Source of the DNA: Neorhizobium vignae
GTDB lineage: Bacteria > Pseudomonadota > Alphaproteobacteria > Rhizobiales > Rhizobiaceae
Assembly (NCBI RefSeq): GCF_000732195.1
Contig: NZ_JNNU01000028.1
Location: 1-64,000, forward strand
DNA length: 64,000 nucleotides
Reading direction: 5' to 3'
Shown: piece by piece, positions 1 through 64,000 of the stretch
Layout of the letters: each line of letters opens with the position of its first letter
Numbering within the stretch: position 1 is the first letter of the stretch
Made by a program: the position numbers and the translations under genes
The notes under the pieces: generated by a model
Databases searched by the model: none
What the model was told of the DNA's origin: nothing
What the model saw: only the letters and a program-made list of their open reading frames with translations

Positions 1-68
<68 letters not shown>

Positions 69-90
69 CTATGAACCTGGGTTGCCAGGG

Positions 91-912
91 TTACAGTCGT
101 TTCAGCAGCTCTGTCTTTTTCGCCGCGAATTCGTCGTCTGAAAGTATTCCCTTCGAATGCAGGCCAGCAAGTCGTTCAATCTTGCTGATGATATCGTCTG
201 GATCGAAGCCAGCCGGCGAGGAGCGAATATTTGAGCTCGGAGCCGCTATCGATGGAATACCGACGCTCGGGCTCTGGTCTGACGGGGTTTTCTGTTCTTC
301 GTTCGGCGCCGGTGTGTCGTCAGCGGACGATACGATCTCCAGTTCCGATACGCGCACGAGCCCGTGCTGTGAGGTGAAGGTCAAAGACTGGTCGCCGCTC
401 TGCTGCTGCGAAAAACCGCCGATGTTATGGTCTCTTGTATCGTAGACCGTGATCTGCCCGTTTACATCGATGGCCAGGCGGCGGCTGGCCGGGAAGAAGG
501 CATAGCGAATGTTATTCTGCGCGCCCGTCGACGAGGGCTGGCCGAGATGTTGAGGCCACGAACTGCCATGCGAACTCGACTGGTAAAAGAAGCTGTTTCC
601 GTCTCCCTGGCTCTGAGATTGATAGGGCCGATCTACCTTCGGGCCGGAGAGTTCCCCAGAGCGGATGTAAGCGGCGATCTCCGAGCAAAGCATGTCCACC
701 CGGTGCTTCAACCCGTTGTTGAACATGTCACCGATCATGATCATGCCACCGCTTGACCATTGCCCCATGCCGCCAAGCTCGACGTGGTTGAACTGCGCCT
801 GACTGGCATGCCCGGCGATCAAGGCCATCGCAAGATGCTCGACCACACCAGGGCTGAACCCGTGCCGCTGGGACAGGCTTTCGATAATACTCTGTTCCTG
901 GATATCTCTCAT
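91..912 (-). CDS. SHOCT-domain protein
   Basis: About 273 residues. The last 35 or so residues (FDPDDIISKIERLAGLH, then KGILSDDEFAAKK) match the short C-terminal SHOCT module, found at the end of many bacterial proteins and thought to mediate oligomerisation or targeting. The N-terminal 90 residues look like a small folded domain with several helices; the middle is rich in Ser, Gln and Gly and probably flexible. There is no signal peptide or membrane segment. I chose ATG at 912; an in-frame GTG at 924 is possible and neither has a strong ribosome binding site. It sits alone between the tRNA and the RibD gene, so context gives no function. Confidence 0.75.
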   Translation of the reverse strand: MRDIQEQSIIESLSQRHGFSPGVVEHLAMALIAGHASQAQFNHVELGGMGQWSSGGMIMIGDMFNNGLKHRVDMLCSEIAAYIRSGELSGPKVDRPYQSQSQGDGNSFFYQSSSHGSSWPQHLGQPSSTGAQNNIRYAFFPASRRLAIDVNGQITVYDTRDHNIGGFSQQQSGDQSLTFTSQHGLVRVSELEIVSSADDTPAPNEEQKTPSDQSPSVGIPSIAAPSSNIRSSPAGFDPDDIISKIERLAGLHSKGILSDDEFAAKKTELLKRL

Positions 913-1502
913 AACAAGCTGCACTCGATTGGCCGGGCTTCATCTATGACATTTGCATGGCCTTGAGGATACCCATGGCGATCGTATCGCGACTGTCCGA
1001 AACCGTCGGGTGCATTGGCAGGCACAGGTGCGGTGGCGTTGCGCGGCCCCACGATACTAGCCTCCGGAAGCCATGCTTTTGCCGTGTCGGTGCGCGTGGG
1101 GCACCCGCGTGAACGATTGAGGCAGCGGAAGATCGATGGCGAACCTGATTCCGATGCCCGATTGGAGAAGCTGTCATCGGACAGAAGTTTCCCCTGCGTG
1201 CAAGACAGCCATTCGATCGGCGGCGCTGGCGAACGACGCGCCGCGGGAGCGGGTGAGCCCGATCAGGTCGGGAGTTCCCGCAAGTCTGCCCCGGCACCAA
1301 TACCGATCTTTTTCCACGACCGTCTCGATGGGCATGGCATCCGTCTTGGCGATACCGTGAGCCGTCTCTCGCGAGACCATTGACGGAATGTTGATCTGGT
1401 GAAATTTTCCGCCCGTATTACAGCTGGAAGCGAATATGCCGGGCGAGGAACCTTTTGCGGGTGCCGGCATTCATCTTTTTCGGCCGGAAGACGAGGCGGG
1501 AC
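913..1502. other. 590-bp stretch with no convincing gene
   Basis: Open frames exist on both strands, the longest being about 98 codons on the minus strand (1174-1470) and about 122 codons on the plus strand. None shows a recognisable motif, a clear ribosome binding site or conserved neighbours. The minus-strand frame has a fairly protein-like composition around 1200-1400 and could be a gene remnant. The promoter of the RibD-like gene should lie near the right end. Confidence 0.4.
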
Positions 1503-2330
1503 ATGCGATCAGTGAGGATGACCGAAGATCTGTGGCAGCACCTGCTTTCGCTTCGCGAAGGGTCATTGCGCCCGGTGGCGCTCTCCGCCGATGTCGATGG
1601 TTCCGGTCTCTCGCTCTATGGGCCGATCGCAATCCGCGGCGAGCCTCTGGTTCTAGCCCAGGTTGGCCAGTCTCTGGATGGCCGCGTCGCAACGCCGACC
1701 GGCGATGCCCAGGATGTGTCGGGCTGCGACGGCATTGCCCATCTGCACCGGTGCCGGGCGCTGGTGGACGCGGTAATCGTCGGGGTCGGGACGGTCGTTG
1801 CCGACAATCCCAGCCTTTCGGTTCGTGCCGTCAGCGGTAACAGCCCGGTGCGCGTCGTGGTGGATTGCAACGGCCGCATGCCGGAGCGGGCCAAGATGCT
1901 GCATGACGGGGGCACGCCGGTGCTCGTTCTGCAGGCCGACGACATTCCGCGCCGCAACCTCCGGCACACGATCATCAAGCTGCCGCGCCAGGCGGATGGG
2001 GGGCTCGCGCCGCGGGATATTCTTGAGGCGCTCGCCGAACGTGGCCTCACCACGGTGCTCGTCGAAGGAGGAGCCACCACCATTTCCCGCTTTGTCGATG
2101 CCCAGATGATCGACCGGCTGCATATCTCGATCGCGCCGATCATCATCGGTTCGGGTCCCGCCGGCATCCGCCTTTCGCCGATCGACCGCCTGTCGGAAGC
2201 CCGCCGCCCGGAGGTCCAGGTCTACAATATCGGCACGGACATCGTATTCGACTGCAATTTCCGCATTGAAGCGCAGCAGGCGGCCATCTCAGCAGGTTGC
2301 GAGGATGTCCTGATGGCCGACCTCGCATAG
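1503..2330 (+). CDS. RibD C-terminal-domain (DHFR-like) reductase
   Basis: About 275 residues, matching the reductase half of RibD, which uses NADPH to reduce the ribosyl group of a pyrimidine riboflavin intermediate. Family landmarks seen: QSLDGRVAT near residue 57, DAVIVGVGTVVADNPSL near 90, and EGGATTISRFVDAQMID near 190 followed by IAPIIIGSG. There is no CMP/dCMP deaminase domain, so this is a stand-alone reductase rather than a full RibD. ATG 1503 was chosen; ATG 1518 is an alternative. Its 3' end overlaps the convergent methyltransferase gene by 42 bp. With a PTPS homologue, two methyltransferases and a glycosyltransferase nearby, it probably acts in modified pterin or pyrimidine metabolism rather than riboflavin synthesis (inference). 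Confidence 0.85.
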   Translation: MRSVRMTEDLWQHLLSLREGSLRPVALSADVDGSGLSLYGPIAIRGEPLVLAQVGQSLDGRVATPTGDAQDVSGCDGIAHLHRCRALVDAVIVGVGTVVADNPSLSVRAVSGNSPVRVVVDCNGRMPERAKMLHDGGTPVLVLQADDIPRRNLRHTIIKLPRQADGGLAPRDILEALAERGLTTVLVEGGATTISRFVDAQMIDRLHISIAPIIIGSGPAGIRLSPIDRLSEARRPEVQVYNIGTDIVFDCNFRIEAQQAAISAGCEDVLMADLA

Positions 2331-3074
2331 GCTGCCTTCGCGATCGACCATGTTCCGCCGGAAATCGGCCCAGTCGCGGATTTCGTTCTCGTCGAGCTGG
2401 CCGTATTCATAGACCGCGCGTACCACTCCGTCGAGGAACAGACGCTGCAGCTCGCGCTGCTCTGCAGCCATCGTCCATGGGCTTTCGGCGGTCCTCACCG
2501 TATAACCGCTCTCCCCCAGGCAATCGGCCAGCGTCTCCCAGGCCCGCGGTCCCAGCGAAAATCCAAAACCCTTGTCGCTCAGCTGATGGGCGTTGAAGCT
2601 TGCAAGCACGGCCTCGTCCAGCGGATGCGGCTTGGACCAGCGCATCCGGCCGTCATAGTTGAGCGCCGCGTAGAGACTGATACCTCTCTCCGCGACATGG
2701 GCGACGAAACGGCGAATGAACTGCTCCGAACAGAGGTCGAAGAGCGCAGACGCGGTCACGAGACTGACTTCGGCGAGCGGCAGCGCTTCGAGCTCGTTGA
2801 GATCCCCCTGAATGAGGTCGACAGCATCCCCATGCAAGCGGCGTGCTTCGTCCAGCAGCCGGTGGTCGTGGTCGAAAAGCCGAAAGTGAGCCGGCTTTCG
2901 AAGCCTGGAGGAGAGCACGCGGAAGGTCGAGCCGGTGCCGCAGCCGATATCGAGCACGGTTGGGGCCGAGAGGCTTTCGAGGGATTGTACAGCCGCTGCC
3001 AGCAAGTCCGCGTCACGTGCGAGAACATCCACGGGCTCGCGCAGCGCCAGCCAGTCCCTGTCGAAGCCGCTCAT
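2289..3074 (-). CDS. class I SAM-dependent methyltransferase
   Basis: 261 residues with a standard Rossmann methyltransferase start: VLDIGCGTGS near residue 41 (motif I), LFDHDHRLLDEA (motif II acidic loop) and DLIQGDLNELEALPL near 87. The substrate cannot be read from sequence. Its ATG overlaps the stop of the upstream glycosyltransferase gene by 4 bp, so it is the last gene of the MDR-PTPS-glycosyltransferase-methyltransferase operon and is translationally coupled to it. Its 3' end runs 42 bp into the opposing RibD-like gene. The soluble protein shows no membrane segments. Confidence 0.88.
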   Translation of the reverse strand: MSGFDRDWLALREPVDVLARDADLLAAAVQSLESLSAPTVLDIGCGTGSTFRVLSSRLRKPAHFRLFDHDHRLLDEARRLHGDAVDLIQGDLNELEALPLAEVSLVTASALFDLCSEQFIRRFVAHVAERGISLYAALNYDGRMRWSKPHPLDEAVLASFNAHQLSDKGFGFSLGPRAWETLADCLGESGYTVRTAESPWTMAAEQRELQRLFLDGVVRAVYEYGQLDENEIRDWADFRRNMVDREGSLCEVGHQDILATC

Positions 3075-4114
3075 CGAACCGTTCCCAGAAAACCCGAGAT
3101 GGTGACGGCGGTGTCCCGCCAGGAGGGAAGCGCGGCACCCGCGACCGCTGCGGCGTCGGCCATGGAAATGCGGGTTTCCGGCTCTTTCAGCAGACGTCGC
3201 AGAGCGGCCGCGAAAGCGTCCGGGTCGTCCGGTGGAACGAGAAAGCCGGCGCTTTCGGGCACGACGTCCGGCACGGCCCCCGCCGCACAGCCGACGATCG
3301 GCAATCCTTGCGCGAGCGCCTCGGCAAACACCATGCCATAACCTTCATAACGGCTCGCCAGCGCAAAGACGTCGGCCTTGGCGAATTCGGAGCGTGTGTC
3401 GTCGATCTGGCCGGCGAGTTCGATGCGGTTACCGAGCCCGGATTTGGCGATCTGGCGTTCGAGCTGCGCCGCAGTGCCGGGATCGAGCATCTTGCTGCCG
3501 ACGATGCGGCAGGTCCATGGCAGACCGCGCAGCTTCTCGAGCGAGGAAATCAGTATGTCGTGGCCCTTGCGGTGGGTCAGCGTGCCGACGCTGAGGATCA
3601 GAGGCGGATCGCCGCCACCAGCAGCCAGCGGTGCCGGATCCATGCCCGGGATGGCGACCGTGATCTTTTCCGCAGGGACGGCGTAATTGGCGGCCAGTTC
3701 GGCAGCGGTGGAATGCGATGTAACAATAACACCGCGGGTGTGCGCCAGAGCCGCCTTCTCCCGGGCGGCCGCGGCGTCTTGCTGCTTGCCGTCGAGCCCC
3801 GTCTCCAGCGCCAGCGGGTGGTGCACGAGCGCCATGATTTTCAGGCGTTTCGCTTGGCGGCCCGCCCATTCGTCCATCGCGCCGAAGGCCAACCCGTCGA
3901 TCAGGACGAGACTGTCATCGGCGAGCCCGGAAAGCCTCCCTTCGGCATCGTCGAGCTGCTTTGCATCCGGGTTCGGAAAACCGTCGCCGAGGGAGATCAG
4001 TTCGACATTCCAGCCGAGGTCGCGCAGGGCCGCGACGACACGGCGATCATAGCCGTAACCGCCCGTGCGGGTTTCGAGCTCGCCCGGATAGGCGAAGACA
4101 AGATCGCGGCTCAC
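3071..4114 (-). CDS. GT4-type glycosyltransferase
   Basis: 347 residues with GT-B fold signs: an N-terminal DLVFAYPGELETRTGGYGYD segment with the Gly-rich acceptor loop, the inter-domain hinge PLILSVGTLTHRKGHDIL near residue 188, and the C-terminal nucleotide-sugar signature ASRYEGYGMVFAEALAQGLP near 255, whose Glu residues (EX7E) are conserved in GT4 enzymes. It should transfer a sugar from a nucleotide donor with retention; donor and acceptor are unknown. It overlaps both neighbours by 4 bp (stop with the methyltransferase, start with the PTPS homologue), indicating a tightly coupled operon. Confidence 0.88.
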   Translation of the reverse strand: MSRDLVFAYPGELETRTGGYGYDRRVVAALRDLGWNVELISLGDGFPNPDAKQLDDAEGRLSGLADDSLVLIDGLAFGAMDEWAGRQAKRLKIMALVHHPLALETGLDGKQQDAAAAREKAALAHTRGVIVTSHSTAAELAANYAVPAEKITVAIPGMDPAPLAAGGGDPPLILSVGTLTHRKGHDILISSLEKLRGLPWTCRIVGSKMLDPGTAAQLERQIAKSGLGNRIELAGQIDDTRSEFAKADVFALASRYEGYGMVFAEALAQGLPIVGCAAGAVPDVVPESAGFLVPPDDPDAFAAALRRLLKEPETRISMADAAAVAGAALPSWRDTAVTISGFLGTVR

Positions 4115-4509
4115 AGCTCGGCCTCGAACCAGCCGCGGGCGGTGTGCGATTCGTGCAGCATGACCCGCAGTTTGCGGATGCGGCCACCACCCCCGCCGAG
4201 CCGGCCGTTCCGGACGGCATCGGCGATGCGGTCGAATATGTGCTTGGCGAGGAATTCCGTCGTCGTCACCTTGCCGGCGAAAATCTCCAGCGTGTCGAGG
4301 TTCTGGTAGTTGAGCGGCGCCAGCACTTCCTTCAGTACGTCGGTCGCTAGCCCGATATCCACGGCAAGGCCGTTGTCGTCCAGATCGCCGGTGAAGAAGG
4401 CGGCATCGACCACGAAGGTTGCCCCATGCATGCCCTGGGCGGGGCCGAAGACCGGGCGGGCAAGACTATGCGCGATCATGATGTGATCGCGGACTTCGAC
4501 GGCGAACAT
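4111..4509 (-). CDS. 6-pyruvoyl-tetrahydropterin synthase/QueD homologue with altered active site
   Basis: 132 residues, the usual size for the PTPS/QueD T-fold family, which converts dihydroneopterin triphosphate to pyruvoyl- or carboxy-tetrahydropterin. The fold landmarks are present: H9 to H14 in the first strand, MHGATFVV near 27, VDIGLATDVLKEV near 50, TTTEFLAKHIFDRI near 82 and a late HESHTARGWFE. Several catalytic residues are not. The zinc motif HGH reads HGA, so only His14 and His28 remain of three ligands. The catalytic Cys four residues before it is Ala24. The LDH catalytic pair reads LNY. The late Glu is kept. It therefore probably does a different reaction or binds rather than converts a pterin (inference). 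Confidence 0.82.
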   Translation of the reverse strand: MFAVEVRDHIMIAHSLARPVFGPAQGMHGATFVVDAAFFTGDLDDNGLAVDIGLATDVLKEVLAPLNYQNLDTLEIFAGKVTTTEFLAKHIFDRIADAVRNGRLGGGGGRIRKLRVMLHESHTARGWFEAEL

Positions 4510-4521
4510 GCGGGATTTCCT

Positions 4522-5523
4522 TCAATACTTGATGCGATGACAGAGCGTGGCAGCCGAGCCGATGATCCCGGCATAATCGGCGGCGATGGTCTCGAACGGT
4601 GTTTCGCCCGAAATCAGGTGGTCGAGCCGGTCGTCGGCGAGAAGCTGGAGCGCCTTGCCCATGCGTCGCCTGGTGTCCCAGCGGGCCCGTCGTCCGGGCG
4701 GCAGGGAGGCTACCTGTGAACTGACGATGGAAAGACGCTTGGCATGAAAAGCTTGCCCAAGCGGGATCTCCACATGCTTTTCTCCATACCAGCTTGCTTC
4801 GATAATCCGGGCTTCGAAACCTGCATGATCGAGCGCCGTTGCCAGAGCCTCGGCCGAAGCGGAAGCATTGACCAGCACGTCGCAATCATGTGGCACATGA
4901 CCGGCAGACGAAAATCGAAGACCGAGAGCCTCGGCAGTTCCGGCGCGCGCCGGCTCGATATCGGAAATCACCACTTCGGTGCCGATGATCCGTGAGGCTA
5001 GGTAGGCGACCAGAAGGCCAACGACGCCGGCGCCGAAAACGACCACGCGGTCGCCCGGCTGGATGCCTGCGTCCCAGGTGATATTGAGTGCGGTTTCCAT
5101 ATTGGCAGCCAGCACTGCGCGGCGCGGGGGTAAGCTGTCGACAAGTGGGTGGGTGGCGGAAACCGGCACGCGAAAACGGTCCTGATGGGGATGCAGGCAG
5201 AAGACCGCTTTGCCGACGAGCCCTTCAGGTCCTTCTTCGACCACGCCGACGGCGGCATAGCCGTATTTCACGGGGAAGGGGAATTGGCCGGCCTGGTGCG
5301 GGGCACGCATGCGCTCATATTCGCTTTCCGGCACCTGTCCGGCAAAAACGAGCGATTCGGTACCACGGCTGATGCCGCTATAGAGCGTTCGAACGACAAC
5401 CTCGCCCTCGCAGGCCGTCGGCCGCTTCTCCTGCCGAAGCGCGCAACGGCCCGTCTCCTCGATCCAGAGTGCTCTTCCGTCCTTCTGCGTTGCCGCATTC
5501 GGAACTGTCTCACGCCTTGTCAC
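4522..5523 (-). CDS. medium-chain dehydrogenase, BchC-like, apparently zinc-less
   Basis: 333 residues with the MDR architecture: N-terminal GroES-like domain, then a Rossmann domain with VVVFGAGVVGLL near residue 162 and the acidic ISDIEPAR turn near 186. The usual catalytic zinc Cys (GxCGxD region) is replaced by YSGISRGTES, and the GHE motif by KYGYAAVG, as in BchC-type and related zinc-less members. The central Cys-rich structural zinc loop is also absent. Probably an NAD(P)H oxidoreductase on an alcohol or enone. It is the first gene of the four-gene minus-strand operon and lies 12 bp before the PTPS homologue. A 219-bp gap separates it from the divergent phosphatidyltransferase gene, leaving room for a shared promoter region. 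Confidence 0.82.
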   Translation of the reverse strand: MTRRETVPNAATQKDGRALWIEETGRCALRQEKRPTACEGEVVVRTLYSGISRGTESLVFAGQVPESEYERMRAPHQAGQFPFPVKYGYAAVGVVEEGPEGLVGKAVFCLHPHQDRFRVPVSATHPLVDSLPPRRAVLAANMETALNITWDAGIQPGDRVVVFGAGVVGLLVAYLASRIIGTEVVISDIEPARAGTAEALGLRFSSAGHVPHDCDVLVNASASAEALATALDHAGFEARIIEASWYGEKHVEIPLGQAFHAKRLSIVSSQVASLPPGRRARWDTRRRMGKALQLLADDRLDHLISGETPFETIAADYAGIIGSAATLCHRIKY

Positions 5524-5742
5524 GCCTCACACCTTTCACGCCTTAACAATCCAGACCTAGAGGCTTCGACGATGACGGCAAGGGAGCCGTCCGGCGAGAG
5601 GGGGATATGGCCATCACGTTTATTTGACGGCGGTTTTGCGGATCCGGCATTTGCTGCCCACCGTATTCTTCTCCATGTAGTGCCTGTGAGGAGAGTGTCA
5701 TGATTATTTCATATCATCCCTTGGACGAGGAAGGCACGTCCA

Positions 5743-6537
5743 ATGGCTGACTGGATGAATGCCGGGCCGCTGGATCGCCAGGCGGCACGCAGGGCTCACC
5801 GCTTGCTCTCCCTGGATGCCTATGCCGTAACCATGACCGTCGCCGCCGCGCTGGTTGCGGTCATGCATTTCCTTGGCGACTGGCTCGGCATCGATACGGC
5901 CGCGGCCTGCTGCGCCTTCATCATCTATGCGGCGATTTCCGCCGTAGCGCTCGGCAATCTGCGCGCGCATGGGCATGGGCGTTTCGGCGCGGCCAATATC
6001 GTGACGACAATCCGCGCCGCACTCACGTCGGTTCTAGGCGGGATGGTGCTGGCATCGCCGCAGTTCGGCGTGGGCTTCGATCAGGGCGCCCTGTGGATGC
6101 TCGGCTTCCTGGTCGCTTTCGCGATGGTCCTGGATGGTGTCGACGGCTTCCTCGCACGGCAGGCAGGCACGTCTTCCCGGTTCGGCGCGCGATTCGACAT
6201 GGAGATCGACGCGCTGCTGATCCTCTTCCTGTCGCTCGCGGCAGTGCTGCTCGGCAAGGCGGGACTTTGGATCCTGCTGATCGGCCTGATGCGCTATGCC
6301 TATGTCGGGGCTCAGGCGGTCTTTCCGGCGCTGAGGGGCGAACTGCCGCATTCGATGCGCCGCAAGGCGATCTGCGTCGTTCAGGGCGTGGCGCTGTGCC
6401 TGATGTTGTTTCCGGTCGTTACCTCGCCGGTCTCCACCCTGCTTGCGGCTGCGGCCCTCGCTTTGCTCACCTATTCCTTCGCCGTCGATGTGATCTTCCT
6501 GGTGAGCGCGAGCAGGAGCCATCATGCCGCGGCCTGA
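5743..6537 (+). CDS. CDP-alcohol phosphatidyltransferase family membrane protein
   Basis: 264 residues with about six hydrophobic segments. The family motif DG-x2-AR-x8-G-x3-D-x3-D is intact at about residues 132-154 (DGFLARQAG through FDMEID). Such enzymes move a phosphoalcohol from a CDP-activated donor to an alcohol acceptor at the inner face of the membrane. Here the CDP motif sits later than in short phospholipid synthases, with two or three helices before it, so the acceptor is not predictable. The ATG follows a good AGGAAGG binding site. Its 3' end overlaps the FkbM gene by 14 bp, so the two are co-transcribed. Confidence 0.87.
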   Translation: MADWMNAGPLDRQAARRAHRLLSLDAYAVTMTVAAALVAVMHFLGDWLGIDTAAACCAFIIYAAISAVALGNLRAHGHGRFGAANIVTTIRAALTSVLGGMVLASPQFGVGFDQGALWMLGFLVAFAMVLDGVDGFLARQAGTSSRFGARFDMEIDALLILFLSLAAVLLGKAGLWILLIGLMRYAYVGAQAVFPALRGELPHSMRRKAICVVQGVALCLMLFPVVTSPVSTLLAAAALALLTYSFAVDVIFLVSASRSHHAAA

Positions 6538-7273
6538 TTTTTCCGCTTCCCTGGGCCTGACACGCTCGCTGCTGATCTATTACGGCCAGCCCTGGCGGCG
6601 CTCTTCGCTGAAGCGTTTCTATGCAGGCCTCGTCCGCAAAGGCGATCTCGTATTCGATATCGGTGCGCATGCCGGCAGCCGCAGCCGGACGCTTCTGTCG
6701 CTTGGCACCAGGATCGTTGCGCTGGAGCCGCAGCCTTTGTTTGCCGATTTTATTGCCAGATCCTTCGCGGGCGAAGAGTTGACGCTGCTGCGCAAGGCGG
6801 TCGGCAAGGAGCCCGGCAGCGTCGATCTGCATATTTCCAGCCGCCATCCGACCGTGACCAGCATATCCTCGTCCTGGATCTCGAAAGTCGAAAAGACTTC
6901 CGGGTTCCGCAACGTCACCTGGGACCGTGTCGAGCGCGTGGAGATGACGACGCTCGATGTGCTGATCGGAGAATACGGCGTGCCGGCCTTCTGCAAGATC
7001 GACGTGGAGGGCGCCGAGGCGGATATCATCGCCGGGCTGCATCATCCCATCCCGCTGATCGCCTTCGAATATATTCCGGCGACGATGGAAATCGCCGAGG
7101 AAGCCATCGGCCATCTGCGGAAACTCGGCCCCTATCGCTTCAACCGGGTCGAGGGGGAGCGGCATCGGTTCGTCCATGACGAATGGATGACCGCCGATGC
7201 GATGCTGGCCGAGATTGCGGGCCTTGCCGGCCAGACGTCGTCCGGCGATATCTACGCGCGGCTGGAGGCCTGA
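6524..7273 (+). CDS. FkbM-family methyltransferase
   Basis: 249 residues. The SAM motif VFDIGAHAGSRSRTL near residue 43 and ALEPQPLFADFI near 66 are followed by the FkbM signature FCKIDVEGAEADIIAGL near 157. FkbM enzymes O-methylate sugars, glycolipids and polyketides. It overlaps the CDP-alcohol phosphotransferase gene by 14 bp. Together with the glycosyltransferase upstream it suggests methylation of a glycosylated or lipid-linked product (inference). It meets the flippase-like gene tail to tail with 4 bp between stops. Confidence 0.87.
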   Translation: MPRPDFSASLGLTRSLLIYYGQPWRRSSLKRFYAGLVRKGDLVFDIGAHAGSRSRTLLSLGTRIVALEPQPLFADFIARSFAGEELTLLRKAVGKEPGSVDLHISSRHPTVTSISSSWISKVEKTSGFRNVTWDRVERVEMTTLDVLIGEYGVPAFCKIDVEGAEADIIAGLHHPIPLIAFEYIPATMEIAEEAIGHLRKLGPYRFNRVEGERHRFVHDEWMTADAMLAEIAGLAGQTSSGDIYARLEA

Positions 7274-7277
7274 CGCC

Positions 7278-8201
7278 TCAACGGTTCCGTCTGCTGAAAA
7301 GCGCCGCCAAGATGAACACCAGGCCGGGTGCGGCGCCGACAAGCGCCAGAATGCCGTAGAGGATGCTGGCTGTGACGCCGTCGGACGCCGCATACCCGAA
7401 AAGCGGCCAGAGGCCTGCTGCCGCGGCCTCCCTGGCGCCCCAGCCGGCAATCGTGGCGGGGATCAGCATCATCAGCAGACAGAGCGGAATGGCAGTGACA
7501 GCCGCGAGTGCCGGTAAGGGTGCGCCGACGGCGGCCGAGGCAAGCATGAACATTGCGATATAGCTTGCGACGATGACGAGGCTGAACAGCGTCTGCACGA
7601 TCCACGCCCGGTCCCGCAGGAAGACCTGCGCCAGCGCTGCCTTCAACGCCGTAAGCCGGGGCTTAACACGACGCGGCGGGAAGCGGAGCAGCAGCAGGAA
7701 CGCGATGGCGAGGCCCGCGGCGGCGACCGCGAAACCGGAGAGAAGATGGCGCACGTCCTCCGGGATCGCTGCCCCGCCCAGAAGCGGCCAGAGCATCACG
7801 CCGAAGGTTGCTATGACGAAAAATATCCCCTGCCCGGCAACCCGCTCGAACAGCACGGCCTGCACCGGCACCTTCCCGCCGTCACCATGAGCCCGGTTGC
7901 GGACGGCGCGAACCGCATCGCCTGCCACTCCGCCCGGCAGAAGCTGGTTGACCAGCGTTCCGAGATAATAGTCGCCTATCGCTTTCCCGACGCCCAGGTG
8001 CTGGCCAAGCCGGGCTGCCGTGAACCGCCAGCGGAGCGCCGAGAGTACGATCTGCACCTGCACGAGGATGAGGCCGGCGGTTATATAGGTCGGATCGGCC
8101 GACGCCAGGCTTGCGGCAATCCGTTGCGGCTCGAAGCGCAGGATCACGGCAATGAGAAGTGCGAAGGCCGCAGATAAGCCTATAGGTTTCAGAAAACGCA
8201 T
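7278..8201 (-). CDS. UPF0104 / lysylphosphatidylglycerol synthase transmembrane-domain protein
   Basis: About 307 residues with some eight hydrophobic segments. Landmarks of the LPG-synthase transmembrane family are the LRWRFTAARLG stretch near residue 55, NQLLPGGVAGDAVRA near 80 and a late WGAREAAAAGLWPLFGY. Members act as lipid flippases or polyprenyl/glycolipid export factors. There is no soluble aminoacyl-transfer domain, so it is the membrane half only. The ATG at 8201 was chosen because the protein then begins just before the first helix; an upstream ATG at 8279 would overlap the opposing gene. The start lies only 27 bp from the sulfatase start on the other strand. Confidence 0.8.
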   Translation of the reverse strand: MRFLKPIGLSAAFALLIAVILRFEPQRIAASLASADPTYITAGLILVQVQIVLSALRWRFTAARLGQHLGVGKAIGDYYLGTLVNQLLPGGVAGDAVRAVRNRAHGDGGKVPVQAVLFERVAGQGIFFVIATFGVMLWPLLGGAAIPEDVRHLLSGFAVAAAGLAIAFLLLLRFPPRRVKPRLTALKAALAQVFLRDRAWIVQTLFSLVIVASYIAMFMLASAAVGAPLPALAAVTAIPLCLLMMLIPATIAGWGAREAAAAGLWPLFGYAASDGVTASILYGILALVGAAPGLVFILAALFSRRNR

Positions 8202-8228
8202 AGGCCGAAGGGTTTGCAGGAACAGCGC

Positions 8229-9881
8229 ATGAACGAATTTCGGCCTTTTCGCCAGAGTGACGCCGCCAGAATAGGGCATATCGCGCAGCGCAAGGCAAAT
8301 GGATCGCCATTTCTGAGGATCACGATTGCGCTGGCGATCGTTGCGGCCATCCTGGCTGCTCCTTCCCATTTCACCGACGTCTCCGAGTTCAGATTTCCGC
8401 TGGAGATGGCGGCGGTTGCGTTGCTGGCTTCGGTGCTGGCAGGTCCAGGCTTTTCCCTCCTGCGGTGGGCGGTCACCGTGCTGCTGGCGGCAATGCTGTT
8501 CCTGAAACTCGCGGACATAGGCACCGGTATCGCCTTCCCGCGACCGTTCAATCCCTATCTCGATCTCAAGATCCTCACCGACGGATGGAATCTCCTAAGC
8601 GGTTCCGTCGGGATCAAGGAGGCGGTCGGGATCATCTGTGCGGGCCTTCTTGCATGGCTGGTTGTCGCCGCCGTCCTCTATTGGTCGTTGGGCGGTTTCC
8701 GGCGCCTTCCGCGGGGAGTTCGGCGCAAGTCCGCTCTCGTTTCCGGTGCGGTTCTGCTGATCGGCGTGGCGGCGCTTGCGGTCCAAAATGCCGATCGCCG
8801 CACCCTCGGCGTCCAGGCCGATGCCGCTTCCTATTTCGTCAATCGCGTCACCATGGTCAAGGAGTCGATTGCCGATCTCGCCCGGTTCGAGGACGAACTG
8901 AAGCAGGATCCGGTCACCGCCGGGCCGCATTTCTCGGCGCTTGCCGGCACCGACGTCGTGCTGATCTTCATCGAATCCTACGGCCGCAGCGTGATCGAAG
9001 ATCCGCGTTATGCGGCGCGCATCGGCAGCCGGCTGACCTTGGTGGAGAAGGAGATCGAGGCCGCAGGCCTGCAGGCACGCAGCGGCTGGCTCACCTCACC
9101 GACCGTCGGCGGCATCAGCTGGCTGGCGCATGGCACGCTGCTCTCCGGTCTCTGGGTCAACAATCAGGGACGCTACGACCGGATGATTACCAGCGAGCGG
9201 ACGACCCTCAACAACCTCTTCCGTAGCTCCGGCTGGCGTACAACGGCGGTCATGCCGGCGATCACGCTCGACTGGCCGGAAGCCGGTTATTTCGGCTACG
9301 ACAGCATTCATGCCGCCGCGGGACTCGGATATCGCGGAAAGCCCTTCAATTGGGTGACGATGCCGGATCAGTTCACGCTCGAGGCGTTCGAGAGGTTGGA
9401 GCGGCAGGCCCGTGACAAGCCCGGCCACAAACCGGTCATGGCGGAAATGGCGCTGATCTCCAGCCATGCCCCCTGGACGCCTATCCCGTCGCTGGTCCCC
9501 TGGGATAAGGTCGGCGACGGTGCCGTCTTCAATGCGCAGGCGGAAAGCGGCGACCCGCCTTCGGTCGTCTGGGCCGATCCCAACCGCGTCCGGGCGCAAT
9601 ACCTCACCTCGATCGATTACACGCTCGAAACGCTCGGCTCCTATATGGCGCGTTACGGCAGGAACACGCTGTTCATCCTGCTCGGCGATCACCAGCCGGC
9701 GTCGATCGCTACCGGCGAAGGCGCCTCGCGCGACGTGCCGATGCATATCGTCACCGGCAATCCGAACCTCCTGAAGCGGCTTGATGGATGGCGCTGGCAG
9801 AAGGGGATGATCCCGCAGCCGTCCACCGCGGTCTACCGCATGGACGAATTCCGCCGGAAGCTGGTTGAGAGCTTCGATTGA
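8229..9881 (+). CDS. membrane-anchored sulfatase/phosphoethanolamine-transferase-like protein
   Basis: About 550 residues. The N-terminal 190 residues contain about five membrane helices; a periplasmic alkaline-phosphatase-fold domain follows, as in LtaS/EptA-type proteins. Metal and nucleophile landmarks are VVLIFIESYGRS near residue 250 (Glu metal ligand), SPTVGGISWLAHGTLLSG near 297 (Thr/Ser region) and LFILLGDHQPASI near 480 (Asp-His metal pair). Such enzymes transfer phosphoalcohol head groups or hydrolyse sulfate or phosphate esters in the periplasm. ATG 8229 follows CAGGA; a TTG 15 bases upstream is less likely. With the CDP-alcohol phosphotransferase it may decorate an exported glycoconjugate (inference). 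Confidence 0.82.
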   Translation: MNEFRPFRQSDAARIGHIAQRKANGSPFLRITIALAIVAAILAAPSHFTDVSEFRFPLEMAAVALLASVLAGPGFSLLRWAVTVLLAAMLFLKLADIGTGIAFPRPFNPYLDLKILTDGWNLLSGSVGIKEAVGIICAGLLAWLVVAAVLYWSLGGFRRLPRGVRRKSALVSGAVLLIGVAALAVQNADRRTLGVQADAASYFVNRVTMVKESIADLARFEDELKQDPVTAGPHFSALAGTDVVLIFIESYGRSVIEDPRYAARIGSRLTLVEKEIEAAGLQARSGWLTSPTVGGISWLAHGTLLSGLWVNNQGRYDRMITSERTTLNNLFRSSGWRTTAVMPAITLDWPEAGYFGYDSIHAAAGLGYRGKPFNWVTMPDQFTLEAFERLERQARDKPGHKPVMAEMALISSHAPWTPIPSLVPWDKVGDGAVFNAQAESGDPPSVVWADPNRVRAQYLTSIDYTLETLGSYMARYGRNTLFILLGDHQPASIATGEGASRDVPMHIVTGNPNLLKRLDGWRWQKGMIPQPSTAVYRMDEFRRKLVESFD

Positions 9882-9908
9882 TCGACCGCACCCGGCCGAA
9901 CTGTCTCA

Positions 9909-10622
9909 TCAGGAATGGCTGCCGAGATAACTTTCCATCAGCGCCGGATTGACCGCCATTTCGCTTGCCGGGCCGGAAAGGCGGACTTCGCCCAGTTCGA
10001 CCAGGTAACCCTCGTCGGCAATTTCGAGCGCGGCGCGGGCATTCTGTTCGACGAGCAGGATGGAGACGCCGGTCTTTCGCAATTCCGAGACGATGTTGAG
10101 GATGTCGATGACGATCTTCGGCGCGAGACCCAGGCTCGGTTCGTCGAGCAGCAACAGGCGCGGCCGGCTCATCAGGGCCCGGGCAAGCGCCAGCATCTGC
10201 CGTTCGCCGCCGGAAAGCGTGCCGGCAAGCTGCTTGCGCCGTTCGGCCAGGCGGGGGAAGCGTGTGTAGACGTCCTCGCGCGTCTCGGCGCGCTCCGTGG
10301 TGCTGCGCAGGAAGCCGCCGAGCTCGATATTGTCTTCGACCGACATGGTGGAGAACAGTTCGCGCTTTTCCGGCACGAGGCAGAGGCCGGTGGCGACGCG
10401 GCCTTCGACCGAGCGCGGCACTGGGGCACCGTCGTAGATGATCGTGCCGGAGGAGGGGACGATGCCCATGATGGCGTTGAGCAGCGTCGACTTGCCGGCG
10501 CCGTTCGCACCGATCACGGTGACGATGCTGCCGGGCTTCATGCTCATCGATATGCCGTGCAGCACCTCGGCTCGGCCGTAGGAGACGTGAAGGTCGGAGA
10601 GTTCGAGCAGGTTTCCGCTCAT
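9909..10622 (-). CDS. livF: ABC transporter ATP-binding protein, LivF type
   Basis: 237 residues with Walker A GANGAGKSTLLNA near residue 39, signature TLSGGERQMLALARAL near 134, Walker B LLLLDEPSLGLAP near 156 and H-loop region LLVEQNA. Length and the LVEQN variant fit LivF of branched-chain amino-acid type importers. Its ATG overlaps the stop of the fused livM-livG gene by 4 bp. It is the last gene of the transporter operon. The substrate is not readable; the neighbouring kynureninase gene hints at an aromatic or tryptophan-derived compound (inference). Confidence 0.93.
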   Translation of the reverse strand: MSGNLLELSDLHVSYGRAEVLHGISMSMKPGSIVTVIGANGAGKSTLLNAIMGIVPSSGTIIYDGAPVPRSVEGRVATGLCLVPEKRELFSTMSVEDNIELGGFLRSTTERAETREDVYTRFPRLAERRKQLAGTLSGGERQMLALARALMSRPRLLLLDEPSLGLAPKIVIDILNIVSELRKTGVSILLVEQNARAALEIADEGYLVELGEVRLSGPASEMAVNPALMESYLGSHS

Positions 10623-12388
10623 GCGACACCTCCCAGATATGCGGCGACGACCGCCGGATGTTTGCGCACGTCGGCCGGCTTGCCTTCGGCGATCAGGGTC
10701 CCGAAATCGAGCACCACGAGATGGTCGACGAGGCCCATGACGAAACCCATGTCATGTTCGACGAGGAGCACGCTGACGCCCTCCTCACGCAGCTTCTTCA
10801 AGAGGTTGGCGAGCTCCTGTTTTTCACCGTGACGCAGGCCCGCCGCGGGTTCGTCGAGCAGCAGCACGGCGGGATCGGCAGACAGGGCGCGGGCAATTTC
10901 GAGGATGCGGATCTGGCCGAGCGCCAGATCACCGGCCGGCCGGTCGCGATAGGCGCCGAGCCCGACGCGTTCGAGCTGGACGGCGGCTTCGGCAAGCAAC
11001 GTCGCCTCCTGCCTGCGCTCCAGCCGCAGGAAACTCCTGAAGACGCCGGCCGAGCCGCGCAGATGCGCGCCGAGCGCGACATTTTCCAATACCGACATGT
11101 CCGGCAAGATCTTTGCGTGCTGGAAGGTGCGGGCGATACCGTGTTTGGCGACTTCGCGCGGGCTGTCGCCGGTCATCGGCTGGCCTTTGTAGGAAACCGA
11201 TCCGCTTGTCAGCGAGGCAATGCCGGTGATGAGGTTGAAGGTCGTGCTCTTGCCGGCGCCGTTCGGACCGATCAGGCCGACGACCTGGCCAGCGCGCACT
11301 TCGAAACTGACATCGTTGACCGCGACCAGCCCGCCAAAGGCTTTTCGCGCCTTTTCCACCTTGATCAGCGACGAGCCGGCCGGCGCGAGCGTGCGTTTGG
11401 CAAGCTTGTCGTCGGAAGCGGGCAGAGGCCGCGCGGCGCGCTTCGGCAGGAGCTTCAATACGAATGGCCAGAGACCGTCCCGGGCGAGCTGCAGGGTCAC
11501 CACCAGCAGGATGCCGAAAACCACCATTTCGAAGTTGGCGGTCGTGCCGACCAGATCCGGCAGGAAACGCTGCAGCAGTTCCTTCAGGATCAGCACGATG
11601 CTGGCACCGAAGATCGCCCCCCAGACATGGCCGGAGCCGCCGACCACGGCCATCAGCAGATATTCTATGCCCATGCTGAGCCCGAACGGCGTCGGGTTCA
11701 CCGAGCGCTGCATATGGGCGTAGAGCCAGCCGGAAAGTGCGGCAACCACGCCGGCAAACACGAAGACGGTGAGCTTGGCGCGCACGATGTTGACGCCGAA
11801 CGCTTCCGCCGCCTGGCCGCCGCCGCGCAGTGCCCGGATGCCACGACCGATCCGCGAGTCGAGCAGGTTTTTCGCGCCGAGGGCGACCGCAATCACGAAA
11901 AACCAGATGAGGTAATAGATCGCCCCGTCGCTCATGAAGCGATAGCCGGCGAATTCAACCGGCGGGATGCCGGAGATGCCGTCGTAACGGCCGAGGAGGT
12001 CGATCTTGCCGAACAGATAATAAAGCGCCAGGCCCCAGGCGATCGTGCCGAGCGGCAGGAAATGGCCGGAAAGGCGCACGGTGATGAGGCCGAGCGGCAG
12101 GGCGGTCGCCGCGCCGACGATCAGCGACAACGGCAGGGTCAGCCAGGGCGAAAAGCCGTAGTTCGTGCTCAGCACGGCCGTCGTATAGGCGCCGAAACCG
12201 CAGAAGGCGGCCTGGCCGAACGAGGTGAGACCGCCGACGCCGGTCAAGAGCACGAGGCCGATCGTCACCAGCGACGCGAGGCCGATATTGTTGAGGATCG
12301 TCAGCCAGAAGGGCGGCACCGGCAGGAGGGGAATGATCGCCAGGAAAACGATGCCGGCGAGGCCGGGAAGCAAGCGTTCGATCTTCAT
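10619..12388 (-). CDS. ABC transporter permease-ATPase fusion, LivM-LivG type
   Basis: 589 residues. Residues 1-310 are a LivM-like permease with about nine hydrophobic segments, including the GQAAFCGFGAYT loop near 55 and VVGGSGHVWGAIFGA near 248. After a linker, residues 343-589 form a LivG-like ATPase: Walker A GPNGAGKSTTFNL near 373, signature DLALGQIRILEIARAL, Walker B VLLLDEPAAGL and LVEHDM. Fusion of LivM and LivG in one chain is seen in some Proteobacteria. The gene starts 3 bp after livH and overlaps livF by 4 bp. Confidence 0.93.
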   Translation of the reverse strand: MKIERLLPGLAGIVFLAIIPLLPVPPFWLTILNNIGLASLVTIGLVLLTGVGGLTSFGQAAFCGFGAYTTAVLSTNYGFSPWLTLPLSLIVGAATALPLGLITVRLSGHFLPLGTIAWGLALYYLFGKIDLLGRYDGISGIPPVEFAGYRFMSDGAIYYLIWFFVIAVALGAKNLLDSRIGRGIRALRGGGQAAEAFGVNIVRAKLTVFVFAGVVAALSGWLYAHMQRSVNPTPFGLSMGIEYLLMAVVGGSGHVWGAIFGASIVLILKELLQRFLPDLVGTTANFEMVVFGILLVVTLQLARDGLWPFVLKLLPKRAARPLPASDDKLAKRTLAPAGSSLIKVEKARKAFGGLVAVNDVSFEVRAGQVVGLIGPNGAGKSTTFNLITGIASLTSGSVSYKGQPMTGDSPREVAKHGIARTFQHAKILPDMSVLENVALGAHLRGSAGVFRSFLRLERRQEATLLAEAAVQLERVGLGAYRDRPAGDLALGQIRILEIARALSADPAVLLLDEPAAGLRHGEKQELANLLKKLREEGVSVLLVEHDMGFVMGLVDHLVVLDFGTLIAEGKPADVRKHPAVVAAYLGGVA

Positions 12389-12391
12389 GGC

Positions 12392-13426
12392 TCACTCCTC
12401 CTCGTGGAAGCCGCCGCTCAGCGACAGCCAGATCAGAACGGGAATGATGAGCCCGAAGACGATGACTTCCTTGTAGCTGCTGGCGAAGAAGGAAGAGAAG
12501 GATTCGACCAGGCCGACGCCGATCGCGGCGATCGCGGTGATCGGGAAGCTCGCAAGCCCGCCGATGATCGCCGCCACGAAGCCCTTGAGTCCGATCAGGA
12601 AGCCGGTGTCGTAATAGATCGTGGTGATCGGGCCGATCAACACCCCGGAAACGGCCCCGATGGCGGCTGCCAGCGTGAAGGCGGTGACGCCGGTCAGATG
12701 GGTGCGGACGCCGACCAGCCGTGCGCCGAGCCGGTTGACGGCGGTCGCACGCAGCGCCTTGCCGAGCAGGGTTCGCTCGAAGAACATGTAGAGGCCGACG
12801 ATGATCGCGATCGTCGCTCCGTAGATGCAGAGGCTCTGGGCGCTCACCATCAAGGCTCCGATCGTGTAGTTGTCGTCGGCGAGCGGTTCGGCGCGCAGGC
12901 CTTCCGCGCCGAAGAAGACGAGGCCAAGCCCCATCATGGCGAGATGCACGCCAACCGAGGCGATCAACAGGACAAGCACGGACGCATCTGCAAGCGGCCG
13001 GTAGGCGATCCGGTAGACGTAGACGCCCATGGGCGTGATGATCAGAATGGTGAGCAGGGCCTTCGCAACGGACGGAAGGTCGAGCGGCGCAAGCACGATG
13101 GTGATGCCGTAGATCACGCCGGGAAGCACCAGGTTGAGCGCGAGGCTGCGCACAAAGGTGCCGACATCGGTGCCGCGGCGCATGCTCCAGAGGTCGAACA
13201 GGAAGGCAACCGCGCCGAAACAGACGAGAAGCGAGGTGGTGGCGGGCACCTTCCCGCCGTCGAGAAGCGCTAGCGTCAGCGCGCCATAGGCGACGAATTC
13301 GCCCTGGGGGATGAAGATCACCCGCGTGACCGAAAAGAGCAGGACCAGCGCCAGGCCGAGGAGCGCATAGATCGCGCCATTGGTGACACCATCCTGGATC
13401 AGGAAGGTCGCAATCATCGCGTCCAA
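12392..13426 (-). CDS. livH: branched-chain-type ABC transporter permease, LivH type
   Basis: 344 residues, nearly all hydrophobic, with about eight membrane segments. The opening [20 protein letters not shown] and the later RLGARLVGV plus [12 protein letters not shown] and [10 protein letters not shown] stretches are typical of LivH permeases. It is longer than the usual 290-300 residues, with extra sequence in the middle. It lies 3 bp before the livM-livG fusion. An intrinsic terminator separates it from the binding-protein gene. Confidence 0.92.
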
Positions 13427-13458
13427 GGAATTTCCCCCGATAACAGAAAAGACGCTGC

Positions 13459-13485
13459 AAAAAGGCCCGGCGCGGACGCCGGACC
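13459..13485 (-). terminator. intrinsic terminator or attenuator between livJ and livH
   Basis: Read on the minus strand, GGTCCGGCG-TCC-GCGCCGGGCC forms a 9-bp GC-rich stem followed by five T residues. It lies just after the binding-protein stop. It probably reduces read-through so that the binding protein is made in excess over the membrane complex. Confidence 0.8.
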
Positions 13486-13501
13486 TCGTTTATTCGGCGT
13501 A

Positions 13502-14650
13502 TTACTTGGTGATCTCGAACTTGCCGTTCTTGGCTGTGAGCAGCACGACGGCTCGGTCGTCGAGGCCGAGATGATCATCGGCCTTGAAGTTGAAGACGCC
13601 CTGGCTTGCCGGGAACGGGCCGCCGGTCTCGATGGCGTCACGGAGAGCAGCGCGGAATTCCGGCGTGCCGGGCTTTGCCTTCTTGAGCGCGACCGGGATG
13701 GCCTTCTTGAGGATGGCCATGGCATCGTTGATATGCGGGCCGAACTGGGTGCGGGTGCCGGGGCCGAACTTCTTTTCGTAGGCCGTCACATAGGCCATGC
13801 CTTCCGCCTTGGTTTCTGCGGTATCGGGCAGGGCTTCCGGCGCCATGGCCGGGCCGGAGGCGAAGATCGTGTTGTCGGCAGCCTTGCCGGCGATGCGCAG
13901 GAAGTCGAAGGTCACGGCGCCATGGGTCTGGTAGATCTTGCCGGCGAAGCCACGTTCGCGCAGGCCGATCTGCGGCAGCGCGGCACCGGTACCGGAGGCG
14001 CCGACGAAGACGGCATCCGGACGCGCGGCCACGAGTTTCAGCACCTGGCCGGAAACGGAGGTGTCGGGACGGGCGTAACGCTCTTCGGCGATGACCTTCA
14101 AGCCGTATTGTTCACCGATCGCCTTGAATTGGCCCATCCACAGGTCGCCATAGCTATCGGAGAAGCCGATATAACCGACCGTCTTGACGCCATCGGCCTT
14201 CATCTTGGCAAACAGGTTCCTGGCGATCAGGCCGGCATCCTGCGGCATCACAAAGGTCCACTTGCCTTTGGAAATAGTCGGCGGAACCGGTGAGCAGGAG
14301 AGGTGCGGGGTACTGGTTTCACCGGCAACACCGGCAACAGCGATCGAAGCGGGCGTCAGCGCGGAACCGACGATGACATCGACCTTGTCGTCGTTGACGA
14401 AGCGGCGGGCATTGGTGGTGGCAACCGAGGGGTCGCCGGCATCATCGAGAACGATGACCTTGAGCTTTTCGCCGCCCACTTCGGTCGGCCACAATTCGAC
14501 GGAGTTCTTCAGCGGAATACCGAGCGCCGCACCCGGGCCGGTCGACGATATGGTCACGCCGATCGTCACGTCAGCCAGTGCAGAGCTTGCAAACAAGGAC
14601 AAGGACAGGACGGCAACAGGCGCCATTCCAGCAAAAAACCGGTTCTTCAT
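13502..14650 (-). CDS. ABC transporter periplasmic substrate-binding protein, LivJ type
   Basis: 382 residues. A clear Sec signal peptide (MKNRFFAGMAPVAVLSLSLF then ASSALA, cleavage before DVTIG) precedes a type I periplasmic binding fold: ISSTGPGAALGIPLKNSVEL near residue 32, VDVIVGSALTPASIAVAGVA and VGYIGFSDSYGDLWM near 145. ATG 14650 has a strong GGGAGGA binding site 6 bases upstream. The Leu/Ile/Val-binding family also includes aromatic-compound binders, so the ligand is open. The upstream 140 bp contain a candidate regulator site. Confidence 0.92.
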   Translation of the reverse strand: MKNRFFAGMAPVAVLSLSLFASSALADVTIGVTISSTGPGAALGIPLKNSVELWPTEVGGEKLKVIVLDDAGDPSVATTNARRFVNDDKVDVIVGSALTPASIAVAGVAGETSTPHLSCSPVPPTISKGKWTFVMPQDAGLIARNLFAKMKADGVKTVGYIGFSDSYGDLWMGQFKAIGEQYGLKVIAEERYARPDTSVSGQVLKLVAARPDAVFVGASGTGAALPQIGLRERGFAGKIYQTHGAVTFDFLRIAGKAADNTIFASGPAMAPEALPDTAETKAEGMAYVTAYEKKFGPGTRTQFGPHINDAMAILKKAIPVALKKAKPGTPEFRAALRDAIETGGPFPASQGVFNFKADDHLGLDDRAVVLLTAKNGKFEITK

Positions 14651-14697
14651 AGGATCCTCCCAGGACAAAAGCGGGCGATCTCCTCCCGCCCTGTCAT

Positions 14698-14730
14698 TTG
14701 TTTACATGGAGATTGTTTCTTTGTAAACAA
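14698..14730. promoter_or_regulatory. inverted repeat, candidate MarR operator upstream of livJ
   Basis: TTGTTTACA at 14698-14706 and TGTAAACAA at 14722-14730 are perfect 9-base inverted arms 15 bases apart, in the AT-rich gap between marR and livJ. A related TTATGTAA lies near 14742. Position and symmetry fit an operator for the adjacent MarR protein (inference). Confidence 0.5.
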
Positions 14731-14792
14731 TTCTGATAACGGTTATGTAAAGCTTACGAAGGCCGGTTCGAATGCGGCCGGGGTCCCAAGCC

Positions 14793-15308
14793 TTACCCGG
14801 CATCGCCCCCCAGCAGCCGCGCCAAACCGGCTTTGCCGTTCAACTCCACCATCTCACGGGCCAATCTGGCGCGACGTTCGATCAGTTCGAGCATCTCCAT
14901 GAATGCTGCGGTCTTTTCAGGCGGCAGATCACCGAACATGTGTTTTTCCAGGGCATCGATGTCGGCCACCATCTTTTCGTAGACGGCCGTTCCTGCTGCC
15001 GTCAGCTGGATCTGGGCCCATCGCGCATCGCGTGCGTCGGCGCGGCGGTCGATCAGGTCGCGATCGACGAGTTCGCGGATCGCGCGCGACACCATCGCCT
15101 TGTCGATGGTCGTGAGCTTGCCGATTTCCATCGGCGAGATCGATCGATAGGTGCCGATCGCGGACACGACACGCCAGATATTCAGCTTGAAACCGTTGGC
15201 CTCGCACAGCAGGCTGACGAGCTTCATCATTTCCGCATTGCTGCGCGCCAGACGGTAAGGCACGACCTCGGAGAGCTTTCGGGTGGACGCGCGCCGTTCT
15301 TCCGTCAT
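14793..15308 (-). CDS. MarR-family winged-helix regulator
   Basis: 171 residues. A winged-helix domain covers about residues 40-120: ISPMEIGKLTTIDKAMVSRAIREL is the recognition-helix region and DRRADARDARWAQIQLTAAG the wing with the typical D-R pattern. Helices at both ends would form the dimer interface. It starts 4 bp after the kynureninase gene, so the two are an operon, and it lies upstream of the ABC importer. MarR proteins linked to kyn genes respond to kynurenine or anthranilate in other bacteria; the same is plausible here. Confidence 0.88.
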   Translation of the reverse strand: MTEERRASTRKLSEVVPYRLARSNAEMMKLVSLLCEANGFKLNIWRVVSAIGTYRSISPMEIGKLTTIDKAMVSRAIRELVDRDLIDRRADARDARWAQIQLTAAGTAVYEKMVADIDALEKHMFGDLPPEKTAAFMEMLELIERRARLAREMVELNGKAGLARLLGGDAG

Positions 15309-15312
15309 CCGC

Positions 15313-16506
15313 TCAGGTCACCAGAGCCCGCTGTCTATATTCGGCTGTGTCCCACAGGCGGTTAGTCATGATGTCTTCGAGGATATCCACCGCGCCCAGT
15401 ACCTCGCGCTCGCCGATATAGAGCGGTGTGAAGCCGAAGCGCATGGCGTTCGGAGCGCGGAAATCGCCGATCACGCCGCGCGCGATCAGGGCCTGCATGA
15501 TCGCGTAACCCTCCTCGTGCAGGAAGGAGATCTGGCTGCCGCGCCTCGTCCCATCGCGAGGTGAACCGAGTTTCAGCATCGGGCAGCGCTTTTCGACTTC
15601 CGCGACGAACAGATCGCAGAGTTTTATCGACTGGTGGCGGAGGTCCGCCATGTCGACGCCTTCCCAGGCATCGAGCGCTGCGTCGAGCGCCGCAAGCCCG
15701 ATGATCGGCGGCGTGCCGACCCGCATGCGGTCGATGCCGCCGCCCGGACGATAGCCGAGATCGAAGGCGAATGGCTGTTCGTGTCCCAGCCAGCCGGAGA
15801 GCGCCGGCCGCACCTTGTCCGCATGACGGGGCGCGACATAGATGAAGGCCGGAGCGCCGGGCCCTCCGTTCAGGTACTTGTAGGTGCAGCCGACCGCGAA
15901 ATCCGCGTCCGCGCCGGAAAGATCGACAGGCAGGGCACCGGCCGTATGGGCGAGATCCCAGACGGTGATCGCGCCTGCGGCATGAGCCTTTTCGGTCAGC
16001 ACCTTCATGTCGTGCAGCCGCCCGGTGCGATAATCCACCTCGGTCAGCATGACCACGGCGACGGTCTCGTCGATCGCAGCTTCAACCTCTTCCGGCTCGA
16101 CGATCTTCAGCTCAAGACCTTTGCCGAGCGAGCCGATCAGGCCCTGCGCCATGTAGAGGTCGGATGGAAAATTGCCGCTGTCGGACAATACGACCTTGCG
16201 TTCCGGCACAAGTTCCAATGCGGAAGCGAGCGCCTGATAGACCTTGATCGACAGCGTATCGCCCATGACGACCGTGCCTTCCGCCGCCCCGATCAGCTTG
16301 GCCACCCGGTCGCCGATCCGGCGTGGCATCGTCATCCAGCCGGCCTTGTTCCAGCCCTTGATCAGCAGATCGCCCCATTCGTCGGTTATCAATTTGGCGA
16401 CGCGCTCTTTCGCGGCGAGCGGCAGCGGTCCGAGCGAATTGCCGTCGAGATAGATCACGCCTTCCGGCAGATAGAAGAGCGAGCGGGTCTTTTCGAAATC
16501 CGTCAC
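15313..16506 (-). CDS. kynU: kynureninase
   Basis: 397 residues from a GTG at 16506 (weak AAGGTG site); the open frame continues upstream to 17043 but that part lies opposite the ACT-domain gene and has no kynureninase similarity. Landmarks: VIYLDGNSLGPLP near residue 17, VWDLAHTAGALPVDL near 203 and the PLP lysine in CTYKYLNGGPGAPAF near 230, with the late RHQ-type helix and GDFRAPNAMRFGFTPLY. It hydrolyses kynurenine to anthranilate and alanine. Length agrees with bacterial KynU (about 400). No tryptophan 2,3-dioxygenase gene lies beside it in this window. Confidence 0.93.
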   Translation of the reverse strand: MTDFEKTRSLFYLPEGVIYLDGNSLGPLPLAAKERVAKLITDEWGDLLIKGWNKAGWMTMPRRIGDRVAKLIGAAEGTVVMGDTLSIKVYQALASALELVPERKVVLSDSGNFPSDLYMAQGLIGSLGKGLELKIVEPEEVEAAIDETVAVVMLTEVDYRTGRLHDMKVLTEKAHAAGAITVWDLAHTAGALPVDLSGADADFAVGCTYKYLNGGPGAPAFIYVAPRHADKVRPALSGWLGHEQPFAFDLGYRPGGGIDRMRVGTPPIIGLAALDAALDAWEGVDMADLRHQSIKLCDLFVAEVEKRCPMLKLGSPRDGTRRGSQISFLHEEGYAIMQALIARGVIGDFRAPNAMRFGFTPLYIGEREVLGAVDILEDIMTNRLWDTAEYRQRALVT

Positions 16507-16707
16507 CGGAACACCTTGCTGTTCGAAACCAATCGTTTGAGGGGAGCTTAGCTCCGAAGCAACGCAGACTAGAAGCTGGCATCTCGCGCGCAAGGCAGAT
16601 TTACGGCTTTCGCGATTATTTCCGGGGCGAATCCAGTCTTGCCGGTGATCGATCGCAGCCGTAACCTTGGTTATCCGATCTCCGATGGCAAAGATTATGG
16701 GTGCTTC

Positions 16708-17115
16708 ATGAGTGGTCTCACCGATCTTTCCGTCCTGCTGGCCAGTCTGGAGCCGGTCCTTCTCGAAGGCGAATTCGTCTATGCGACCGTTCCGCCCGAA
16801 AGGCTGCAGGAATACCTGGACCTGAAACCAATCGGGTTGTTTTTCGAGAAGGAAGGTCTGACGCTGATCCTGCCGAAAGAGACTGCCGAAAAGGCCGACC
16901 TTGTTGCGAGCGCGCCGCTTCGCTGCATCACCATGATGGTGCATTCCTCGCTGGAAGCGGTCGGCATGACCGCGGCGATGGCGGCAGCGCTGACCAAAGA
17001 AGGCATAAGCGCCAATGTCGTCGCGGCCTATTACCACGACCACATCTTTGTGCCGGCGGCGGACGCGGAACGGGCGGTTTTTGCGCTTAGAGCGCTTTCA
17101 ACCGCTGCCGGTTAG
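16708..17115 (+). CDS. ACT-domain protein
   Basis: About 135 residues from ATG 16708, with a GTG at 16701 out of frame and a longer reading frame upstream that seems non-coding. The pattern FVYATVPPERLQEYLDL, LRCITMMVHSSLEAVGMTAA and ISANVVAAYYHDHIFVP resembles the two-lobed ACT-type amino-acid sensor proteins annotated in rhizobia. It probably binds a small ligand. It is divergent from kynU and overlaps the end of the opposing cobB gene by 4 bp, so the context links it to neither strongly. Confidence 0.78.
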   Translation: MSGLTDLSVLLASLEPVLLEGEFVYATVPPERLQEYLDLKPIGLFFEKEGLTLILPKETAEKADLVASAPLRCITMMVHSSLEAVGMTAAMAAALTKEGISANVVAAYYHDHIFVPAADAERAVFALRALSTAAG

Positions 17116-18425
17116 CCGCGGGCAATCGCGTGAAAAAAGGCGCCGCTGACCAGGCCTCGCCGGCCGCCTGTCGGACCGATCGGCTTGCCGCCGCCATCGG
17201 CGATCGTCGCAAAGGCGGCGTCGGTGCCCGGCGAGACCACGCTGGCATAGTGGAATTCATGGCCACGGATCGTATCGCCCCTTCGGCCGATCGGGCTGTC
17301 CTCAGAGAGTTCCGCCTGGCGGTAACCGAGGTTCATCTTGCGTTTGGCGAAACTGGTGCGGTGGGAGAGCAGCCCGGTCATGACGTGTGTCACGCCATCG
17401 GCGTCCTCCAGCGTTTCGCCGAGAACCATGTAGCCGCCGCACTCGCCGTGGACGGGTTTCGTTTCCGCAAATCGGGTAAGGCCGGACTTGAATTTTTCGG
17501 CGTTCGCAAGTTTTCCCGCGTGCAGTTCGGGGTATCCGCCCGGCAGCCAGCAGACGTCGCAGCCGGCCGGTGGTGCTTCATCGGCCAGTGGGGAGAAGGG
17601 AACAACCTCGGCACCGGCGGAACGCCATTCGCGCATCAAATGCGGATAGAGGAAGGTAAACGCGGCATCCTGCGCCAGGGCGATCCGCTGACCCGGCGGA
17701 CGCAGTGATTTTTCCGTGGAGCCGCTGGGAATATTGAAGGGTTTTGCGGCGGCATAGATCGCATCGAGGTCGAGCGAGGCTTCCATGGCGTCGGCCAGTC
17801 GTTCGATATGTGCGTCCATTTCCGGATGTTCGCTCGCCTGGACGAGGCCGAGATGCCGTTCGGGCAGGATAAGCGAGGGGTCGCGCAGGACGGTGCCGAC
17901 AACGGGAATTCCGGCCGCCTGGATGGCATCGCCACAAAGCTTCTTGTGCCTTTCACTGCCGGCACGATTGAGGACGCAGGCCGCGATTTTCACGGTCGGA
18001 TCATAGTGAGCAAAGCCGTAGGCGATTGCGCCGGCGGTTTGGGACTGGCCGGAAACGTCCAGCACCAGCAGCACGGGCAGATGGAACAGCCGGGCGAGAT
18101 CCGAGGCGGCGCCGGAACGGTTCTCTTCGCTGACGATGCCGTCGAACAGGCCCATGGCGCTTTCGATCAGAAGCAGTTCCGCATCTTCCGCCTGCCCGCG
18201 CGCCAGATGCCGGAGCAGGTCCGGCGCCATTGCCCAGCTGTCGAGGTTGAGGCCCGGCCGATGCGTCGCCGCCTCGTGGAAACCGGGATCAATATAGTCC
18301 GGCCCTGTCTTGATGCCGCGCACCTTAAGGCCACGGCGGGCAAAGGCGCGCAGCAAGCCGATCGTGACGCTGGTCTTGCCGGAGCCGGAGCGCGGCGCAC
18401 CGATGATGAGCGCGCGGGCGGTCAT
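17112..18425 (-). CDS. cobB: hydrogenobyrinic acid a,c-diamide synthase
   Basis: 437 residues. The N-terminal P-loop APRSGSGKTSVTIGLLRAF (residues 10-28) with IKTGPDYIDPGFH belongs to the dethiobiotin-synthetase-like amidase domain. The C-terminal half is a class I glutamine amidotransferase with the nucleophile Cys in VHGECGGYMVLGE near 335 and a late His (RGHEFHYA). It amidates the a and c carboxylates of the corrin ring using ATP and glutamine before cobalt insertion by CobNST. It overlaps cobA by 4 bp. Confidence 0.95.
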   Translation of the reverse strand: MTARALIIGAPRSGSGKTSVTIGLLRAFARRGLKVRGIKTGPDYIDPGFHEAATHRPGLNLDSWAMAPDLLRHLARGQAEDAELLLIESAMGLFDGIVSEENRSGAASDLARLFHLPVLLVLDVSGQSQTAGAIAYGFAHYDPTVKIAACVLNRAGSERHKKLCGDAIQAAGIPVVGTVLRDPSLILPERHLGLVQASEHPEMDAHIERLADAMEASLDLDAIYAAAKPFNIPSGSTEKSLRPPGQRIALAQDAAFTFLYPHLMREWRSAGAEVVPFSPLADEAPPAGCDVCWLPGGYPELHAGKLANAEKFKSGLTRFAETKPVHGECGGYMVLGETLEDADGVTHVMTGLLSHRTSFAKRKMNLGYRQAELSEDSPIGRRGDTIRGHEFHYASVVSPGTDAAFATIADGGGKPIGPTGGRRGLVSGAFFHAIARG

Positions 18426-19201
18426 GGCTTGCCACCTGTCAGCACGGCCTGCATCGAAACGATCCGGCCGATGACGATCAGAGCGGGAGCGGCGAATTTC
18501 TGTCGCTCGACTTCCGCCTCGACGGTTGCGAGCGTTGCGGTCAGCGAGCGTTCGTCCGGCGTGGTTGCCGCCATCAGCACCGCGACCGGCGTTTCCGGCG
18601 ATAGCCCGCCTTCGATCAGCAGCCTGGCGATGGTGCCGATCGTGCTGACGCCCATGTAGACGACGATCGGCTCGCCGGTTTTCGCCAGCGCCTTCCAGTC
18701 CAGGTCGCCGGGACTGCCGGCCGCATGGCCGGTGGCAAGGGTGATCGCGCGGCTCACTCCCCGCATCGTCGCGGGAATGTTGGCGGAAGCGAGAGCCGCG
18801 AGCGCGGAAGTCATGCCCGGCAGGATGCGGAATGGAATGTTTTCTCGGGCAAGCGCTTCCGCCTCCTCGCCGCCGCGTCCGAACACGAAGGGGTCGCCGC
18901 CCTTCAGCCGCAGCACGCGCCTTCCCTTGCGGGAGAGTTCGATCAGCAGGCCGGTAATATCGTCCTGGGCGACGGAGGGTTTGCCGCCGCGCTTTCCGAC
19001 GAAGATAAGCTCGGCGGTCGTCGCGAGCGACAGCACGCCGTCGGAGACCAGCGCGTCATGGACGATCACGTCGGCCTTGCGAAGCGCATCGGCTACTTCC
19101 AGCGTCAGGTAACGCGGATGGCCGGGGCCGGCGCCGGCGAGCCAGACATGGCCGGGCTCGAAGACGGGTGCTGCGACGATGGTTTCGATGCTTTCATTCA
19201 T
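18422..19201 (-). CDS. cobA: uroporphyrinogen-III C-methyltransferase
   Basis: 259 residues, standard for CobA. SAM-binding landmarks of the tetrapyrrole methylase fold are AGAGPGHPRYLTL near residue 20, VGKRGGK near 69, LKGGDPFVFGRGGEEAEAL near 98 and PGMTSALAALASANIP. It methylates uroporphyrinogen III at C2 and C7 to give precorrin-2, the entry to the B12 (and siroheme) route. Its start is 53 bp from the divergent cbiD start. Confidence 0.95.
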   Translation of the reverse strand: MNESIETIVAAPVFEPGHVWLAGAGPGHPRYLTLEVADALRKADVIVHDALVSDGVLSLATTAELIFVGKRGGKPSVAQDDITGLLIELSRKGRRVLRLKGGDPFVFGRGGEEAEALARENIPFRILPGMTSALAALASANIPATMRGVSRAITLATGHAAGSPGDLDWKALAKTGEPIVVYMGVSTIGTIARLLIEGGLSPETPVAVLMAATTPDERSLTATLATVEAEVERQKFAAPALIVIGRIVSMQAVLTGGKP

Positions 19202-19254
19202 ATGCGGACCTTTGACCGGTGACGCTCGGCCCCGGTCGGGCTATAGAAACGGCC

Positions 19255-20367
19255 ATGGAAGTGGATGGCAAGAACCTTCGTCGTGGCTGGACCACGGGAA
19301 CCTGTGCGGCGGCGGCGAGCAAGGCGGCCTGTCTTGCTCTCATGTCCGGAAAATTCCCCGAGATGATCGAGGTGACGTTGCCCGGAGGGCAGACGCCATC
19401 CTTCGCGCTTGCCGTCGAAGAGACGGGCGAGGGATTTGCGAGAGCCGGGATCGTCAAGGATGCCGGCGATGACCCCGACGTCACGCACGGCGCGCTGATC
19501 AAGAGCACCGTGCGGCGCGGCGCGGCCGGCAGCGGCATCATTTTCAAGGCCGGCGAAGGCGTCGGCACCGTCACCCGTGCCGGCCTGCCCTTGCCCGTCG
19601 GCGAACCCGCCATCAATCCGGTGCCGCGCAAGATGATCGCCCAGGCAATCGCCGAGGTCGCCGGCGGTGAGACCGATTTCGAGGTGGAGATTTCCGTCGC
19701 CGATGGCGCGAAGATCGCCGAGAAGACGCTGAACGGCCGGCTCGGAATTTTGGGCGGCATCTCGATCCTCGGCACGACGGGGATCGTCATTCCCTTTTCC
19801 TGCTCGGCCTGGATCCACTCCATCTGGCGCGGCATCGATGTCGCGCGCGCCGCCGGCCTCACCCATGTGGCGGGCGCCACCGGCAACACGTCGGAAAAGG
19901 CGGTGCAGGCGCATCATGGATTGCACGAGATCGCGCTGATCGACATGGGGGATTTCGTCGGCGGCATGCTGAAATATCTGCGCGACCATCCGGTGCCGAA
20001 GGTGACGATCGCCGGTGGCGTCGCCAAGATGACCAAGCTCGCGCAGGGCATGCTCGACGTCCATTCCAAGCGCGGACTCGCCGATCTCGAGGCCCTGGCG
20101 AAGCTGGCGGGTGAAGCCGGGGCGAGCGACGAGCTTGCGGCGCAGATTGCCGCTGCGAACACCGTGTCGCAGGCATTCGCGCTCGCTGGCGAAAACGGCC
20201 TGGCATTGGGCGACCGGATCGCGGCGCTCGCCTGGAAGACCGCCGCCAAGGCGCTCAAGGATCCGCAGATCGCGCTGGAAATCCTGGTCTACGATCGCGA
20301 GGGCCGGTTGGTCGGCCGGACCGCGTTTACGCCGTCCGATCATTCGGAATCCTTATCGCCGGCCTGA
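19255..20367 (+). CDS. cbiD: precorrin C1-methyltransferase, CbiD type
   Basis: About 370 residues from ATG 19255; an in-frame GTG at 19219 would add 12 residues. The family opening [19 protein letters not shown] is clear, with [15 protein letters not shown] near 125 and the conserved [20 protein letters not shown] near 182, then GNTSEKAVQ. CbiD methylates C1 of the ring in the anaerobic route. Here it occurs with aerobic-route enzymes and no cobF is visible, so it probably replaces CobF as the C1 methyltransferase. It is transcribed against its neighbours and its 3' end overlaps cobM by 28 bp. Confidence 0.94.
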
Positions 20368-21125
20368 GGCCAGCCGGGCCGGAAGCGGCGCACGTAATCG
20401 GCATTGTAGAGCTGGCTCTCGACGAAATCGGCAGCGCCCAGGCCCTTGCCGACGAAGATCAGCGCCGTGCGTTCGGCGGGTTCCGCCGCCAGCTTCGCTT
20501 CGATATCGGCAAGCGTGCCGCGGATGATCCTTTCTTCCGGCCAGGAGGCGCGCACAACGATTGCGACGGGGCAATCGGCGCCATAACACGGCGTCAGTTC
20601 CGCGACGATACGGTCGAGCGCGTGGATGGCGAGGTGGATCGCCAGCGTCGCGCCGGTCGCGCCGAAGGCCGCCAGCGTCTCGCCGTCCGGCATTTTCGAA
20701 GCGCGGCCGGAAACCCGGGTGAGGATCAGGCTCTGCGCCACTTCCGGAATGGTCAGCTCTCGCCGCAGAGCTGCAGCGGCGGCGGCAAAGGAGGGCACGC
20801 CGGGGGTCAACGTGTAGTCGATGCCATGCTTTTCCAGCCGGCGGATCTGTTCGGCAACCGCGCTCCAGACGGAAAGATCGCCGGAATGCAGCCGCGCGAC
20901 ATCCTTGCCGGCCTTGTGCGCGGCAACGTATTCTGCCTCGATCTCGTCGAGCGACAAAGAGCCGGTATCGACGATCCGTGCGTCCTTCGGGCAATAGTCG
21001 AGCAGTTCCTTCGGCATGATCGAGCCGGCATAAAGGCAGACCGGCGAGCGGGCGAGAATATCGCGGCCGCGCACGGTGATGAGGTCGGCGGCGCCCGGTC
21101 CGGCGCCGATGAAATGCACGGTCAT
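20340..21125 (-). CDS. cobM: precorrin-4 C11-methyltransferase
   Basis: 261 residues of the tetrapyrrole methylase family. Landmarks: [16 protein letters not shown] near residue 5, [15 protein letters not shown] near 32, [16 protein letters not shown] near 80 and [19 protein letters not shown] near 107. These fit CobM/CbiF, which methylates C11. The start overlaps cobE by 4 bp and the end overlaps the convergent cbiD by 28 bp. Confidence 0.95.
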
Positions 21126-21538
21126 GAATGGTCCTTCGAACGTGCCAGCGCGCAGGTGGCGCCATCGGCGATCAGGCGCGCGACAATCAGTTCCGAAGCC
21201 TCGCCGGCCGCCACCAGTGCTGCGGCTTCGGAAAGGCTTGGCGTCGCGGTTTGCGCAAGGCTGTGTTTCGAAACGGTTTTAGTGCGGGTTTCCGCCTGCT
21301 TCAGCGCCGCCTCATCAAGAATCTGCAAGGGCAAGCCCAGCCGTTCGGCGAGCTCGATCATTCCCGGCTCATGCCGCTTGATTTCGCCGGTCGCCAGCAT
21401 GGAGACGGATTCACGCGGAATATTCGCCTCGACGCAGGCAGCCGTCAGCGCCGAAAGCAACGCTTCCGCCGATGTCCCTTTGCGGCAGCCGAGACCTGCG
21501 GCAATCATGGCTTCACTCCGGGTTTCGTCCAGCTCCAT
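21122..21538 (-). CDS. cobE: CobE, cobalamin biosynthesis protein (CbiG C-terminal-like)
   Basis: 138 residues. It matches the CobE/CbiG C-terminal domain: [17 protein letters not shown] near residue 14 and a central [24 protein letters not shown] near 65. CobE is required in aerobic B12 synthesis and binds ring intermediates, though its precise role is less clear. It overlaps cobL by 34 bp and cobM by 4 bp, so the three are made from one message. Confidence 0.92.
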
Positions 21539-22758
21539 TGGGTAACCGGCATGGCCGGCTTCCAGCCCGACATGCTACCGATCGGGGCTGCGCGCGAAAC
21601 CTCCATGCGGATCAGCTCACCGCCGAGTTTCGCATGCGCTGCCAGAAGGAGCGCCTCCATTTCGAGCGTCACGGCATTGGCGACCATCCGCCCGCCGGGC
21701 TTCAGCACATCCAGGGCCGTGTCGAAAACGCCGGGCTCGCTGCCGCCGCCGCCGATGAAGATCGCGTCCGGCTGCGGCAGATTGGCCAGAGCCACCGGCG
21801 CCTCGCCTTCGACGATGCGCAGGCCTGGCACGCCGAATGCCAAGGCGTTCCGCCCGATCCGTGCTGCCCGATTGGCGTTGGCTTCGATCGCAATGGCTTT
21901 CAGGGAAGGATCGGCCAGCATCCATTCGATGCCGATCGAACCGGAGCCGGCGCCGATATCCCACAGCAGTTCGCCGCGGTGCGGAGCCAGCGCCGAGAGC
22001 GTCAGCGCCCGGATTTCACGCTTGGTGATCTGCCCGTCATGTTCGAACAGCGTATCGTCCAACCCGACAGCGCGCGGAAGGATAAAGGCTCCCGCTTCAG
22101 CCTTTACCTCGATGGCGACGACATTCAGCACATCGATATCCGGTAGCGCGAACTCATCTGCCTGCTGCGAACGGATACGTTCCGCCGCGCCGCCCAGAGA
22201 TTCCAGGACGGTTATCCGAGAAGGCCCGAAGCCGGTGCGGGACAAAAGCTCTGCCAGCGCCGCCGGCCCGTTCTCATCGGATGTCAGCGCGATGATCCGC
22301 CGACCCGGATGAAGCGACGGCCGAATGAGTTCGAGTGGCCGACCGTGCAATGACACCGTTTCGATGTCCTGCAGCGGCCAGCCAAGCCTTGAGGCGGCCA
22401 GAGAAAAGGCCGAGGGGGCAGGATAGGCGGTATATTCTTCAGGCGCGACATGGCGGGACAGCGTGACGCCGACGCCGAAGAAGAAGGGGTCGCCGGAGGC
22501 CAGCACGCAGACCTTCTGACCACGCAGCGCCACGACATCGCGCATCGCCGCGTCAAACGGGGTCGGCCACGGCCGGGCTTCGCCGGAGATCACGGAGGCT
22601 GCCAGTTCCAGATGTCGCCTGCCGCCGAAGACCACGGAAGCAGAAGCGATTGCCGCGCGGGCATTTTCGCCGAGGCCCGCAATCCCATCCTCGCCGATGC
22701 CGACGATGGACAGCCAGCGGCTTTGGTTTAAAGGTTTCCGAGCTGATTCAGGAGGCAT
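21505..22758 (-). CDS. cobL: precorrin-6Y C5,15-methyltransferase (decarboxylating)
   Basis: About 417 residues with two methyltransferase domains. The N-terminal part (CobLN, CbiE-like) begins SIVGIGEDGIAGLGENARAA with ASGDPFFFGVG near 90; the C-terminal part (CobLC, CbiT-like) carries DIGAGSGSIGIEW near 248 and IFIGGGGSEPGVFD. It methylates C5 and C15 and removes the C12 acetate carboxyl. ATG 22758 lies one base from the opposing cobK start; ATG 22773 is an alternative. The 3' end overlaps cobE by 34 bp. Confidence 0.94.
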   Translation of the reverse strand: MPPESARKPLNQSRWLSIVGIGEDGIAGLGENARAAIASASVVFGGRRHLELAASVISGEARPWPTPFDAAMRDVVALRGQKVCVLASGDPFFFGVGVTLSRHVAPEEYTAYPAPSAFSLAASRLGWPLQDIETVSLHGRPLELIRPSLHPGRRIIALTSDENGPAALAELLSRTGFGPSRITVLESLGGAAERIRSQQADEFALPDIDVLNVVAIEVKAEAGAFILPRAVGLDDTLFEHDGQITKREIRALTLSALAPHRGELLWDIGAGSGSIGIEWMLADPSLKAIAIEANANRAARIGRNALAFGVPGLRIVEGEAPVALANLPQPDAIFIGGGGSEPGVFDTALDVLKPGGRMVANAVTLEMEALLLAAHAKLGGELIRMEVSRAAPIGSMSGWKPAMPVTQWSWTKPGVKP

Positions 22759-22759
22759 C

Positions 22760-23527
22760 GTGCAACGTTCCATCCTCATTCTCGGCGGCACGGCGGAAGC
22801 CCGCGCGCTGGCCGGAAAGCTCGCCGGCGATCCACGGTTTACCGTCGAGCTGTCGCTTGCCGGCCGCACCCGCGCGCCGGCCGAGCAGCCCGTGCCAGTG
22901 CGTGTCGGCGGTTTCGGCGGCGCCGAGGGGCTCGCCGCTTACCTCAGGCAAAAAGACGTCTCGATCCTGATCGACGCGACGCATCCCTATGCGGCGCAGA
23001 TTTCCAGCAATGCGGCCAAAGCTGCCGAGGTTTCCGGCATTCCGCTGGTCGCCTTGCGACGATCGCCCTGGCTGCGGCAGCCCGGTGATCGCTGGATCGA
23101 AGTCGATAGTGTCTCCGATGCGGTCTACGCCCTGGGAGCGTTCCCGCGAAAAGCTTTCCTGACGCTCGGACGGCAGGAGCTTCTGCCCTTCGAAGCCGCG
23201 CCGCAGCACGCCTATCTGGTCCGCAGCGTCGATCCGGTCGAACCGCCGCTTTCCGTTCCGAACGCGGTTTATCTGACCGCGCGCGGTCCCTTCGGGCAGG
23301 CGGACGAGTCCCGGCTTCTGAAGGATCATGGCATAGAGGTGATCGTCGCCAAGAACAGCGGCGGACCGGCGAGCTACGGCAAGATCGCTGCTGCGCGCGA
23401 TCTCGGTATCGACGTCGTCCTGATCCGTCGTCCGGACCTGCCGGATGTGCCGTCCGTCGAGACCGTCGAGGAGATGGTCACCTGGCTTGATCATGCGCCG
23501 GTGCCCCTGAAATACCGCGGGGAATAG
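22760..23527 (+). CDS. cobK: precorrin-6A reductase
   Basis: 255 residues from a GTG with an excellent CAGGAGG site 4 bases upstream. The opening LILGGTAEARALAGKLA, VRVGGFGGAEGLAAYL near 45, LIDATHPYAAQISSNAA near 70 and late VVLIRRPDLPD are those of CobK/CbiJ, which reduces the macrocycle with NADPH. It is the only gene in this part on the plus strand: its start abuts cobL (one base between start codons) and its end overlaps cobJ by 37 bp. Confidence 0.95.
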   Translation: MQRSILILGGTAEARALAGKLAGDPRFTVELSLAGRTRAPAEQPVPVRVGGFGGAEGLAAYLRQKDVSILIDATHPYAAQISSNAAKAAEVSGIPLVALRRSPWLRQPGDRWIEVDSVSDAVYALGAFPRKAFLTLGRQELLPFEAAPQHAYLVRSVDPVEPPLSVPNAVYLTARGPFGQADESRLLKDHGIEVIVAKNSGGPASYGKIAAARDLGIDVVLIRRPDLPDVPSVETVEEMVTWLDHAPVPLKYRGE

Positions 23528-24258
23528 ACGATCGGCCGCTGATTCTCCCGCTCGATCACCCGCGTTTCCGCGGTGCCCACGATCACGCAGGTCGCCATAT
23601 CTGCCATATCGCTTCTTGCCTCTGACAACGGCACGACACGGATATCCTCATCCGGCCGGCCGGCCGCTCTGCCGAAGATCACGGGCACGGTGCCGGGCAG
23701 ATGGACGCGCAGAATGTTAAAGGTCTCGCCGAGTAGATGCGGACGCGCCTTGCTGATCGGATTGTAGAAAGCCATCACGAAACCGGCCGTCGCCGCGGCG
23801 ATCAGGCGTTTCTCGATCACATCCCAGGGCTTCAGATTGTTCGAAAGCGAGATGGCGCAGAAATCATGACCAAGCGGTGCGCCGGCCTTGGCCGCGACGG
23901 CCAGCATGGCGGTAATACCGGGAACGACCGAAAAATCGATTTCGCGCCAAGTGGCCGGGCCTTCGTCGATCGCCTCGCAGACCGCGGCAGCCATGGCGAA
24001 CACGCCGGGGTCGCCGCCCGAGACGACACAGACCTTGCCTCCGCCCGCCGCCATTTCGAGCGCGGCGCGGGCGCGGGCCAGTTCCTCCCGGTTATCGGAT
24101 GCGTGGCGCCGCTGGTCGGGGCGCAGATTCAAACGGTCGATATACGGAAAGTAGCCGAAAAAATCCTCAGCCGCAGTCACTGCGGCGGCGGCTTCCGGTG
24201 TCATCTGGTCCGGATTGCCGGGGCCGAGGCCGACGACGGTCAACGAACCCATTGTCAT
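23491..24258 (-). CDS. cobJ: precorrin-3B C17-methyltransferase
   Basis: 255 residues of the tetrapyrrole methylase family: VVGLGPGNPDQMTPEAAAA near residue 8, VSGGDPGVFAMAAAVCEA near 80, VVPGITAMLAVAAKAGAPLG near 107 and FYNPISKARPH near 160, the last typical of CobJ/CbiH. It methylates C17 and drives ring contraction to precorrin-4. It overlaps cobI by 4 bp at its start and convergent cobK by 37 bp at its end. Confidence 0.95.
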   Translation of the reverse strand: MTMGSLTVVGLGPGNPDQMTPEAAAAVTAAEDFFGYFPYIDRLNLRPDQRRHASDNREELARARAALEMAAGGGKVCVVSGGDPGVFAMAAAVCEAIDEGPATWREIDFSVVPGITAMLAVAAKAGAPLGHDFCAISLSNNLKPWDVIEKRLIAAATAGFVMAFYNPISKARPHLLGETFNILRVHLPGTVPVIFGRAAGRPDEDIRVVPLSEARSDMADMATCVIVGTAETRVIERENQRPIVYSPRYFRGTGA

Positions 24259-24995
24259 GGCCGCGTCTTCCAGCCGGGCACGAGGACAATCGAGAAATAG
24301 GGAGCCGGACTCTCGTCGCGCTCTTCCAGACGCTGCGCTGCGCCGTTCGCCATCGTGCCGCGCTCGACATAGAGCGCCCCGGACAGTTTGCCGACGGAGG
24401 CTAGCGCCCGGCGGATTTTTGGCAGGTTGCGGCCGACTTTCATGATCACCGCCCCGTCGGTATTTCCAAGCCGCTCCGCGAGCTTCTCCTCGGACAAGGT
24501 TCCCGGCAGCACGCTCAAAATATCGTCACCCTGGACGAGCGGCATCCCGGTCATCGACCAGCAGCCGGACATGGCTGTGACGCCGGCGACGACTTCCGCC
24601 TGGTAGCGGTTGGCGAGCCGCACATGCAGGTGCATGTAGGATCCGTAGAACAGCGGGTCGCCCTCGCTCAGCACGGCGACATTCTTGCCGGCATCGAGGA
24701 GCGTGGCGATGTCGTCTGCGGAGCGATCGAAGAAATCGGCGATCGGGCCGCGATAATCGGCCTCGTCCTTATGTGTCTCGACCGTGACCGGATAAACCAG
24801 CGGCAGTTCGAGCGTGCCCGGACGGATATGAGCCTCGACGATGGCGCGGCCGTTGCCGCTCGAGCCTCTCTTGCAGAAGAAGGCGATTACATCCGCTTCG
24901 TGGATGGCGCGTACCGCCTTCAGCGTCAGCAGTTCGGGGTCGCCGGGTCCGGTGCCGACGCCCGTGAGCTTGCCCTTGAGGAGTGCGGCGTTCAC
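24255..24995 (-). CDS. cobI: precorrin-2 C20-methyltransferase
   Basis: 246 residues. The start is the GTG at 24995, whose GTGA overlaps the cobH stop; the longer open frame upstream runs through cobH in another frame. Landmarks: LTGVGTGPGDPELLTLKAVR, FFCKRGSSGNGRAIVE near 42, LSEGDPLFYGSYMHLH near 100 and VVAGVTAMSGCWSMTGMPL. It methylates C20 of precorrin-2 to give precorrin-3A. It overlaps cobJ by 4 bp. Confidence 0.95.
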   Translation of the reverse strand: MNAALLKGKLTGVGTGPGDPELLTLKAVRAIHEADVIAFFCKRGSSGNGRAIVEAHIRPGTLELPLVYPVTVETHKDEADYRGPIADFFDRSADDIATLLDAGKNVAVLSEGDPLFYGSYMHLHVRLANRYQAEVVAGVTAMSGCWSMTGMPLVQGDDILSVLPGTLSEEKLAERLGNTDGAVIMKVGRNLPKIRRALASVGKLSGALYVERGTMANGAAQRLEERDESPAPYFSIVLVPGWKTRP

Positions 24996-25621
24996 AGTCC
25001 TGCCCTCGCCAGCGCGTTGACGCAGGCAGCCGTCATCGCCGAGCCGCCCATGCGGCCGCGAACGATCGCGTAGGGAATGCCGAGCGTCGCTTCCATCAGC
25101 GCTTCCTTGGATTCCGCCGCACCGACGAAACCGACCGGCATGCCGATAATCGCGGCAGGACGCGGCGCACCGGCATCCAGCATTTCGAGCAGGCGGAACA
25201 GCGCGGTCGGCGCATTGCCGATCGCGACGACTGCGCCTTCCATCTCGTCCCAAAGATCCAGCGCGGCAGCCGAGCGGGTGTTGCCGATGGTCTTTGCCAG
25301 CTCGATCGTGCGGCCGTCGCGCAGCGTGCAGATCACCTGGTTGTGGGCCGGCAGGCGAGCGCGGGTAATGCCATGCGCCACCATCTCGGCATCGCAATAG
25401 ATCGGCTTGCCGGCATGAAGCGCGCCGCGCGCCTGGGCCACGAAATCCTTGGAAAACCGGAAATGCTGAGCCGCCTCGACCAGTCCGCAGGCATGGATCA
25501 TGCGCACCGCGATATCGGCCTGCTCTGACGAGAAGGGCGAGAGGTCCGCTTCCTCGCGGATGATGGCGAAGGATTTTTCGTAGATCGCGTCGCCTTCGCG
25601 GATGTAATCGTAACTGTTCAT
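24992..25621 (-). CDS. cobH: precorrin-8X methylmutase
   Basis: 209 residues, the usual size. It begins YDYIREGDAIYEKSFAII and contains the active-site region MIHACGLVEAAQHFRFSKDF near 47 with the catalytic His, then IYCDAEMVAHGITRARLP near 73 and IGMPVGFVGAAESKEAL near 157. It moves the C11 methyl to C12, producing hydrogenobyrinic acid. It overlaps cobG and cobI by 4 bp each. Confidence 0.96.
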   Translation of the reverse strand: MNSYDYIREGDAIYEKSFAIIREEADLSPFSSEQADIAVRMIHACGLVEAAQHFRFSKDFVAQARGALHAGKPIYCDAEMVAHGITRARLPAHNQVICTLRDGRTIELAKTIGNTRSAAALDLWDEMEGAVVAIGNAPTALFRLLEMLDAGAPRPAAIIGMPVGFVGAAESKEALMEATLGIPYAIVRGRMGGSAMTAACVNALARAGL

Positions 25622-26931
25622 GGTCGTCCTGACATAACGGCTGCAGCAAGTCGGCGCGGTCCCAGACGGGCAAGGCAGGCTGCGGAATTTTCGCCGGCCT
25701 GCCGTTCGTTACGGACGAGTTCGGCGATGCGGCGAAGGGAGTTGTTGGTATCGGCAAAAGCGACCGAGGCAAAGGGCTCGTCGGACGCTTTTCCCTGGGC
25801 GATGAGCGAAAGACCGGCGGCCGTGCCGCAGAGTGCAAGCGCCGACGGCTGCGGATGGGCGCAGCCCTTGCGGCAGCCGGTCACGTGCAGCTTGAACGAA
25901 CCGTCGAGCAGATCGCCACACTCTTCCGCCGTTTTGGCGGCGAGTTCCTGCGTGGCGATGGCCGCAGAATTGCAGGCCGGGCTTCCGGAGCAGGCGGCAA
26001 TGGCCGAACGAGGATCGCTCGGCGAGGTGACGAAGCCGTTGCTGCCGGCAAAAACGGTCAGCGCTTTGCAGGCGGTTTGAGGGCCGAAAAACAGGAGCGA
26101 ATGATCGAAGGCCGGTTTCAGCGACTGTATTCCCAGCCGCTCGGCCTCGTCGCAAAGGGCGATCAGGTCCTCGGCGTTTGCCTGACCGAAGGCCGGGCCG
26201 ATACCTGCTGCAAAAAGGTAATCGGAAACGTGGAAGGTGCCGAAAGGGGAGGTAGGGCGGGTAGCAGTGTCGTTCTTCGCCAGTTCGACCGCGAGGTCGC
26301 GGCCCCGCGCCCTGGTCCCCATCACTGCAAGCTTGCGAAGCAGTTCCAGCGTCGCGGAGATTGCATCTGTTTCACGTAAAACATTGAAAATGCGGCCGGT
26401 TGCTTCCGTACCGCCCAGAAGCAATGTCCAGCGCGTGCCTTCCCCGGTGGAAACGGCAACGAGCCGGATATCGGCCAGTAGCTCCGAAAGCCGGAGCTGT
26501 CCGCCACCGTCAACTATCACCGACATCTTTGGAGCGAGGCCGACAATCTCGCGCGCGCCCTGGCGGATCGCCTCGGCGATCGGCCGCGGGTCGGCGATCT
26601 CGGTTCGGTCGATCCCGGCCAAGGGCGGAGTTTCGACGGCAAGTCCCTCGCGAAGCGGCAGGTTCAGTGCGCGGACATCGGCGTCGAGAAGGGGAGCAGA
26701 GGCCTCGCCCAGTCCCCGGATCTGAAGGTTGCCGCGGGCGGAAATATCGAGAACGCCGTTGCCGTGGCGCCGTGCCAGCCGGCAGAGTTCTGTCAGTTGG
26801 ACCGGGGTGATCGCGTCGGTCAGCGCCACGCGGGCGAGAAGCCCGTCGCCGGTCATCATCGGGGCTGACAGGGCGGGGCAGGCGCCGCGGCGCATGTCCA
26901 GCGTGCTTCGATCGAGGGAGAGTGCCGTCAT
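25618..26931 (-). CDS. cobG: precorrin-3B synthase
   Basis: 437 residues, related to sulfite/nitrite reductases. The N-terminal MRRGACPALSAPMMTGDGLLAR and ISARGNLQIRGL match the substrate-binding half repeat. The C-terminal cysteine cluster ACSGSPACNS near 318 and HVTGCRKGCAHP near 357 should hold the Fe-S cluster. CobG uses O2 to hydroxylate C20 of precorrin-3A, so the organism makes B12 by the oxygen-dependent route. It overlaps cobN and cobH by 4 bp each. Confidence 0.95.
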   Translation of the reverse strand: MTALSLDRSTLDMRRGACPALSAPMMTGDGLLARVALTDAITPVQLTELCRLARRHGNGVLDISARGNLQIRGLGEASAPLLDADVRALNLPLREGLAVETPPLAGIDRTEIADPRPIAEAIRQGAREIVGLAPKMSVIVDGGGQLRLSELLADIRLVAVSTGEGTRWTLLLGGTEATGRIFNVLRETDAISATLELLRKLAVMGTRARGRDLAVELAKNDTATRPTSPFGTFHVSDYLFAAGIGPAFGQANAEDLIALCDEAERLGIQSLKPAFDHSLLFFGPQTACKALTVFAGSNGFVTSPSDPRSAIAACSGSPACNSAAIATQELAAKTAEECGDLLDGSFKLHVTGCRKGCAHPQPSALALCGTAAGLSLIAQGKASDEPFASVAFADTNNSLRRIAELVRNERQAGENSAACLARLGPRRLAAAVMSGRP

Positions 26932-29900
26932 GCGACCTTCTCCCGGGTGAGCATTTCGAGCTCGGCATCCACGGCGTTGCGGCGGGGATGCCAGAGGCCG
27001 CGGCGAAGCGCGGAGCGGAACCGCTCGGCCATGAAGCGCGCGCCTTCGGGGTTCTGGCTCTGCAGGAACTCGCGGACCTTGTCGTCGCCGAGATAGGCGT
27101 CGTAGGTCGCCTCGATCAGCGATTGCGGGATGGCATGGGTGGTCTCGGCAAAACCGATAAGCCGGTCGACCGTCTCCACCAGTTCGGCGGCGCCGCGCGG
27201 GCCGTGGCGCATCTGGCCGGCGATGAAGCGCGGGTTGACGGCGCGGGCGCGCACCACGCGGGTTACCGCTTCGGAGATCGAGCGGGCGCGGGGTTTTTGC
27301 GGATCGGTCGTGTCGAGCGCGATTACATCCGCCTTGCCGCCGAGTGCCGCGACGGCCGCTGCAAAGCCTCCGATGAAGGCGACATCGGCCGAGCCGTCCA
27401 GCAGGTCGCGGCCGGGATCGTCGCCGGTATGGACGAGAAGATCGGCGGTCCCGATGCGGTTTGCGAACTGGCCGGGCACATGGCTGGCGTCTCCTTCGGC
27501 ACCGCCAAAGGCATGGCTCGTGGCATCGAGATAGAGGCGGCCGAGCTCCTCGCGTTCCACCCAGGCGCCATCCGCAAGCTTTTCCTCGATGCCGGACCCG
27601 TAGGTGCCCGGTGCCGAGCCGAAGATGCGGGGCGGTACGTGTCCGAGCTTGCCTGCCTCTTCTGCAAGAGGGTTGTCGCCCGGCGCTTCCTCGCGAGCGG
27701 CGATGGCTCGCATCGCGGCATCGAGCAGGGCGATGAGAGCCGGAAACATGTCGCGGAACAGGCCCGAAATCCTCAGCGTCACATCGACGCGCGGGCGGCC
27801 AAGCGCTGCGGGCGGCAGGACTTCGATGCCAGTGACACGGCCGGTTGCCATGTCCTGAACCGGCCTTGCGCCCATCAGTGCCAGAACTTGGGCGACTTCT
27901 TCGCCGCCGCTGCGCAGGGAGGCACTGCCCCAGAGATCGAAGACGAGGCTTTCCGGCCAGTCGCCATGGTCCTGCAGATAACGCCGCAGGATTTCGTCGG
28001 CGGCACGTTTGCCGAGTTCGAAGGCAGTCGGCGTCGGCAGGGTGCGCGGGTCGCTGGCGAAAAGGTTGCGGCCGGTCGGCATCACGTCGCGGCGGCCGCG
28101 GGCGGGGGCACCGGACGGGCCCGGGCGGATGTGGTTGCCGTCCAGGGCGTCCAGCAGGGCCTGGCGTTCGGTTTCGGCGCTGCGGATCCGCAATGGGTCG
28201 TCATCGCCGGGCGCAGCCTGCCCGAAGACATGCTGGCCGTCCTTGATCGAAAAGTCCTTGAGGTCGCAGAGAAAGGCGTCGATACGGGTCAGCGCCGTAT
28301 CCGGATCGTCATTGTTCGAAACGCCGGCCTCGCCCGCCAGGCCGGTATCGCGGGCGGTCTCGACGATCAGCTTGGCCAGCCGGTCGCGGCGGCGGCGATC
28401 GAGCCCGTCGGCCTGCGCATATTCATCGACCAGCAGTTCCAGCTTCTTCTGTTCGTCGGAAAGACCGGCACCGGCCAGGACCGGCGGCAGGTGGCCGATG
28501 GTGACGGCGGCGATCCGTCGTTTGGCGACCGCGGCCTCGCCCGGATTGGAAACGATGAAGGGATAGATGACCGGCAGGCCGCCGGTGACGATCTCGGGGA
28601 AGCAGTCCTTCGACAAAGCCACGGTGTTGCCCGGCAGCCATTCGAGCGTCCCGTGCGCACCGACATGGACGATCGCATGCGCACCAAGCGTCTCGCGCAT
28701 CCATTGGCCGAAGGCGATCAGTGCGTGGCGCGGGGGAAGGTCCGGGCTATGATAATCGGTGCGGCGGTCGGCATTGCGGCCGCGATCGGGCGCGAGCGCG
28801 ACGGTGATATTGCCGAAGCTTGCGGCGCGGAAACGGAAAGCGCCGTCTTCCATGTCTTCATCGGTTTCCGGAGCACCCCAAGCCGCCTCCGCCACAGGCA
28901 CGGAGCTGTAGGCTGCGAGCATATGGGTAGCGGATTTTGCAATCATGTGATCGAGAAGGTCACGCGGCGTCTCAGGGATATCCGAAACATTGTAGCCGGC
29001 TAATGATAACTCGCGCATCATCCCGAGTACGGTTTGCGGCACGTCCAGACCGACCGCATATCCGGTGCGCCCCGATGCGCTCGGGTAGTCCGGCATCAGG
29101 ATCACGATCTTGCGTTCGGCGCGCGGCGCGGCTTTCAAGCGAAGGAAGGCGGCAAGGCGGTCGGCGACCTGCTCGATCCGGTCCGGTTCCGGCCGGTTGA
29201 CGAGGTTGGCGGAGCTTTCTCCTGCCTTGAAGGAGATCGCGCCGGCTAGAATACGTCCGTCAAGCTCGGGCAGGACGACATGCATGGCGAGGTCGGCGGG
29301 GTTGAGGCCGCGCCGGTTCTCCGCCCAGCCCTCGCGGCGGGTGGTGGCGACGACGATCTGGAACACCGGTACGCCGCTGCGGTCGAAGATCGTTTCGCCG
29401 TTCTCGTCCGTGCCGCTGGCAAAGGCGGTGGTCGAAAGGATCGCCGCGGGCTTGAGATCCGAGATCGCCTGTTCGACGAAGGCGACGGCGTCGGCATCCT
29501 TCAGGCCGGAGACGAAGATCGGCAGGGGAGCGAAGCCACGTTTCACAAGCGCTTCGAACAGCGCGTCGATCGGTGCGGCATCATTGGCCAGCAGCATGGA
29601 GCGGTAGAACAGGATCGGCAGGCGTGCTGCATCCGGCGCAAGGCCGGCAAGAAGGTCATCGGCTTCGACGATACCCGTTCCCGGCTTGTAGTAGCCGGCC
29701 TTCGGCATCGGTGCTGCCTGGGGCAGAGATTCCGCTCTTCCCTCGGCCAGCGTGGTGAGCAGTTTCGCCAGAAGCCGCATATTGTCCGGCCCGCCTTCGC
29801 GGAAGCAGGCCAGTATGCCGGCGAGCTGGTTTTCCGAAACCGTCGAGGCCGCGGCGAGCCGTTCGTCGCGGATGCTGCATTCGCCGGGCAGCAGCGCCAG

Positions 29901-30221
29901 CGCGATCTTCCTGGAGCGCGCCAGCCGCGAAAGCTCCTCGACGCCGTAGGACCAGCGATCGTAACCGCCGAGAATGCGCACGAGGACAATTTTGGCATGG
30001 GCCGCCGTCTTCTCGATCCAGAGATCGACGGACATCGGATGCCGCAGGTCGGACAGGCTGGTGAGCTGGAGGCTCGGCAAATTCGGGCTCCAGGCGGCGG
30101 AAATGCCGTTCAGGTCGCTGCCGGAAAAGGACAGCACCACCACATCGGCCGGCGACTGGTTGAGGTCGACCGGTTCGATCAGGTCGTCGAGCGACGACGA
30201 TGTGGTGGCGAGTATGTGCAT
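26928..30221 (-). CDS. cobN: cobaltochelatase large subunit
   Basis: 1,097 residues, on the short side of the family (the Pseudomonas denitrificans protein is roughly 1,270). Signature stretches are present: LRALGGYDRW-like ILGGYDRWSYGVEEL near 85, VFQIVVATTRREGWAE near 288, VHVGAHGTLEWLPGNTVAL near 513, LFDLWGSASLRSGGEEV near 760 and PPRIFGSAPGTYGSGI near 871. CobN inserts cobalt into hydrogenobyrinic acid a,c-diamide with ATPase partners CobS and CobT, whose genes are not in the window. ATG 30221 follows GAGGGAAGG. It lies 17 bp after cobW and overlaps cobG by 4 bp. Confidence 0.95.
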   Translation of the reverse strand: MHILATTSSSLDDLIEPVDLNQSPADVVVLSFSGSDLNGISAAWSPNLPSLQLTSLSDLRHPMSVDLWIEKTAAHAKIVLVRILGGYDRWSYGVEELSRLARSRKIALALLPGECSIRDERLAAASTVSENQLAGILACFREGGPDNMRLLAKLLTTLAEGRAESLPQAAPMPKAGYYKPGTGIVEADDLLAGLAPDAARLPILFYRSMLLANDAAPIDALFEALVKRGFAPLPIFVSGLKDADAVAFVEQAISDLKPAAILSTTAFASGTDENGETIFDRSGVPVFQIVVATTRREGWAENRRGLNPADLAMHVVLPELDGRILAGAISFKAGESSANLVNRPEPDRIEQVADRLAAFLRLKAAPRAERKIVILMPDYPSASGRTGYAVGLDVPQTVLGMMRELSLAGYNVSDIPETPRDLLDHMIAKSATHMLAAYSSVPVAEAAWGAPETDEDMEDGAFRFRAASFGNITVALAPDRGRNADRRTDYHSPDLPPRHALIAFGQWMRETLGAHAIVHVGAHGTLEWLPGNTVALSKDCFPEIVTGGLPVIYPFIVSNPGEAAVAKRRIAAVTIGHLPPVLAGAGLSDEQKKLELLVDEYAQADGLDRRRRDRLAKLIVETARDTGLAGEAGVSNNDDPDTALTRIDAFLCDLKDFSIKDGQHVFGQAAPGDDDPLRIRSAETERQALLDALDGNHIRPGPSGAPARGRRDVMPTGRNLFASDPRTLPTPTAFELGKRAADEILRRYLQDHGDWPESLVFDLWGSASLRSGGEEVAQVLALMGARPVQDMATGRVTGIEVLPPAALGRPRVDVTLRISGLFRDMFPALIALLDAAMRAIAAREEAPGDNPLAEEAGKLGHVPPRIFGSAPGTYGSGIEEKLADGAWVEREELGRLYLDATSHAFGGAEGDASHVPGQFANRIGTADLLVHTGDDPGRDLLDGSADVAFIGGFAAAVAALGGKADVIALDTTDPQKPRARSISEAVTRVVRARAVNPRFIAGQMRHGPRGAAELVETVDRLIGFAETTHAIPQSLIEATYDAYLGDDKVREFLQSQNPEGARFMAERFRSALRRGLWHPRRNAVDAELEMLTREKVA

Positions 30222-30238
30222 CCTTCCCTCGGGCCTTC

Positions 30239-31276
30239 TTATGCGGCCAGCATCCTTTCGATCGCGGCGCGGTCGATGCCTTTTTCGCCGATCACGACAA
30301 GGCGGCTTGTCCGCGCTTCGCCGGGTGCCCAGGCGCGGTCGAAATAATGGTTCACGCGCGATCCTACCGCCTGAACCTGCAGGCGCATCGGCTTGTTCGC
30401 GACTTCCACGAAGCCTTTTATGCGCAGCACGTTTTCGGCCTCCGCCGTCGCAGAAATGCGGGTGGCGAGCTGTTCGGCGTCGGTGACTGCGGCCAGATCG
30501 ACGACGAAACTGTCGAAATCGTCGTGATCGTGGTCCAGTTCGTCGTCGTGATGGGTCTTGCGGTTTTCGATATCGTCCTCGACGGCGAGGCCGAGACCGA
30601 TCAGCACGGCCGGATCGATGGCGCCATTGGCCGCCGAGACGATTTTCACGGCACGGGGCAGATGGGCGGACACACGATCCCGGGCGACCGCGAGGCCGGC
30701 GGCATCCAGGAGGTCGCTCTTGGTGAGCACGATCATGTCGGCGCAGGCCACCTGGTCCTCGAACACTTCCTCGACCGGATCGTCATGGTCGATCGAGCCG
30801 TCCGCGTCGCGTTGGGCTTCCAGCGCCTCGTGATCGTCGGCAACACGACCCTCGGCGAGCGCCAGCCCGTCGACCACGGCGATCACGGCGTCAACTGTCA
30901 CGCGCGCTTTCACATCCGGCCACTGGAAGGCCTGGACGAGGGGTTTCGGCAGCGCGAGGCCGGAGGTCTCGATGAGGATGTGGTCGACGCGAGGCTCGAT
31001 GGCCAGGATACGGTCGATCGCCGGCACGAAATCGTCCGCCACGGTGCAGCAGATGCAGCCGTTGGCAAGCTCGATGATGTTGTCTTCCGGGCAGCTTTCG
31101 ATGCCGCAGCCCTTCAGCACGTCGCCGTCGATGCCGACATCGCCGAATTCGTTGACGATGATCGCCAGCCGCTTGCCTTTCAGGTTTTCGATCAGGTTGC
31201 GGATCAGCGTGGTCTTGCCGGCGCCTAAGAACCCGGTAACGACGGTGCAGGGAACGCGGTCGAACGAAACGCTCAT
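30239..31276 (-). CDS. cobW: CobW-family GTPase metallochaperone
   Basis: 345 residues from ATG 31276. The P-loop VTGFLGAGKTTLIRNL near residue 12, the metal motif ELANGCICCTVADDF near 75 (CxCC) and the His/Asp-rich stretch THHDDELDHDHDDFD near 252 are typical of CobW, thought to deliver metal (probably Co2+) to the cobaltochelatase. The open frame upstream of 31276 belongs to another gene's opposite reading frame. The start overlaps the DUF1636 gene by 4 bp and cobN follows after 17 bp. Confidence 0.95.
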   Translation of the reverse strand: MSVSFDRVPCTVVTGFLGAGKTTLIRNLIENLKGKRLAIIVNEFGDVGIDGDVLKGCGIESCPEDNIIELANGCICCTVADDFVPAIDRILAIEPRVDHILIETSGLALPKPLVQAFQWPDVKARVTVDAVIAVVDGLALAEGRVADDHEALEAQRDADGSIDHDDPVEEVFEDQVACADMIVLTKSDLLDAAGLAVARDRVSAHLPRAVKIVSAANGAIDPAVLIGLGLAVEDDIENRKTHHDDELDHDHDDFDSFVVDLAAVTDAEQLATRISATAEAENVLRIKGFVEVANKPMRLQVQAVGSRVNHYFDRAWAPGEARTSRLVVIGEKGIDRAAIERMLAA

Positions 31277-31683
31277 GATGGCATGTCCTCGTGATGATGG
31301 AATGGGGGAATACGGGCCGTCATGCCCTTGCCGCGCAGGCAGGTCGGGCGGCCGCGAAGGGGAAGGAAACCGCGCTCGTCCTCGGCCAGCATCATCGCGC
31401 CGGTAACGATGTCCTCGACATTGTCGAGCGAGAGATGGCCGAAGACATAGGACCAGCCGCTCTTGTGGTTGAAGGCGGCACTCGGGCTTTTTTCGCAATT
31501 GGCAAGGCAGGTGACGGGCTTGACCGCGAGCGGTTTGCCGCTTGCGGCTTCACGTAGCGCCGCGATCAGCGCGATGCCCGGCCGGATTTCGCTGTCGGAC
31601 GCGTCACGGCAATTGGTGCAGACGAAAATCGTCACATCTGCCGGGCCGGCGGTTGCCGGATCATCTGGTCGGTGGTCACTCAT
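31273..31683 (-). CDS. DUF1636-family small metal-binding protein
   Basis: 136 residues. Four cysteines in a ferredoxin-like spacing (FVCTNCRD near 20-26 and PVTCLANCEKSPS near 57-62) suggest a thioredoxin-like [2Fe-2S] or metal site. The C-terminal tail is His-rich (FHHHED). DUF1636 genes occur repeatedly beside cobW and cobN, so a role in cobalt handling or redox support of corrin synthesis is likely but unproven. It is the first gene after the minus-strand cobalamin riboswitch and overlaps cobW by 4 bp. Confidence 0.85.
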   Translation of the reverse strand: MSDHRPDDPATAGPADVTIFVCTNCRDASDSEIRPGIALIAALREAASGKPLAVKPVTCLANCEKSPSAAFNHKSGWSYVFGHLSLDNVEDIVTGAMMLAEDERGFLPLRGRPTCLRGKGMTARIPPFHHHEDMPS

Positions 31684-31799
31684 CGGTCAGCCGCGTTCCC
31701 GCCGGGGTCGAAAAATCGGGGCGCGGAGCAGAAGGTCGAAATCCCTCTGCGGTGATCGAGAAACTTCCTCCGGAGCACCCCGCCCGGTGAAGCAAACAT

Positions 31800-31985
31800 G
31801 TCGGACGGCAGGTCTCCTGGCTCGCGGGTCGTCACCATTTGCCTGCCTTCCCGGTTTCCCAGTGGCTTGACGGCCGAACGGCCGTTTTAGGCAATGGCTC
31901 GCCGCCTACAGTTGCGGGGGCAGCCGCGGCATTGATCCTGAAAAAGGGATCGCACCGCATTCTCTCTTAGCCCTCCCCGTTGCCG
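31800..31985 (-). promoter_or_regulatory. cobalamin riboswitch controlling DUF1636-cobW-cobN operon
   Basis: On the minus strand the core GCTGCCCCCGCAACTGT appears near 31915 and the B12 box GCCAGGAGACCTGCC at 31807-31821, with the conserved AAGCCACTGGGAAAC between them and an AAGAGAGAATGCGGTGC segment 5'. All are consensus elements of the adenosylcobalamin riboswitch. About 115 nt separate the B12 box from the DUF1636 start. It should repress the cob operon when coenzyme B12 is abundant. Outer boundaries are approximate. Confidence 0.95.
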
Positions 31986-32087
31986 GAAAGGGACCATCTG
32001 GTTCCAAGTAAGCCCGGTCGCACACCCATGTCAATGCGTCGCAAAGGCGATTGCCGTGAGGCCGAATTCGTCTATAGTGACCGAGCC

Positions 32088-32285
32088 TATGGTGCCCGAG
32101 AGGGTTTAGAGGGAATACGGTGCGACGAATTCTGTCGTCAAACCCGTGGCTGCCCCCGCAACTGTAAGCGGAAAGTCTTCGCCCAAAACGGCCGTTTGGC
32201 CGTCAAGCCACTGGGAAATCCGGCCAACGGACTCCTGGGAAGGCGGGAGAAGGCGTCCGATCCGCGAGCCAGGAGACCTGCCAGA
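32088..32285 (+). promoter_or_regulatory. cobalamin riboswitch controlling cbtB-cbtA-cobO-cobQ
   Basis: The plus strand carries GAGGGAATACGGTGCG near 32109, GGCTGCCCCCGCAACTGTAAGC near 32150, AAGCCACTGGGAAAT near 32205 and the B12 box GCCAGGAGACCTGCC at 32268-32282. After it a small hairpin (GCCCTC-GGGTG-GAGGGC, about 32305-32321) sits just before the AAGGA site of cbtB, which suggests translational control through that site. It lies back to back with the minus-strand switch, about 100 bp apart. Confidence 0.95.
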
Positions 32286-32336
32286 GGCGGCAAAGAACGT
32301 GAACGGCCCTCGGGTGGAGGGCGAAAGGACGAGACC

Positions 32337-32513
32337 ATGGTAACGAATTCTGCGGCAGCTGCAGTCAGCCTCTCCGCTTCGAAGATCATCCCCCTCAGCA
32401 TGACGGCCCTGCTCGGCCTGTTCATCGTCGGTTTTGTCGGCTTCTCGCATCTGGAAGTCGTCCACAATGCCGCGCATGACACGCGCCACTCGCTCGCGTT
32501 CCCCTGCCACTGA
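32337..32513 (+). CDS. cbtB: cobalt transporter subunit CbtB
   Basis: 58 residues with one membrane helix (about residues 20-40) and a His-rich C-terminus, VHNAAHDTRHSLAFPCH, typical of CbtB and probably metal-binding. AAGGA precedes the ATG. It is the first gene after the plus-strand riboswitch and lies 13 bp before cbtA. CbtA and CbtB are predicted to take up cobalt and are often under cobalamin riboswitches. Confidence 0.93.
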   Translation: MVTNSAAAAVSLSASKIIPLSMTALLGLFIVGFVGFSHLEVVHNAAHDTRHSLAFPCH

Positions 32514-32526
32514 GGAGTTCTGCCAA

Positions 32527-33288
32527 ATGTCGTTGTTTCGCAACATCGTCTTCACGGCGGTGATCGCCGGGCTTTTGTCCGGATTGCTGCTGACCGTGAT
32601 GCAGAGCTTTTCCACCGTGCCGCTGATCCTGCAGGCGGAAGTGTTCGAAAATGCCGCGCCCGAGGCGGGCCACAGCCATGATGCTGCACCTGCCGCAAGT
32701 GCCACGGCATCCCCCGCCGAGCATCACCACGGCGAAGAAGCCTGGGCTCCCGCCGACGGTTTCGAGCGTTTCATCTATACTGCCGCCGCCGACATGCTGT
32801 CGGCCATCGGCTTCGCCCTTGTCCTCGTTGCTGCCTCGGAAGCGTTCGGGGGCTTCAAGGGTTGGCGCGGTGGCCTGATGTTCGGCATTGCCGGCTTCCT
32901 CGCCGTCATCCTCGCGCCCGGCCTCGGCTTGCCGCCGGAACTGCCCGGCATGCCGGCCGCGGAACTCGGTCCGCGCCAGATCTGGTGGGTCTCGACGGCC
33001 GTCTGCACGGCAATCGGTCTCGGCCTGCTCGCCTATACCCGCTCGGCCGTGTTCGCAGCGCTTGCCGTCGTGCTCCTGATCGCTCCGCACCTGGTCGGCG
33101 CGCCGCTGCCGCCAAGCCATGGAACGGCGGTCCCGATGGATCTCCATGCCCGCTTCGTCAACGCCGTCTATGCCACCAACCTGGTGTTCTGGGCCGTGCT
33201 GGGTGCGCTTGCCGGGATCATCCGCGAACGATTCCGGGCAGGCGAGGAAGTTTCTGCCGGATCTTCGGCGAAGCTTGCTTCCCGATGA
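32527..33288 (+). CDS. cbtA: cobalt transporter subunit CbtA
   Basis: 253 residues with about five to six membrane segments (first at residues 5-27). A His-rich loop (EAGHSHD, then EHHHGEE near 60) follows the first helix and probably collects Co2+ in the periplasm. The MSLFRNIVFTAVIAGLLSGL opening is typical. ATG 32527 was preferred to the longer frame. Its stop overlaps the cobO start in ATGA. Confidence 0.93.
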   Translation: MSLFRNIVFTAVIAGLLSGLLLTVMQSFSTVPLILQAEVFENAAPEAGHSHDAAPAASATASPAEHHHGEEAWAPADGFERFIYTAAADMLSAIGFALVLVAASEAFGGFKGWRGGLMFGIAGFLAVILAPGLGLPPELPGMPAAELGPRQIWWVSTAVCTAIGLGLLAYTRSAVFAALAVVLLIAPHLVGAPLPPSHGTAVPMDLHARFVNAVYATNLVFWAVLGALAGIIRERFRAGEEVSAGSSAKLASR

Positions 33289-33899
33289 AGGAGATCGACG
33301 AGGCGTCCGTCGAGCGTCACCGCGCCAAGATGGCGAACCGCAAGGCGGTGCAGGATGCGGAAGTGGCCGAGAAGACCCAGGAAAAGGGCCTTCTGATCGT
33401 CCATACCGGGCCCGGCAAGGGCAAATCCACAGCCGCCTTCGGCCTGGCGCTGCGCATGCTCGGCAACAACCGCCGGGTGGGCGTCGTGCAGTTCATCAAG
33501 GGCGCCTGGTCGACCGGGGAGCAGCCGGCGCTTGCCGTCTTCGGTGACCGCGTCGTCTGGCACACGATGGGCGAGGGTTTTACCTGGGAAACCCAGGACC
33601 TGAAGCGCGACGTCGCCGCGGCTGAAAAGGCCTGGGAAAAGGCGCTGGAGCTGATGGCGGACGAGACGATCGGGCTCGTCATCCTCGACGAACTCAACAT
33701 CGCGCTTCGTTATGATTACCTCGATCTCGACAAGATCGTCGCCGCGCTACAGGCACGGCGGCCGGATCTGCATGTGGTCGTCACCGGCCGCAACGCCAAG
33801 CCGGCGCTGATCGAGGCCGCCGACATGGTGACCGAGATGTCGTTGGTCAAACACCACTTCAAGGCGGGCGTGAAGGCCCAGGCCGGCATCGAGTTTTAA
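33285..33899 (+). CDS. cobO: cob(I)yrinic acid a,c-diamide adenosyltransferase
   Basis: 204 residues. The Walker A loop HTGPGKGKSTAAFGLALRML near 40 and VQFIKGAWSTGEQ near 67, followed by LDELNIALRYDYLD near 128, identify a CobA/CobO-type adenosyltransferase, which adds the 5'-deoxyadenosyl ligand to cobalt using ATP. It overlaps cbtA by 4 bp and lies 3 bp before cobQ. Confidence 0.96.
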   Translation: MKEIDEASVERHRAKMANRKAVQDAEVAEKTQEKGLLIVHTGPGKGKSTAAFGLALRMLGNNRRVGVVQFIKGAWSTGEQPALAVFGDRVVWHTMGEGFTWETQDLKRDVAAAEKAWEKALELMADETIGLVILDELNIALRYDYLDLDKIVAALQARRPDLHVVVTGRNAKPALIEAADMVTEMSLVKHHFKAGVKAQAGIEF

Positions 33900-33902
33900 G
33901 CG

Positions 33903-35372
33903 ATGGCCGGGATCAAGCCAGCTCGGGCGCTGATGTTTCAGGGAACGGGCTCGGATGTGGGCAAGTCGCTGGTCGTGGCCGGACTTGCCCGCGCCTTTAC
34001 GCTGCGCGGCCTGAAGATCATGCCGTTCAAGCCGCAGAACATGTCGAACAATGCGGCGGTCACCGCGGATGGCGGCGAGATCGGCCGGGCGCAGGCGCTG
34101 CAGGCGCGGGCCGCGGGGGTGCCGCTCAGCGTCCATATGAACCCGGTGCTCTTGAAGCCACAGAGCGAGGTCGGCGCGCAGGTGGTAGTTCAGGGCAAGG
34201 TCGAAGGCAATGCCAAGGCCGCCGAGTATCAGATCCTGAAACGGACACTGATGCCGCGGGTTCTGGAAAGTTTCGATATCCTCCGCGACCAGGCCGATCT
34301 CGTCCTGGTCGAAGGCGCCGGCAGTGCGTCGGAAATCAATCTTCGCCATAACGACATCGCCAATATGGGGTTTGCCCGGGCCGCCGACGTGCCGGTGGTG
34401 CTGATCGGCGATATCGACCGCGGCGGGGTGATCGCCAGCCTTGCCGGCACAAAGCTGGTGCTCGATCCCGAGGATGCGGCGATGATCCGGGGCTTCATCG
34501 TCAACCGGTTTCGCGGCGATCCGGCATTGTTTGCCGAGGGCATGCGGATGATCGAAGAATTTACCGGCTGGCAGTCGATCGGGCTGCTGCCGCATTTTTC
34601 CGATGCGGCCCGGCTGCCGGCGGAAGATGCGCTGGGCCTCAATGCGCCTTCGGTACGGAAGGCGGGTGCGAAGATCAGGATCGCAGTGCCGATCCTGCCG
34701 CATATCTCCAATTTCGACGATCTCGATCCGCTGGAAGCGGAGCCGGATATCGATCTGATCCGGGTCCGGCGGGGGCAGGTCATCCCCGGCGATTGCGATC
34801 TCGTGCTGCTCACCGGTTCGAAGGCGACGATATCCGACCTGGCTGCGCTGAAGGAGGCCGGTTTCGACGTGGATATCGCCGCGCATGTCCGCCGCGGCGG
34901 GCGGGTGCTCGGTCTCTGCGGCGGATACCAGATGCTCGGCAAGACGATTTCCGATCCGGAAGGGACGGAAGGGCCGCCCGGCTCGATCGACGGGCTTGGC
35001 CTGCTGGATGTCGAGACGGTTCTTGCGGGCGATAAACGGCTGGAAGCCGTTGCGGGCGCGAGTTTCGACGGAATCTCCCTGTCCGGATATGAAATGCATA
35101 TCGGGAGAACCACCGGTGCCGATTGCGTGCGACCGTTCTCCGTGATCGGCGGTAATTCGGAAGGTGCGATATCGGCGGATGGCCGGGTCTGGGGCACCTA
35201 TCTGCATGGACTGTTCTCGGACGACCGGCAGCGGTCGGCATGGCTGACGCGGCTCGGCGGCTCGGAATCAGGCCTGGATTACGAGGCCGGCGTCGATGCG
35301 GTGCTTGACCGGCTGGCCGGCCACATGGAAAAGCACCTTGATCTCGATGGACTGCTCAAACTTGCCAGATGA
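33903..35372 (+). CDS. cobQ: cobyric acid synthase
   Basis: 489 residues. The N-terminal domain has the P-loop-like [17 protein letters not shown] near 13 and [13 protein letters not shown] near 44; the C-terminal glutaminase domain has [15 protein letters not shown] with nucleophile Cys near 337 and a late GTYLHGLF. It amidates the b, d, e and g side chains of adenosylcobyrinic a,c-diamide. Its 3' end overlaps cobD on the other strand by 17 bp. Confidence 0.96.
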
Positions 35373-36321
35373 TCAGCGCCAGGAGGCCGAAAAGGCCGAT
35401 CAGCAGGGCGTCGGCGACGCGGGCAAGCTTCAGCGCGCGGCGGATGTCGTCGTAGTTGAGTTCGGAACGGCCGCCCTCGCCCATGAACCGGGCCTCGATC
35501 ATCTGTCCGCCATAGCTGCGCGGTCCGGCGAGCGCAATGCCGAGCGCGCCGGCCATCGCCGCTTCCGGCCAGCCGGCATTCGGCGAGCGGTGATGGCGGG
35601 CATCCCGCCTGATGGCCCGGATCGCGTTGCCCGGCGAGGCGTGATCGATGAAGCCCGCTGCGACCACGAAAAGAAGGGCGCTCAGGCGCGAGGCGGGCAG
35701 GTTTATGAGGTCGTCGAAACGCGCGGCCGCCCAGCCGAAGGCTTCGTATCGCGGCACCTTGTGGCCGATCATGCTGTCGGCGGTATTGGCCGCCTTGTAG
35801 CCGACGCCACCCGCAAGACCGCCGATCCCCATCCAGAAGGCCGGCGCCACGACGCCGTCCGAAAAATTCTCGGCGAGGCTCTCGATCGCCGCGCGGCAGA
35901 CGGCCGCTTCGTCGAGCTTTTCCGGATCGCGCCCGACGATTTTCGAGACCGCTTTCCGTCCGGCGTCCAGGCCTCCGTCCCGCAGCGCCGTCGCGACGGC
36001 CTCGACATGGGTTTCAAGGCTCTTCTGCGCCGGCAGGCTCGCAGCGATCACGACCAGCAGGATCGGCCCGAGGGGGATCATTCTCAGGTCGTATTCGATC
36101 ACCAGGCCGAGCAGGATGGTGATGCCGAGAAGTGCCAGAAGCGCGTAAACGCCCTTTCGCTTGCGCGTGGAGAAGTCGTCGCTTTCGCGGTTCAGATCGC
36201 GGTCGAGCCGGGATATCAGTGCGCCGATCCAGGTGACCGGATGACCGATGCGCCGGAACAGCCAGTCCGGATAACCCACGATGCGCTCCACGATCAGGGC
36301 GAAAAATGCGAGAAGGAACAT
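35356..36321 (-). CDS. cobD: adenosylcobinamide-phosphate synthase (CobD/CbiB)
   Basis: 321 residues with four to five membrane segments, beginning [20 protein letters not shown], then [34 protein letters not shown] near 167 and [11 protein letters not shown]. It attaches the aminopropanol arm to adenosylcobyric acid. ATG 36321 is chosen; the open frame further upstream runs through cobC. Its start codon overlaps the cobC start codon on the opposite strand, and its end overlaps cobQ by 17 bp. Confidence 0.94.
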
Positions 36322-37348
36322 GAAGTTGGCAGACCCTGAGATTGGCGAAGAAATTGGCGATCCGATACAGCACGGCGGCAATCTTTCCCGCGCCCGGGCG
36401 CTGTTTCCACATGCGCCGGAACCTTGGGTCGATCTTTCCACCGGTATCAGCCCGCATTCCTATCCGCATTCGCCCCTGCCCGACAATGCTTTCACGCGAC
36501 TGCCTGACGTCGCATCGGCGGAAAGGCTGAAGGCCCTTGCCGCTGCTGCCTACGGTGCCTCCTCGCCGGCACATGTCGCGGCGGGGCCGGGAACGCAGAT
36601 ACTATTGCCGATGGTCGCCGATCTGATCGCGCGGAAAGGCCAGGCTGCGGTTCTTTCGCCGACCTATGCGGAGCATGCCCGCGCGGCGCGGTTGGCTGGC
36701 TTTGAGGTCAGCGAAACCGCCGAGCTGGATCGGCTGACGGAAGTGGACCTCGCCGTCATCGTCAATCCCAACAACCCGACCGGCCGTATCGTCCCCCGTG
36801 CGGATCTTCTGGCGCTTGCCGCAATCATGCGTGCAAAGGGCGGGCTGCTGGTCGTGGACGAGGCCTTCATGGACGTTTCGGAAGCGTCAAGCGTCGCCGA
36901 CGCGGTCGATGCCGGCGGACTGGTGGTACTGCGGTCCTTCGGCAAGTTCTACGGCATGGCCGGCCTGCGGCTCGGCTTTGTGATATCGCACCCGCAAACG
37001 ATCGCGCGGATCCAGAACCGGCTCGGCCCCTGGGCGGTGTCCGGCCCGGCATTGCACGTGGCAAATGAGGCGCTCGGCGATACCGCATGGCAGAATGCGA
37101 TGCGGCTGAAGCTGAAAGAGGAAGCGGCGCGGCTGGATGCTCTGCTCGGCGCTGCCGGAATACCTGTTGTAGGCGGAACATCGCTCTTCCGCTTCATCCG
37201 CGATCCGCGGGCGCAGGTGATTTTCCGGCACCTCGGGGAGCAGGGCATTCTTGTGCGCCGGTTCGAGGAACGACCCGATGATCTGAGGATCGGCCTTCCC
37301 AGCGAGAGCGACTGGCCACGGCTCGAAGGAGCCTTGAAAACTATTTAG
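36320..37348 (+). CDS. cobC: threonine-phosphate decarboxylase-like aminotransferase
   Basis: 342 residues of the fold type I PLP family: WVDLSTGISPHSYP near 34, VNPNNPTGRIV near 150, LLVVDEAFMDV near 174 and the PLP lysine in RSFGKFYGMAGLRLGF near 205. CobC-type proteins supply (R)-1-aminopropan-2-ol phosphate for the nucleotide arm, the partner step to CobD. A GAGAAGGAAC site precedes ATG 36320. The gene meets the P1 peptidase gene with an 8-bp convergent overlap. Confidence 0.93.
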   Translation: MKLADPEIGEEIGDPIQHGGNLSRARALFPHAPEPWVDLSTGISPHSYPHSPLPDNAFTRLPDVASAERLKALAAAAYGASSPAHVAAGPGTQILLPMVADLIARKGQAAVLSPTYAEHARAARLAGFEVSETAELDRLTEVDLAVIVNPNNPTGRIVPRADLLALAAIMRAKGGLLVVDEAFMDVSEASSVADAVDAGGLVVLRSFGKFYGMAGLRLGFVISHPQTIARIQNRLGPWAVSGPALHVANEALGDTAWQNAMRLKLKEEAARLDALLGAAGIPVVGGTSLFRFIRDPRAQVIFRHLGEQGILVRRFEERPDDLRIGLPSESDWPRLEGALKTI

Positions 37349-38339
37349 CCGGCGAAGTGAATTTGTCGCGCCACGCGATCTGGGCGTTTGCAACGGGCAG
37401 GGCCGTCGCCTCGTAGACGCCACGGGCTACGGCTCGGGCGGTCACCAGCGTCGCCAGATGGCAGATTTCCATGAAATCCGACGGGTCGTTTAACGGTTTA
37501 GCGCCAGTCGCCGCCGAGAAGATCGTGTCGCCATCAAACGGCAGGTGCGCCGGCAGGATCGCCCGGGCGAGGCCGTCATGGGCGAGGATGGAAAGCCGGT
37601 GCGCCTGCGCCTTGGTCAGCACGGCATCGGTGACGATGACGCCTATGGTCGTTGAGGTCACGTTGCGGCCCTTGAGGCGCATGCGATTGTCGAAAGTGGG
37701 AGGCAGTCCAAGACCGCCGAATTCCTTCTTTTCCTCAAAGGGAGCCGCCCAGAAATGTGGGCCTTCGCCGATTGTCGCCGAGCCCAGCGCATTGGCGGCT
37801 ACGAGCGCCGCAACCCAATGACCGGAAGATGACTTGGCGCTTGCCGAGCCGATGCCGCCCTTGAACGTCGCGGTCGTGGCGCCCGTGCCGGCTCCGATGG
37901 TTCCGAGGGTGAATGGAGTCTTGGCGGCGGCCTTGAACGCCTCGTAGCCCATTTCGCGATAGGGCGAATGCAGGCCCCAGTCCTTGTCGCCGCCGTTCAG
38001 CAGGTCCATCAGGATCGCCTGCGGCACGATCGGCACGCGGACGCTGCCGACCTGGAAGCCGCGGCCGATCTCGCGCAGGCCCGACTGCACGCCGCCGGCC
38101 GCATCCAGCCCGAAGGCAGAGCCGCCGGACAGAACGAAGGCATCGACAGTCTGTACAGTCATGGAAGGATCGAGCAGGGCGGTATCCCGCCCGCCCGGCG
38201 CACCGCCGAGCACGGAGCCGGAGGCGATCGCCGGTTCGTCGAAGACAATCGCGGTGACGCCCGACCCTAGGGCAAGATCGGTGGCGTGGCCGACGGCCAC
38301 GCCTTCGATATCCGTCAACAGATTCAGCCTATTCGCCAT
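37341..38339 (-). CDS. P1-family (DmpA-like) aminopeptidase/amidase
   Basis: 332 residues of the Ntn-hydrolase-like S58 family. Landmarks: NLLTDIEGVAVGHATD near 5, VLSGGSAFGLDAAGGV near 70, GAGTGATTATFKGGIGSASA near 150, where the self-cleavage and nucleophilic Ser/Thr are expected, and DNRMRLKGRNVTSTTIGVIV near 215. Such enzymes release N-terminal residues or cleave beta-peptides and amides. It starts 3 bp after the aldehyde dehydrogenase gene, so it is probably the last gene of the pipecolate operon; what it cleaves there is unclear. Confidence 0.88.
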   Translation of the reverse strand: MANRLNLLTDIEGVAVGHATDLALGSGVTAIVFDEPAIASGSVLGGAPGGRDTALLDPSMTVQTVDAFVLSGGSAFGLDAAGGVQSGLREIGRGFQVGSVRVPIVPQAILMDLLNGGDKDWGLHSPYREMGYEAFKAAAKTPFTLGTIGAGTGATTATFKGGIGSASAKSSSGHWVAALVAANALGSATIGEGPHFWAAPFEEKKEFGGLGLPPTFDNRMRLKGRNVTSTTIGVIVTDAVLTKAQAHRLSILAHDGLARAILPAHLPFDGDTIFSAATGAKPLNDPSDFMEICHLATLVTARAVARGVYEATALPVANAQIAWRDKFTSPAK

Positions 38340-38342
38340 CGG

Positions 38343-39884
38343 TTATTCGATGTCGAATTTGACGCCCTGCGCGAGCGGCAGGGTACGGCCGTAGTTCAGG
38401 GTGTTGGTGGCGCGGCGCATATAGACGCGCCAAGCGTCGGAGCCGGATTCGCGGCCGCCGCCGGTTTCCTTCTCGCCGCCGAACGCGCCGCCGATTTCGG
38501 CGCCCGAGGGGCCGATATTGACGTTGGCGATGCCGCAATCCGAACCGCGGGCGGAGACGAAGGTTTCGGCCTCGCGCATGTCATTGGTGAAGATCGAGGA
38601 GGAAAGGCCCTGCGGCACGTCATTGTGCAGGTGGAGCGCCTCGTCGAAGCTCGAATATTTCATCACGTAGAGGATCGGGGCGAAAGTCTCATCCTTGACC
38701 GGACCGGTCTGGGCCGGCATCTCGACGATCGCCGGGCGGACATAATAGGCGTCTGCCGCCTCGTCCTGGTGAACACGTTCGCCGCCGGTCACCTTGCCGC
38801 CTTCGGCCTTGGCGGCTTCCAGCGCATCTCGCATCTTGTCGTAGGCGGCCTTGTCGATCAGCGGGCCGACGAGATTGCCGTTTTCGAGCGGGCTGCCGAT
38901 CGTCACGGACTGGTAGGCCTTGGCGAGACGGGGCACCAGCGTTTCGTAGACGCTGTCATGCACGAACAGACGGCGCAACGAGGTGCAGCGCTGGCCGGCC
39001 GTGCCCATGGCGGCGAAGGCGACGCCGCGGAGCGTCAGGTCGAGATCGGCGGTCGGGGCGACGATCGCAGCATTGTTGCCGCCGAGTTCCAGCAGCGAGC
39101 GGGCGAAGCGCGATGCAAGCCGCGGGCCGACGGCCCGGCCCATCGCGGTGGAGCCGGTTGCGGAAACCAGCGGGATCTTGTCGTGATCGACGAGGACTTC
39201 ACCGATGTCGCGGCCGCCGATCAGAAGGGTCGAGAGGTTCTTTGGTGCCTTTCCGCCGTCGGCGACGAAACGGGCGAGCGCCTTTTCGAAGATCGCCTGG
39301 GTGGCGAGCGCGGTCAGCGGCGTCTTTTCGGACGGCTTCCAGACGGTGGAATTGCCGCAGACGATGGCGAGCGCCGCATTCCAGGACCAGACGGCGACCG
39401 GGAAGTTGAAGGCGGAAATGATGCCGATCGCGCCGAGCGGATGCCAGGTTTCCATCATCCGGTGCTCGGAGCGTTCGGTGGCGATGGTCAGGCCGTAGAG
39501 CTGGCGGGAAAGGCCGACCGCGAAATCGCAGATGTCGATCATTTCCTGCACTTCGCCGAGGCCTTCGGAGGTGACCTTGCCGACTTCGATCGAAACCAGC
39601 CGGCCGAGCGCCGTCTTGGCTGCGCGCAGTTCCTCGCCGAGCAGGCGGATCAGTTCGCCGCGCTTCGGGGCCGGCACCAGACGCCATTCGAGGAAGGCTG
39701 CGTGGGCAGCATCGATCGCCTTTGCGGCGCCTGCGGCGGTTTCTTCCGGCAGCTTGCCGATCTCTTTGCCGGTGATCGGCGAACGGACGGCGAGCGTGCC
39801 GCCGGTATAACTTTCGGCCTTTACGCCGAGACCGCCCAGAATGTTTTTCACTTCAGCGGCGAGATCGAGAGTGGCGAGCGTCAT
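38343..39884 (-). CDS. amaB: L-aminoadipate-semialdehyde (piperideine-6-carboxylate) dehydrogenase, ALDH7 type
   Basis: 513 residues. Aldehyde dehydrogenase core: SAFNFPVAVWSWNAALAI near 160, the general-base Glu in LELGGNNAAIVAP near 263 and the nucleophile Cys in TAGQRCTSLRRLFVHD near 300. The NNAAI form and RCTSLRR fit the ALDH7/AmaB group, which oxidises 2-aminoadipate 6-semialdehyde to aminoadipate. It follows the FAD oxidase by 56 bp and precedes the P1 peptidase by 3 bp. The substrate assignment rests on subfamily resemblance plus context. Confidence 0.88.
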   Translation of the reverse strand: MTLATLDLAAEVKNILGGLGVKAESYTGGTLAVRSPITGKEIGKLPEETAAGAAKAIDAAHAAFLEWRLVPAPKRGELIRLLGEELRAAKTALGRLVSIEVGKVTSEGLGEVQEMIDICDFAVGLSRQLYGLTIATERSEHRMMETWHPLGAIGIISAFNFPVAVWSWNAALAIVCGNSTVWKPSEKTPLTALATQAIFEKALARFVADGGKAPKNLSTLLIGGRDIGEVLVDHDKIPLVSATGSTAMGRAVGPRLASRFARSLLELGGNNAAIVAPTADLDLTLRGVAFAAMGTAGQRCTSLRRLFVHDSVYETLVPRLAKAYQSVTIGSPLENGNLVGPLIDKAAYDKMRDALEAAKAEGGKVTGGERVHQDEAADAYYVRPAIVEMPAQTGPVKDETFAPILYVMKYSSFDEALHLHNDVPQGLSSSIFTNDMREAETFVSARGSDCGIANVNIGPSGAEIGGAFGGEKETGGGRESGSDAWRVYMRRATNTLNYGRTLPLAQGVKFDIE

Positions 39885-39940
39885 GTCAGTCTCCGGATGT
39901 GTAATTTTCGTCAATCTACAAGTCGGTGGCGGTTTCGCAA

Positions 39941-41224
39941 TCAGAACCGCTCGCCGGCGAAATGGGCGACCTGTGCGCCCGTTTCGTAATAAGCTTCCTT
40001 GATGGCGCGGAAGCCGGGTTCCTGAACCTCGGTCAGCGGCAGCGGGAGGTCGGCTTCCGAAACCTCGCCGAGGATATGGCGTGCCAGCAGCTTGCCGAAC
40101 GTCGTGCCCGGGGCGATGCCGCGGCCATTGTAACCGGAAAAACCGAGGACGTTGCGGCGGAATTTATGGAAACGCGGCAGAGCATTGTCGGTCATGCCGA
40201 TCTGGCCATACCATTCGGCCTCGAATTCCACATCTCCGAGCTGCGGAAAGAGCCGTTTCAGCGAGCGCCGCGCCCAGCTCTTGTGGATACCCGTTCCGGT
40301 GCCGCGCAGTGCGCCGACCGAACCGAAAACGAGCCGGCCGGCCTGGTCCATGCGGAAGGAGGAGAGGATGTCCTTGGTGTCCCAGCAGCCTTCTCGACCG
40401 GGCAGGATCGAGCGGCGCAGGTTGTCGCCGAGGGGCGTGGTGGCAAGGTTGAAATAGGGCAGATAGACCTGTTCGCGGCGCACCTGCTCCCAAGGGCCGG
40501 TGCTATAGGCGTCGGTCGCGACGATGATCCAATCGGCGGTCACTTCGCCGGAGGCCGTCCTGACGACCTTCCGGCCGTTGACGTCATCCGTGCCGGTCAC
40601 CGCGCTGCCGGTATGGAGCTTGGCGCCGGCCTTCACCGCCGCATGGGCAAGACCACGCGCATAGGCAAGCGGCTGCAACGTGCCGGCGCGCATGTCGAGC
40701 AGCGATCCGGCATAGGCACTGGAACCAACACGCCTTTCCGTCTCGGCGGCATCGAGCAAGGTCACCGGCGCGCCGCGCTTCTGCCATTGGCGAGCGCGCT
40801 CCACCAGTTCCTTCAGCCCTTCCGGACCAACGGCGCAATGCAGCGTGCCGCTCTTTTCCAGTTCGCAGGCGATGGCGTGTTTCTCGATCAGTTCGCGGAC
40901 CAGGGCAGGGCCGCTGCCGAGCAGGTCGAGCAGGCGTTCGCCGTAGATGGGACCGAGTTCCTTGGGGAAATCGTCGGGCATCACCCACATGCCGGCATTG
41001 ATGAGGCCGACATTGCGGCCGGCGCCGCCGAAACCGATCTCCGCGGCTTCGAGCAGTACGACATCCGTTCCGGCCTCTGCGAGATGCAGGGCCGCCGAAA
41101 GGCCCGTGTAGCCGCCGCCGACGATCACCACGTCGGCCGATATAGCCTCCTCCAGCCGGGTGGTGAGCGGCGGGGCGGGGGCGGTCTTTTCCCAGAGGCC
41201 GTGAGAGCGGGGATCGTTCAGCAT
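39941..41224 (-). CDS. amaA: FAD-dependent amino-acid oxidase, probable L-pipecolate oxidase
   Basis: 427 residues of the DAO/PuuB family. The FAD dinucleotide motif VVIVGGGYTGLSAA is at about 32-45, preceded by the SHGLWEKTAPAPPL segment common in gamma-glutamylputrescine and pipecolate oxidases. GYNGRGIAPGTTFGK near 367 is the C-terminal FAD contact. With an ALDH7 gene directly downstream, the likely reaction is L-pipecolate to piperideine-6-carboxylate, as with AmaA/AmaB of Pseudomonas putida. A polyamine or other amine substrate is possible. A divergent LysR gene starts 98 bp away. Confidence 0.8.
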   Translation of the reverse strand: MLNDPRSHGLWEKTAPAPPLTTRLEEAISADVVIVGGGYTGLSAALHLAEAGTDVVLLEAAEIGFGGAGRNVGLINAGMWVMPDDFPKELGPIYGERLLDLLGSGPALVRELIEKHAIACELEKSGTLHCAVGPEGLKELVERARQWQKRGAPVTLLDAAETERRVGSSAYAGSLLDMRAGTLQPLAYARGLAHAAVKAGAKLHTGSAVTGTDDVNGRKVVRTASGEVTADWIIVATDAYSTGPWEQVRREQVYLPYFNLATTPLGDNLRRSILPGREGCWDTKDILSSFRMDQAGRLVFGSVGALRGTGTGIHKSWARRSLKRLFPQLGDVEFEAEWYGQIGMTDNALPRFHKFRRNVLGFSGYNGRGIAPGTTFGKLLARHILGEVSEADLPLPLTEVQEPGFRAIKEAYYETGAQVAHFAGERF

Positions 41225-41322
41225 GATGATTGTCCGGGAGCGTTGATCGCCAACTCTTTACAGGGAGCCGTTATCGATGAATATCGACATGTTCTCAACA
41301 GATCATTCGCTGGAGGAATGAC

Positions 41323-42261
41323 ATGCTGCCGCCCCGGCGCTTTCTCCCGTCATTCTCGTTGCTCTCCGCCTTCGAGGCGGCTGCCCGCACCGGCAGCGTC
41401 ACGGCGGCGGCAAACGAGCTCGGCCTGACACAGAGCGCCGTCAGCCGTCAGATTTCGGCGCTGGAGAAACAGCTCGGCGTGGCGCTGTTTCTGCGCGAGC
41501 GCCAGACGATCCGGCTGACGCTTGCCGGCGACGGTTATGCCCGCGAGGTGCGGGAGGCGCTCAGGCGCATTTCGCATGCTTCGCTCAATCTCAGGGCCAA
41601 TCCCTCCGGCGGCACGCTGAACCTTGCCATCCTGCCGTTTTTCGGCACGCGCTGGCTGACGCCGCGGATCGGGCGTTTTCTCGATGCGCATCCGGGCATG
41701 GTCGTGAACCTGATCACACGGCTCGAACCGTTCGATTTCCGGTTCGACACGCTGGATGCCGCCATTCATTTCGGTGCGGCTCGCTGGCCGGGTGCGGCGC
41801 TTACCTTCCTGATGGATGAAGAAGTGCTGCCCGCATGCAGTCCGGAGTTCAGGACGCGGCACAATCTTCAAACTCCGGCCGACGTGCTGCAGGCGCCGCT
41901 TCTGCATCTCAATACGCGGCCGGACGCCTGGGAATTGTGGTTCTCGAAGAACCGCATCCCGTTCGATGCCTTGCATGGGATGCTGTTCGACCAGTTCATC
42001 ACCATGGTCGAGGCGGCAACCGCCGGCCTCGGTGCCGCGCTGCTGCCGCGGTTCCTGATCGGCCGGGAACTCGAGCAGGGTCTGCTGGTGCCGGCTGTGG
42101 ACGCCGAGAGGATGGAGACCGGCCAATATCATCTCGCCTATCCGCCTGACCGGGCCACCTACCCGCCGCTTGCCGCCTTCCGGGACTGGATCATCCGGGA
42201 AATCCACACGCAAGAGATTCGCCAGGATACGCTTGCGAACGGCGGCCGCATCGGCCAATAG
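41323..42261 (+). CDS. LysR-family transcriptional regulator
   Basis: 312 residues. The N-terminal helix-turn-helix is LSAFEAAARTGSVTAAANEL then LTQSAVSRQISALEKQLGVA (about 12-52), followed by the linker helix and a substrate-binding domain starting near GGTLNLAILPFFGTRWLTP. The RFLPSFSLLSAFEAAART form resembles GcvA/BetI-type LysR members. Divergent from the oxidase gene with a 98-bp shared gap, it is the likely regulator of that operon. Confidence 0.9.
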   Translation: MLPPRRFLPSFSLLSAFEAAARTGSVTAAANELGLTQSAVSRQISALEKQLGVALFLRERQTIRLTLAGDGYAREVREALRRISHASLNLRANPSGGTLNLAILPFFGTRWLTPRIGRFLDAHPGMVVNLITRLEPFDFRFDTLDAAIHFGAARWPGAALTFLMDEEVLPACSPEFRTRHNLQTPADVLQAPLLHLNTRPDAWELWFSKNRIPFDALHGMLFDQFITMVEAATAGLGAALLPRFLIGRELEQGLLVPAVDAERMETGQYHLAYPPDRATYPPLAAFRDWIIREIHTQEIRQDTLANGGRIGQ

Positions 42262-42314
42262 TCGGGCATGTCCATCATGATCGCGAAGGCGATCCGACCG
42301 ACGGGAAGACGTCC

Positions 42315-42551
42315 ATGAAACCTATTTTCGTCCAGCTCCGCTGCAAGCCCGGCAAGACCTACGAGGTTGCCGACGCCATCTACAAGACCGAGCTCGCCTC
42401 CGAACTCTATTCGACCAGCGGCGATTGGGATCTGTTGTTGAAGGTCTATATCAAGGACAACGACGAGATCGGCCGTTTCGTGAACGAGAAGATCGCTTCC
42501 ATCCCGGGCATCGAGCGCTCGCTGACGACGATGACTTTTACCGCGTTCTAG
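42315..42551 (+). CDS. stand-alone Lrp/AsnC ligand-binding (RAM) domain protein
   Basis: 78 residues forming a complete alpha-beta RAM domain: PIFVQLRCKPGKTYEVADAI, TSGDWDLLLKVYIKDNDEIG and SLTTMTFTAF. There is no DNA-binding helix-turn-helix. Such single-domain proteins bind amino acids and may modulate full-length Lrp proteins or enzymes. It lies 53 bp after the LysR gene, in the lysine/pipecolate neighbourhood, and is followed by a strong terminator. Confidence 0.9.
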   Translation: MKPIFVQLRCKPGKTYEVADAIYKTELASELYSTSGDWDLLLKVYIKDNDEIGRFVNEKIASIPGIERSLTTMTFTAF

Positions 42552-42560
42552 GCCCAATAA

Positions 42561-42585
42561 AAAAGCCGCCCATTGGGCGGCTTTT
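42561..42585. terminator. bidirectional intrinsic terminator
   Basis: AAAAGCCGCCC-ATT-GGGCGGCTTTT is a perfect 11-bp inverted repeat with A and T tracts at its ends. It would end transcription of the RAM-domain gene and, in the other direction, of the small gene at 42606-42803. Confidence 0.92.
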
Positions 42586-42605
42586 GGAACTGAACTTAAA
42601 AAATA

Positions 42606-42803
42606 TCAGACATGCGCCGCCGAGGCGCTGTTGCGCGAGCGAACCAGCTCGCGGATGGCCAGACGCACCTCGTCGGCAGAGCCGAAACGTTGCTCGTCCA
42701 GATCGATGACATGGAATTTCACGGCGATGAACTTCAGCCGGTCCGCGTCAGGAATGACAATGCCGACGGGCTCGCCGCCGAATTCGATTACTTGCTTCTG
42801 CAT
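42606..42803 (-). CDS. small conserved-looking protein, 65 residues
   Basis: Soluble, with a beta-alpha pattern: VIEFGGEPVGIVIPDADRL, LKFIAVKFHVIDLDEQ, then a helix DEVRLAIRELVRSR. Composition and length suggest a real small protein; I do not recognise a named family. It lies alone and ends 20 bp from the bidirectional terminator, which supports it being a transcribed unit. Confidence 0.65.
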   Translation of the reverse strand: MQKQVIEFGGEPVGIVIPDADRLKFIAVKFHVIDLDEQRFGSADEVRLAIRELVRSRNSASAAHV

Positions 42804-42878
42804 GGCAGACTCCCGCTTTGGCTGCTTGCGACGCAGCTCTGGCGAATGAAAATTTTCAGGAACGATTGAACTGAAGCG

Positions 42879-42971
42879 TTACATTCGACAGCACGGAAGG
42901 GAGCGGCGATCCGTGCCATTCATTTTGAACGCGACCTCACCAAAGGTGGCGACGCGGACGAATTTAAACAT
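42879..42971 (-). CDS. possible 30-residue small ORF in an otherwise gene-poor stretch
   Basis: ATG 42971 has a good GGGAGAG site 4 bases upstream and the frame encodes MFKFVRVATFGEVAFKMNGT plus ten more residues. The ribosome binding site is the main evidence. The rest of 42804-43235 shows no other gene; it should contain the promoter of the 65-residue gene. This could be an expressed small protein, a leader peptide or chance. Confidence 0.3.
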   Translation of the reverse strand: MFKFVRVATFGEVAFKMNGTDRRSLPCCRM

Positions 42972-43235
42972 GTCACTCTCCCTTCATGGTGTTGCGCGAA
43001 AATCAGCCAGACTCAGCAGGCCGAACGGAAATCATCTGTAGGCGAATCCCACAAAATGATCAACGAAAATCAATCTACCTAGAATTTTTTTCCGACTGAT
43101 GACAGGAAGAAGGCCGAATTGTGAAATTTCATTCGCGATTCTTGGCCGCCGCCCGTCAGCCCAGAGATAGGTGGCTTTTCCACCCAAGCAAGGATCGACG
43201 GTGGAAAATTTCCGGCAAGGACCGGATCGGCCAGC

Positions 43236-45881
43236 TCAAATTTCCGAGAGCAGGGTCTCGATCCGATCGACAAGCCCGTCCGCGCTTTGGCGGCTGAAGC
43301 ACAGTGGCGGACGCAGGACGAGGCGTCTGGGAGCACCGATATCCGCGACAATGCCGGGTCGCAGCCGTTTGCCGAGGTCCGCCGCTTCTTCGGCGAGATC
43401 GATGACGAGCAGCAGCCCGCTCCCCGATACGGCGGAGATTGCGGGAAAACGTTCGGCCAGGCTTTCAAGCCGTATCTTCAGATGGCTGCCGATCTCGCGC
43501 GTATTTTCGCGCATTTTTTCCTCCCGGACGACGTCGAGCGCAGCGATAGCGGAGGCTGCCCCGACGGGGCAGATCGCCGGCGGGTGCAGGTCCGTGGGGA
43601 GGTTTGCGGCGATCTCGGGCCGTGTCATGAGAAACGACGGAGCGCCGCCGTCCGGCCCGTCCACAAATACGATGTCCGGCGCGAGCCCGCGGTGCGAAAA
43701 GCCCCAGGTGTGGTGTCCGAGGCGGCCATAACCGGTTCCGGTTTCGTCGACGATCAGCAGACCGGCCTTCTGACGAAGTTCCGTCAGGGGCTCGTCCAGA
43801 TTCGCGGGCTCGCCATAACCCTGCGCCAGCACTGCAGCGACATCATCGAGATCGTGGATCATGTCGGTTGCCGTTCCAACGGACGGGACGGCGAAGAAGT
43901 CCGGATCCCGTCGATCCATCCGCAGCCCCGGCAGCCCGATGATGCCACGCTTGGTGGTATGGCTGCGGGCAAGCCTGAAGGCGAGGTCCAGCGCCGCCGC
44001 GCGGCCAGAGACAAAAAAGACATGGCTCAGCCCCTCGGGCGCAAGCTCGGTCAGTTGCGCGCGCAGAGCCTCCTCCGCCTCAGATGGGTGGCCTGCGGCG
44101 CGGTTGAGGAGGATGGTCTGCCGGTAGGTCGCGGCAGCAAGGCGCGGATGCCCGTAGCCGATCAGCGGCGCCCGGCCGCCAAGATCGAGCGCGCTGCGGC
44201 CCGTCGCATCGAAGAGGTATTCCTTCCAGCCGCGGACGGGCTGGTCGGGATATCCCGGAGCCGGGGTATTCGCGTCGATACCGAGCAGCGCCGACGGCGA
44301 AGGGCACAATCTAGACCATGTGCCCACGTCGGTCGGCTTGCAGAAGAGGGGCGGCACCAGATCCGGATCGAGGCAGAACCTGAGGCGCAGGCCGCCGACG
44401 GAATTTTCGGCCCCCGCGATGACGCCAAGCGGGTCGCCCGCGGCGAGTTCTGTCTCTTCGGCCAGCACGCATTCCAGGCCTTCGACATGCAGGGTCAGGT
44501 CGCGGCCGACAAGGACGAGGCGGGGTCCGGCGGTTTTCAGCGTACCCGCAAAAGGCGCCACCGCCGGCATCCGGGCGGGTATGCAGGCATCGATGTGAAG
44601 CGCGAAACTTTCCGGTTCCTGCTGCGGGTCGGTGCTGCTTTTGGAAAGCCGGTATTCGCCGTAACGGGTGCTGGCGCGGCCGGTTTCCCGGGCAATATGG
44701 GCAAGCAGCTTCCAGTCGTTGTCGGCGTCCGTCCAGTTTCCGCCGTAAAGAAGCGGACTGGTGACACTCAAGTCCACCAGCCGGAAAGTGTCCGGGTCGA
44801 TATCGGGCAGGAGGCGGCCGATCTCCGGCAGCGGTTTTTCCATGCCCGTCGCATCAAGGATGGCCGCAAACACCTGTGCCGGCGAAATGGTCGTTGCGGT
44901 GTTCAGTACGGCGCGGCGTTTCTCTGCGTCTTCCCTGGCCTGCGGGTCGTCGGGTGACCCGGTCTGACGGCTTTCGGCTTCGGCGGCGAGAATGCCGGTG
45001 CGGGCGACGACCAGCGGCCACAGCGCCTCGAGTTCGTTCAGGGTGAACGGATGGATGTCATGATAGGCGCGGATCGCCGGCAGCAGCGCGAAAGGATCGC
45101 CGTCGCGGTCGGCGAGCAGATAGGCGCAGGTATTGGCGAAACCGGCGACCAGCCAGCCGTTGGAAATGCCGGTGAAATCAGTCACGCCGGTCGGCAGCCA
45201 TGCGCCGTCCGTATCCTCGCCGACGACGGTTTCGCCGTTGATGTTCTGGTGCGCCGCCGCGATCCGCAGGCTTGGGCCGAGCGGCTGGATGCGCCGGAGC
45301 GCCGTCACCATCGCCTTGGCGATCACGTCTCGGATTTCCTGGTCGGCGACGGCGGACAGAAGCGTGACCGTCTGCGGGCCGGCCTTGCGCAGGTCCCCTT
45401 CCGGCTCGCGCTGCAGGATCGGATGTTCAAAATCCAACAGACTCTTTGCAAGTGCTGCAGAGATCGCCCCGAAGGCCGCCACGGCCTGGTCCGGCAGCCT
45501 CTCGCCACTCGGCGGGGCCGTGCCGTCGAGAAAGGTGAGGAGCCGGATGCGCCGGTCTTCGCCGCCGAGCGGCAGGACGAGCGTGTCGCCTCCATCCCTG
45601 GTCACCACCGGTTCGGGAACCCGCGGCCCGTCCGGGCTGCGCAGGATATGGCGCATCAGGGCGTGTTCAGCCTCGATCTCCTCGATAGGCCCTTCGGCGG
45701 GCGCCACCTTGAGCAGGTAGCGCATGTGGCCGTTGTCGATCAGGAAATAAGGGTTTTGCCGGCCCTCGATCGGGAAGATCTGCCCGGAAAGCCCGTAATG
45801 GTCGCGTAGAACGTCCTCGATCGCTTCGATCGGAAGGTCATTTGCGGGAGGCTCGATCAGTTCTGGCAGTACGTCGGACAT
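43236..45881 (-). CDS. kinase-aminotransferase fusion with both active sites altered
   Basis: 881 residues. Residues 1-310 resemble an APH-type kinase, about 410-500 a small beta-rich peptidase-M23-like or biotinyl-like insert, and about 540-881 a class III aminotransferase. This is the layout of large rhizobial fusions related to hydroxylysine kinase plus phosphohydroxylysine phospho-lyase. The kinase catalytic HGD...N motif reads HQN at 211-213 with D235-F236 kept. In the aminotransferase the PLP-phosphate loop reads SGRAAA instead of GSEAN, and the PLP lysine after PDIV is Gly742 (PDIVFVDGPDGG); Asp712 is kept. ATG follows GGAGAGG and the frame is intact throughout. It may be a regulator, scaffold or altered enzyme. 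Confidence 0.8.
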   Translation of the reverse strand: MSDVLPELIEPPANDLPIEAIEDVLRDHYGLSGQIFPIEGRQNPYFLIDNGHMRYLLKVAPAEGPIEEIEAEHALMRHILRSPDGPRVPEPVVTRDGGDTLVLPLGGEDRRIRLLTFLDGTAPPSGERLPDQAVAAFGAISAALAKSLLDFEHPILQREPEGDLRKAGPQTVTLLSAVADQEIRDVIAKAMVTALRRIQPLGPSLRIAAAHQNINGETVVGEDTDGAWLPTGVTDFTGISNGWLVAGFANTCAYLLADRDGDPFALLPAIRAYHDIHPFTLNELEALWPLVVARTGILAAEAESRQTGSPDDPQAREDAEKRRAVLNTATTISPAQVFAAILDATGMEKPLPEIGRLLPDIDPDTFRLVDLSVTSPLLYGGNWTDADNDWKLLAHIARETGRASTRYGEYRLSKSSTDPQQEPESFALHIDACIPARMPAVAPFAGTLKTAGPRLVLVGRDLTLHVEGLECVLAEETELAAGDPLGVIAGAENSVGGLRLRFCLDPDLVPPLFCKPTDVGTWSRLCPSPSALLGIDANTPAPGYPDQPVRGWKEYLFDATGRSALDLGGRAPLIGYGHPRLAAATYRQTILLNRAAGHPSEAEEALRAQLTELAPEGLSHVFFVSGRAAALDLAFRLARSHTTKRGIIGLPGLRMDRRDPDFFAVPSVGTATDMIHDLDDVAAVLAQGYGEPANLDEPLTELRQKAGLLIVDETGTGYGRLGHHTWGFSHRGLAPDIVFVDGPDGGAPSFLMTRPEIAANLPTDLHPPAICPVGAASAIAALDVVREEKMRENTREIGSHLKIRLESLAERFPAISAVSGSGLLLVIDLAEEAADLGKRLRPGIVADIGAPRRLVLRPPLCFSRQSADGLVDRIETLLSEI

Positions 45882-45966
45882 GAACCTCTCCGGAAGGGCG
45901 CTTCCGAAGAGGATAGAGCGTTAAAAGCTCGCGTCCATAGGCCTTTCTACCGACTTTGGATGAGCC

Positions 45967-46851
45967 TCAGCCCATGCGCTCCGAAGCGTAGGAGCCCGGG
46001 CTCGGCGGGAAGACGACGGTGCGGTTGCCGTTGATGAAGGTGCGGTGATGGATATGGGCGTGGATGGCGCGCGCCAGGACCTGGCTTTCGACGTCGCGGC
46101 CAAGCGAAACATAGTCATCGGCCGACTGCGCATGGGTGATGCGCACCGTATCCTGCTCGATGATCGGACCTTCGTCGAGATCGGCGGTGACGTAATGGGC
46201 CGTGGCACCGATCAGCTTCACGCCCCGCGTATAGGCCTGCTTGTAGGGATTGGCACCCTTGAACGACGGAAGGAAGGAGTGGTGGATGTTGATGATCTTG
46301 CCGGACATCTTCTTGCAGAGATTGTCGGACAGGACCTGCATGTAGCGGGCCAGCACGATGAGTTCGGTGCCGCTCTGTTCGACCAGATCGAGAAGCTGGG
46401 CTTCGGCCTGAGGCTTGTTTTCCTTGGTCACCTTGATGTGGTGGAAAGGAATGTCATTGTTGACGACCAGTTTCTGGTAGTCGAAATGGTTGGAGACGAC
46501 GCCGACGATGTTGATCGGCAGGGCGCCGATCTTCCAGCGGTAGAGCAGGTCGTTCAGGCAATGGCCGAAACGCGACACCATCAGCAGCACCTTCATGCGC
46601 TCTTCGGTGTCGAAGATCTCCCAATCCATCTCGAACCGCTCGGCAATCGGCTTGAAGCCTTCGAGCAGTGCCGGACGTTCCGCTCCTTCTTCGGAGAGGA
46701 AGCTGACGCGCATGAAGAACTTGCCCGTGTCGAGGTCATCGAACTGGGATGAGTCGATGATGTTGCAACCCTTTTCGGCCAGAAAGCCGGAAATCGCGGC
46801 GACAATGCCGCGCGTCGTCTTGCAGGATACGGTCAGGACATAGTTGTTCAT
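45967..46851 (-). CDS. purU: formyltetrahydrofolate deformylase
   Basis: 294 residues, the expected length. An N-terminal ACT domain (YVLTVSCKTTRGIVAAISGF, FDDLDTGKFFMRVSF) precedes a formyl-transferase-like hydrolase domain with LPINIVGVVSNH near 115, INIHHSFLPSFKGANPY near 192 (catalytic His) and ATAHYVTADLDEGPIIEQD near 218 (catalytic Asp). It hydrolyses 10-formyl-THF to formate and THF, balancing one-carbon pools. The open frame continues 264 bp upstream but without PurU similarity. Confidence 0.95.
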   Translation of the reverse strand: MNNYVLTVSCKTTRGIVAAISGFLAEKGCNIIDSSQFDDLDTGKFFMRVSFLSEEGAERPALLEGFKPIAERFEMDWEIFDTEERMKVLLMVSRFGHCLNDLLYRWKIGALPINIVGVVSNHFDYQKLVVNNDIPFHHIKVTKENKPQAEAQLLDLVEQSGTELIVLARYMQVLSDNLCKKMSGKIINIHHSFLPSFKGANPYKQAYTRGVKLIGATAHYVTADLDEGPIIEQDTVRITHAQSADDYVSLGRDVESQVLARAIHAHIHHRTFINGNRTVVFPPSPGSYASERMG

Positions 46852-47163
46852 GCAAATTCTCCCTCCTCTGCCATCGGTCGGCCACTCCGTGTATACATAA
46901 ATTTGGCGCCGGACAATATCCGGCCCCATACAGGACAGGAAAATGCCCGGCGAGGCCCAGGCTTGGTTCTGGAATGTGTACAGCCCGTCTTGTTTGTCTG
47001 TCCAGATGAGCTTCTTACCTGCCGACCTTAAAGCCGGCCACCCAAAATTCCGTTCCCTTTGCGGCGTCGGCGCGCGCATCACCGCCGCGGGAGCGCTTCG
47101 GGCAACGATTCGCATTTGCTAAAGGTTATGGTGGCAGGTTGCGGCTTCGCACTGGAGGAAGAC
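46852..47163. other. 312-bp divergent gap between purU and GH5 genes
   Basis: Promoters for both genes should lie here. AT-rich elements such as GTATACATAAATTTGG near 46893 are candidates. I see no riboswitch consensus or convincing gene. Confidence 0.4.
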
Positions 47164-48213
47164 TTGAAGCAGAGGTCTCGAAAAATCGACCGCGGCGTCT
47201 CGCGTTTGCTGGGCGTTCTGGTGTCCCTGGCGGTAGCGGCCGGAGCGGCCGAGGCAAAGACCGCCTGCCTGCGCGGCGTCAACCTGGCCGGCGCCGAGTT
47301 CGGCAGTCTCGGGGACGAATACGGCAAGGGCTATATCTATCCCGCCCGGGAAACGATCGATTATTTCGCCGGCAAGGGCTTCAACACGGTGCGCCTGCCT
47401 TTTCTCTGGGAAAGGCTCCAGCCGCAGCTCTACAAGGGGCTCGATTCCGCCGAGCTCGAGCGGCTGCTCGATACGGTCCGGCTGATCCGTGCGGGCGGCA
47501 TGGCGGTCATTCTCGATCCGCATAATTACGGGCGGTTTCGCGGCCAGCCGATAGGCTCCGAAACCGTGCCGCAGAGCGCATTCGCGGATTTCTGGCGTCG
47601 GCTCGCCGCCGCAGCAGCCGGCATCGACGGGATCGCCTTCGGCCTGATGAACGAACCCTATGGCATTTCGGCCGAAGACTGGCTTTCCGCCGCCAACAGC
47701 GCGATCGGCGCGATCCGCCAGACGGGAGCCGCCAATCTCGTGCTCGTACCGGGCACCGCCTGGACGGGTGCCCATAGCTGGCTTGCCGGCGATTACGGCA
47801 CCCCGAACGCGGCGGCTATGCTCGCGATTTCCGACCCGCAGGACAACTATGCCTATGAGGTCCATCAATACCTGGACACGGATTTCTCCGGGAAAAACAC
47901 CGAGTGCTCGCGGGCAGCCGACGCCGTGAAGGCGATCGGCGATGTGGCCGGCTGGCTTCGGGAACACGGACAGCGCGGATATCTGGGAGAACTCGCAGTC
48001 CCGGCCACTCCGGACTGCCTGCCGGCGCTTGCCGAGATGGTCCGAACGGTCGAGCAGGGCGCCGATGTCTGGCTCGGCTGGTCCTATTGGGCCGGCGGCG
48101 AATGGTGGCCGGAAAACGAACCGCTCAACATCCAGCCGACCAAAGGCGGCGACCGACCGCAGATGCAGGTTCTCTCCCGCGTCTTTTCGGAACAATCCGG
48201 CTGCGATCGGTAA
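47164..48213 (+). CDS. secreted glycoside hydrolase family 5 (cellulase-like)
   Basis: 349 residues from a TTG start chosen because it has GGAGGA 5 bases upstream and gives a clean signal peptide (KQRSRK basic region, LLGVLVSLAVAAGAA core, cleavage after AEA). An ATG at 47128 would place 12 extra residues first. The GH5 fold shows RGVNLAGAEFG near 37, NTVRLPFLWERLQP near 72, the acid/base Glu in GLMNEPYG near 166, YEVHQYLDTD near 236 and the nucleophile Glu in LGELAVP near 280. It probably cleaves a beta-glucan or exopolysaccharide outside the cytoplasm. Confidence 0.88.
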   Translation: MKQRSRKIDRGVSRLLGVLVSLAVAAGAAEAKTACLRGVNLAGAEFGSLGDEYGKGYIYPARETIDYFAGKGFNTVRLPFLWERLQPQLYKGLDSAELERLLDTVRLIRAGGMAVILDPHNYGRFRGQPIGSETVPQSAFADFWRRLAAAAAGIDGIAFGLMNEPYGISAEDWLSAANSAIGAIRQTGAANLVLVPGTAWTGAHSWLAGDYGTPNAAAMLAISDPQDNYAYEVHQYLDTDFSGKNTECSRAADAVKAIGDVAGWLREHGQRGYLGELAVPATPDCLPALAEMVRTVEQGADVWLGWSYWAGGEWWPENEPLNIQPTKGGDRPQMQVLSRVFSEQSGCDR

Positions 48214-48296
48214 AATTGCGCCGGATGGTTTAAGCGCCTGGAAGCAAGGCCGGACGTATTGCTGGTGCAGTGATCAAAAAACCTGCCGGCACGACC

Positions 48297-50129
48297 ATGA
48301 TGGACGCTCGACATAAATCCCCGGCCGCCGGGGAAACCCCGCCCCTGCCTCAACGCTCGGCTTCGCAACCGCTGACGTTCGGCGGCACTGTCGGGCTTTT
48401 CACGCCATCGTCCGCGGGAATCGCGCCGTCCGGCGTGGCGGTGCTGTTTGCCAGCCCCTGGGGACTGGAGGAAATGTGCACGCGCAAGTTCTGGCGCATC
48501 ATTTCGGAAAGGCTTGCCGATCGCGGCATCGCCAGCCTGCGGTTCGATTATCCCGGTACCGGCGATGCGCTTGACGACCTCGATTTCGAGGGCGGGCTTT
48601 CCGTCTGGTCCGACAGCCTCGTTTCCGCGGCCACGCATCTCAAGGCGCTTTCCGGTTGCGAGCGGATCGTCCTCGTTTCCCAAGGCCTGGGGGCGGTCGT
48701 CGCGACCAAAGCCGCCGACAGGCTCGAAGATCTGGCCGGCATTGCCTATATGGCTCCGGTCGTTTCCGGTCGCCTGCATATTCGCGAGCTTGCGGTCTGG
48801 TCCAGGGTGGTGGATGAAAATCTGGGCCTTGCCGACGGGCAGCGCGACAAGGCCGGCGTGTCCATCGCCTCGCACACCATGCCCGGCCAGATCGCCGACG
48901 AGGTTCGCAAGGTCAATCTGCTGATGATCGATCGGCAGGCCGCGCCACGCGTTCTGGTCGTCGGGCGGGCCGACCGGCCGGCCGACACGCAATTCGCCGC
49001 GCGGCTCCGGGCGCTCGGGTCGGATGTGACCGAGCAGGCTTTCGAAGGTTACGACCAGCTGGTCTCCAATCCCGCGATTGCGAGACTGCCGCTCCCGGTG
49101 GCGGACAAGCTGGCGGACTGGATCGTTGCGTTACCCGGTGAGGCACCCTCCGCGGCACACCGCACGCCGGTGCAGGCGGAGCCGCTCGTCGGTGACGGTT
49201 TCACGGAAATCCCGGTTCGTTTCGGCCTCGACGATCGGCTGTTCGGGGTCCTCTGCGAGCCGATTCACGGCCGTGCGGGCGCCACGGTGCTTTTCCTGAC
49301 ATCGGCCTACGACAGGCATGCCGGCTGGGGGCGCTCGACGGTGGCGCTGGCCCGGTCGCTCGCCCGCTCCGGCATTCCTTCGCTGCGTTTCGATACCGCC
49401 AATGCAGGAGATAGCCCGCCGGTGCCGGGCCGGCCGGAGCAGGTTCTCTATCATTCCACCCAAATTGCCGATGTATCGGAGGCGATCGACTTTCTTCAAA
49501 GCCGCCGCCTGACGCCGGTCGTTACCGCAGGCCGCTGCAGCGGTGCCTATCTCGGCTTTCAGGCTTCGGTCGCCGAACCCCGCATCGCCGGCAATGTATC
49601 CGTCAATCCCGCCGTGTTTCGCTGGTCGCCTGGCCGGTCGGTGGAGGATGCGATCGTCAACGGCACGCGCAGCCTGCAGGACTATCGCAGGCGGGCCCTG
49701 CGAGCCGAAACGTTCAAGCGCATCATCCGAGGTGAGGTCGATACCATTGTCGCGGCCCGCAATATCGCGAAGGGGCTCGGCAACCGAGCTAAGCACAAGA
49801 TCCTGCATGCCTTTCGTGGTTTCCTGCCGGAGGGCCGGGCGATCTACGGCGCTTTCCGCACCCTCCACCAGCGCGGCACCTCCGTTTCGCTGATCTATAG
49901 CGAAAATGATCTCGGCCTCGAACAATACGACTTCTATTTCGGCCATGACGGGTCCGGATTGAGCCGGTTCCCCAATGTATCGGCGGAGATCATTCCGGAT
50001 GCCGACCACAATCTGACGCCGGAGCATGCCCGCGCTGCCTATCTCAAGGCTCTCAGGCAAATGGCTTTCCGTTTTCCGCTGGAAGAGCTCGCCTATTCAA
50101 AAACGCAGGATGCGGTCGCTGCCGAGTGA
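48297..50129 (+). CDS. tandem alpha/beta hydrolase
   Basis: About 610 residues with two alpha/beta-hydrolase domains. Domain 1 (about 35-270) has FASPWGLEEMCTRKFWRI, LRFDYPGTGDA and a nucleophile-elbow region LVSQGLGA. Domain 2 (about 310-600) has FLTSAYDRHAGWGRSTVALA, LRFDTANAGDS, an elbow AGRCSGAYLG where Cys occupies the nucleophile place, YSENDLGLEQYD (acid) and DADHNLTPEHA (His). Organisation recalls hydrolases tied to exopolysaccharide or exosortase loci. The start is uncertain (GTG 48270 also in frame). Its end overlaps the GH2 gene on the other strand by 33 bp. Confidence 0.8.
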   Translation: MMDARHKSPAAGETPPLPQRSASQPLTFGGTVGLFTPSSAGIAPSGVAVLFASPWGLEEMCTRKFWRIISERLADRGIASLRFDYPGTGDALDDLDFEGGLSVWSDSLVSAATHLKALSGCERIVLVSQGLGAVVATKAADRLEDLAGIAYMAPVVSGRLHIRELAVWSRVVDENLGLADGQRDKAGVSIASHTMPGQIADEVRKVNLLMIDRQAAPRVLVVGRADRPADTQFAARLRALGSDVTEQAFEGYDQLVSNPAIARLPLPVADKLADWIVALPGEAPSAAHRTPVQAEPLVGDGFTEIPVRFGLDDRLFGVLCEPIHGRAGATVLFLTSAYDRHAGWGRSTVALARSLARSGIPSLRFDTANAGDSPPVPGRPEQVLYHSTQIADVSEAIDFLQSRRLTPVVTAGRCSGAYLGFQASVAEPRIAGNVSVNPAVFRWSPGRSVEDAIVNGTRSLQDYRRRALRAETFKRIIRGEVDTIVAARNIAKGLGNRAKHKILHAFRGFLPEGRAIYGAFRTLHQRGTSVSLIYSENDLGLEQYDFYFGHDGSGLSRFPNVSAEIIPDADHNLTPEHARAAYLKALRQMAFRFPLEELAYSKTQDAVAAE

Positions 50130-52580
50130 ACGGATCGTGCCGCCGGGTCTGCCGGCGGCGTCCGGGAGTGCGGCAAGGCGGATGCGCCTGATTGCCCCCG
50201 GCGCCAGGTGAAAGCCATTGTCCGAGGGACGATAGCCGGCGCATTCGATGCTGACCGATTGCGCAAAGATGTCCGTCGAAAGCTCCAGCCAGAACGCTCC
50301 GTCGCCCTCTGCGACCGAAACCGCAATCTCGGCATCGTGGAAAGCGCGGGCGCGTCCGAGCGGGAAATGGAAAGCCTCTGCGACAATCTCCCCCGTTTGC
50401 GCATGTTTCAGCCGCGCAACCGTCACGTCGTGAGAGGGTGGGCCGAAACGGTAGGCGTAGTTGGTGTCGAAGAAGGCGCCGAACAGATCGGTCGAGGCGA
50501 TGCTTTCGCTGCTGCGAGAAGCAAGCGTCAGGTCTCGGCGGCCGGATACGACGGGCATCCTGCCGTCCCGCAGGCAGGCGAGTTCGAGAACCACCGGCAG
50601 GTCGGCGGGCGTTTCATTGAGAAGGTGGATATCGAGCCCGTTGGTGCCCTCGTCGGCAAATATGGCCTGGACCGGCCGGAAGGCCCGCTTCAGCGCGAAC
50701 CAGGCAGGTTTCGGCGTGCGGTCGACGCCGACCACGCCCCAGCCGGGACCGTGCATGACATCCTGGAAGGTAAAGGCCAGCGCGCCGTTGCAGGTCGATC
50801 CGGGCCGGCGCCATTCGGCGAAAGCGGTTTCCATCACCTCTCCGGTCACCGCCCGGGAGAGGGCGAGATACCGTTCTGGCTGCTGCGCCCGCAGCATCTG
50901 CGGATCGGCATCGTAAAGCGTGCCGAGGTAATGATCGCGAACGTCCTCGAAATCCCAGTCCACGCCGGCATCACGGGGGATTCCGGACTTGCCGCCGGCC
51001 AGCGTTTCCGAGTCGGAGAGGTTTGAGAAAGCCAGGCATTCGGCTGCAAAGCGGATATTCGCCCGCCGCGCATCCTCGAGCGGCCGCTTGTAGGCGCCGA
51101 CACCGTAATAATGGGCGACGCCGGCATTCGGGTAGAAAGGCAAGGCGCCGCCGGAAGGCGAGTTCGCCACATAAGGCAGGTCCGGCCGGCAATCGGCTGC
51201 CAAGGCAGGAAGGATCTCCTCGCAGAGCAGACCTTTCCAGATCCGTTCCGGCAGGCCCAGCATGGCGCCTTGCTGATAGATTTCGCTGCCGCCGCAAAGG
51301 ACCGCAAGCGACGGCGAGGCCTGCGTCGCCGCCAGGAACTGCCCGACTTCCGTTTTCACGTGAATCACGAAATCCGGATCGCCGGCAGGATAGTCGAAAT
51401 TGGCGAACATCAGGTCCTGCCAGACCAGCAGGCCGAGTTCGTCGCACAGCGCAAAGAATTCCGGGCTTTCATAGGTGACGATGCCCGGAATGCGGATCAT
51501 GTTCATGCCCGCGTCTTTCGCGAGCCTGAGCCAGGGCTCATAGCCGGCGCGATCGCCCGGCAGGTTGACGATATCGGCGGAGGTCCAGACGGCGCCGCGG
51601 CAGAATATCTTCTCGCCGTTGACGATGACGGCGAAATCGTTGTCGTCCGTGCCGCGATCGATCTCCAGGCTGCGGAAGCCGGTCCGGGCGAGCGGGAATT
51701 CTTCGCCGTCGATCTGGAGTATCACGTCGTAAAGCGCCGGGGCGCCATGGGTATGCGGCCACCAGGGTTCTATACCCGGCAGGTGAAGCTCGGCGGAATA
51801 TCGGCCGCCGTCATTTGTAAAATGTGTCTCCCTGCCATTGCAGACGAGTCGGAGATCGTGGGACGATCCGTCAAAGGCAAGGCTGACCTTGAGAAGGCCT
51901 GCTCCGCTTTTATCAAGCTCGGCGGAGACGGCGAGCTCCCTCTTCTCCCCAGCGGGGAGAGGGTGTCCCGCAGGGCCGGACGAGGGGGCCGAAGCCAAGC
52001 GGTTATCGGCGATGCGCAGCACCGAAACCGGCCGCCAGGGGCCCACCGCATGAACCTCCGGACACCACCCCGGCATGAAGCCAAGTGCGGTCGTGCGGAT
52101 CAGGCGGAGACCCTGGCGGTTCATCAGCCGAGGACGCCAGCGGGCACGAGGTCCGGTCTTTTCCAGATGCGGTTTCAAGGCTCGAAAGCAGATCGACAGT
52201 GTTTCGCTGCCCGTCAGTTCCACCGCGACATCGTGGCTTTCGAACATGCTTGTCGAGGACAGGATCAGCGTCTCGCCGAGAAACACATCGGCGACAGTCG
52301 CAAGCCCGGCAAACCGCAGGATCGCCGGCCCGGGCGCTTCACCGGCAAGCCGGCAGCGATACCAGGCATCCTTGTCGATCAGCGGCTCGGGTTTGTTACG
52401 GTCGAAGCGGCCGGCGGCTTCCAGGGCCGCGGCGACCGTGCCGGGCACCATGGCCGGGAGACATTCCAGATCCGGAGGAAGATCGGACGGCAGAGAGCAG
52501 GCGCCCGGCTCCGTCAACGCCAAGGACCAGCCATCGGTAAGAAGGCTGGTCTTTGATCCGATCGGGATAAGAAGGCTCAC
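50097..52580 (-). CDS. glycoside hydrolase family 2, beta-mannosidase-like
   Basis: 827 residues from the GTG at 52580, which overlaps the DUF1839 stop (GTGA). An N-terminal sugar-binding domain (LTDGWSLALTEPG, AMVPGTVAAAL, DKDAWYRCRL), a beta-sandwich (ALGFMPGWCPEVHAVGPW) and a TIM barrel (AKDAGMNMIRIPGIVTYES) are visible. The usual acid/base NE reads LCGGSEIYQQ with Ser in place of Asn; a nucleophile Glu is likely in FAAECLAFS. No signal peptide is seen, so it acts in the cytoplasm. It is the last gene of the carrier-protein ligase operon, an unusual place for a glycosidase. Confidence 0.85.
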   Translation of the reverse strand: MSLLIPIGSKTSLLTDGWSLALTEPGACSLPSDLPPDLECLPAMVPGTVAAALEAAGRFDRNKPEPLIDKDAWYRCRLAGEAPGPAILRFAGLATVADVFLGETLILSSTSMFESHDVAVELTGSETLSICFRALKPHLEKTGPRARWRPRLMNRQGLRLIRTTALGFMPGWCPEVHAVGPWRPVSVLRIADNRLASAPSSGPAGHPLPAGEKRELAVSAELDKSGAGLLKVSLAFDGSSHDLRLVCNGRETHFTNDGGRYSAELHLPGIEPWWPHTHGAPALYDVILQIDGEEFPLARTGFRSLEIDRGTDDNDFAVIVNGEKIFCRGAVWTSADIVNLPGDRAGYEPWLRLAKDAGMNMIRIPGIVTYESPEFFALCDELGLLVWQDLMFANFDYPAGDPDFVIHVKTEVGQFLAATQASPSLAVLCGGSEIYQQGAMLGLPERIWKGLLCEEILPALAADCRPDLPYVANSPSGGALPFYPNAGVAHYYGVGAYKRPLEDARRANIRFAAECLAFSNLSDSETLAGGKSGIPRDAGVDWDFEDVRDHYLGTLYDADPQMLRAQQPERYLALSRAVTGEVMETAFAEWRRPGSTCNGALAFTFQDVMHGPGWGVVGVDRTPKPAWFALKRAFRPVQAIFADEGTNGLDIHLLNETPADLPVVLELACLRDGRMPVVSGRRDLTLASRSSESIASTDLFGAFFDTNYAYRFGPPSHDVTVARLKHAQTGEIVAEAFHFPLGRARAFHDAEIAVSVAEGDGAFWLELSTDIFAQSVSIECAGYRPSDNGFHLAPGAIRRIRLAALPDAAGRPGGTIRSLGSDRILRF

Positions 52581-53560
52581 GCGGCCTCGCGGGCGTGGCT
52601 CAGCGTTGATGCCAGGTCCCCCATCAGCAGGTCCCATGCGTCGGCGGCCGGATCGAGCGCTGTTGCGAGCGGCTCGAACTTCTTGCGGGTAATGGCGCGG
52701 GCAAGCTGGAACTGGGTGGATTTCGCCACTTCCGAAATCCTCAGTGCCTGCTGTTCAGGCTGAGCGAACGCCTTGTGGTTCAGCCAGGCGAGATGGCTCG
52801 CCAGCAGCTCGAAATTGGCGCCAATCTGCCGCAGCGTGTTGAACGCATATTTGTGAAAGAAGCCGAAGTCCCTCTCGGCGATCCGCTCCACCTGCGCCGG
52901 GAAGACTTTCCCGAACGCACGGATCGGATTGTCCTCCGGCCGCCGCGGAAAATGATGCCTGAGCAGCTTCCAGGCGGTTTCCCGAATTTCCCTCGCGTCC
53001 GGATAGGCGGCGGGGAACTTGGCGAATTCGGTATAGGGCAGGAAGGGCAGCGCCTCGGGTCCGGCGTTCAACTGGAACAGGCCATCGAAATCTTCGCTGG
53101 AAAGGGTGAAGAAGCCGCCATTGTGGAAATAGTCGAGCTCGCGGCGTTCGAGGTCCAGCCGGTTGATCGCGACCGTCGTCTTGCCGTGTTCCTGGCGATA
53201 GGCGACGCCGCGCGTATCAGGCAGATAGAAGCTGTCGAGTTCGAGCAGCGTCAGCCGGCCGCGGCGGATCTGCTCCGCAACATGCCATTCCGGCCGGTCG
53301 AAGATCGCCAGTTCCGTCACGCGGATGCCGAACAGGGTTTCGAGGTCTTCGAGCGGCACCTTGAAGAAGGTGAACTGGTCGCCCTCGAAATCCTGGGTCA
53401 GGGTGAAACCGAGCATGGCTTCCGGCGGCAGGCCTTGTGCCGAAAGCACCTCGATCCACAGATCGACGTAACAATTCGTCTCCGGCCACATGCGCTCGGC
53501 CGAATGCAGCGCATGCGTCCTGTAGTTGGCCGGATCGAGCGCCGGAAATACCGCCGTCAT
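52577..53560 (-). CDS. DUF1839-family protein
   Basis: 327 residues, soluble. It begins FPALDPANYRTHALHSAERM with the conserved WPETNCYVDLWIEVLSA near 25, DFEGDQFTFFKVPLEDLETL near 57 and ELDSFYLPDTRGVAYRQEHGKT near 105. DUF1839 genes accompany amino acid:carrier-protein ligases in rhizobia. The ETNCYVD stretch with Cys, and later conserved Asp residues, suggest an acyl-handling enzyme that takes the aminoacyl group from the carrier (inference). It lies 4 bp after the ligase and overlaps the GH2 gene by 4 bp. Confidence 0.83.
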   Translation of the reverse strand: MTAVFPALDPANYRTHALHSAERMWPETNCYVDLWIEVLSAQGLPPEAMLGFTLTQDFEGDQFTFFKVPLEDLETLFGIRVTELAIFDRPEWHVAEQIRRGRLTLLELDSFYLPDTRGVAYRQEHGKTTVAINRLDLERRELDYFHNGGFFTLSSEDFDGLFQLNAGPEALPFLPYTEFAKFPAAYPDAREIRETAWKLLRHHFPRRPEDNPIRAFGKVFPAQVERIAERDFGFFHKYAFNTLRQIGANFELLASHLAWLNHKAFAQPEQQALRISEVAKSTQFQLARAITRKKFEPLATALDPAADAWDLLMGDLASTLSHAREAA

Positions 53561-53564
53561 TGGA

Positions 53565-54476
53565 TCAGCCCCAGAGCGTGGCGCGGACGGAGCCCGGCCA
53601 CTCGTTTACGTCCAGACCGTGGGTGTGGAAAAGCGCAAGCGCGATGCGTTCGAGGCCGAAACCGACGCAGGCCGTGTGAGCAACGCTGCCATCTTCCAGG
53701 TTGAGGCCCCATTTCAGGCCGAAACTGTCCTGATGATAGTTGAAGCTCATGCAGGCGGTGGGCTTGGCGACGGAGGTGATCGGGATCAGGAGCTCGAACT
53801 TCAGGTTCTGGTCGCGCTGGTTGTTGACCAGCATCTTGCCGGCGCGGCCGAAGAACGGGTCGTTGGCGATGTCGATCGTCACATCGAGGCCGACCGACTT
53901 CATCATCTCGACGCCGCGATCCATCCACAGCTGGCGGAAATCGGTGACGTGGCTCTCGGTGCCCATGCAGACATATTCGCGCATGCGGAACAGCTGCTGG
54001 CGGGCCGGATCCTTGGAGGGCTCGTGGCGGAAGCAGTAGCTCTGCAGGTCGAAGAGACCGCCGCCGGCGGGCAGGTTGCCGCGGCGCGCAACGGTCGGGT
54101 AGAGCGGATAGCAGGCGGCCGGCGTCAGCACGATGTCGGTCGCTTCCTGGCCCTTGGTCCAGTCCTCCTCGCCGACCTCCATGCATTTCAGGAGGCTCAT
54201 GTGGTCAAGTTCGTTGCCGCAGAACGAGTGGACCGTCCCGGCAAGCTGCGGAAAGCTCTTCATGTAGCCACTGGTCTCGAAAAAGGCACGGTTCATGCCG
54301 GGCGGGAAACGCATGGCCTCTGCACCGTCGGCGCCTCCGACCTTGTCGATCAGGCGTTCGAAGGCGGCGATGACGTCTTCGAACTGGCCGCTGCGGCCAT
54401 ACAGTCCGTCGACGCCCGTCTCGATCAGCAGGCCCGCATCGAACAGTCGGTCGAGAAAGGAAACTTGCATATCCAT
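53565..54476 (-). CDS. amino acid--[carrier protein] ligase (seryl-tRNA synthetase-like)
   Basis: 303 residues, a class II synthetase catalytic core without the tRNA-binding arm. Motif 2 region [20 protein letters not shown] is at 149-168 and motif 3 [12 protein letters not shown] at 272-283. Zinc ligands of atypical SerRS-like proteins are in place: Cys122, Glu174 and Cys270. Characterised homologues from Bradyrhizobium and Agrobacterium activate glycine or alanine and load it on the phosphopantetheine of a dedicated carrier protein. The carrier gene is two genes upstream. It follows the acyl-CoA dehydrogenase by 49 bp and precedes the DUF1839 gene by 4 bp. Confidence 0.92.
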
Positions 54477-54525
54477 GGCTTTACCTCATTCTTTTCAATG
54501 GTTTACATATGAAATGATCGGGGCG

Positions 54526-55707
54526 TCAGCCGAGCAGGCTGGTGTCCGGTTTCTGGACGAGCAGCATGGTCGACGTATTGCCGAGGATGCGGTCGTTGGA
54601 AATCATCAACTGGGCGGAATGCGCGTCGCGCAGATGCCGGCCGAGGCTGTAGGGCGTGCCGTTCTTGTAGCCCATGATGCCGCAGATGATCATCGCCTGG
54701 TTGATGATGGTCAGGATCGTTTCGGAGGAAGCGAGCTTGACGTTGTTCATGGCGATCGAAAACGCCATGGACGACAACTGGTCGTGATCGGCCTTGGCAT
54801 CCGCGTAGATCCTGAGGCCGGAGAGGATGCCGGCCTTGAGGAGCTGCAGCAGGTTCGAGGCTTCGGCGAGCCTCAGCGCGCCGGGCGGCTGGGTGCCACC
54901 CGCCTTGCGGGCAGCGGCGCGCACGAAGGCCTGGGCGCGCAATACCGCATCGGCCGCGATCCCGTACCACATCGCGCTCCAGAGGAGATGCGAGGTGGCG
55001 AGCATCGATTGCGCCGCGATCTCGGCGAACGGCTTCGGAAAGATCTGCATGGACGGCGCTTCACCCCTGAAGAGGAAACCGTCCGAGCAGGTGCCGCGCA
55101 TGCCGAGCGTATCCCAGTCGACGGTCTTCTGCAGGGTATACTGGCCTTGCTTGAAGACGGTCATGACCTGGTCGGTCGGTGCGGCCTTCTCGTTGGAGCG
55201 CGAGGTGACCATGATCGCATCGGCGTGGGCGCCGTAGGAAATCACCGTCGCGTCCTTCGTCAGGCGGCAGGTATCGCCATCGACCTCGATGGCGCAGATG
55301 GAGTTGCGCATATTGCCGCCGATGCCGCCCTCGGTCGTCGCGGAAGCGACGAGAAGCTGGCGGCCGGCAAGCTCGCGCATGAAGTCCCTATGCCATTCGC
55401 TGTCGCCACCGTGCTCGACGAGGCTCGAAACCTTGATCTGGTGCATGGCGAAAACCATGGCGCTCGCGGCGCAGGCCTGTCCCAGGATGGAGCAGACCTC
55501 GGCGATCTCCGCGATCGAAGCGCCCTCGCCGCCGAACGCGGTGGGGATCTGGATGCCGATCAGGCGCTCGGCCTTCATGGCATCGACCGCCTCGCGCGGG
55601 AAGCGGCCGTCATGGTCGACGCGGTCGGCAAATTCGGCCGCTACGGTTGCCACGCGCTGAGCGCGGGCGCTCAGGCTCATGTCGGCGGCAAAGGCGGGGA
55701 GGCTCAT
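54526..55707 (-). CDS. acyl-CoA dehydrogenase-like flavoprotein
   Basis: 393 residues of the ACAD family: an N-terminal helical domain (RAQRVATVAAEFADRVDHDG), IQIPTAFGGEGASIAEIAEV near 53, the FAD/substrate domain with LLVASATTEGGIGGNMRNSI near 116, and a C-terminal four-helix bundle with IICGIMGYKNGTPYSLGRHL near 340. The region where the base Glu is expected is not clearly conserved. In an operon with an aminoacyl carrier it may oxidise the carrier-bound aminoacyl group, as similar enzymes do with prolyl carriers (inference). It starts 1 bp after the carrier gene. Confidence 0.9.
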   Translation of the reverse strand: MSLPAFAADMSLSARAQRVATVAAEFADRVDHDGRFPREAVDAMKAERLIGIQIPTAFGGEGASIAEIAEVCSILGQACAASAMVFAMHQIKVSSLVEHGGDSEWHRDFMRELAGRQLLVASATTEGGIGGNMRNSICAIEVDGDTCRLTKDATVISYGAHADAIMVTSRSNEKAAPTDQVMTVFKQGQYTLQKTVDWDTLGMRGTCSDGFLFRGEAPSMQIFPKPFAEIAAQSMLATSHLLWSAMWYGIAADAVLRAQAFVRAAARKAGGTQPPGALRLAEASNLLQLLKAGILSGLRIYADAKADHDQLSSMAFSIAMNNVKLASSETILTIINQAMIICGIMGYKNGTPYSLGRHLRDAHSAQLMISNDRILGNTSTMLLVQKPDTSLLG

Positions 55708-55708
55708 C

Positions 55709-55960
55709 TCAAGCGGCCTCGCGCGCTTTCAGGATATGCGAAACCGTCTGCTCGACCGCGGCTATGCTGGCGAAGGACTTGCGGTTCAAGAGGCTGTCCG
55801 GAAACTCGATGTCGAAGGCCTCTTCCAGGCCGAGCATCAGTTGTACGGATGCAAAGGAGGAAAGGCCGGCCGCATAAAGATCGGCGCCGTCTTCCAGCTC
55901 GGTCACGGCGACCGGAAGGCCGCCTACCCGCGTGAGCAATTCGCGAATGGTCTCGTTCAT
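55709..55960 (-). CDS. acyl/aminoacyl carrier protein
   Basis: 83 residues from ATG 55960, which has GGAG 8 bases upstream; an ATG at 55996 lacks a binding site. A four-helix carrier fold with LYAAGLSSFASVQLMLGLEE: Ser35 in GLSS should carry phosphopantetheine, with Ser replacing the more usual Asp before it. It is the first gene of the operon and the presumed acceptor of the ligase product. Confidence 0.93.
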   Translation of the reverse strand: MNETIRELLTRVGGLPVAVTELEDGADLYAAGLSSFASVQLMLGLEEAFDIEFPDSLLNRKSFASIAAVEQTVSHILKAREAA

Positions 55961-56147
55961 CTCGACGTCTCCGGATCGTTCGAATTCTGCGTTCATGGCT
56001 GGCGACTTTACTACGCAGGAAAGCCTAAGATTCCGGCAATAAACGTCGTGAAGTTAGGGCTGCGGGATTCCGTAAAATCCGATCAATCGCCACCGGCATG
56101 GCCCGGCTTGACATCAACGGCCCACGGGCTTCTGATGGTGCCATTCA

Positions 56148-58183
<2,036 letters not shown>

Positions 58184-58349
58184 GTTGATCCTGCGCCCGT
58201 CGATGACGAGGCAAGTTCATTCGTCGTGAGGGGATACGCTCGGGCGGGGAAGAGGAAGTCCAGCGAGGCAATTCAAAGCCTTGCCAGAAAAATACCGCCC
58301 TCTTTTTCCTCGCCCTTTGAACCCATGCCTACAATTGCCCCGCTTCCGT

Positions 58350-58680
58350 CGCCGGAGTGTTTCGCGAGACGTTCGCGGGCAGGCGGGGGCCGGCGCCCTG
58401 ATTGGACCTGTAACGTGCAGGAAAGGTCAGGGAGGTGAAAGCCATGGAGGGGTGCGCTGAAAGGCGAGCCTTCCTATCAAGCCTCCCCCTGGCCACCGGG
58501 CCGGGTTCGGTTGAGCCGTGCAAGTGGCAGGATCTCCCGAAAGGAGATCGCGAACGAAGCCACGCAGCGAGGCGAGGTGATCACCTGTAGGGGCCGGAAG
58601 CCCTGACAAGACGCCGAAGGCCACGCGAATGCGGAGCCACCTAACTAAATCTATTGAGGTTCCGCATTCGTGTGGGCTCT
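58350..58680 (+). ncRNA. structured RNA candidate, perhaps a group II intron relic
   Basis: The 550-bp gap after thiC has no plausible gene but several hairpins. An 18-bp stem joins 58621-58638 to 58658-58675 across a 19-base loop; its two non-Watson-Crick pairs are both G.U when read on the plus strand. Others are GATCTCC-CGAAA-GGAGATC (58531-58549), GGGC-CGGAA-GCCC (58591-58603) and the palindrome AGGTGATCACCT (58575-58586). GTGCG at 58452 matches a group II intron 5' end, and the following sequence resembles domain I, but no domain V or reverse transcriptase is seen. Boundaries and identity are uncertain. Confidence 0.45.
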
Positions 58681-58733
58681 CCAGTTCCACGCCAAGCCAC
58701 GGGCGCACTTCGCCGCGTGAACAAGAACCCGTG

Positions 58734-59780
58734 TCATTTCGGAGGATATACGTGCTCGCCGCCGCGGAAATCGCTGACGGAATAACATCCGCCTTCGCCG
58801 CGCAGGGCGCTTTCGCCGATCGCGGCCTTGCCGTGGCCGCCGGGGATATCCAGGACATAGGTGGGCTGGCAAAGGCCGGAAATGTTGCCCCGAAGCGCCG
58901 AAACGATCTTCTGGCCCTCGGCGATGTCCAGCCGGAAGTGGCTCGTACCCGGGGCAAGGTCGGGATGGTGCAGGTAATAGGGCTTGACCCGGGTCTCGAC
59001 AAAAGCCTTCATCAGGTCGCCAAGCACCGCCGGATCGTCGTTGACACCGCGCAAGAGCACCGTCTGGCTCACCATCGGCAAGCCGGCATCGATCAGGCGG
59101 GCGCAGGCGGCGCGGGCGGCCTCGGTCATTTCGCTGGGATGGTTGGCGTGCAGCGCGATGTAGACCACCTTGCAGCTTTCCTTCAGTGCCGCGATCATTG
59201 CCGTGTCGATGCGGTCCGGCTCGACGACGGGCACCCGCGTGTGGAAGCGGACGATCTTTACATGGGGGATCTCGGCAAGGCCGCGCATGATGGCAGCAAG
59301 CCGCCTCGGAGACAGGACCAGCGGATCGCCGCCGGTGAGGATCACTTCCCAAATCTCCGAATGCTCGCGGATATAGGCGAGCGCCGCCGACAGTTCCTCG
59401 GGCGCCAGCGTTCCGTCGCCTTGTGGCCCGACCATCTCGCGGCGGAAGCAGAAGCGGCAATAGACCGGGCAGATATGCACGGCCTTCAGCAGCACCCGGT
59501 CCGGATAGCGGTGAACGATGCCCTTGACCGGGCTATGCGCCTGATCGCCGATCGGGTCGGCGCGCTCCTCCGGCGTCGTCAGCAGCTCGGCCGGATCGGG
59601 AACGAATTGCCGGGCGATCGGATCCTGCCGGTCTGCGCGGTCGATGAGCGAAACAACGGTCGGCGTCAGGGCGATGGCATAACGATCCGCCACCGCGCGA
59701 ATGGAGGCAAGTTTTTCGGGTTCGATCAGTCCGGCGGATACCAGATCATCGGCGGTCTTCAGTGAACGCGGTGCGGTCAT
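58734..59780 (-). CDS. epmB: EF-P (R)-beta-lysine 2,3-aminomutase
   Basis: 348 residues from ATG 59780, whose ATGA overlaps the epmA stop. The radical SAM cluster is HICPVYCRFCFRREM near 100 (CX3CX2C), with LTGGDPLVLSPRRL near 148 and VVYIALHANHPSEM near 205. It lacks the long C-terminal extension of catabolic lysine aminomutases. It isomerises alpha-lysine to (R)-beta-lysine for EpmA. Downstream lies the structured-RNA region on the other strand. Confidence 0.93.
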   Translation of the reverse strand: MTAPRSLKTADDLVSAGLIEPEKLASIRAVADRYAIALTPTVVSLIDRADRQDPIARQFVPDPAELLTTPEERADPIGDQAHSPVKGIVHRYPDRVLLKAVHICPVYCRFCFRREMVGPQGDGTLAPEELSAALAYIREHSEIWEVILTGGDPLVLSPRRLAAIMRGLAEIPHVKIVRFHTRVPVVEPDRIDTAMIAALKESCKVVYIALHANHPSEMTEAARAACARLIDAGLPMVSQTVLLRGVNDDPAVLGDLMKAFVETRVKPYYLHHPDLAPGTSHFRLDIAEGQKIVSALRGNISGLCQPTYVLDIPGGHGKAAIGESALRGEGGCYSVSDFRGGEHVYPPK

Positions 59781-60847
59781 CCAAACACCTCCGCAACCGG
59801 CGCCCACATGACCTGCTCGATGCGGGTCGCACCCGTTGCCAGCATGGCGAGCCGGTCGAAGCCAAGTGCGGCGCCGCTTGCGTCGGGCATGATCGAAAGC
59901 GCGTCGAGAAAGTCTTCGTCGAGCGGATAACGTTCACCGTAGATGCGCGCCTTTTCAGACATTTCGTGTTCGAAACGGCGGCGTTGCTCGCCGGCGTCGG
60001 TCAGTTCGCCGAAGGCGTTGGCGAGCTCGACGCCGCAGGCATAAAGCTCGAAACGTTCAGCCACGCGCGGATCACGGGAGGACGGCCGGGCCAGCGCTGC
60101 CTCGGAAACGGGATATTCGTGGAGGATCGTCGCGCGGTCCTGGCCGAGATGCGGCTCGATCTTCTCGACCAGGACCCTGCTGAAGAGGTCTGCCCAGGTG
60201 TCGTCTTCGGCAAAGCGAATCTCGGCTTTTTTCAGGCCGGCCGCCAGAAGGTCCCGGTCGGTATCGCCGTTGGGGGTGACGGAGGCGAGTAGGTCGATGC
60301 CGGCGAACCGGTCGAAGGCTTCAGCCAGCGTCAGGCGTTCCGGTTCGGCGAAAGGATCGACTTCCATCCCGCGGAAGGCAAAGCGCCCGGTCCTGGTGGT
60401 ATCGGCGGCCAGCGCCAGCATCTCGGCGCAATCGGCCATCAGCTGTTCGTAGCTTTCGCCGACGCGGTACCATTCCAGCATGGTGAATTCCGGATGGTGC
60501 AGCGGTCCGCGTTCCCGGTTGCGGTAGACATGCGCGAAGGTGAAGATACGCTTCTCGCCGGCGGCCATCAGCTTCTTGGCGGCAAATTCTGGCGACGTGT
60601 GCAGATAGAGCGGCGCCCTGCCGCCATCGATGGCGATCGCTTCGGTTGCGAAGGCATGCAGATGTGTCTCGTTGCCCGGGGAAACCTGGAGCGTCGCCGT
60701 ATCGACCTCGATGAAATCGCGCTCGAAGAAGAACCGGCGCAACGCCGTCTGGACCGCGTTGCGGCCCATCAGGAACGGCCGGCGGTCGGCATGGTTCGCC
60801 GGCATCCACCAGGGCGAGCGGGATATGGCAGGTCGCGACGAGCTCAT
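59777..60847 (-). CDS. epmA: EF-P lysyl-lysine ligase (PoxA/GenX)
   Basis: 356 residues, a truncated class II lysyl-tRNA synthetase lacking the anticodon-binding domain. Seen: [20 protein letters not shown] near 26 (motif 1), [20 protein letters not shown] near 108 (motif 2) and [16 protein letters not shown] near 328 (motif 3). It activates (R)-beta-lysine and attaches it to the EF-P lysine. It overlaps epmB by 4 bp and is divergent from efp. Confidence 0.95.
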
Positions 60848-61012
60848 TTGCGGCTTTCTTCGCCGGTTCTCCCCGGCAAGGCTTCCACTTTGCGCGGTTT
60901 TAGAGTAGTTCCGGCCGGAAAACAGACGATCCGTCCTTCGGGACGGTTATCGCCCGGTCCTCTACGATGCATTTTCGGCAGTTACAAGCCGGTTCGCTAC
61001 ACAAGGAATCCT

Positions 61013-61582
61013 ATGGTCAAGGTCATCGCCTCTTCCGTCCGCAAGGGCAACGTCATCGATGTGGACGGCAAGCTTTATGTCGTTCTCACCGCCGAGAACT
61101 TCCATCCCGGCAAGGGCACGCCTGTCACGCAGGTCAATATGCGCCGCATCGTCGACGGCGTGAAGGTGTCCGAGCGCTGGCGGACGACCGAGCAGGTCGA
61201 GCGTGCCTTCGTCGAGGACGTCAACCACCAGTTCCTCTATGAAGACGGCGAAGGCTTCCACTTCATGAACCCGGAAAACTACGACCAGGTCGTGGTGGAC
61301 GCGGATACGATGGGCGACCAGAAGGCCTATCTTCAGGAAGGCATGACCTGCGTTCTCTCCATGCACGAAGGCATTGCTCTGGCTCTTCAGCTGCCGCGCC
61401 ATGTGACGCTCGAGATCGTCGAGACCGAACCGGTCGTCAAGGGCCAGACGGCTTCCTCGTCCTACAAGCCGGCCATGCTGTCGAATGGCATCCGCACCGC
61501 GGTTCCGCCGCATATCGATGCCGGCACCCGCGTCGTGATCGCCACCGAAGACAATTCCTACGTCGAGCGCGCCAAGAACTGA
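61013..61582 (+). CDS. efp: elongation factor P
   Basis: 189 residues from ATG 61013 with AAGGA upstream. Three beta-barrel domains; the modified loop is FHPGKGTPV with Lys34, the site for beta-lysylation, matching the EpmA/EpmB genes next door. Other landmarks are [15 protein letters not shown] and [20 protein letters not shown]. It relieves ribosome stalling at polyproline. A strong terminator follows. Confidence 0.97.
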
Positions 61583-61609
61583 TCGTCCCCCACCTTTCCG
61601 GGCGTGATA

Positions 61610-61645
61610 AAAAAACCTCCGAAGCGCTGGCTCCGGAGGTTTTTT
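61610..61645. terminator. bidirectional intrinsic terminator between efp and efflux operon
   Basis: AAAAAACCTCCG and CGGAGGTTTTTT form a perfect 12-bp stem around a 12-base loop, with A and T tracts on both sides. It can stop efp transcription and the convergent outer-membrane channel transcript. Confidence 0.93.
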
Positions 61646-61670
61646 GTTGTCGGTTATGTTTAGGCGGAGC

Positions 61671-63098
61671 CTACTTCTTGATGACCACGGACGCGACCCT
61701 TGTATCGGTCTTGCCGAAGGCGTAGCCGCCGCCGATCGCCACATTGAGCGAAACGTAGTCCTGTGCCATCTGACGCACGGCGGCAGCGAGGTTCGACTGA
61801 GCGGTCGAGACCTGACGCTGGGCGTCGAGAACGTCGAGCAGCGAGGAAGCGCCGTCACGATAGCTGGCGGTGCCGAGCTGCAGGGCTTCTTCGTAGGACT
61901 TCACAGTTGCCTGAAGTGCGGAAACCGTGCGGCTGTCGCGGGAAACTGCAGCCAGCGCATTTTCCACTTCCTCGACCGCGTTCAAAACCGTCTGCTTCCA
62001 GGCAAGATACTCTCCGCGGGCGCTGGATTCGGCGATCTTGACGTTGCCGCGCAGACGGCCGCCGTCGAAGATCGGCAGGCTCAGCTGCGGACCGAAGGAC
62101 CAGGTCAGGGCCCGGGTATCGAGGCCGCCGGCAATGGCGTTGTATCTCGGAGAAATGGAGCCGCCGAGCGTAATGGCCGGATAGAGCTGGGCCTCGGCGA
62201 CGCCGATCTGGGCGACTGCCGATGCGAGTTCCCGTTCCGCGGCTCGGATGTCCGGACGGTTGCGGATCAGGTCTGCCGGGACGCCGGCCTTGGTGCTGAA
62301 GCGGGCGACCGGCTGGCGGGCGCCTTTCTGCAGTTCAGGAACGAGCGTCGATGCCGGCATGGCGAGAAGCGTGGCGACACGGTGGGCCGCACCCCGGAAA
62401 CTCGTTTCCAGGCCCGGAATTTCCGCGATCGTCGAATTGACCAGGCCTTCCGACTGAACGACATCGAGGCGCGAGGCCGCGCCGGCATCCAGCTGGAGCT
62501 TGGTGAGGTTCAGCGTTTCGCGCCGCGAATCGAGGTTCCGGCGGGCAATCGCGATACGCTCCTGATAGTAGCGCACGTCGATATAGGCGGCGACAACCTG
62601 AGACAGGAACGAGAGACGTGCAACGTCTTCGCTGGCATAGGCGGCGTCGAGGCTTGCGAGCGCACTTTCCTTGGAGCGCCTGTAGAGGCCGAAAAGATCG
62701 AGGAACCAGGACGCATCGGCAGTGCCCGCCGTCGTGGTCGTCCGCGAGAACGAACCGGGTTCGGTACGAATGCCGGTGGTCGTGCTGGCAGCCGAGAGAT
62801 CCAGCGACGGGAGAGCGCCCGCGCCGGCGACGGTAACGTTGGCCTGGGCAGAAGTGATCCGTTCCAGAGCCTGGAGGATATCGAGGTTCTGGCCGATCCC
62901 CTGATTTACATAGCCGTTCAGACGGCTGTCATTAAATGCGGTCCACCAGGCAACCTGCGAAACATCGCCGTTGCTGGTCTTGCCGGCTTCGGCAAATTTA
63001 CCCGGAAGAGCAATTTCCGGCGCCTTGTGATCTGGACCAACGACGCAGCCCGAAAGCAGCAGCATAGTGAGAGGAGCGACAACACGAATGGATAACAT
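61671..63098 (-). CDS. RND efflux outer-membrane channel lipoprotein, OprM/NodT family
   Basis: 475 residues from ATG 63098. A lipoprotein signal (MLSIRVVAPLTMLLLSGC, lipobox LSGC, acylated Cys18) is followed by VVGPDHKAPEI and two outer-membrane-efflux repeats of about 190 residues each, with RNRPDIRAAERELASA near 290 typical of this family. It would form the trimeric TolC-like exit duct. It follows the pump gene by 132 bp. Confidence 0.93.
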   Translation of the reverse strand: MLSIRVVAPLTMLLLSGCVVGPDHKAPEIALPGKFAEAGKTSNGDVSQVAWWTAFNDSRLNGYVNQGIGQNLDILQALERITSAQANVTVAGAGALPSLDLSAASTTTGIRTEPGSFSRTTTTAGTADASWFLDLFGLYRRSKESALASLDAAYASEDVARLSFLSQVVAAYIDVRYYQERIAIARRNLDSRRETLNLTKLQLDAGAASRLDVVQSEGLVNSTIAEIPGLETSFRGAAHRVATLLAMPASTLVPELQKGARQPVARFSTKAGVPADLIRNRPDIRAAERELASAVAQIGVAEAQLYPAITLGGSISPRYNAIAGGLDTRALTWSFGPQLSLPIFDGGRLRGNVKIAESSARGEYLAWKQTVLNAVEEVENALAAVSRDSRTVSALQATVKSYEEALQLGTASYRDGASSLLDVLDAQRQVSTAQSNLAAAVRQMAQDYVSLNVAIGGGYAFGKTDTRVASVVIKK

Positions 63099-63230
63099 TT
63101 TTCTGTCCCAGTGCCCTACAACGCGTGGAAGGTCAGCACTCATGCCTCTTCCGATTGTCCCGTCAGCAGCGATTCGCACAGCTTCTGACGGCATTAAAGG
63201 TCGAATACGTTAACGAACGTAATCGACATC

Positions 63231-64000
63231 CTACTCTTTTTCACGCTTTGATAACCGTCTAACGACAACAAAGAAGGACGGAACGAAGAAAATTCCGAGA
63301 AGTGTTGCAGAAAGCATACCACCCAGCACGCCGATGCCGATGGCATTCTGGGCGGCAGATCCGGCCCCGGTCGCGATCGCCAGCGGCACGACGCCGAGGA
63401 TGAAGGCGAGCGATGTCATGACGATCGGCCTCAGGCGCAGGCGTGCGGCCTCAAGGGTCGCCTCGATCAGGCTCTTCCCGCCGACCTGACGATCCTTGGC
63501 GAATTCGACGATCAGAATGGCGTTCTTGGCCGCCAGGCCGATCGTCGTCAGAAGCCCGACCTTGAAGTAGACGTCGTTCGACTGGCCGAAGAAATACGCG
63601 GCGGAAAGCGCACCGAGCACGCCGATCGGCACGGCCAATATGACCGAGAACGGGATCGACCAGCTTTCATAAAGCGCCGCAAGGCAGAGGAAGACGATCA
63701 GGACCGACAGCGCATAAAGCATGGGCGCCTGGGAGCCGGACAGCCGTTCCTGATAGGAAATACCTTGCCAGGCAACCGAATAGCCGCCAGGCAGTGCGGT
63801 CGTCAGCCTCTGCATCTCGTCCATGGCCTGGCCGGTGCTGACGCCGGGACCGGCCGCGCCGTCGAAAGGAATGGCGCTGGTGCCGTTGAAGCGCGCAAGC
63901 TGCGGGGTGCCGTTGATCCACTGTACGGTGCTGAAGGAGGAGAAGGGAACCATCTCGCCGGCGTTGTTGCGGGCGAACCAGTGTTTCAGGTCGTCCGGCT
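63231..64000 (-). CDS. RND efflux pump inner-membrane transporter, AcrB/MexB family (C-terminal part only)
   Basis: The frame stays open to the window edge, so the 5' part is outside; about 256 C-terminal residues are visible. [20 protein letters not shown] and the membrane stretch [19 protein letters not shown], then [25 protein letters not shown] and [20 protein letters not shown], are hallmarks of HAE1 pumps such as AcrB. It exports hydrophobic compounds by proton antiport with the neighbouring outer-membrane channel; the membrane-fusion gene should lie beyond the window. Confidence 0.95.

Follow-up and report, generated by a model that had tools for sequence, protein, structure and literature searches.

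A kinase/phospho-lyase-type fusion of Neorhizobium that lost its active sites in place and is probably maintained as a pseudoenzyme

Background

The closest described systems to the protein examined here are the fusions of NCBIfam NF004800 / PRK06149, which are about 975 aa long and occur in the Rhizobiaceae. They share domain order and descent with our protein, and in at least two other genera they occupy the same slot directly after purU. The PRK06148 / NF004799 fusions (about 1015 aa) have the same three-part plan, with a recognisable M23 domain. The lyase domain is related to that of two PLP enzymes, ETNPPL (O-phosphoethanolamine phospho-lyase, 6tor) and the phospholyase A1RDF1 (5g4i). In the hydroxylysine route, a kinase and a phospho-lyase act first, followed by AmaB.

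A pseudoenzyme is recognised by the absence, at the level of sequence, of conserved catalytic motifs (PMC10211241). For M23/LytM peptidases, the zinc motif consists of HxxxD and HxH (PMC8416486), and EnvC, NlpD and DipM carry catalytically dead M23/LytM domains that are kept for binding (PMC8416486 and PMC10336132). PMC11266112 contains no passage on M23, LytM, EnvC or NlpD. No published case of a dead kinase/phospho-lyase fusion was found in a literature search from which subscription journals were mostly out of reach.

Methods

The genus was searched in 57 genomes, with matches to the fusion at E 1e-20 in 46. Family-wide and order-wide samples (394 and 397 genomes, respectively) were searched at E 1e-40, and two candidates per genome were scored. 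Fusions lacking the catalytic residues described below are referred to as dead. The counts leave out the window's own copy (L001), the own-genome aminotransferases (L002-L010), loci of genomes already included (L040-L051, L057, L058), repeats (L039, L075-L078, L102), and PRK06148-type and partial frames; one split copy (L074) was counted only in the 42 of 57 genomes with a dead fusion. The 62 intact rows include two identical pairs (L054/L123 and L056/L124). Ratios of dN to dS were calculated by the Nei-Gojobori method, with domain dN over whole-gene dS, for 18 dead and 20 intact pairs.

Results

The window is the whole 64,000-nucleotide stretch analysed here, positions 1 to 64,000 of Neorhizobium vignae contig NZ_JNNU01000028.1. 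The fusion gene occupies 43236..45881 on the minus strand as a single open reading frame, with its ATG at 45881 and its stop at 43236, and encodes an 881-aa dead kinase / M23-like / class-III phospho-lyase-like fusion. A ribosome binding site, GGAGAGG (45885..45891, minus strand), lies 3 bases 5' of the ATG. The original prediction of an intact, uninterrupted 881-codon fusion with a good ribosome binding site was correct, and the coding strand is the minus strand, the plus strand containing two stops over the same positions. The protein is 91-95% identical to its counterparts in the nearest named relatives.

Three domains can be drawn, at boundaries that we set ourselves for the first two. Residues 1-330 (44892..45881, minus strand) form an APH-type kinase domain with a fold like that of N-acetylhexosamine 1-kinase, residues 331-540 (44262..44891, minus strand) a degenerate M23/LytM-like middle domain, and residues 541-881 (43239..44261, minus strand) a class-III aminotransferase/phospho-lyase fold stripped of its cofactor site. 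Both Pfam APH (aa 40-274) and Pfam Aminotran_3 (best stretch aa 704-877) score over their cut-offs, and the kinase and class-III folds are both predicted. The two enzyme domains had been recognised previously; the middle domain, where constraint is strongest in the dead clade, had been overlooked.

Alignment with intact relatives from Sinorhizobium, Ensifer, Rhizobium and Pararhizobium confirmed every active-site residue originally named. In the kinase domain, HQN at 211-213 (45243..45251, minus strand) replaces HHD, with loss of the catalytic Asp. The loop reads HHDVTDDN in intact relatives and HQNINGET in the window protein, so that the Mg-binding Asn of HxDxxxxN is also replaced, by Thr. 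Twelve dead sequences retain the kinase Asp, and none of the 41 has Asp and Asn together. In the lyase domain, the PLP phosphate loop NSGSEA is replaced by SGRAAA at 625-630 (43992..44009, minus strand), the canonical SGSE aligning on G626 R627 A628 A629, and the PLP lysine of the AKGMGNG motif is replaced by Gly742 (43656..43658, minus strand); neither the PLP Lys nor SGSE is present in any of the 41 dead sequences. Asp712 (43746..43748, minus strand) of the PLP site is retained. The YHG stretch of intact relatives, which stacks on PLP, has no counterpart in the window protein. As judged from these alignments, the damage to the active sites is wider than first described. A sequencing artefact or mis-called residues would be an exceedingly improbable explanation, as identical replacements occur in separate assemblies at 83-95% identity.

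Recovery of PLP binding by a different lysine had been named at the outset as an outcome that would speak against loss of function. No candidate emerged: at every alignment column of the lyase domain, fewer than half of the 41 dead sequences have Lys. The only positions at which at least half of them have Lys are 146, 166 and 189 in the kinase domain and 449 in the middle domain.

The predicted structure of the dead protein has a mean pLDDT of 77.3 and a pTM of 0.58, with residues 374-384 and 543-579 below 50; the model of an intact fusion (L055) has a mean pLDDT of 69.9. In the first of these models, the dead protein is predicted to retain its kinase and lyase folds. Searches with the dead protein, and with a profile of five intact and four dead sequences, ranked 6tor and 5g4i, both phospho-lyases, first and second among solved structures related in sequence to the lyase domain, which fits the hydroxylysine-degrading role first proposed for related active fusions. 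By fold, 6tor ranked first among the 50 matches listed, with many class-III enzymes within 1 Z unit of it. These 50 matches cover the two outer domains and barely sample the middle domain, for which no solved relative was found by sequence up to E 5. Stand-alone middle domains were likewise absent among 45 matches in the genus search.

The equivalent middle domain of the S. meliloti PRK06148 fusion is a recognisable M23 (LytM) domain (Pfam M23, 44.2 bits). Pfam M23 matches four of 22 dead middle domains (E 0.00041 at best), that of the window protein not being among them, and profile alignment to three PRK06148 middle domains gave E 5e-5 in one comparison, at a probability of only 40. In that alignment, HxGxD of PRK06148 falls on A427-L-H-I-D431 (44589..44603, minus strand), where the His of the M23 HxxxD motif is lost and the Asp kept, and HxH falls on G497-L-R499, within G497-L-R499-L-R501 (44379..44393, minus strand). 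The complete zinc motif is therefore absent from the window protein, which has A427xxxD431 and G497xR499 in its place. Intact PRK06149-type relatives also lack the metal motif, R-x-Q being their commonest reading at 499-501; G497, R499 and R501 are invariant in 41 of 41 dead sequences. These comparisons weakly suggest M23 kinship for the middle domain.

Among the 57 genomes of the genus, 42 carry a dead fusion, three an intact fusion, and 12 no fusion at all (11 without a match, and G021, with only a 453-aa aminotransferase-type frame). A search with the middle domain gave the identical split (45 of 57). Since 12 of 57 genomes do without it, the gene is dispensable. Frameshifts in relatives had been proposed as a sign of decay, and the frame is open in 41 of the 42 carriers. 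The exception, in G040 (7123-9745 of L074), lies in three reading frames with 70-81% identity to L027, and may reflect recent decay or an assembly error. Of the 15 genomes that have no dead copy, 14 show a gap of 0.4-0.6 kb between purU and a 65-aa ORF, and a search at E 0.01 detected no trace of the fusion there; the remaining genome (G021, L142) has no purU within 1.5 kb. The three genomes with an intact fusion (G043, G016 and G048; loci L070, L072 and L073) carry one of another clade at another locus, and their purU slot is free of any fusion. Functional replacement and separate acquisition are both possible for these three.

The family-wide sample yielded 60 matches, seven of them in the genus. 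Of the 53 outside it, 51 could be assessed (G363 and L110 were left out), and all 51 keep HxD, Asn, the DFG-type Asp, SGSE, the PLP-site Asp and Lys, so that no dead fusion was found outside the genus among these. L110 is cut by a contig end; its kinase residues, SGSE and Asp are intact, and its Lys would lie beyond the visible sequence. The order-wide sample gave eight matches, none new. Rarer or further-diverged dead forms are possible beyond these samples.

In a tree of 106 rows (LG+G4, quick method), the 41 dead sequences formed one clade with support of 100 on a stem of 0.61 changes per site, and five intact fusions of one other genus were its sister (SH-aLRT 92); loss of catalysis maps to one change. 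The program warned of long branches, which is offset by the shared gene slot as independent evidence. In the sister genus, one intact locus (L136) reads purU, fusion, RAM, LysR, AmaA, AmaB, which is the order of the window minus the 65-aa ORF, and another (L139) reads purU, fusion, LysR, AmaA, AmaB; the intact fusions adjoin AmaA/AmaB at L136, L139 and L140. In a further genus (g30), purU is likewise followed by intact fusions, and the loci inspected for the 65-aa ORF have it after the fusion. Because intact sister fusions occupy the same gene order and the dead forms are a single clade, catalysis was lost once and in place, not in a spare copy. An intact paralogue in the genome of N. vignae itself, suggested earlier as something to look for, was rejected: neither the dead protein nor an intact fusion as query found a second kinase-aminotransferase fusion. 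An APH family search of that genome gave six places, namely the fusion itself and five others spread over contigs C11, C14 and C17, where there is no aminotransferase match.

Median dN/dS was 0.183 overall in the dead pairs (0.159 for the kinase, 0.143 for the middle and 0.254 for the lyase domain) and 0.138 overall in the intact pairs (0.148, 0.203 and 0.084, respectively); the 38 pairs were picked by us from the tree, some of them in unresolved forks, and are not strictly independent. Divergence was lower in the middle than in the lyase domain for 17 of 18 dead pairs, the sole exception being L016-L017, and for 0 of 20 intact pairs (Fisher p 6e-10). No comparable shift was seen for the kinase domain taken as a whole. 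Near-invariant positions (at least 95%) number 39, 49 and 25 in the kinase, middle and lyase domains of dead sequences and 96, 24 and 180 in those of intact sequences. Positions fixed in the dead clade and found in fewer than half of intact sequences lie chiefly in the middle domain and include G381, N382, D389, W390, A394, E467, G497 and R501. Under a codon model in IQ-TREE, from which likelihoods alone were used, a rate ratio of 1 cost 634, 590 and 459 likelihood units for three dead clades, where holding the ratio at 1 rests on the model string; three intact clades likewise reject it. The dead fusion is thus under purifying selection, and the strongest constraint has moved from the lyase to the middle domain. 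The neutral rates that would have indicated decay did not appear.

A decaying pseudogene that is open by chance would be compatible with the 12 genomes lacking the fusion and with the G040 copy in three frames. It is nevertheless very improbable, given 41 uninterrupted frames across long branches, domain medians of 0.14-0.25 in dead pairs and the poor fit of a rate ratio of 1 in all three dead clades tested.

Purifying selection on all three domains could also point to a cryptic enzyme, in which one of the folds runs a different reaction with migrated residues and the protein is not catalytically dead. The nearly unchanged kinase dN/dS favors this, as do the lyase-core residues Asp712-Glu713, Gly717, Arg720, Gly722 and Trp726, which are nearly invariant in the dead clade; pseudokinases offer a precedent, alternative transferase activities being reported in a review (PMC10211241). 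However, the kinase loop varies by subclade (HQN, VPD, HHD, YHR, HHH), unlike a new shared active site, the lyase domain keeps no widely shared Lys, and the positions fixed specifically in dead sequences are mainly in the middle domain. We therefore consider a cryptic enzyme unlikely.

A non-catalytic subunit is a further alternative. The inactive LCB1 subunit of serine palmitoyltransferase is a precedent for a non-catalytic subunit that tunes its partner, and the dead protein might similarly use the class-III dimer surface to pair with, and tune, an active aminotransferase encoded in its own genome. The predicted retention of the class-III fold and the near invariance of R550, W552, D558, D566, G575 and Q588 in the N-terminal part of the lyase domain would suit such a role, and nine other places in the genome match the lyase domain. 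Yet none of the nine is inside the window, and the lyase domain is by median the least constrained one in dead pairs, which makes this arrangement quite improbable.

Upstream of the fusion lies purU, for formyltetrahydrofolate deformylase (45967..46848, minus strand, with a start chosen by us), which passes its cut-off and marks the slot. Next downstream is the 65-aa ORF (42606..42803, minus strand), which is conserved and belongs to no Pfam family. Identity of this ORF is 71-100% across the dead-fusion loci inspected and 67-76% at three loci with an intact fusion after purU, and the ORF was not detected in the five sister-genus loci; it is present in 15 of 15 genomes of the genus without a dead fusion and is conserved more than the fusion. 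It is followed by a 78-aa stand-alone AsnC/Lrp ligand-binding (RAM) domain with no DNA-binding part (42315..42551, plus strand), adjoining the LysR gene and present in 26 of the 36 loci inspected for it, with 74-100% identity, by the LysR-type regulator itself (41323..42261, plus strand), and by an AmaA-like FAD oxidoreductase (39941..41224, minus strand; 440 bits, below the L-pipecolate oxidase cut-off of 600). The nearby ALDH7 of the original prediction (38343..39914, minus strand) exceeds the curated model for L-piperidine-6-carboxylate dehydrogenase, AmaB (NF050084, 819.9 bits vs. a cut-off of 730).

All 57 genomes of the genus have AmaB matches, the 12 without a fusion among them (G018 has only a 74% copy and G049 a partial one), and co-occurrence is accordingly uninformative as to a link. 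Three genomes (G018, G027 and G028) have the dead gene away from AmaB. The link of the fusion to AmaB is positional. The hydroxylysine route fits an active ancestor with this gene order, and from position only, a role of the dead protein as a regulator or scaffold in lysine/pipecolate breakdown may be weakly suggested.

Two further observations concern the surroundings of such fusions. A glycoside hydrolase family 2 type protein is encoded at 50097-52637 (minus strand; central GH2 domain 19.3 bits vs. a Pfam cut-off of 23), and 24 of 43 loci have a protein of this type close to the fusion; some of the 43 do not extend far enough to show whether one is there. On pSymB of S. meliloti strain Ak57 (L079, 5953-13135), intact PRK06149 and PRK06148 types are separated by one gene, and the pair adjoins hutC and hutF.

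Discussion

The catalytic motifs of the fusion are absent by sequence, and selection retains the gene, with no decay. The earlier proposal of a maintained pseudoenzyme is supported by purifying selection, by 41 open frames and by the lack of a conserved lyase Lys. Because the active sites were lost, selection was kept and constraint moved to the middle domain, the protein is probably a selectively maintained multi-domain pseudoenzyme that works by binding, with the middle domain as its core.

As tree and gene order show, an active kinase / phospho-lyase-type fusion between purU and LysR-AmaA-AmaB lost both active sites once, in place; the outer folds are predicted to have been kept, and constraint shifted to the degenerate M23-like middle domain. 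In the mechanism that we propose, this domain, with its invariant R-x-R at the former metal-site motif, would bind either a ligand or a partner protein, framed by the kinase and lyase folds, probably as a dimer. The likeliest target, suggested weakly, might be the adjoining lysine/pipecolate branch, on which the protein could act as a regulator or scaffold. The fuller scenario, conversion of the fusion to a non-catalytic sensor or scaffold, once and at its original locus, with the middle domain and its new R-x-R as the core, is one that we advance tentatively, at somewhat less than even chances. Several points weigh against the pseudoenzyme reading: the 12 of 57 genomes without the fusion and the persistence of AmaB there, the position of the gene in G018, G027 and G028, the G040 split, the near-unchanged kinase constraint, the 12 dead sequences with the kinase Asp, a structural model of moderate quality, and the low profile probability behind the M23 kinship.

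If this scenario is true, three dead active sites lie in one chain while active sisters hold the same locus in neighbouring genera, and a formerly least constrained domain has become the functional core, two enzyme folds being kept as its frame. Pseudoenzymes are common; same-locus active sisters together with a measurable constraint shift would make this family a test bed for the passage from enzyme to binding protein. Models of the active families still match the protein, and an automatic aminotransferase label would mislead metabolic reconstruction of symbionts. The pseudoenzyme reading predicts no PLP, no ATP turnover, and function in the middle domain.

Among known systems, the window protein is set apart from the PRK06149 fusions by its missing catalytic residues, by being 94 residues shorter than the 975-aa members and by its inverted constraint pattern; against NF004800 it scores 602.1 bits, short of the curated cut-off of 973. 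Unlike ETNPPL and A1RDF1, it lacks the Lys, the phosphate loop and the YHG stretch. The M23 domain of PRK06148 retains HLGLD and HLH, whereas the window protein has ALHID and GLR. Dead LytM regulators act on cell-wall hydrolases, and no cell-wall link was found for the window protein; by analogy, though in the cell wall, regulation through binding by a dead LytM domain is an established kind of solution.
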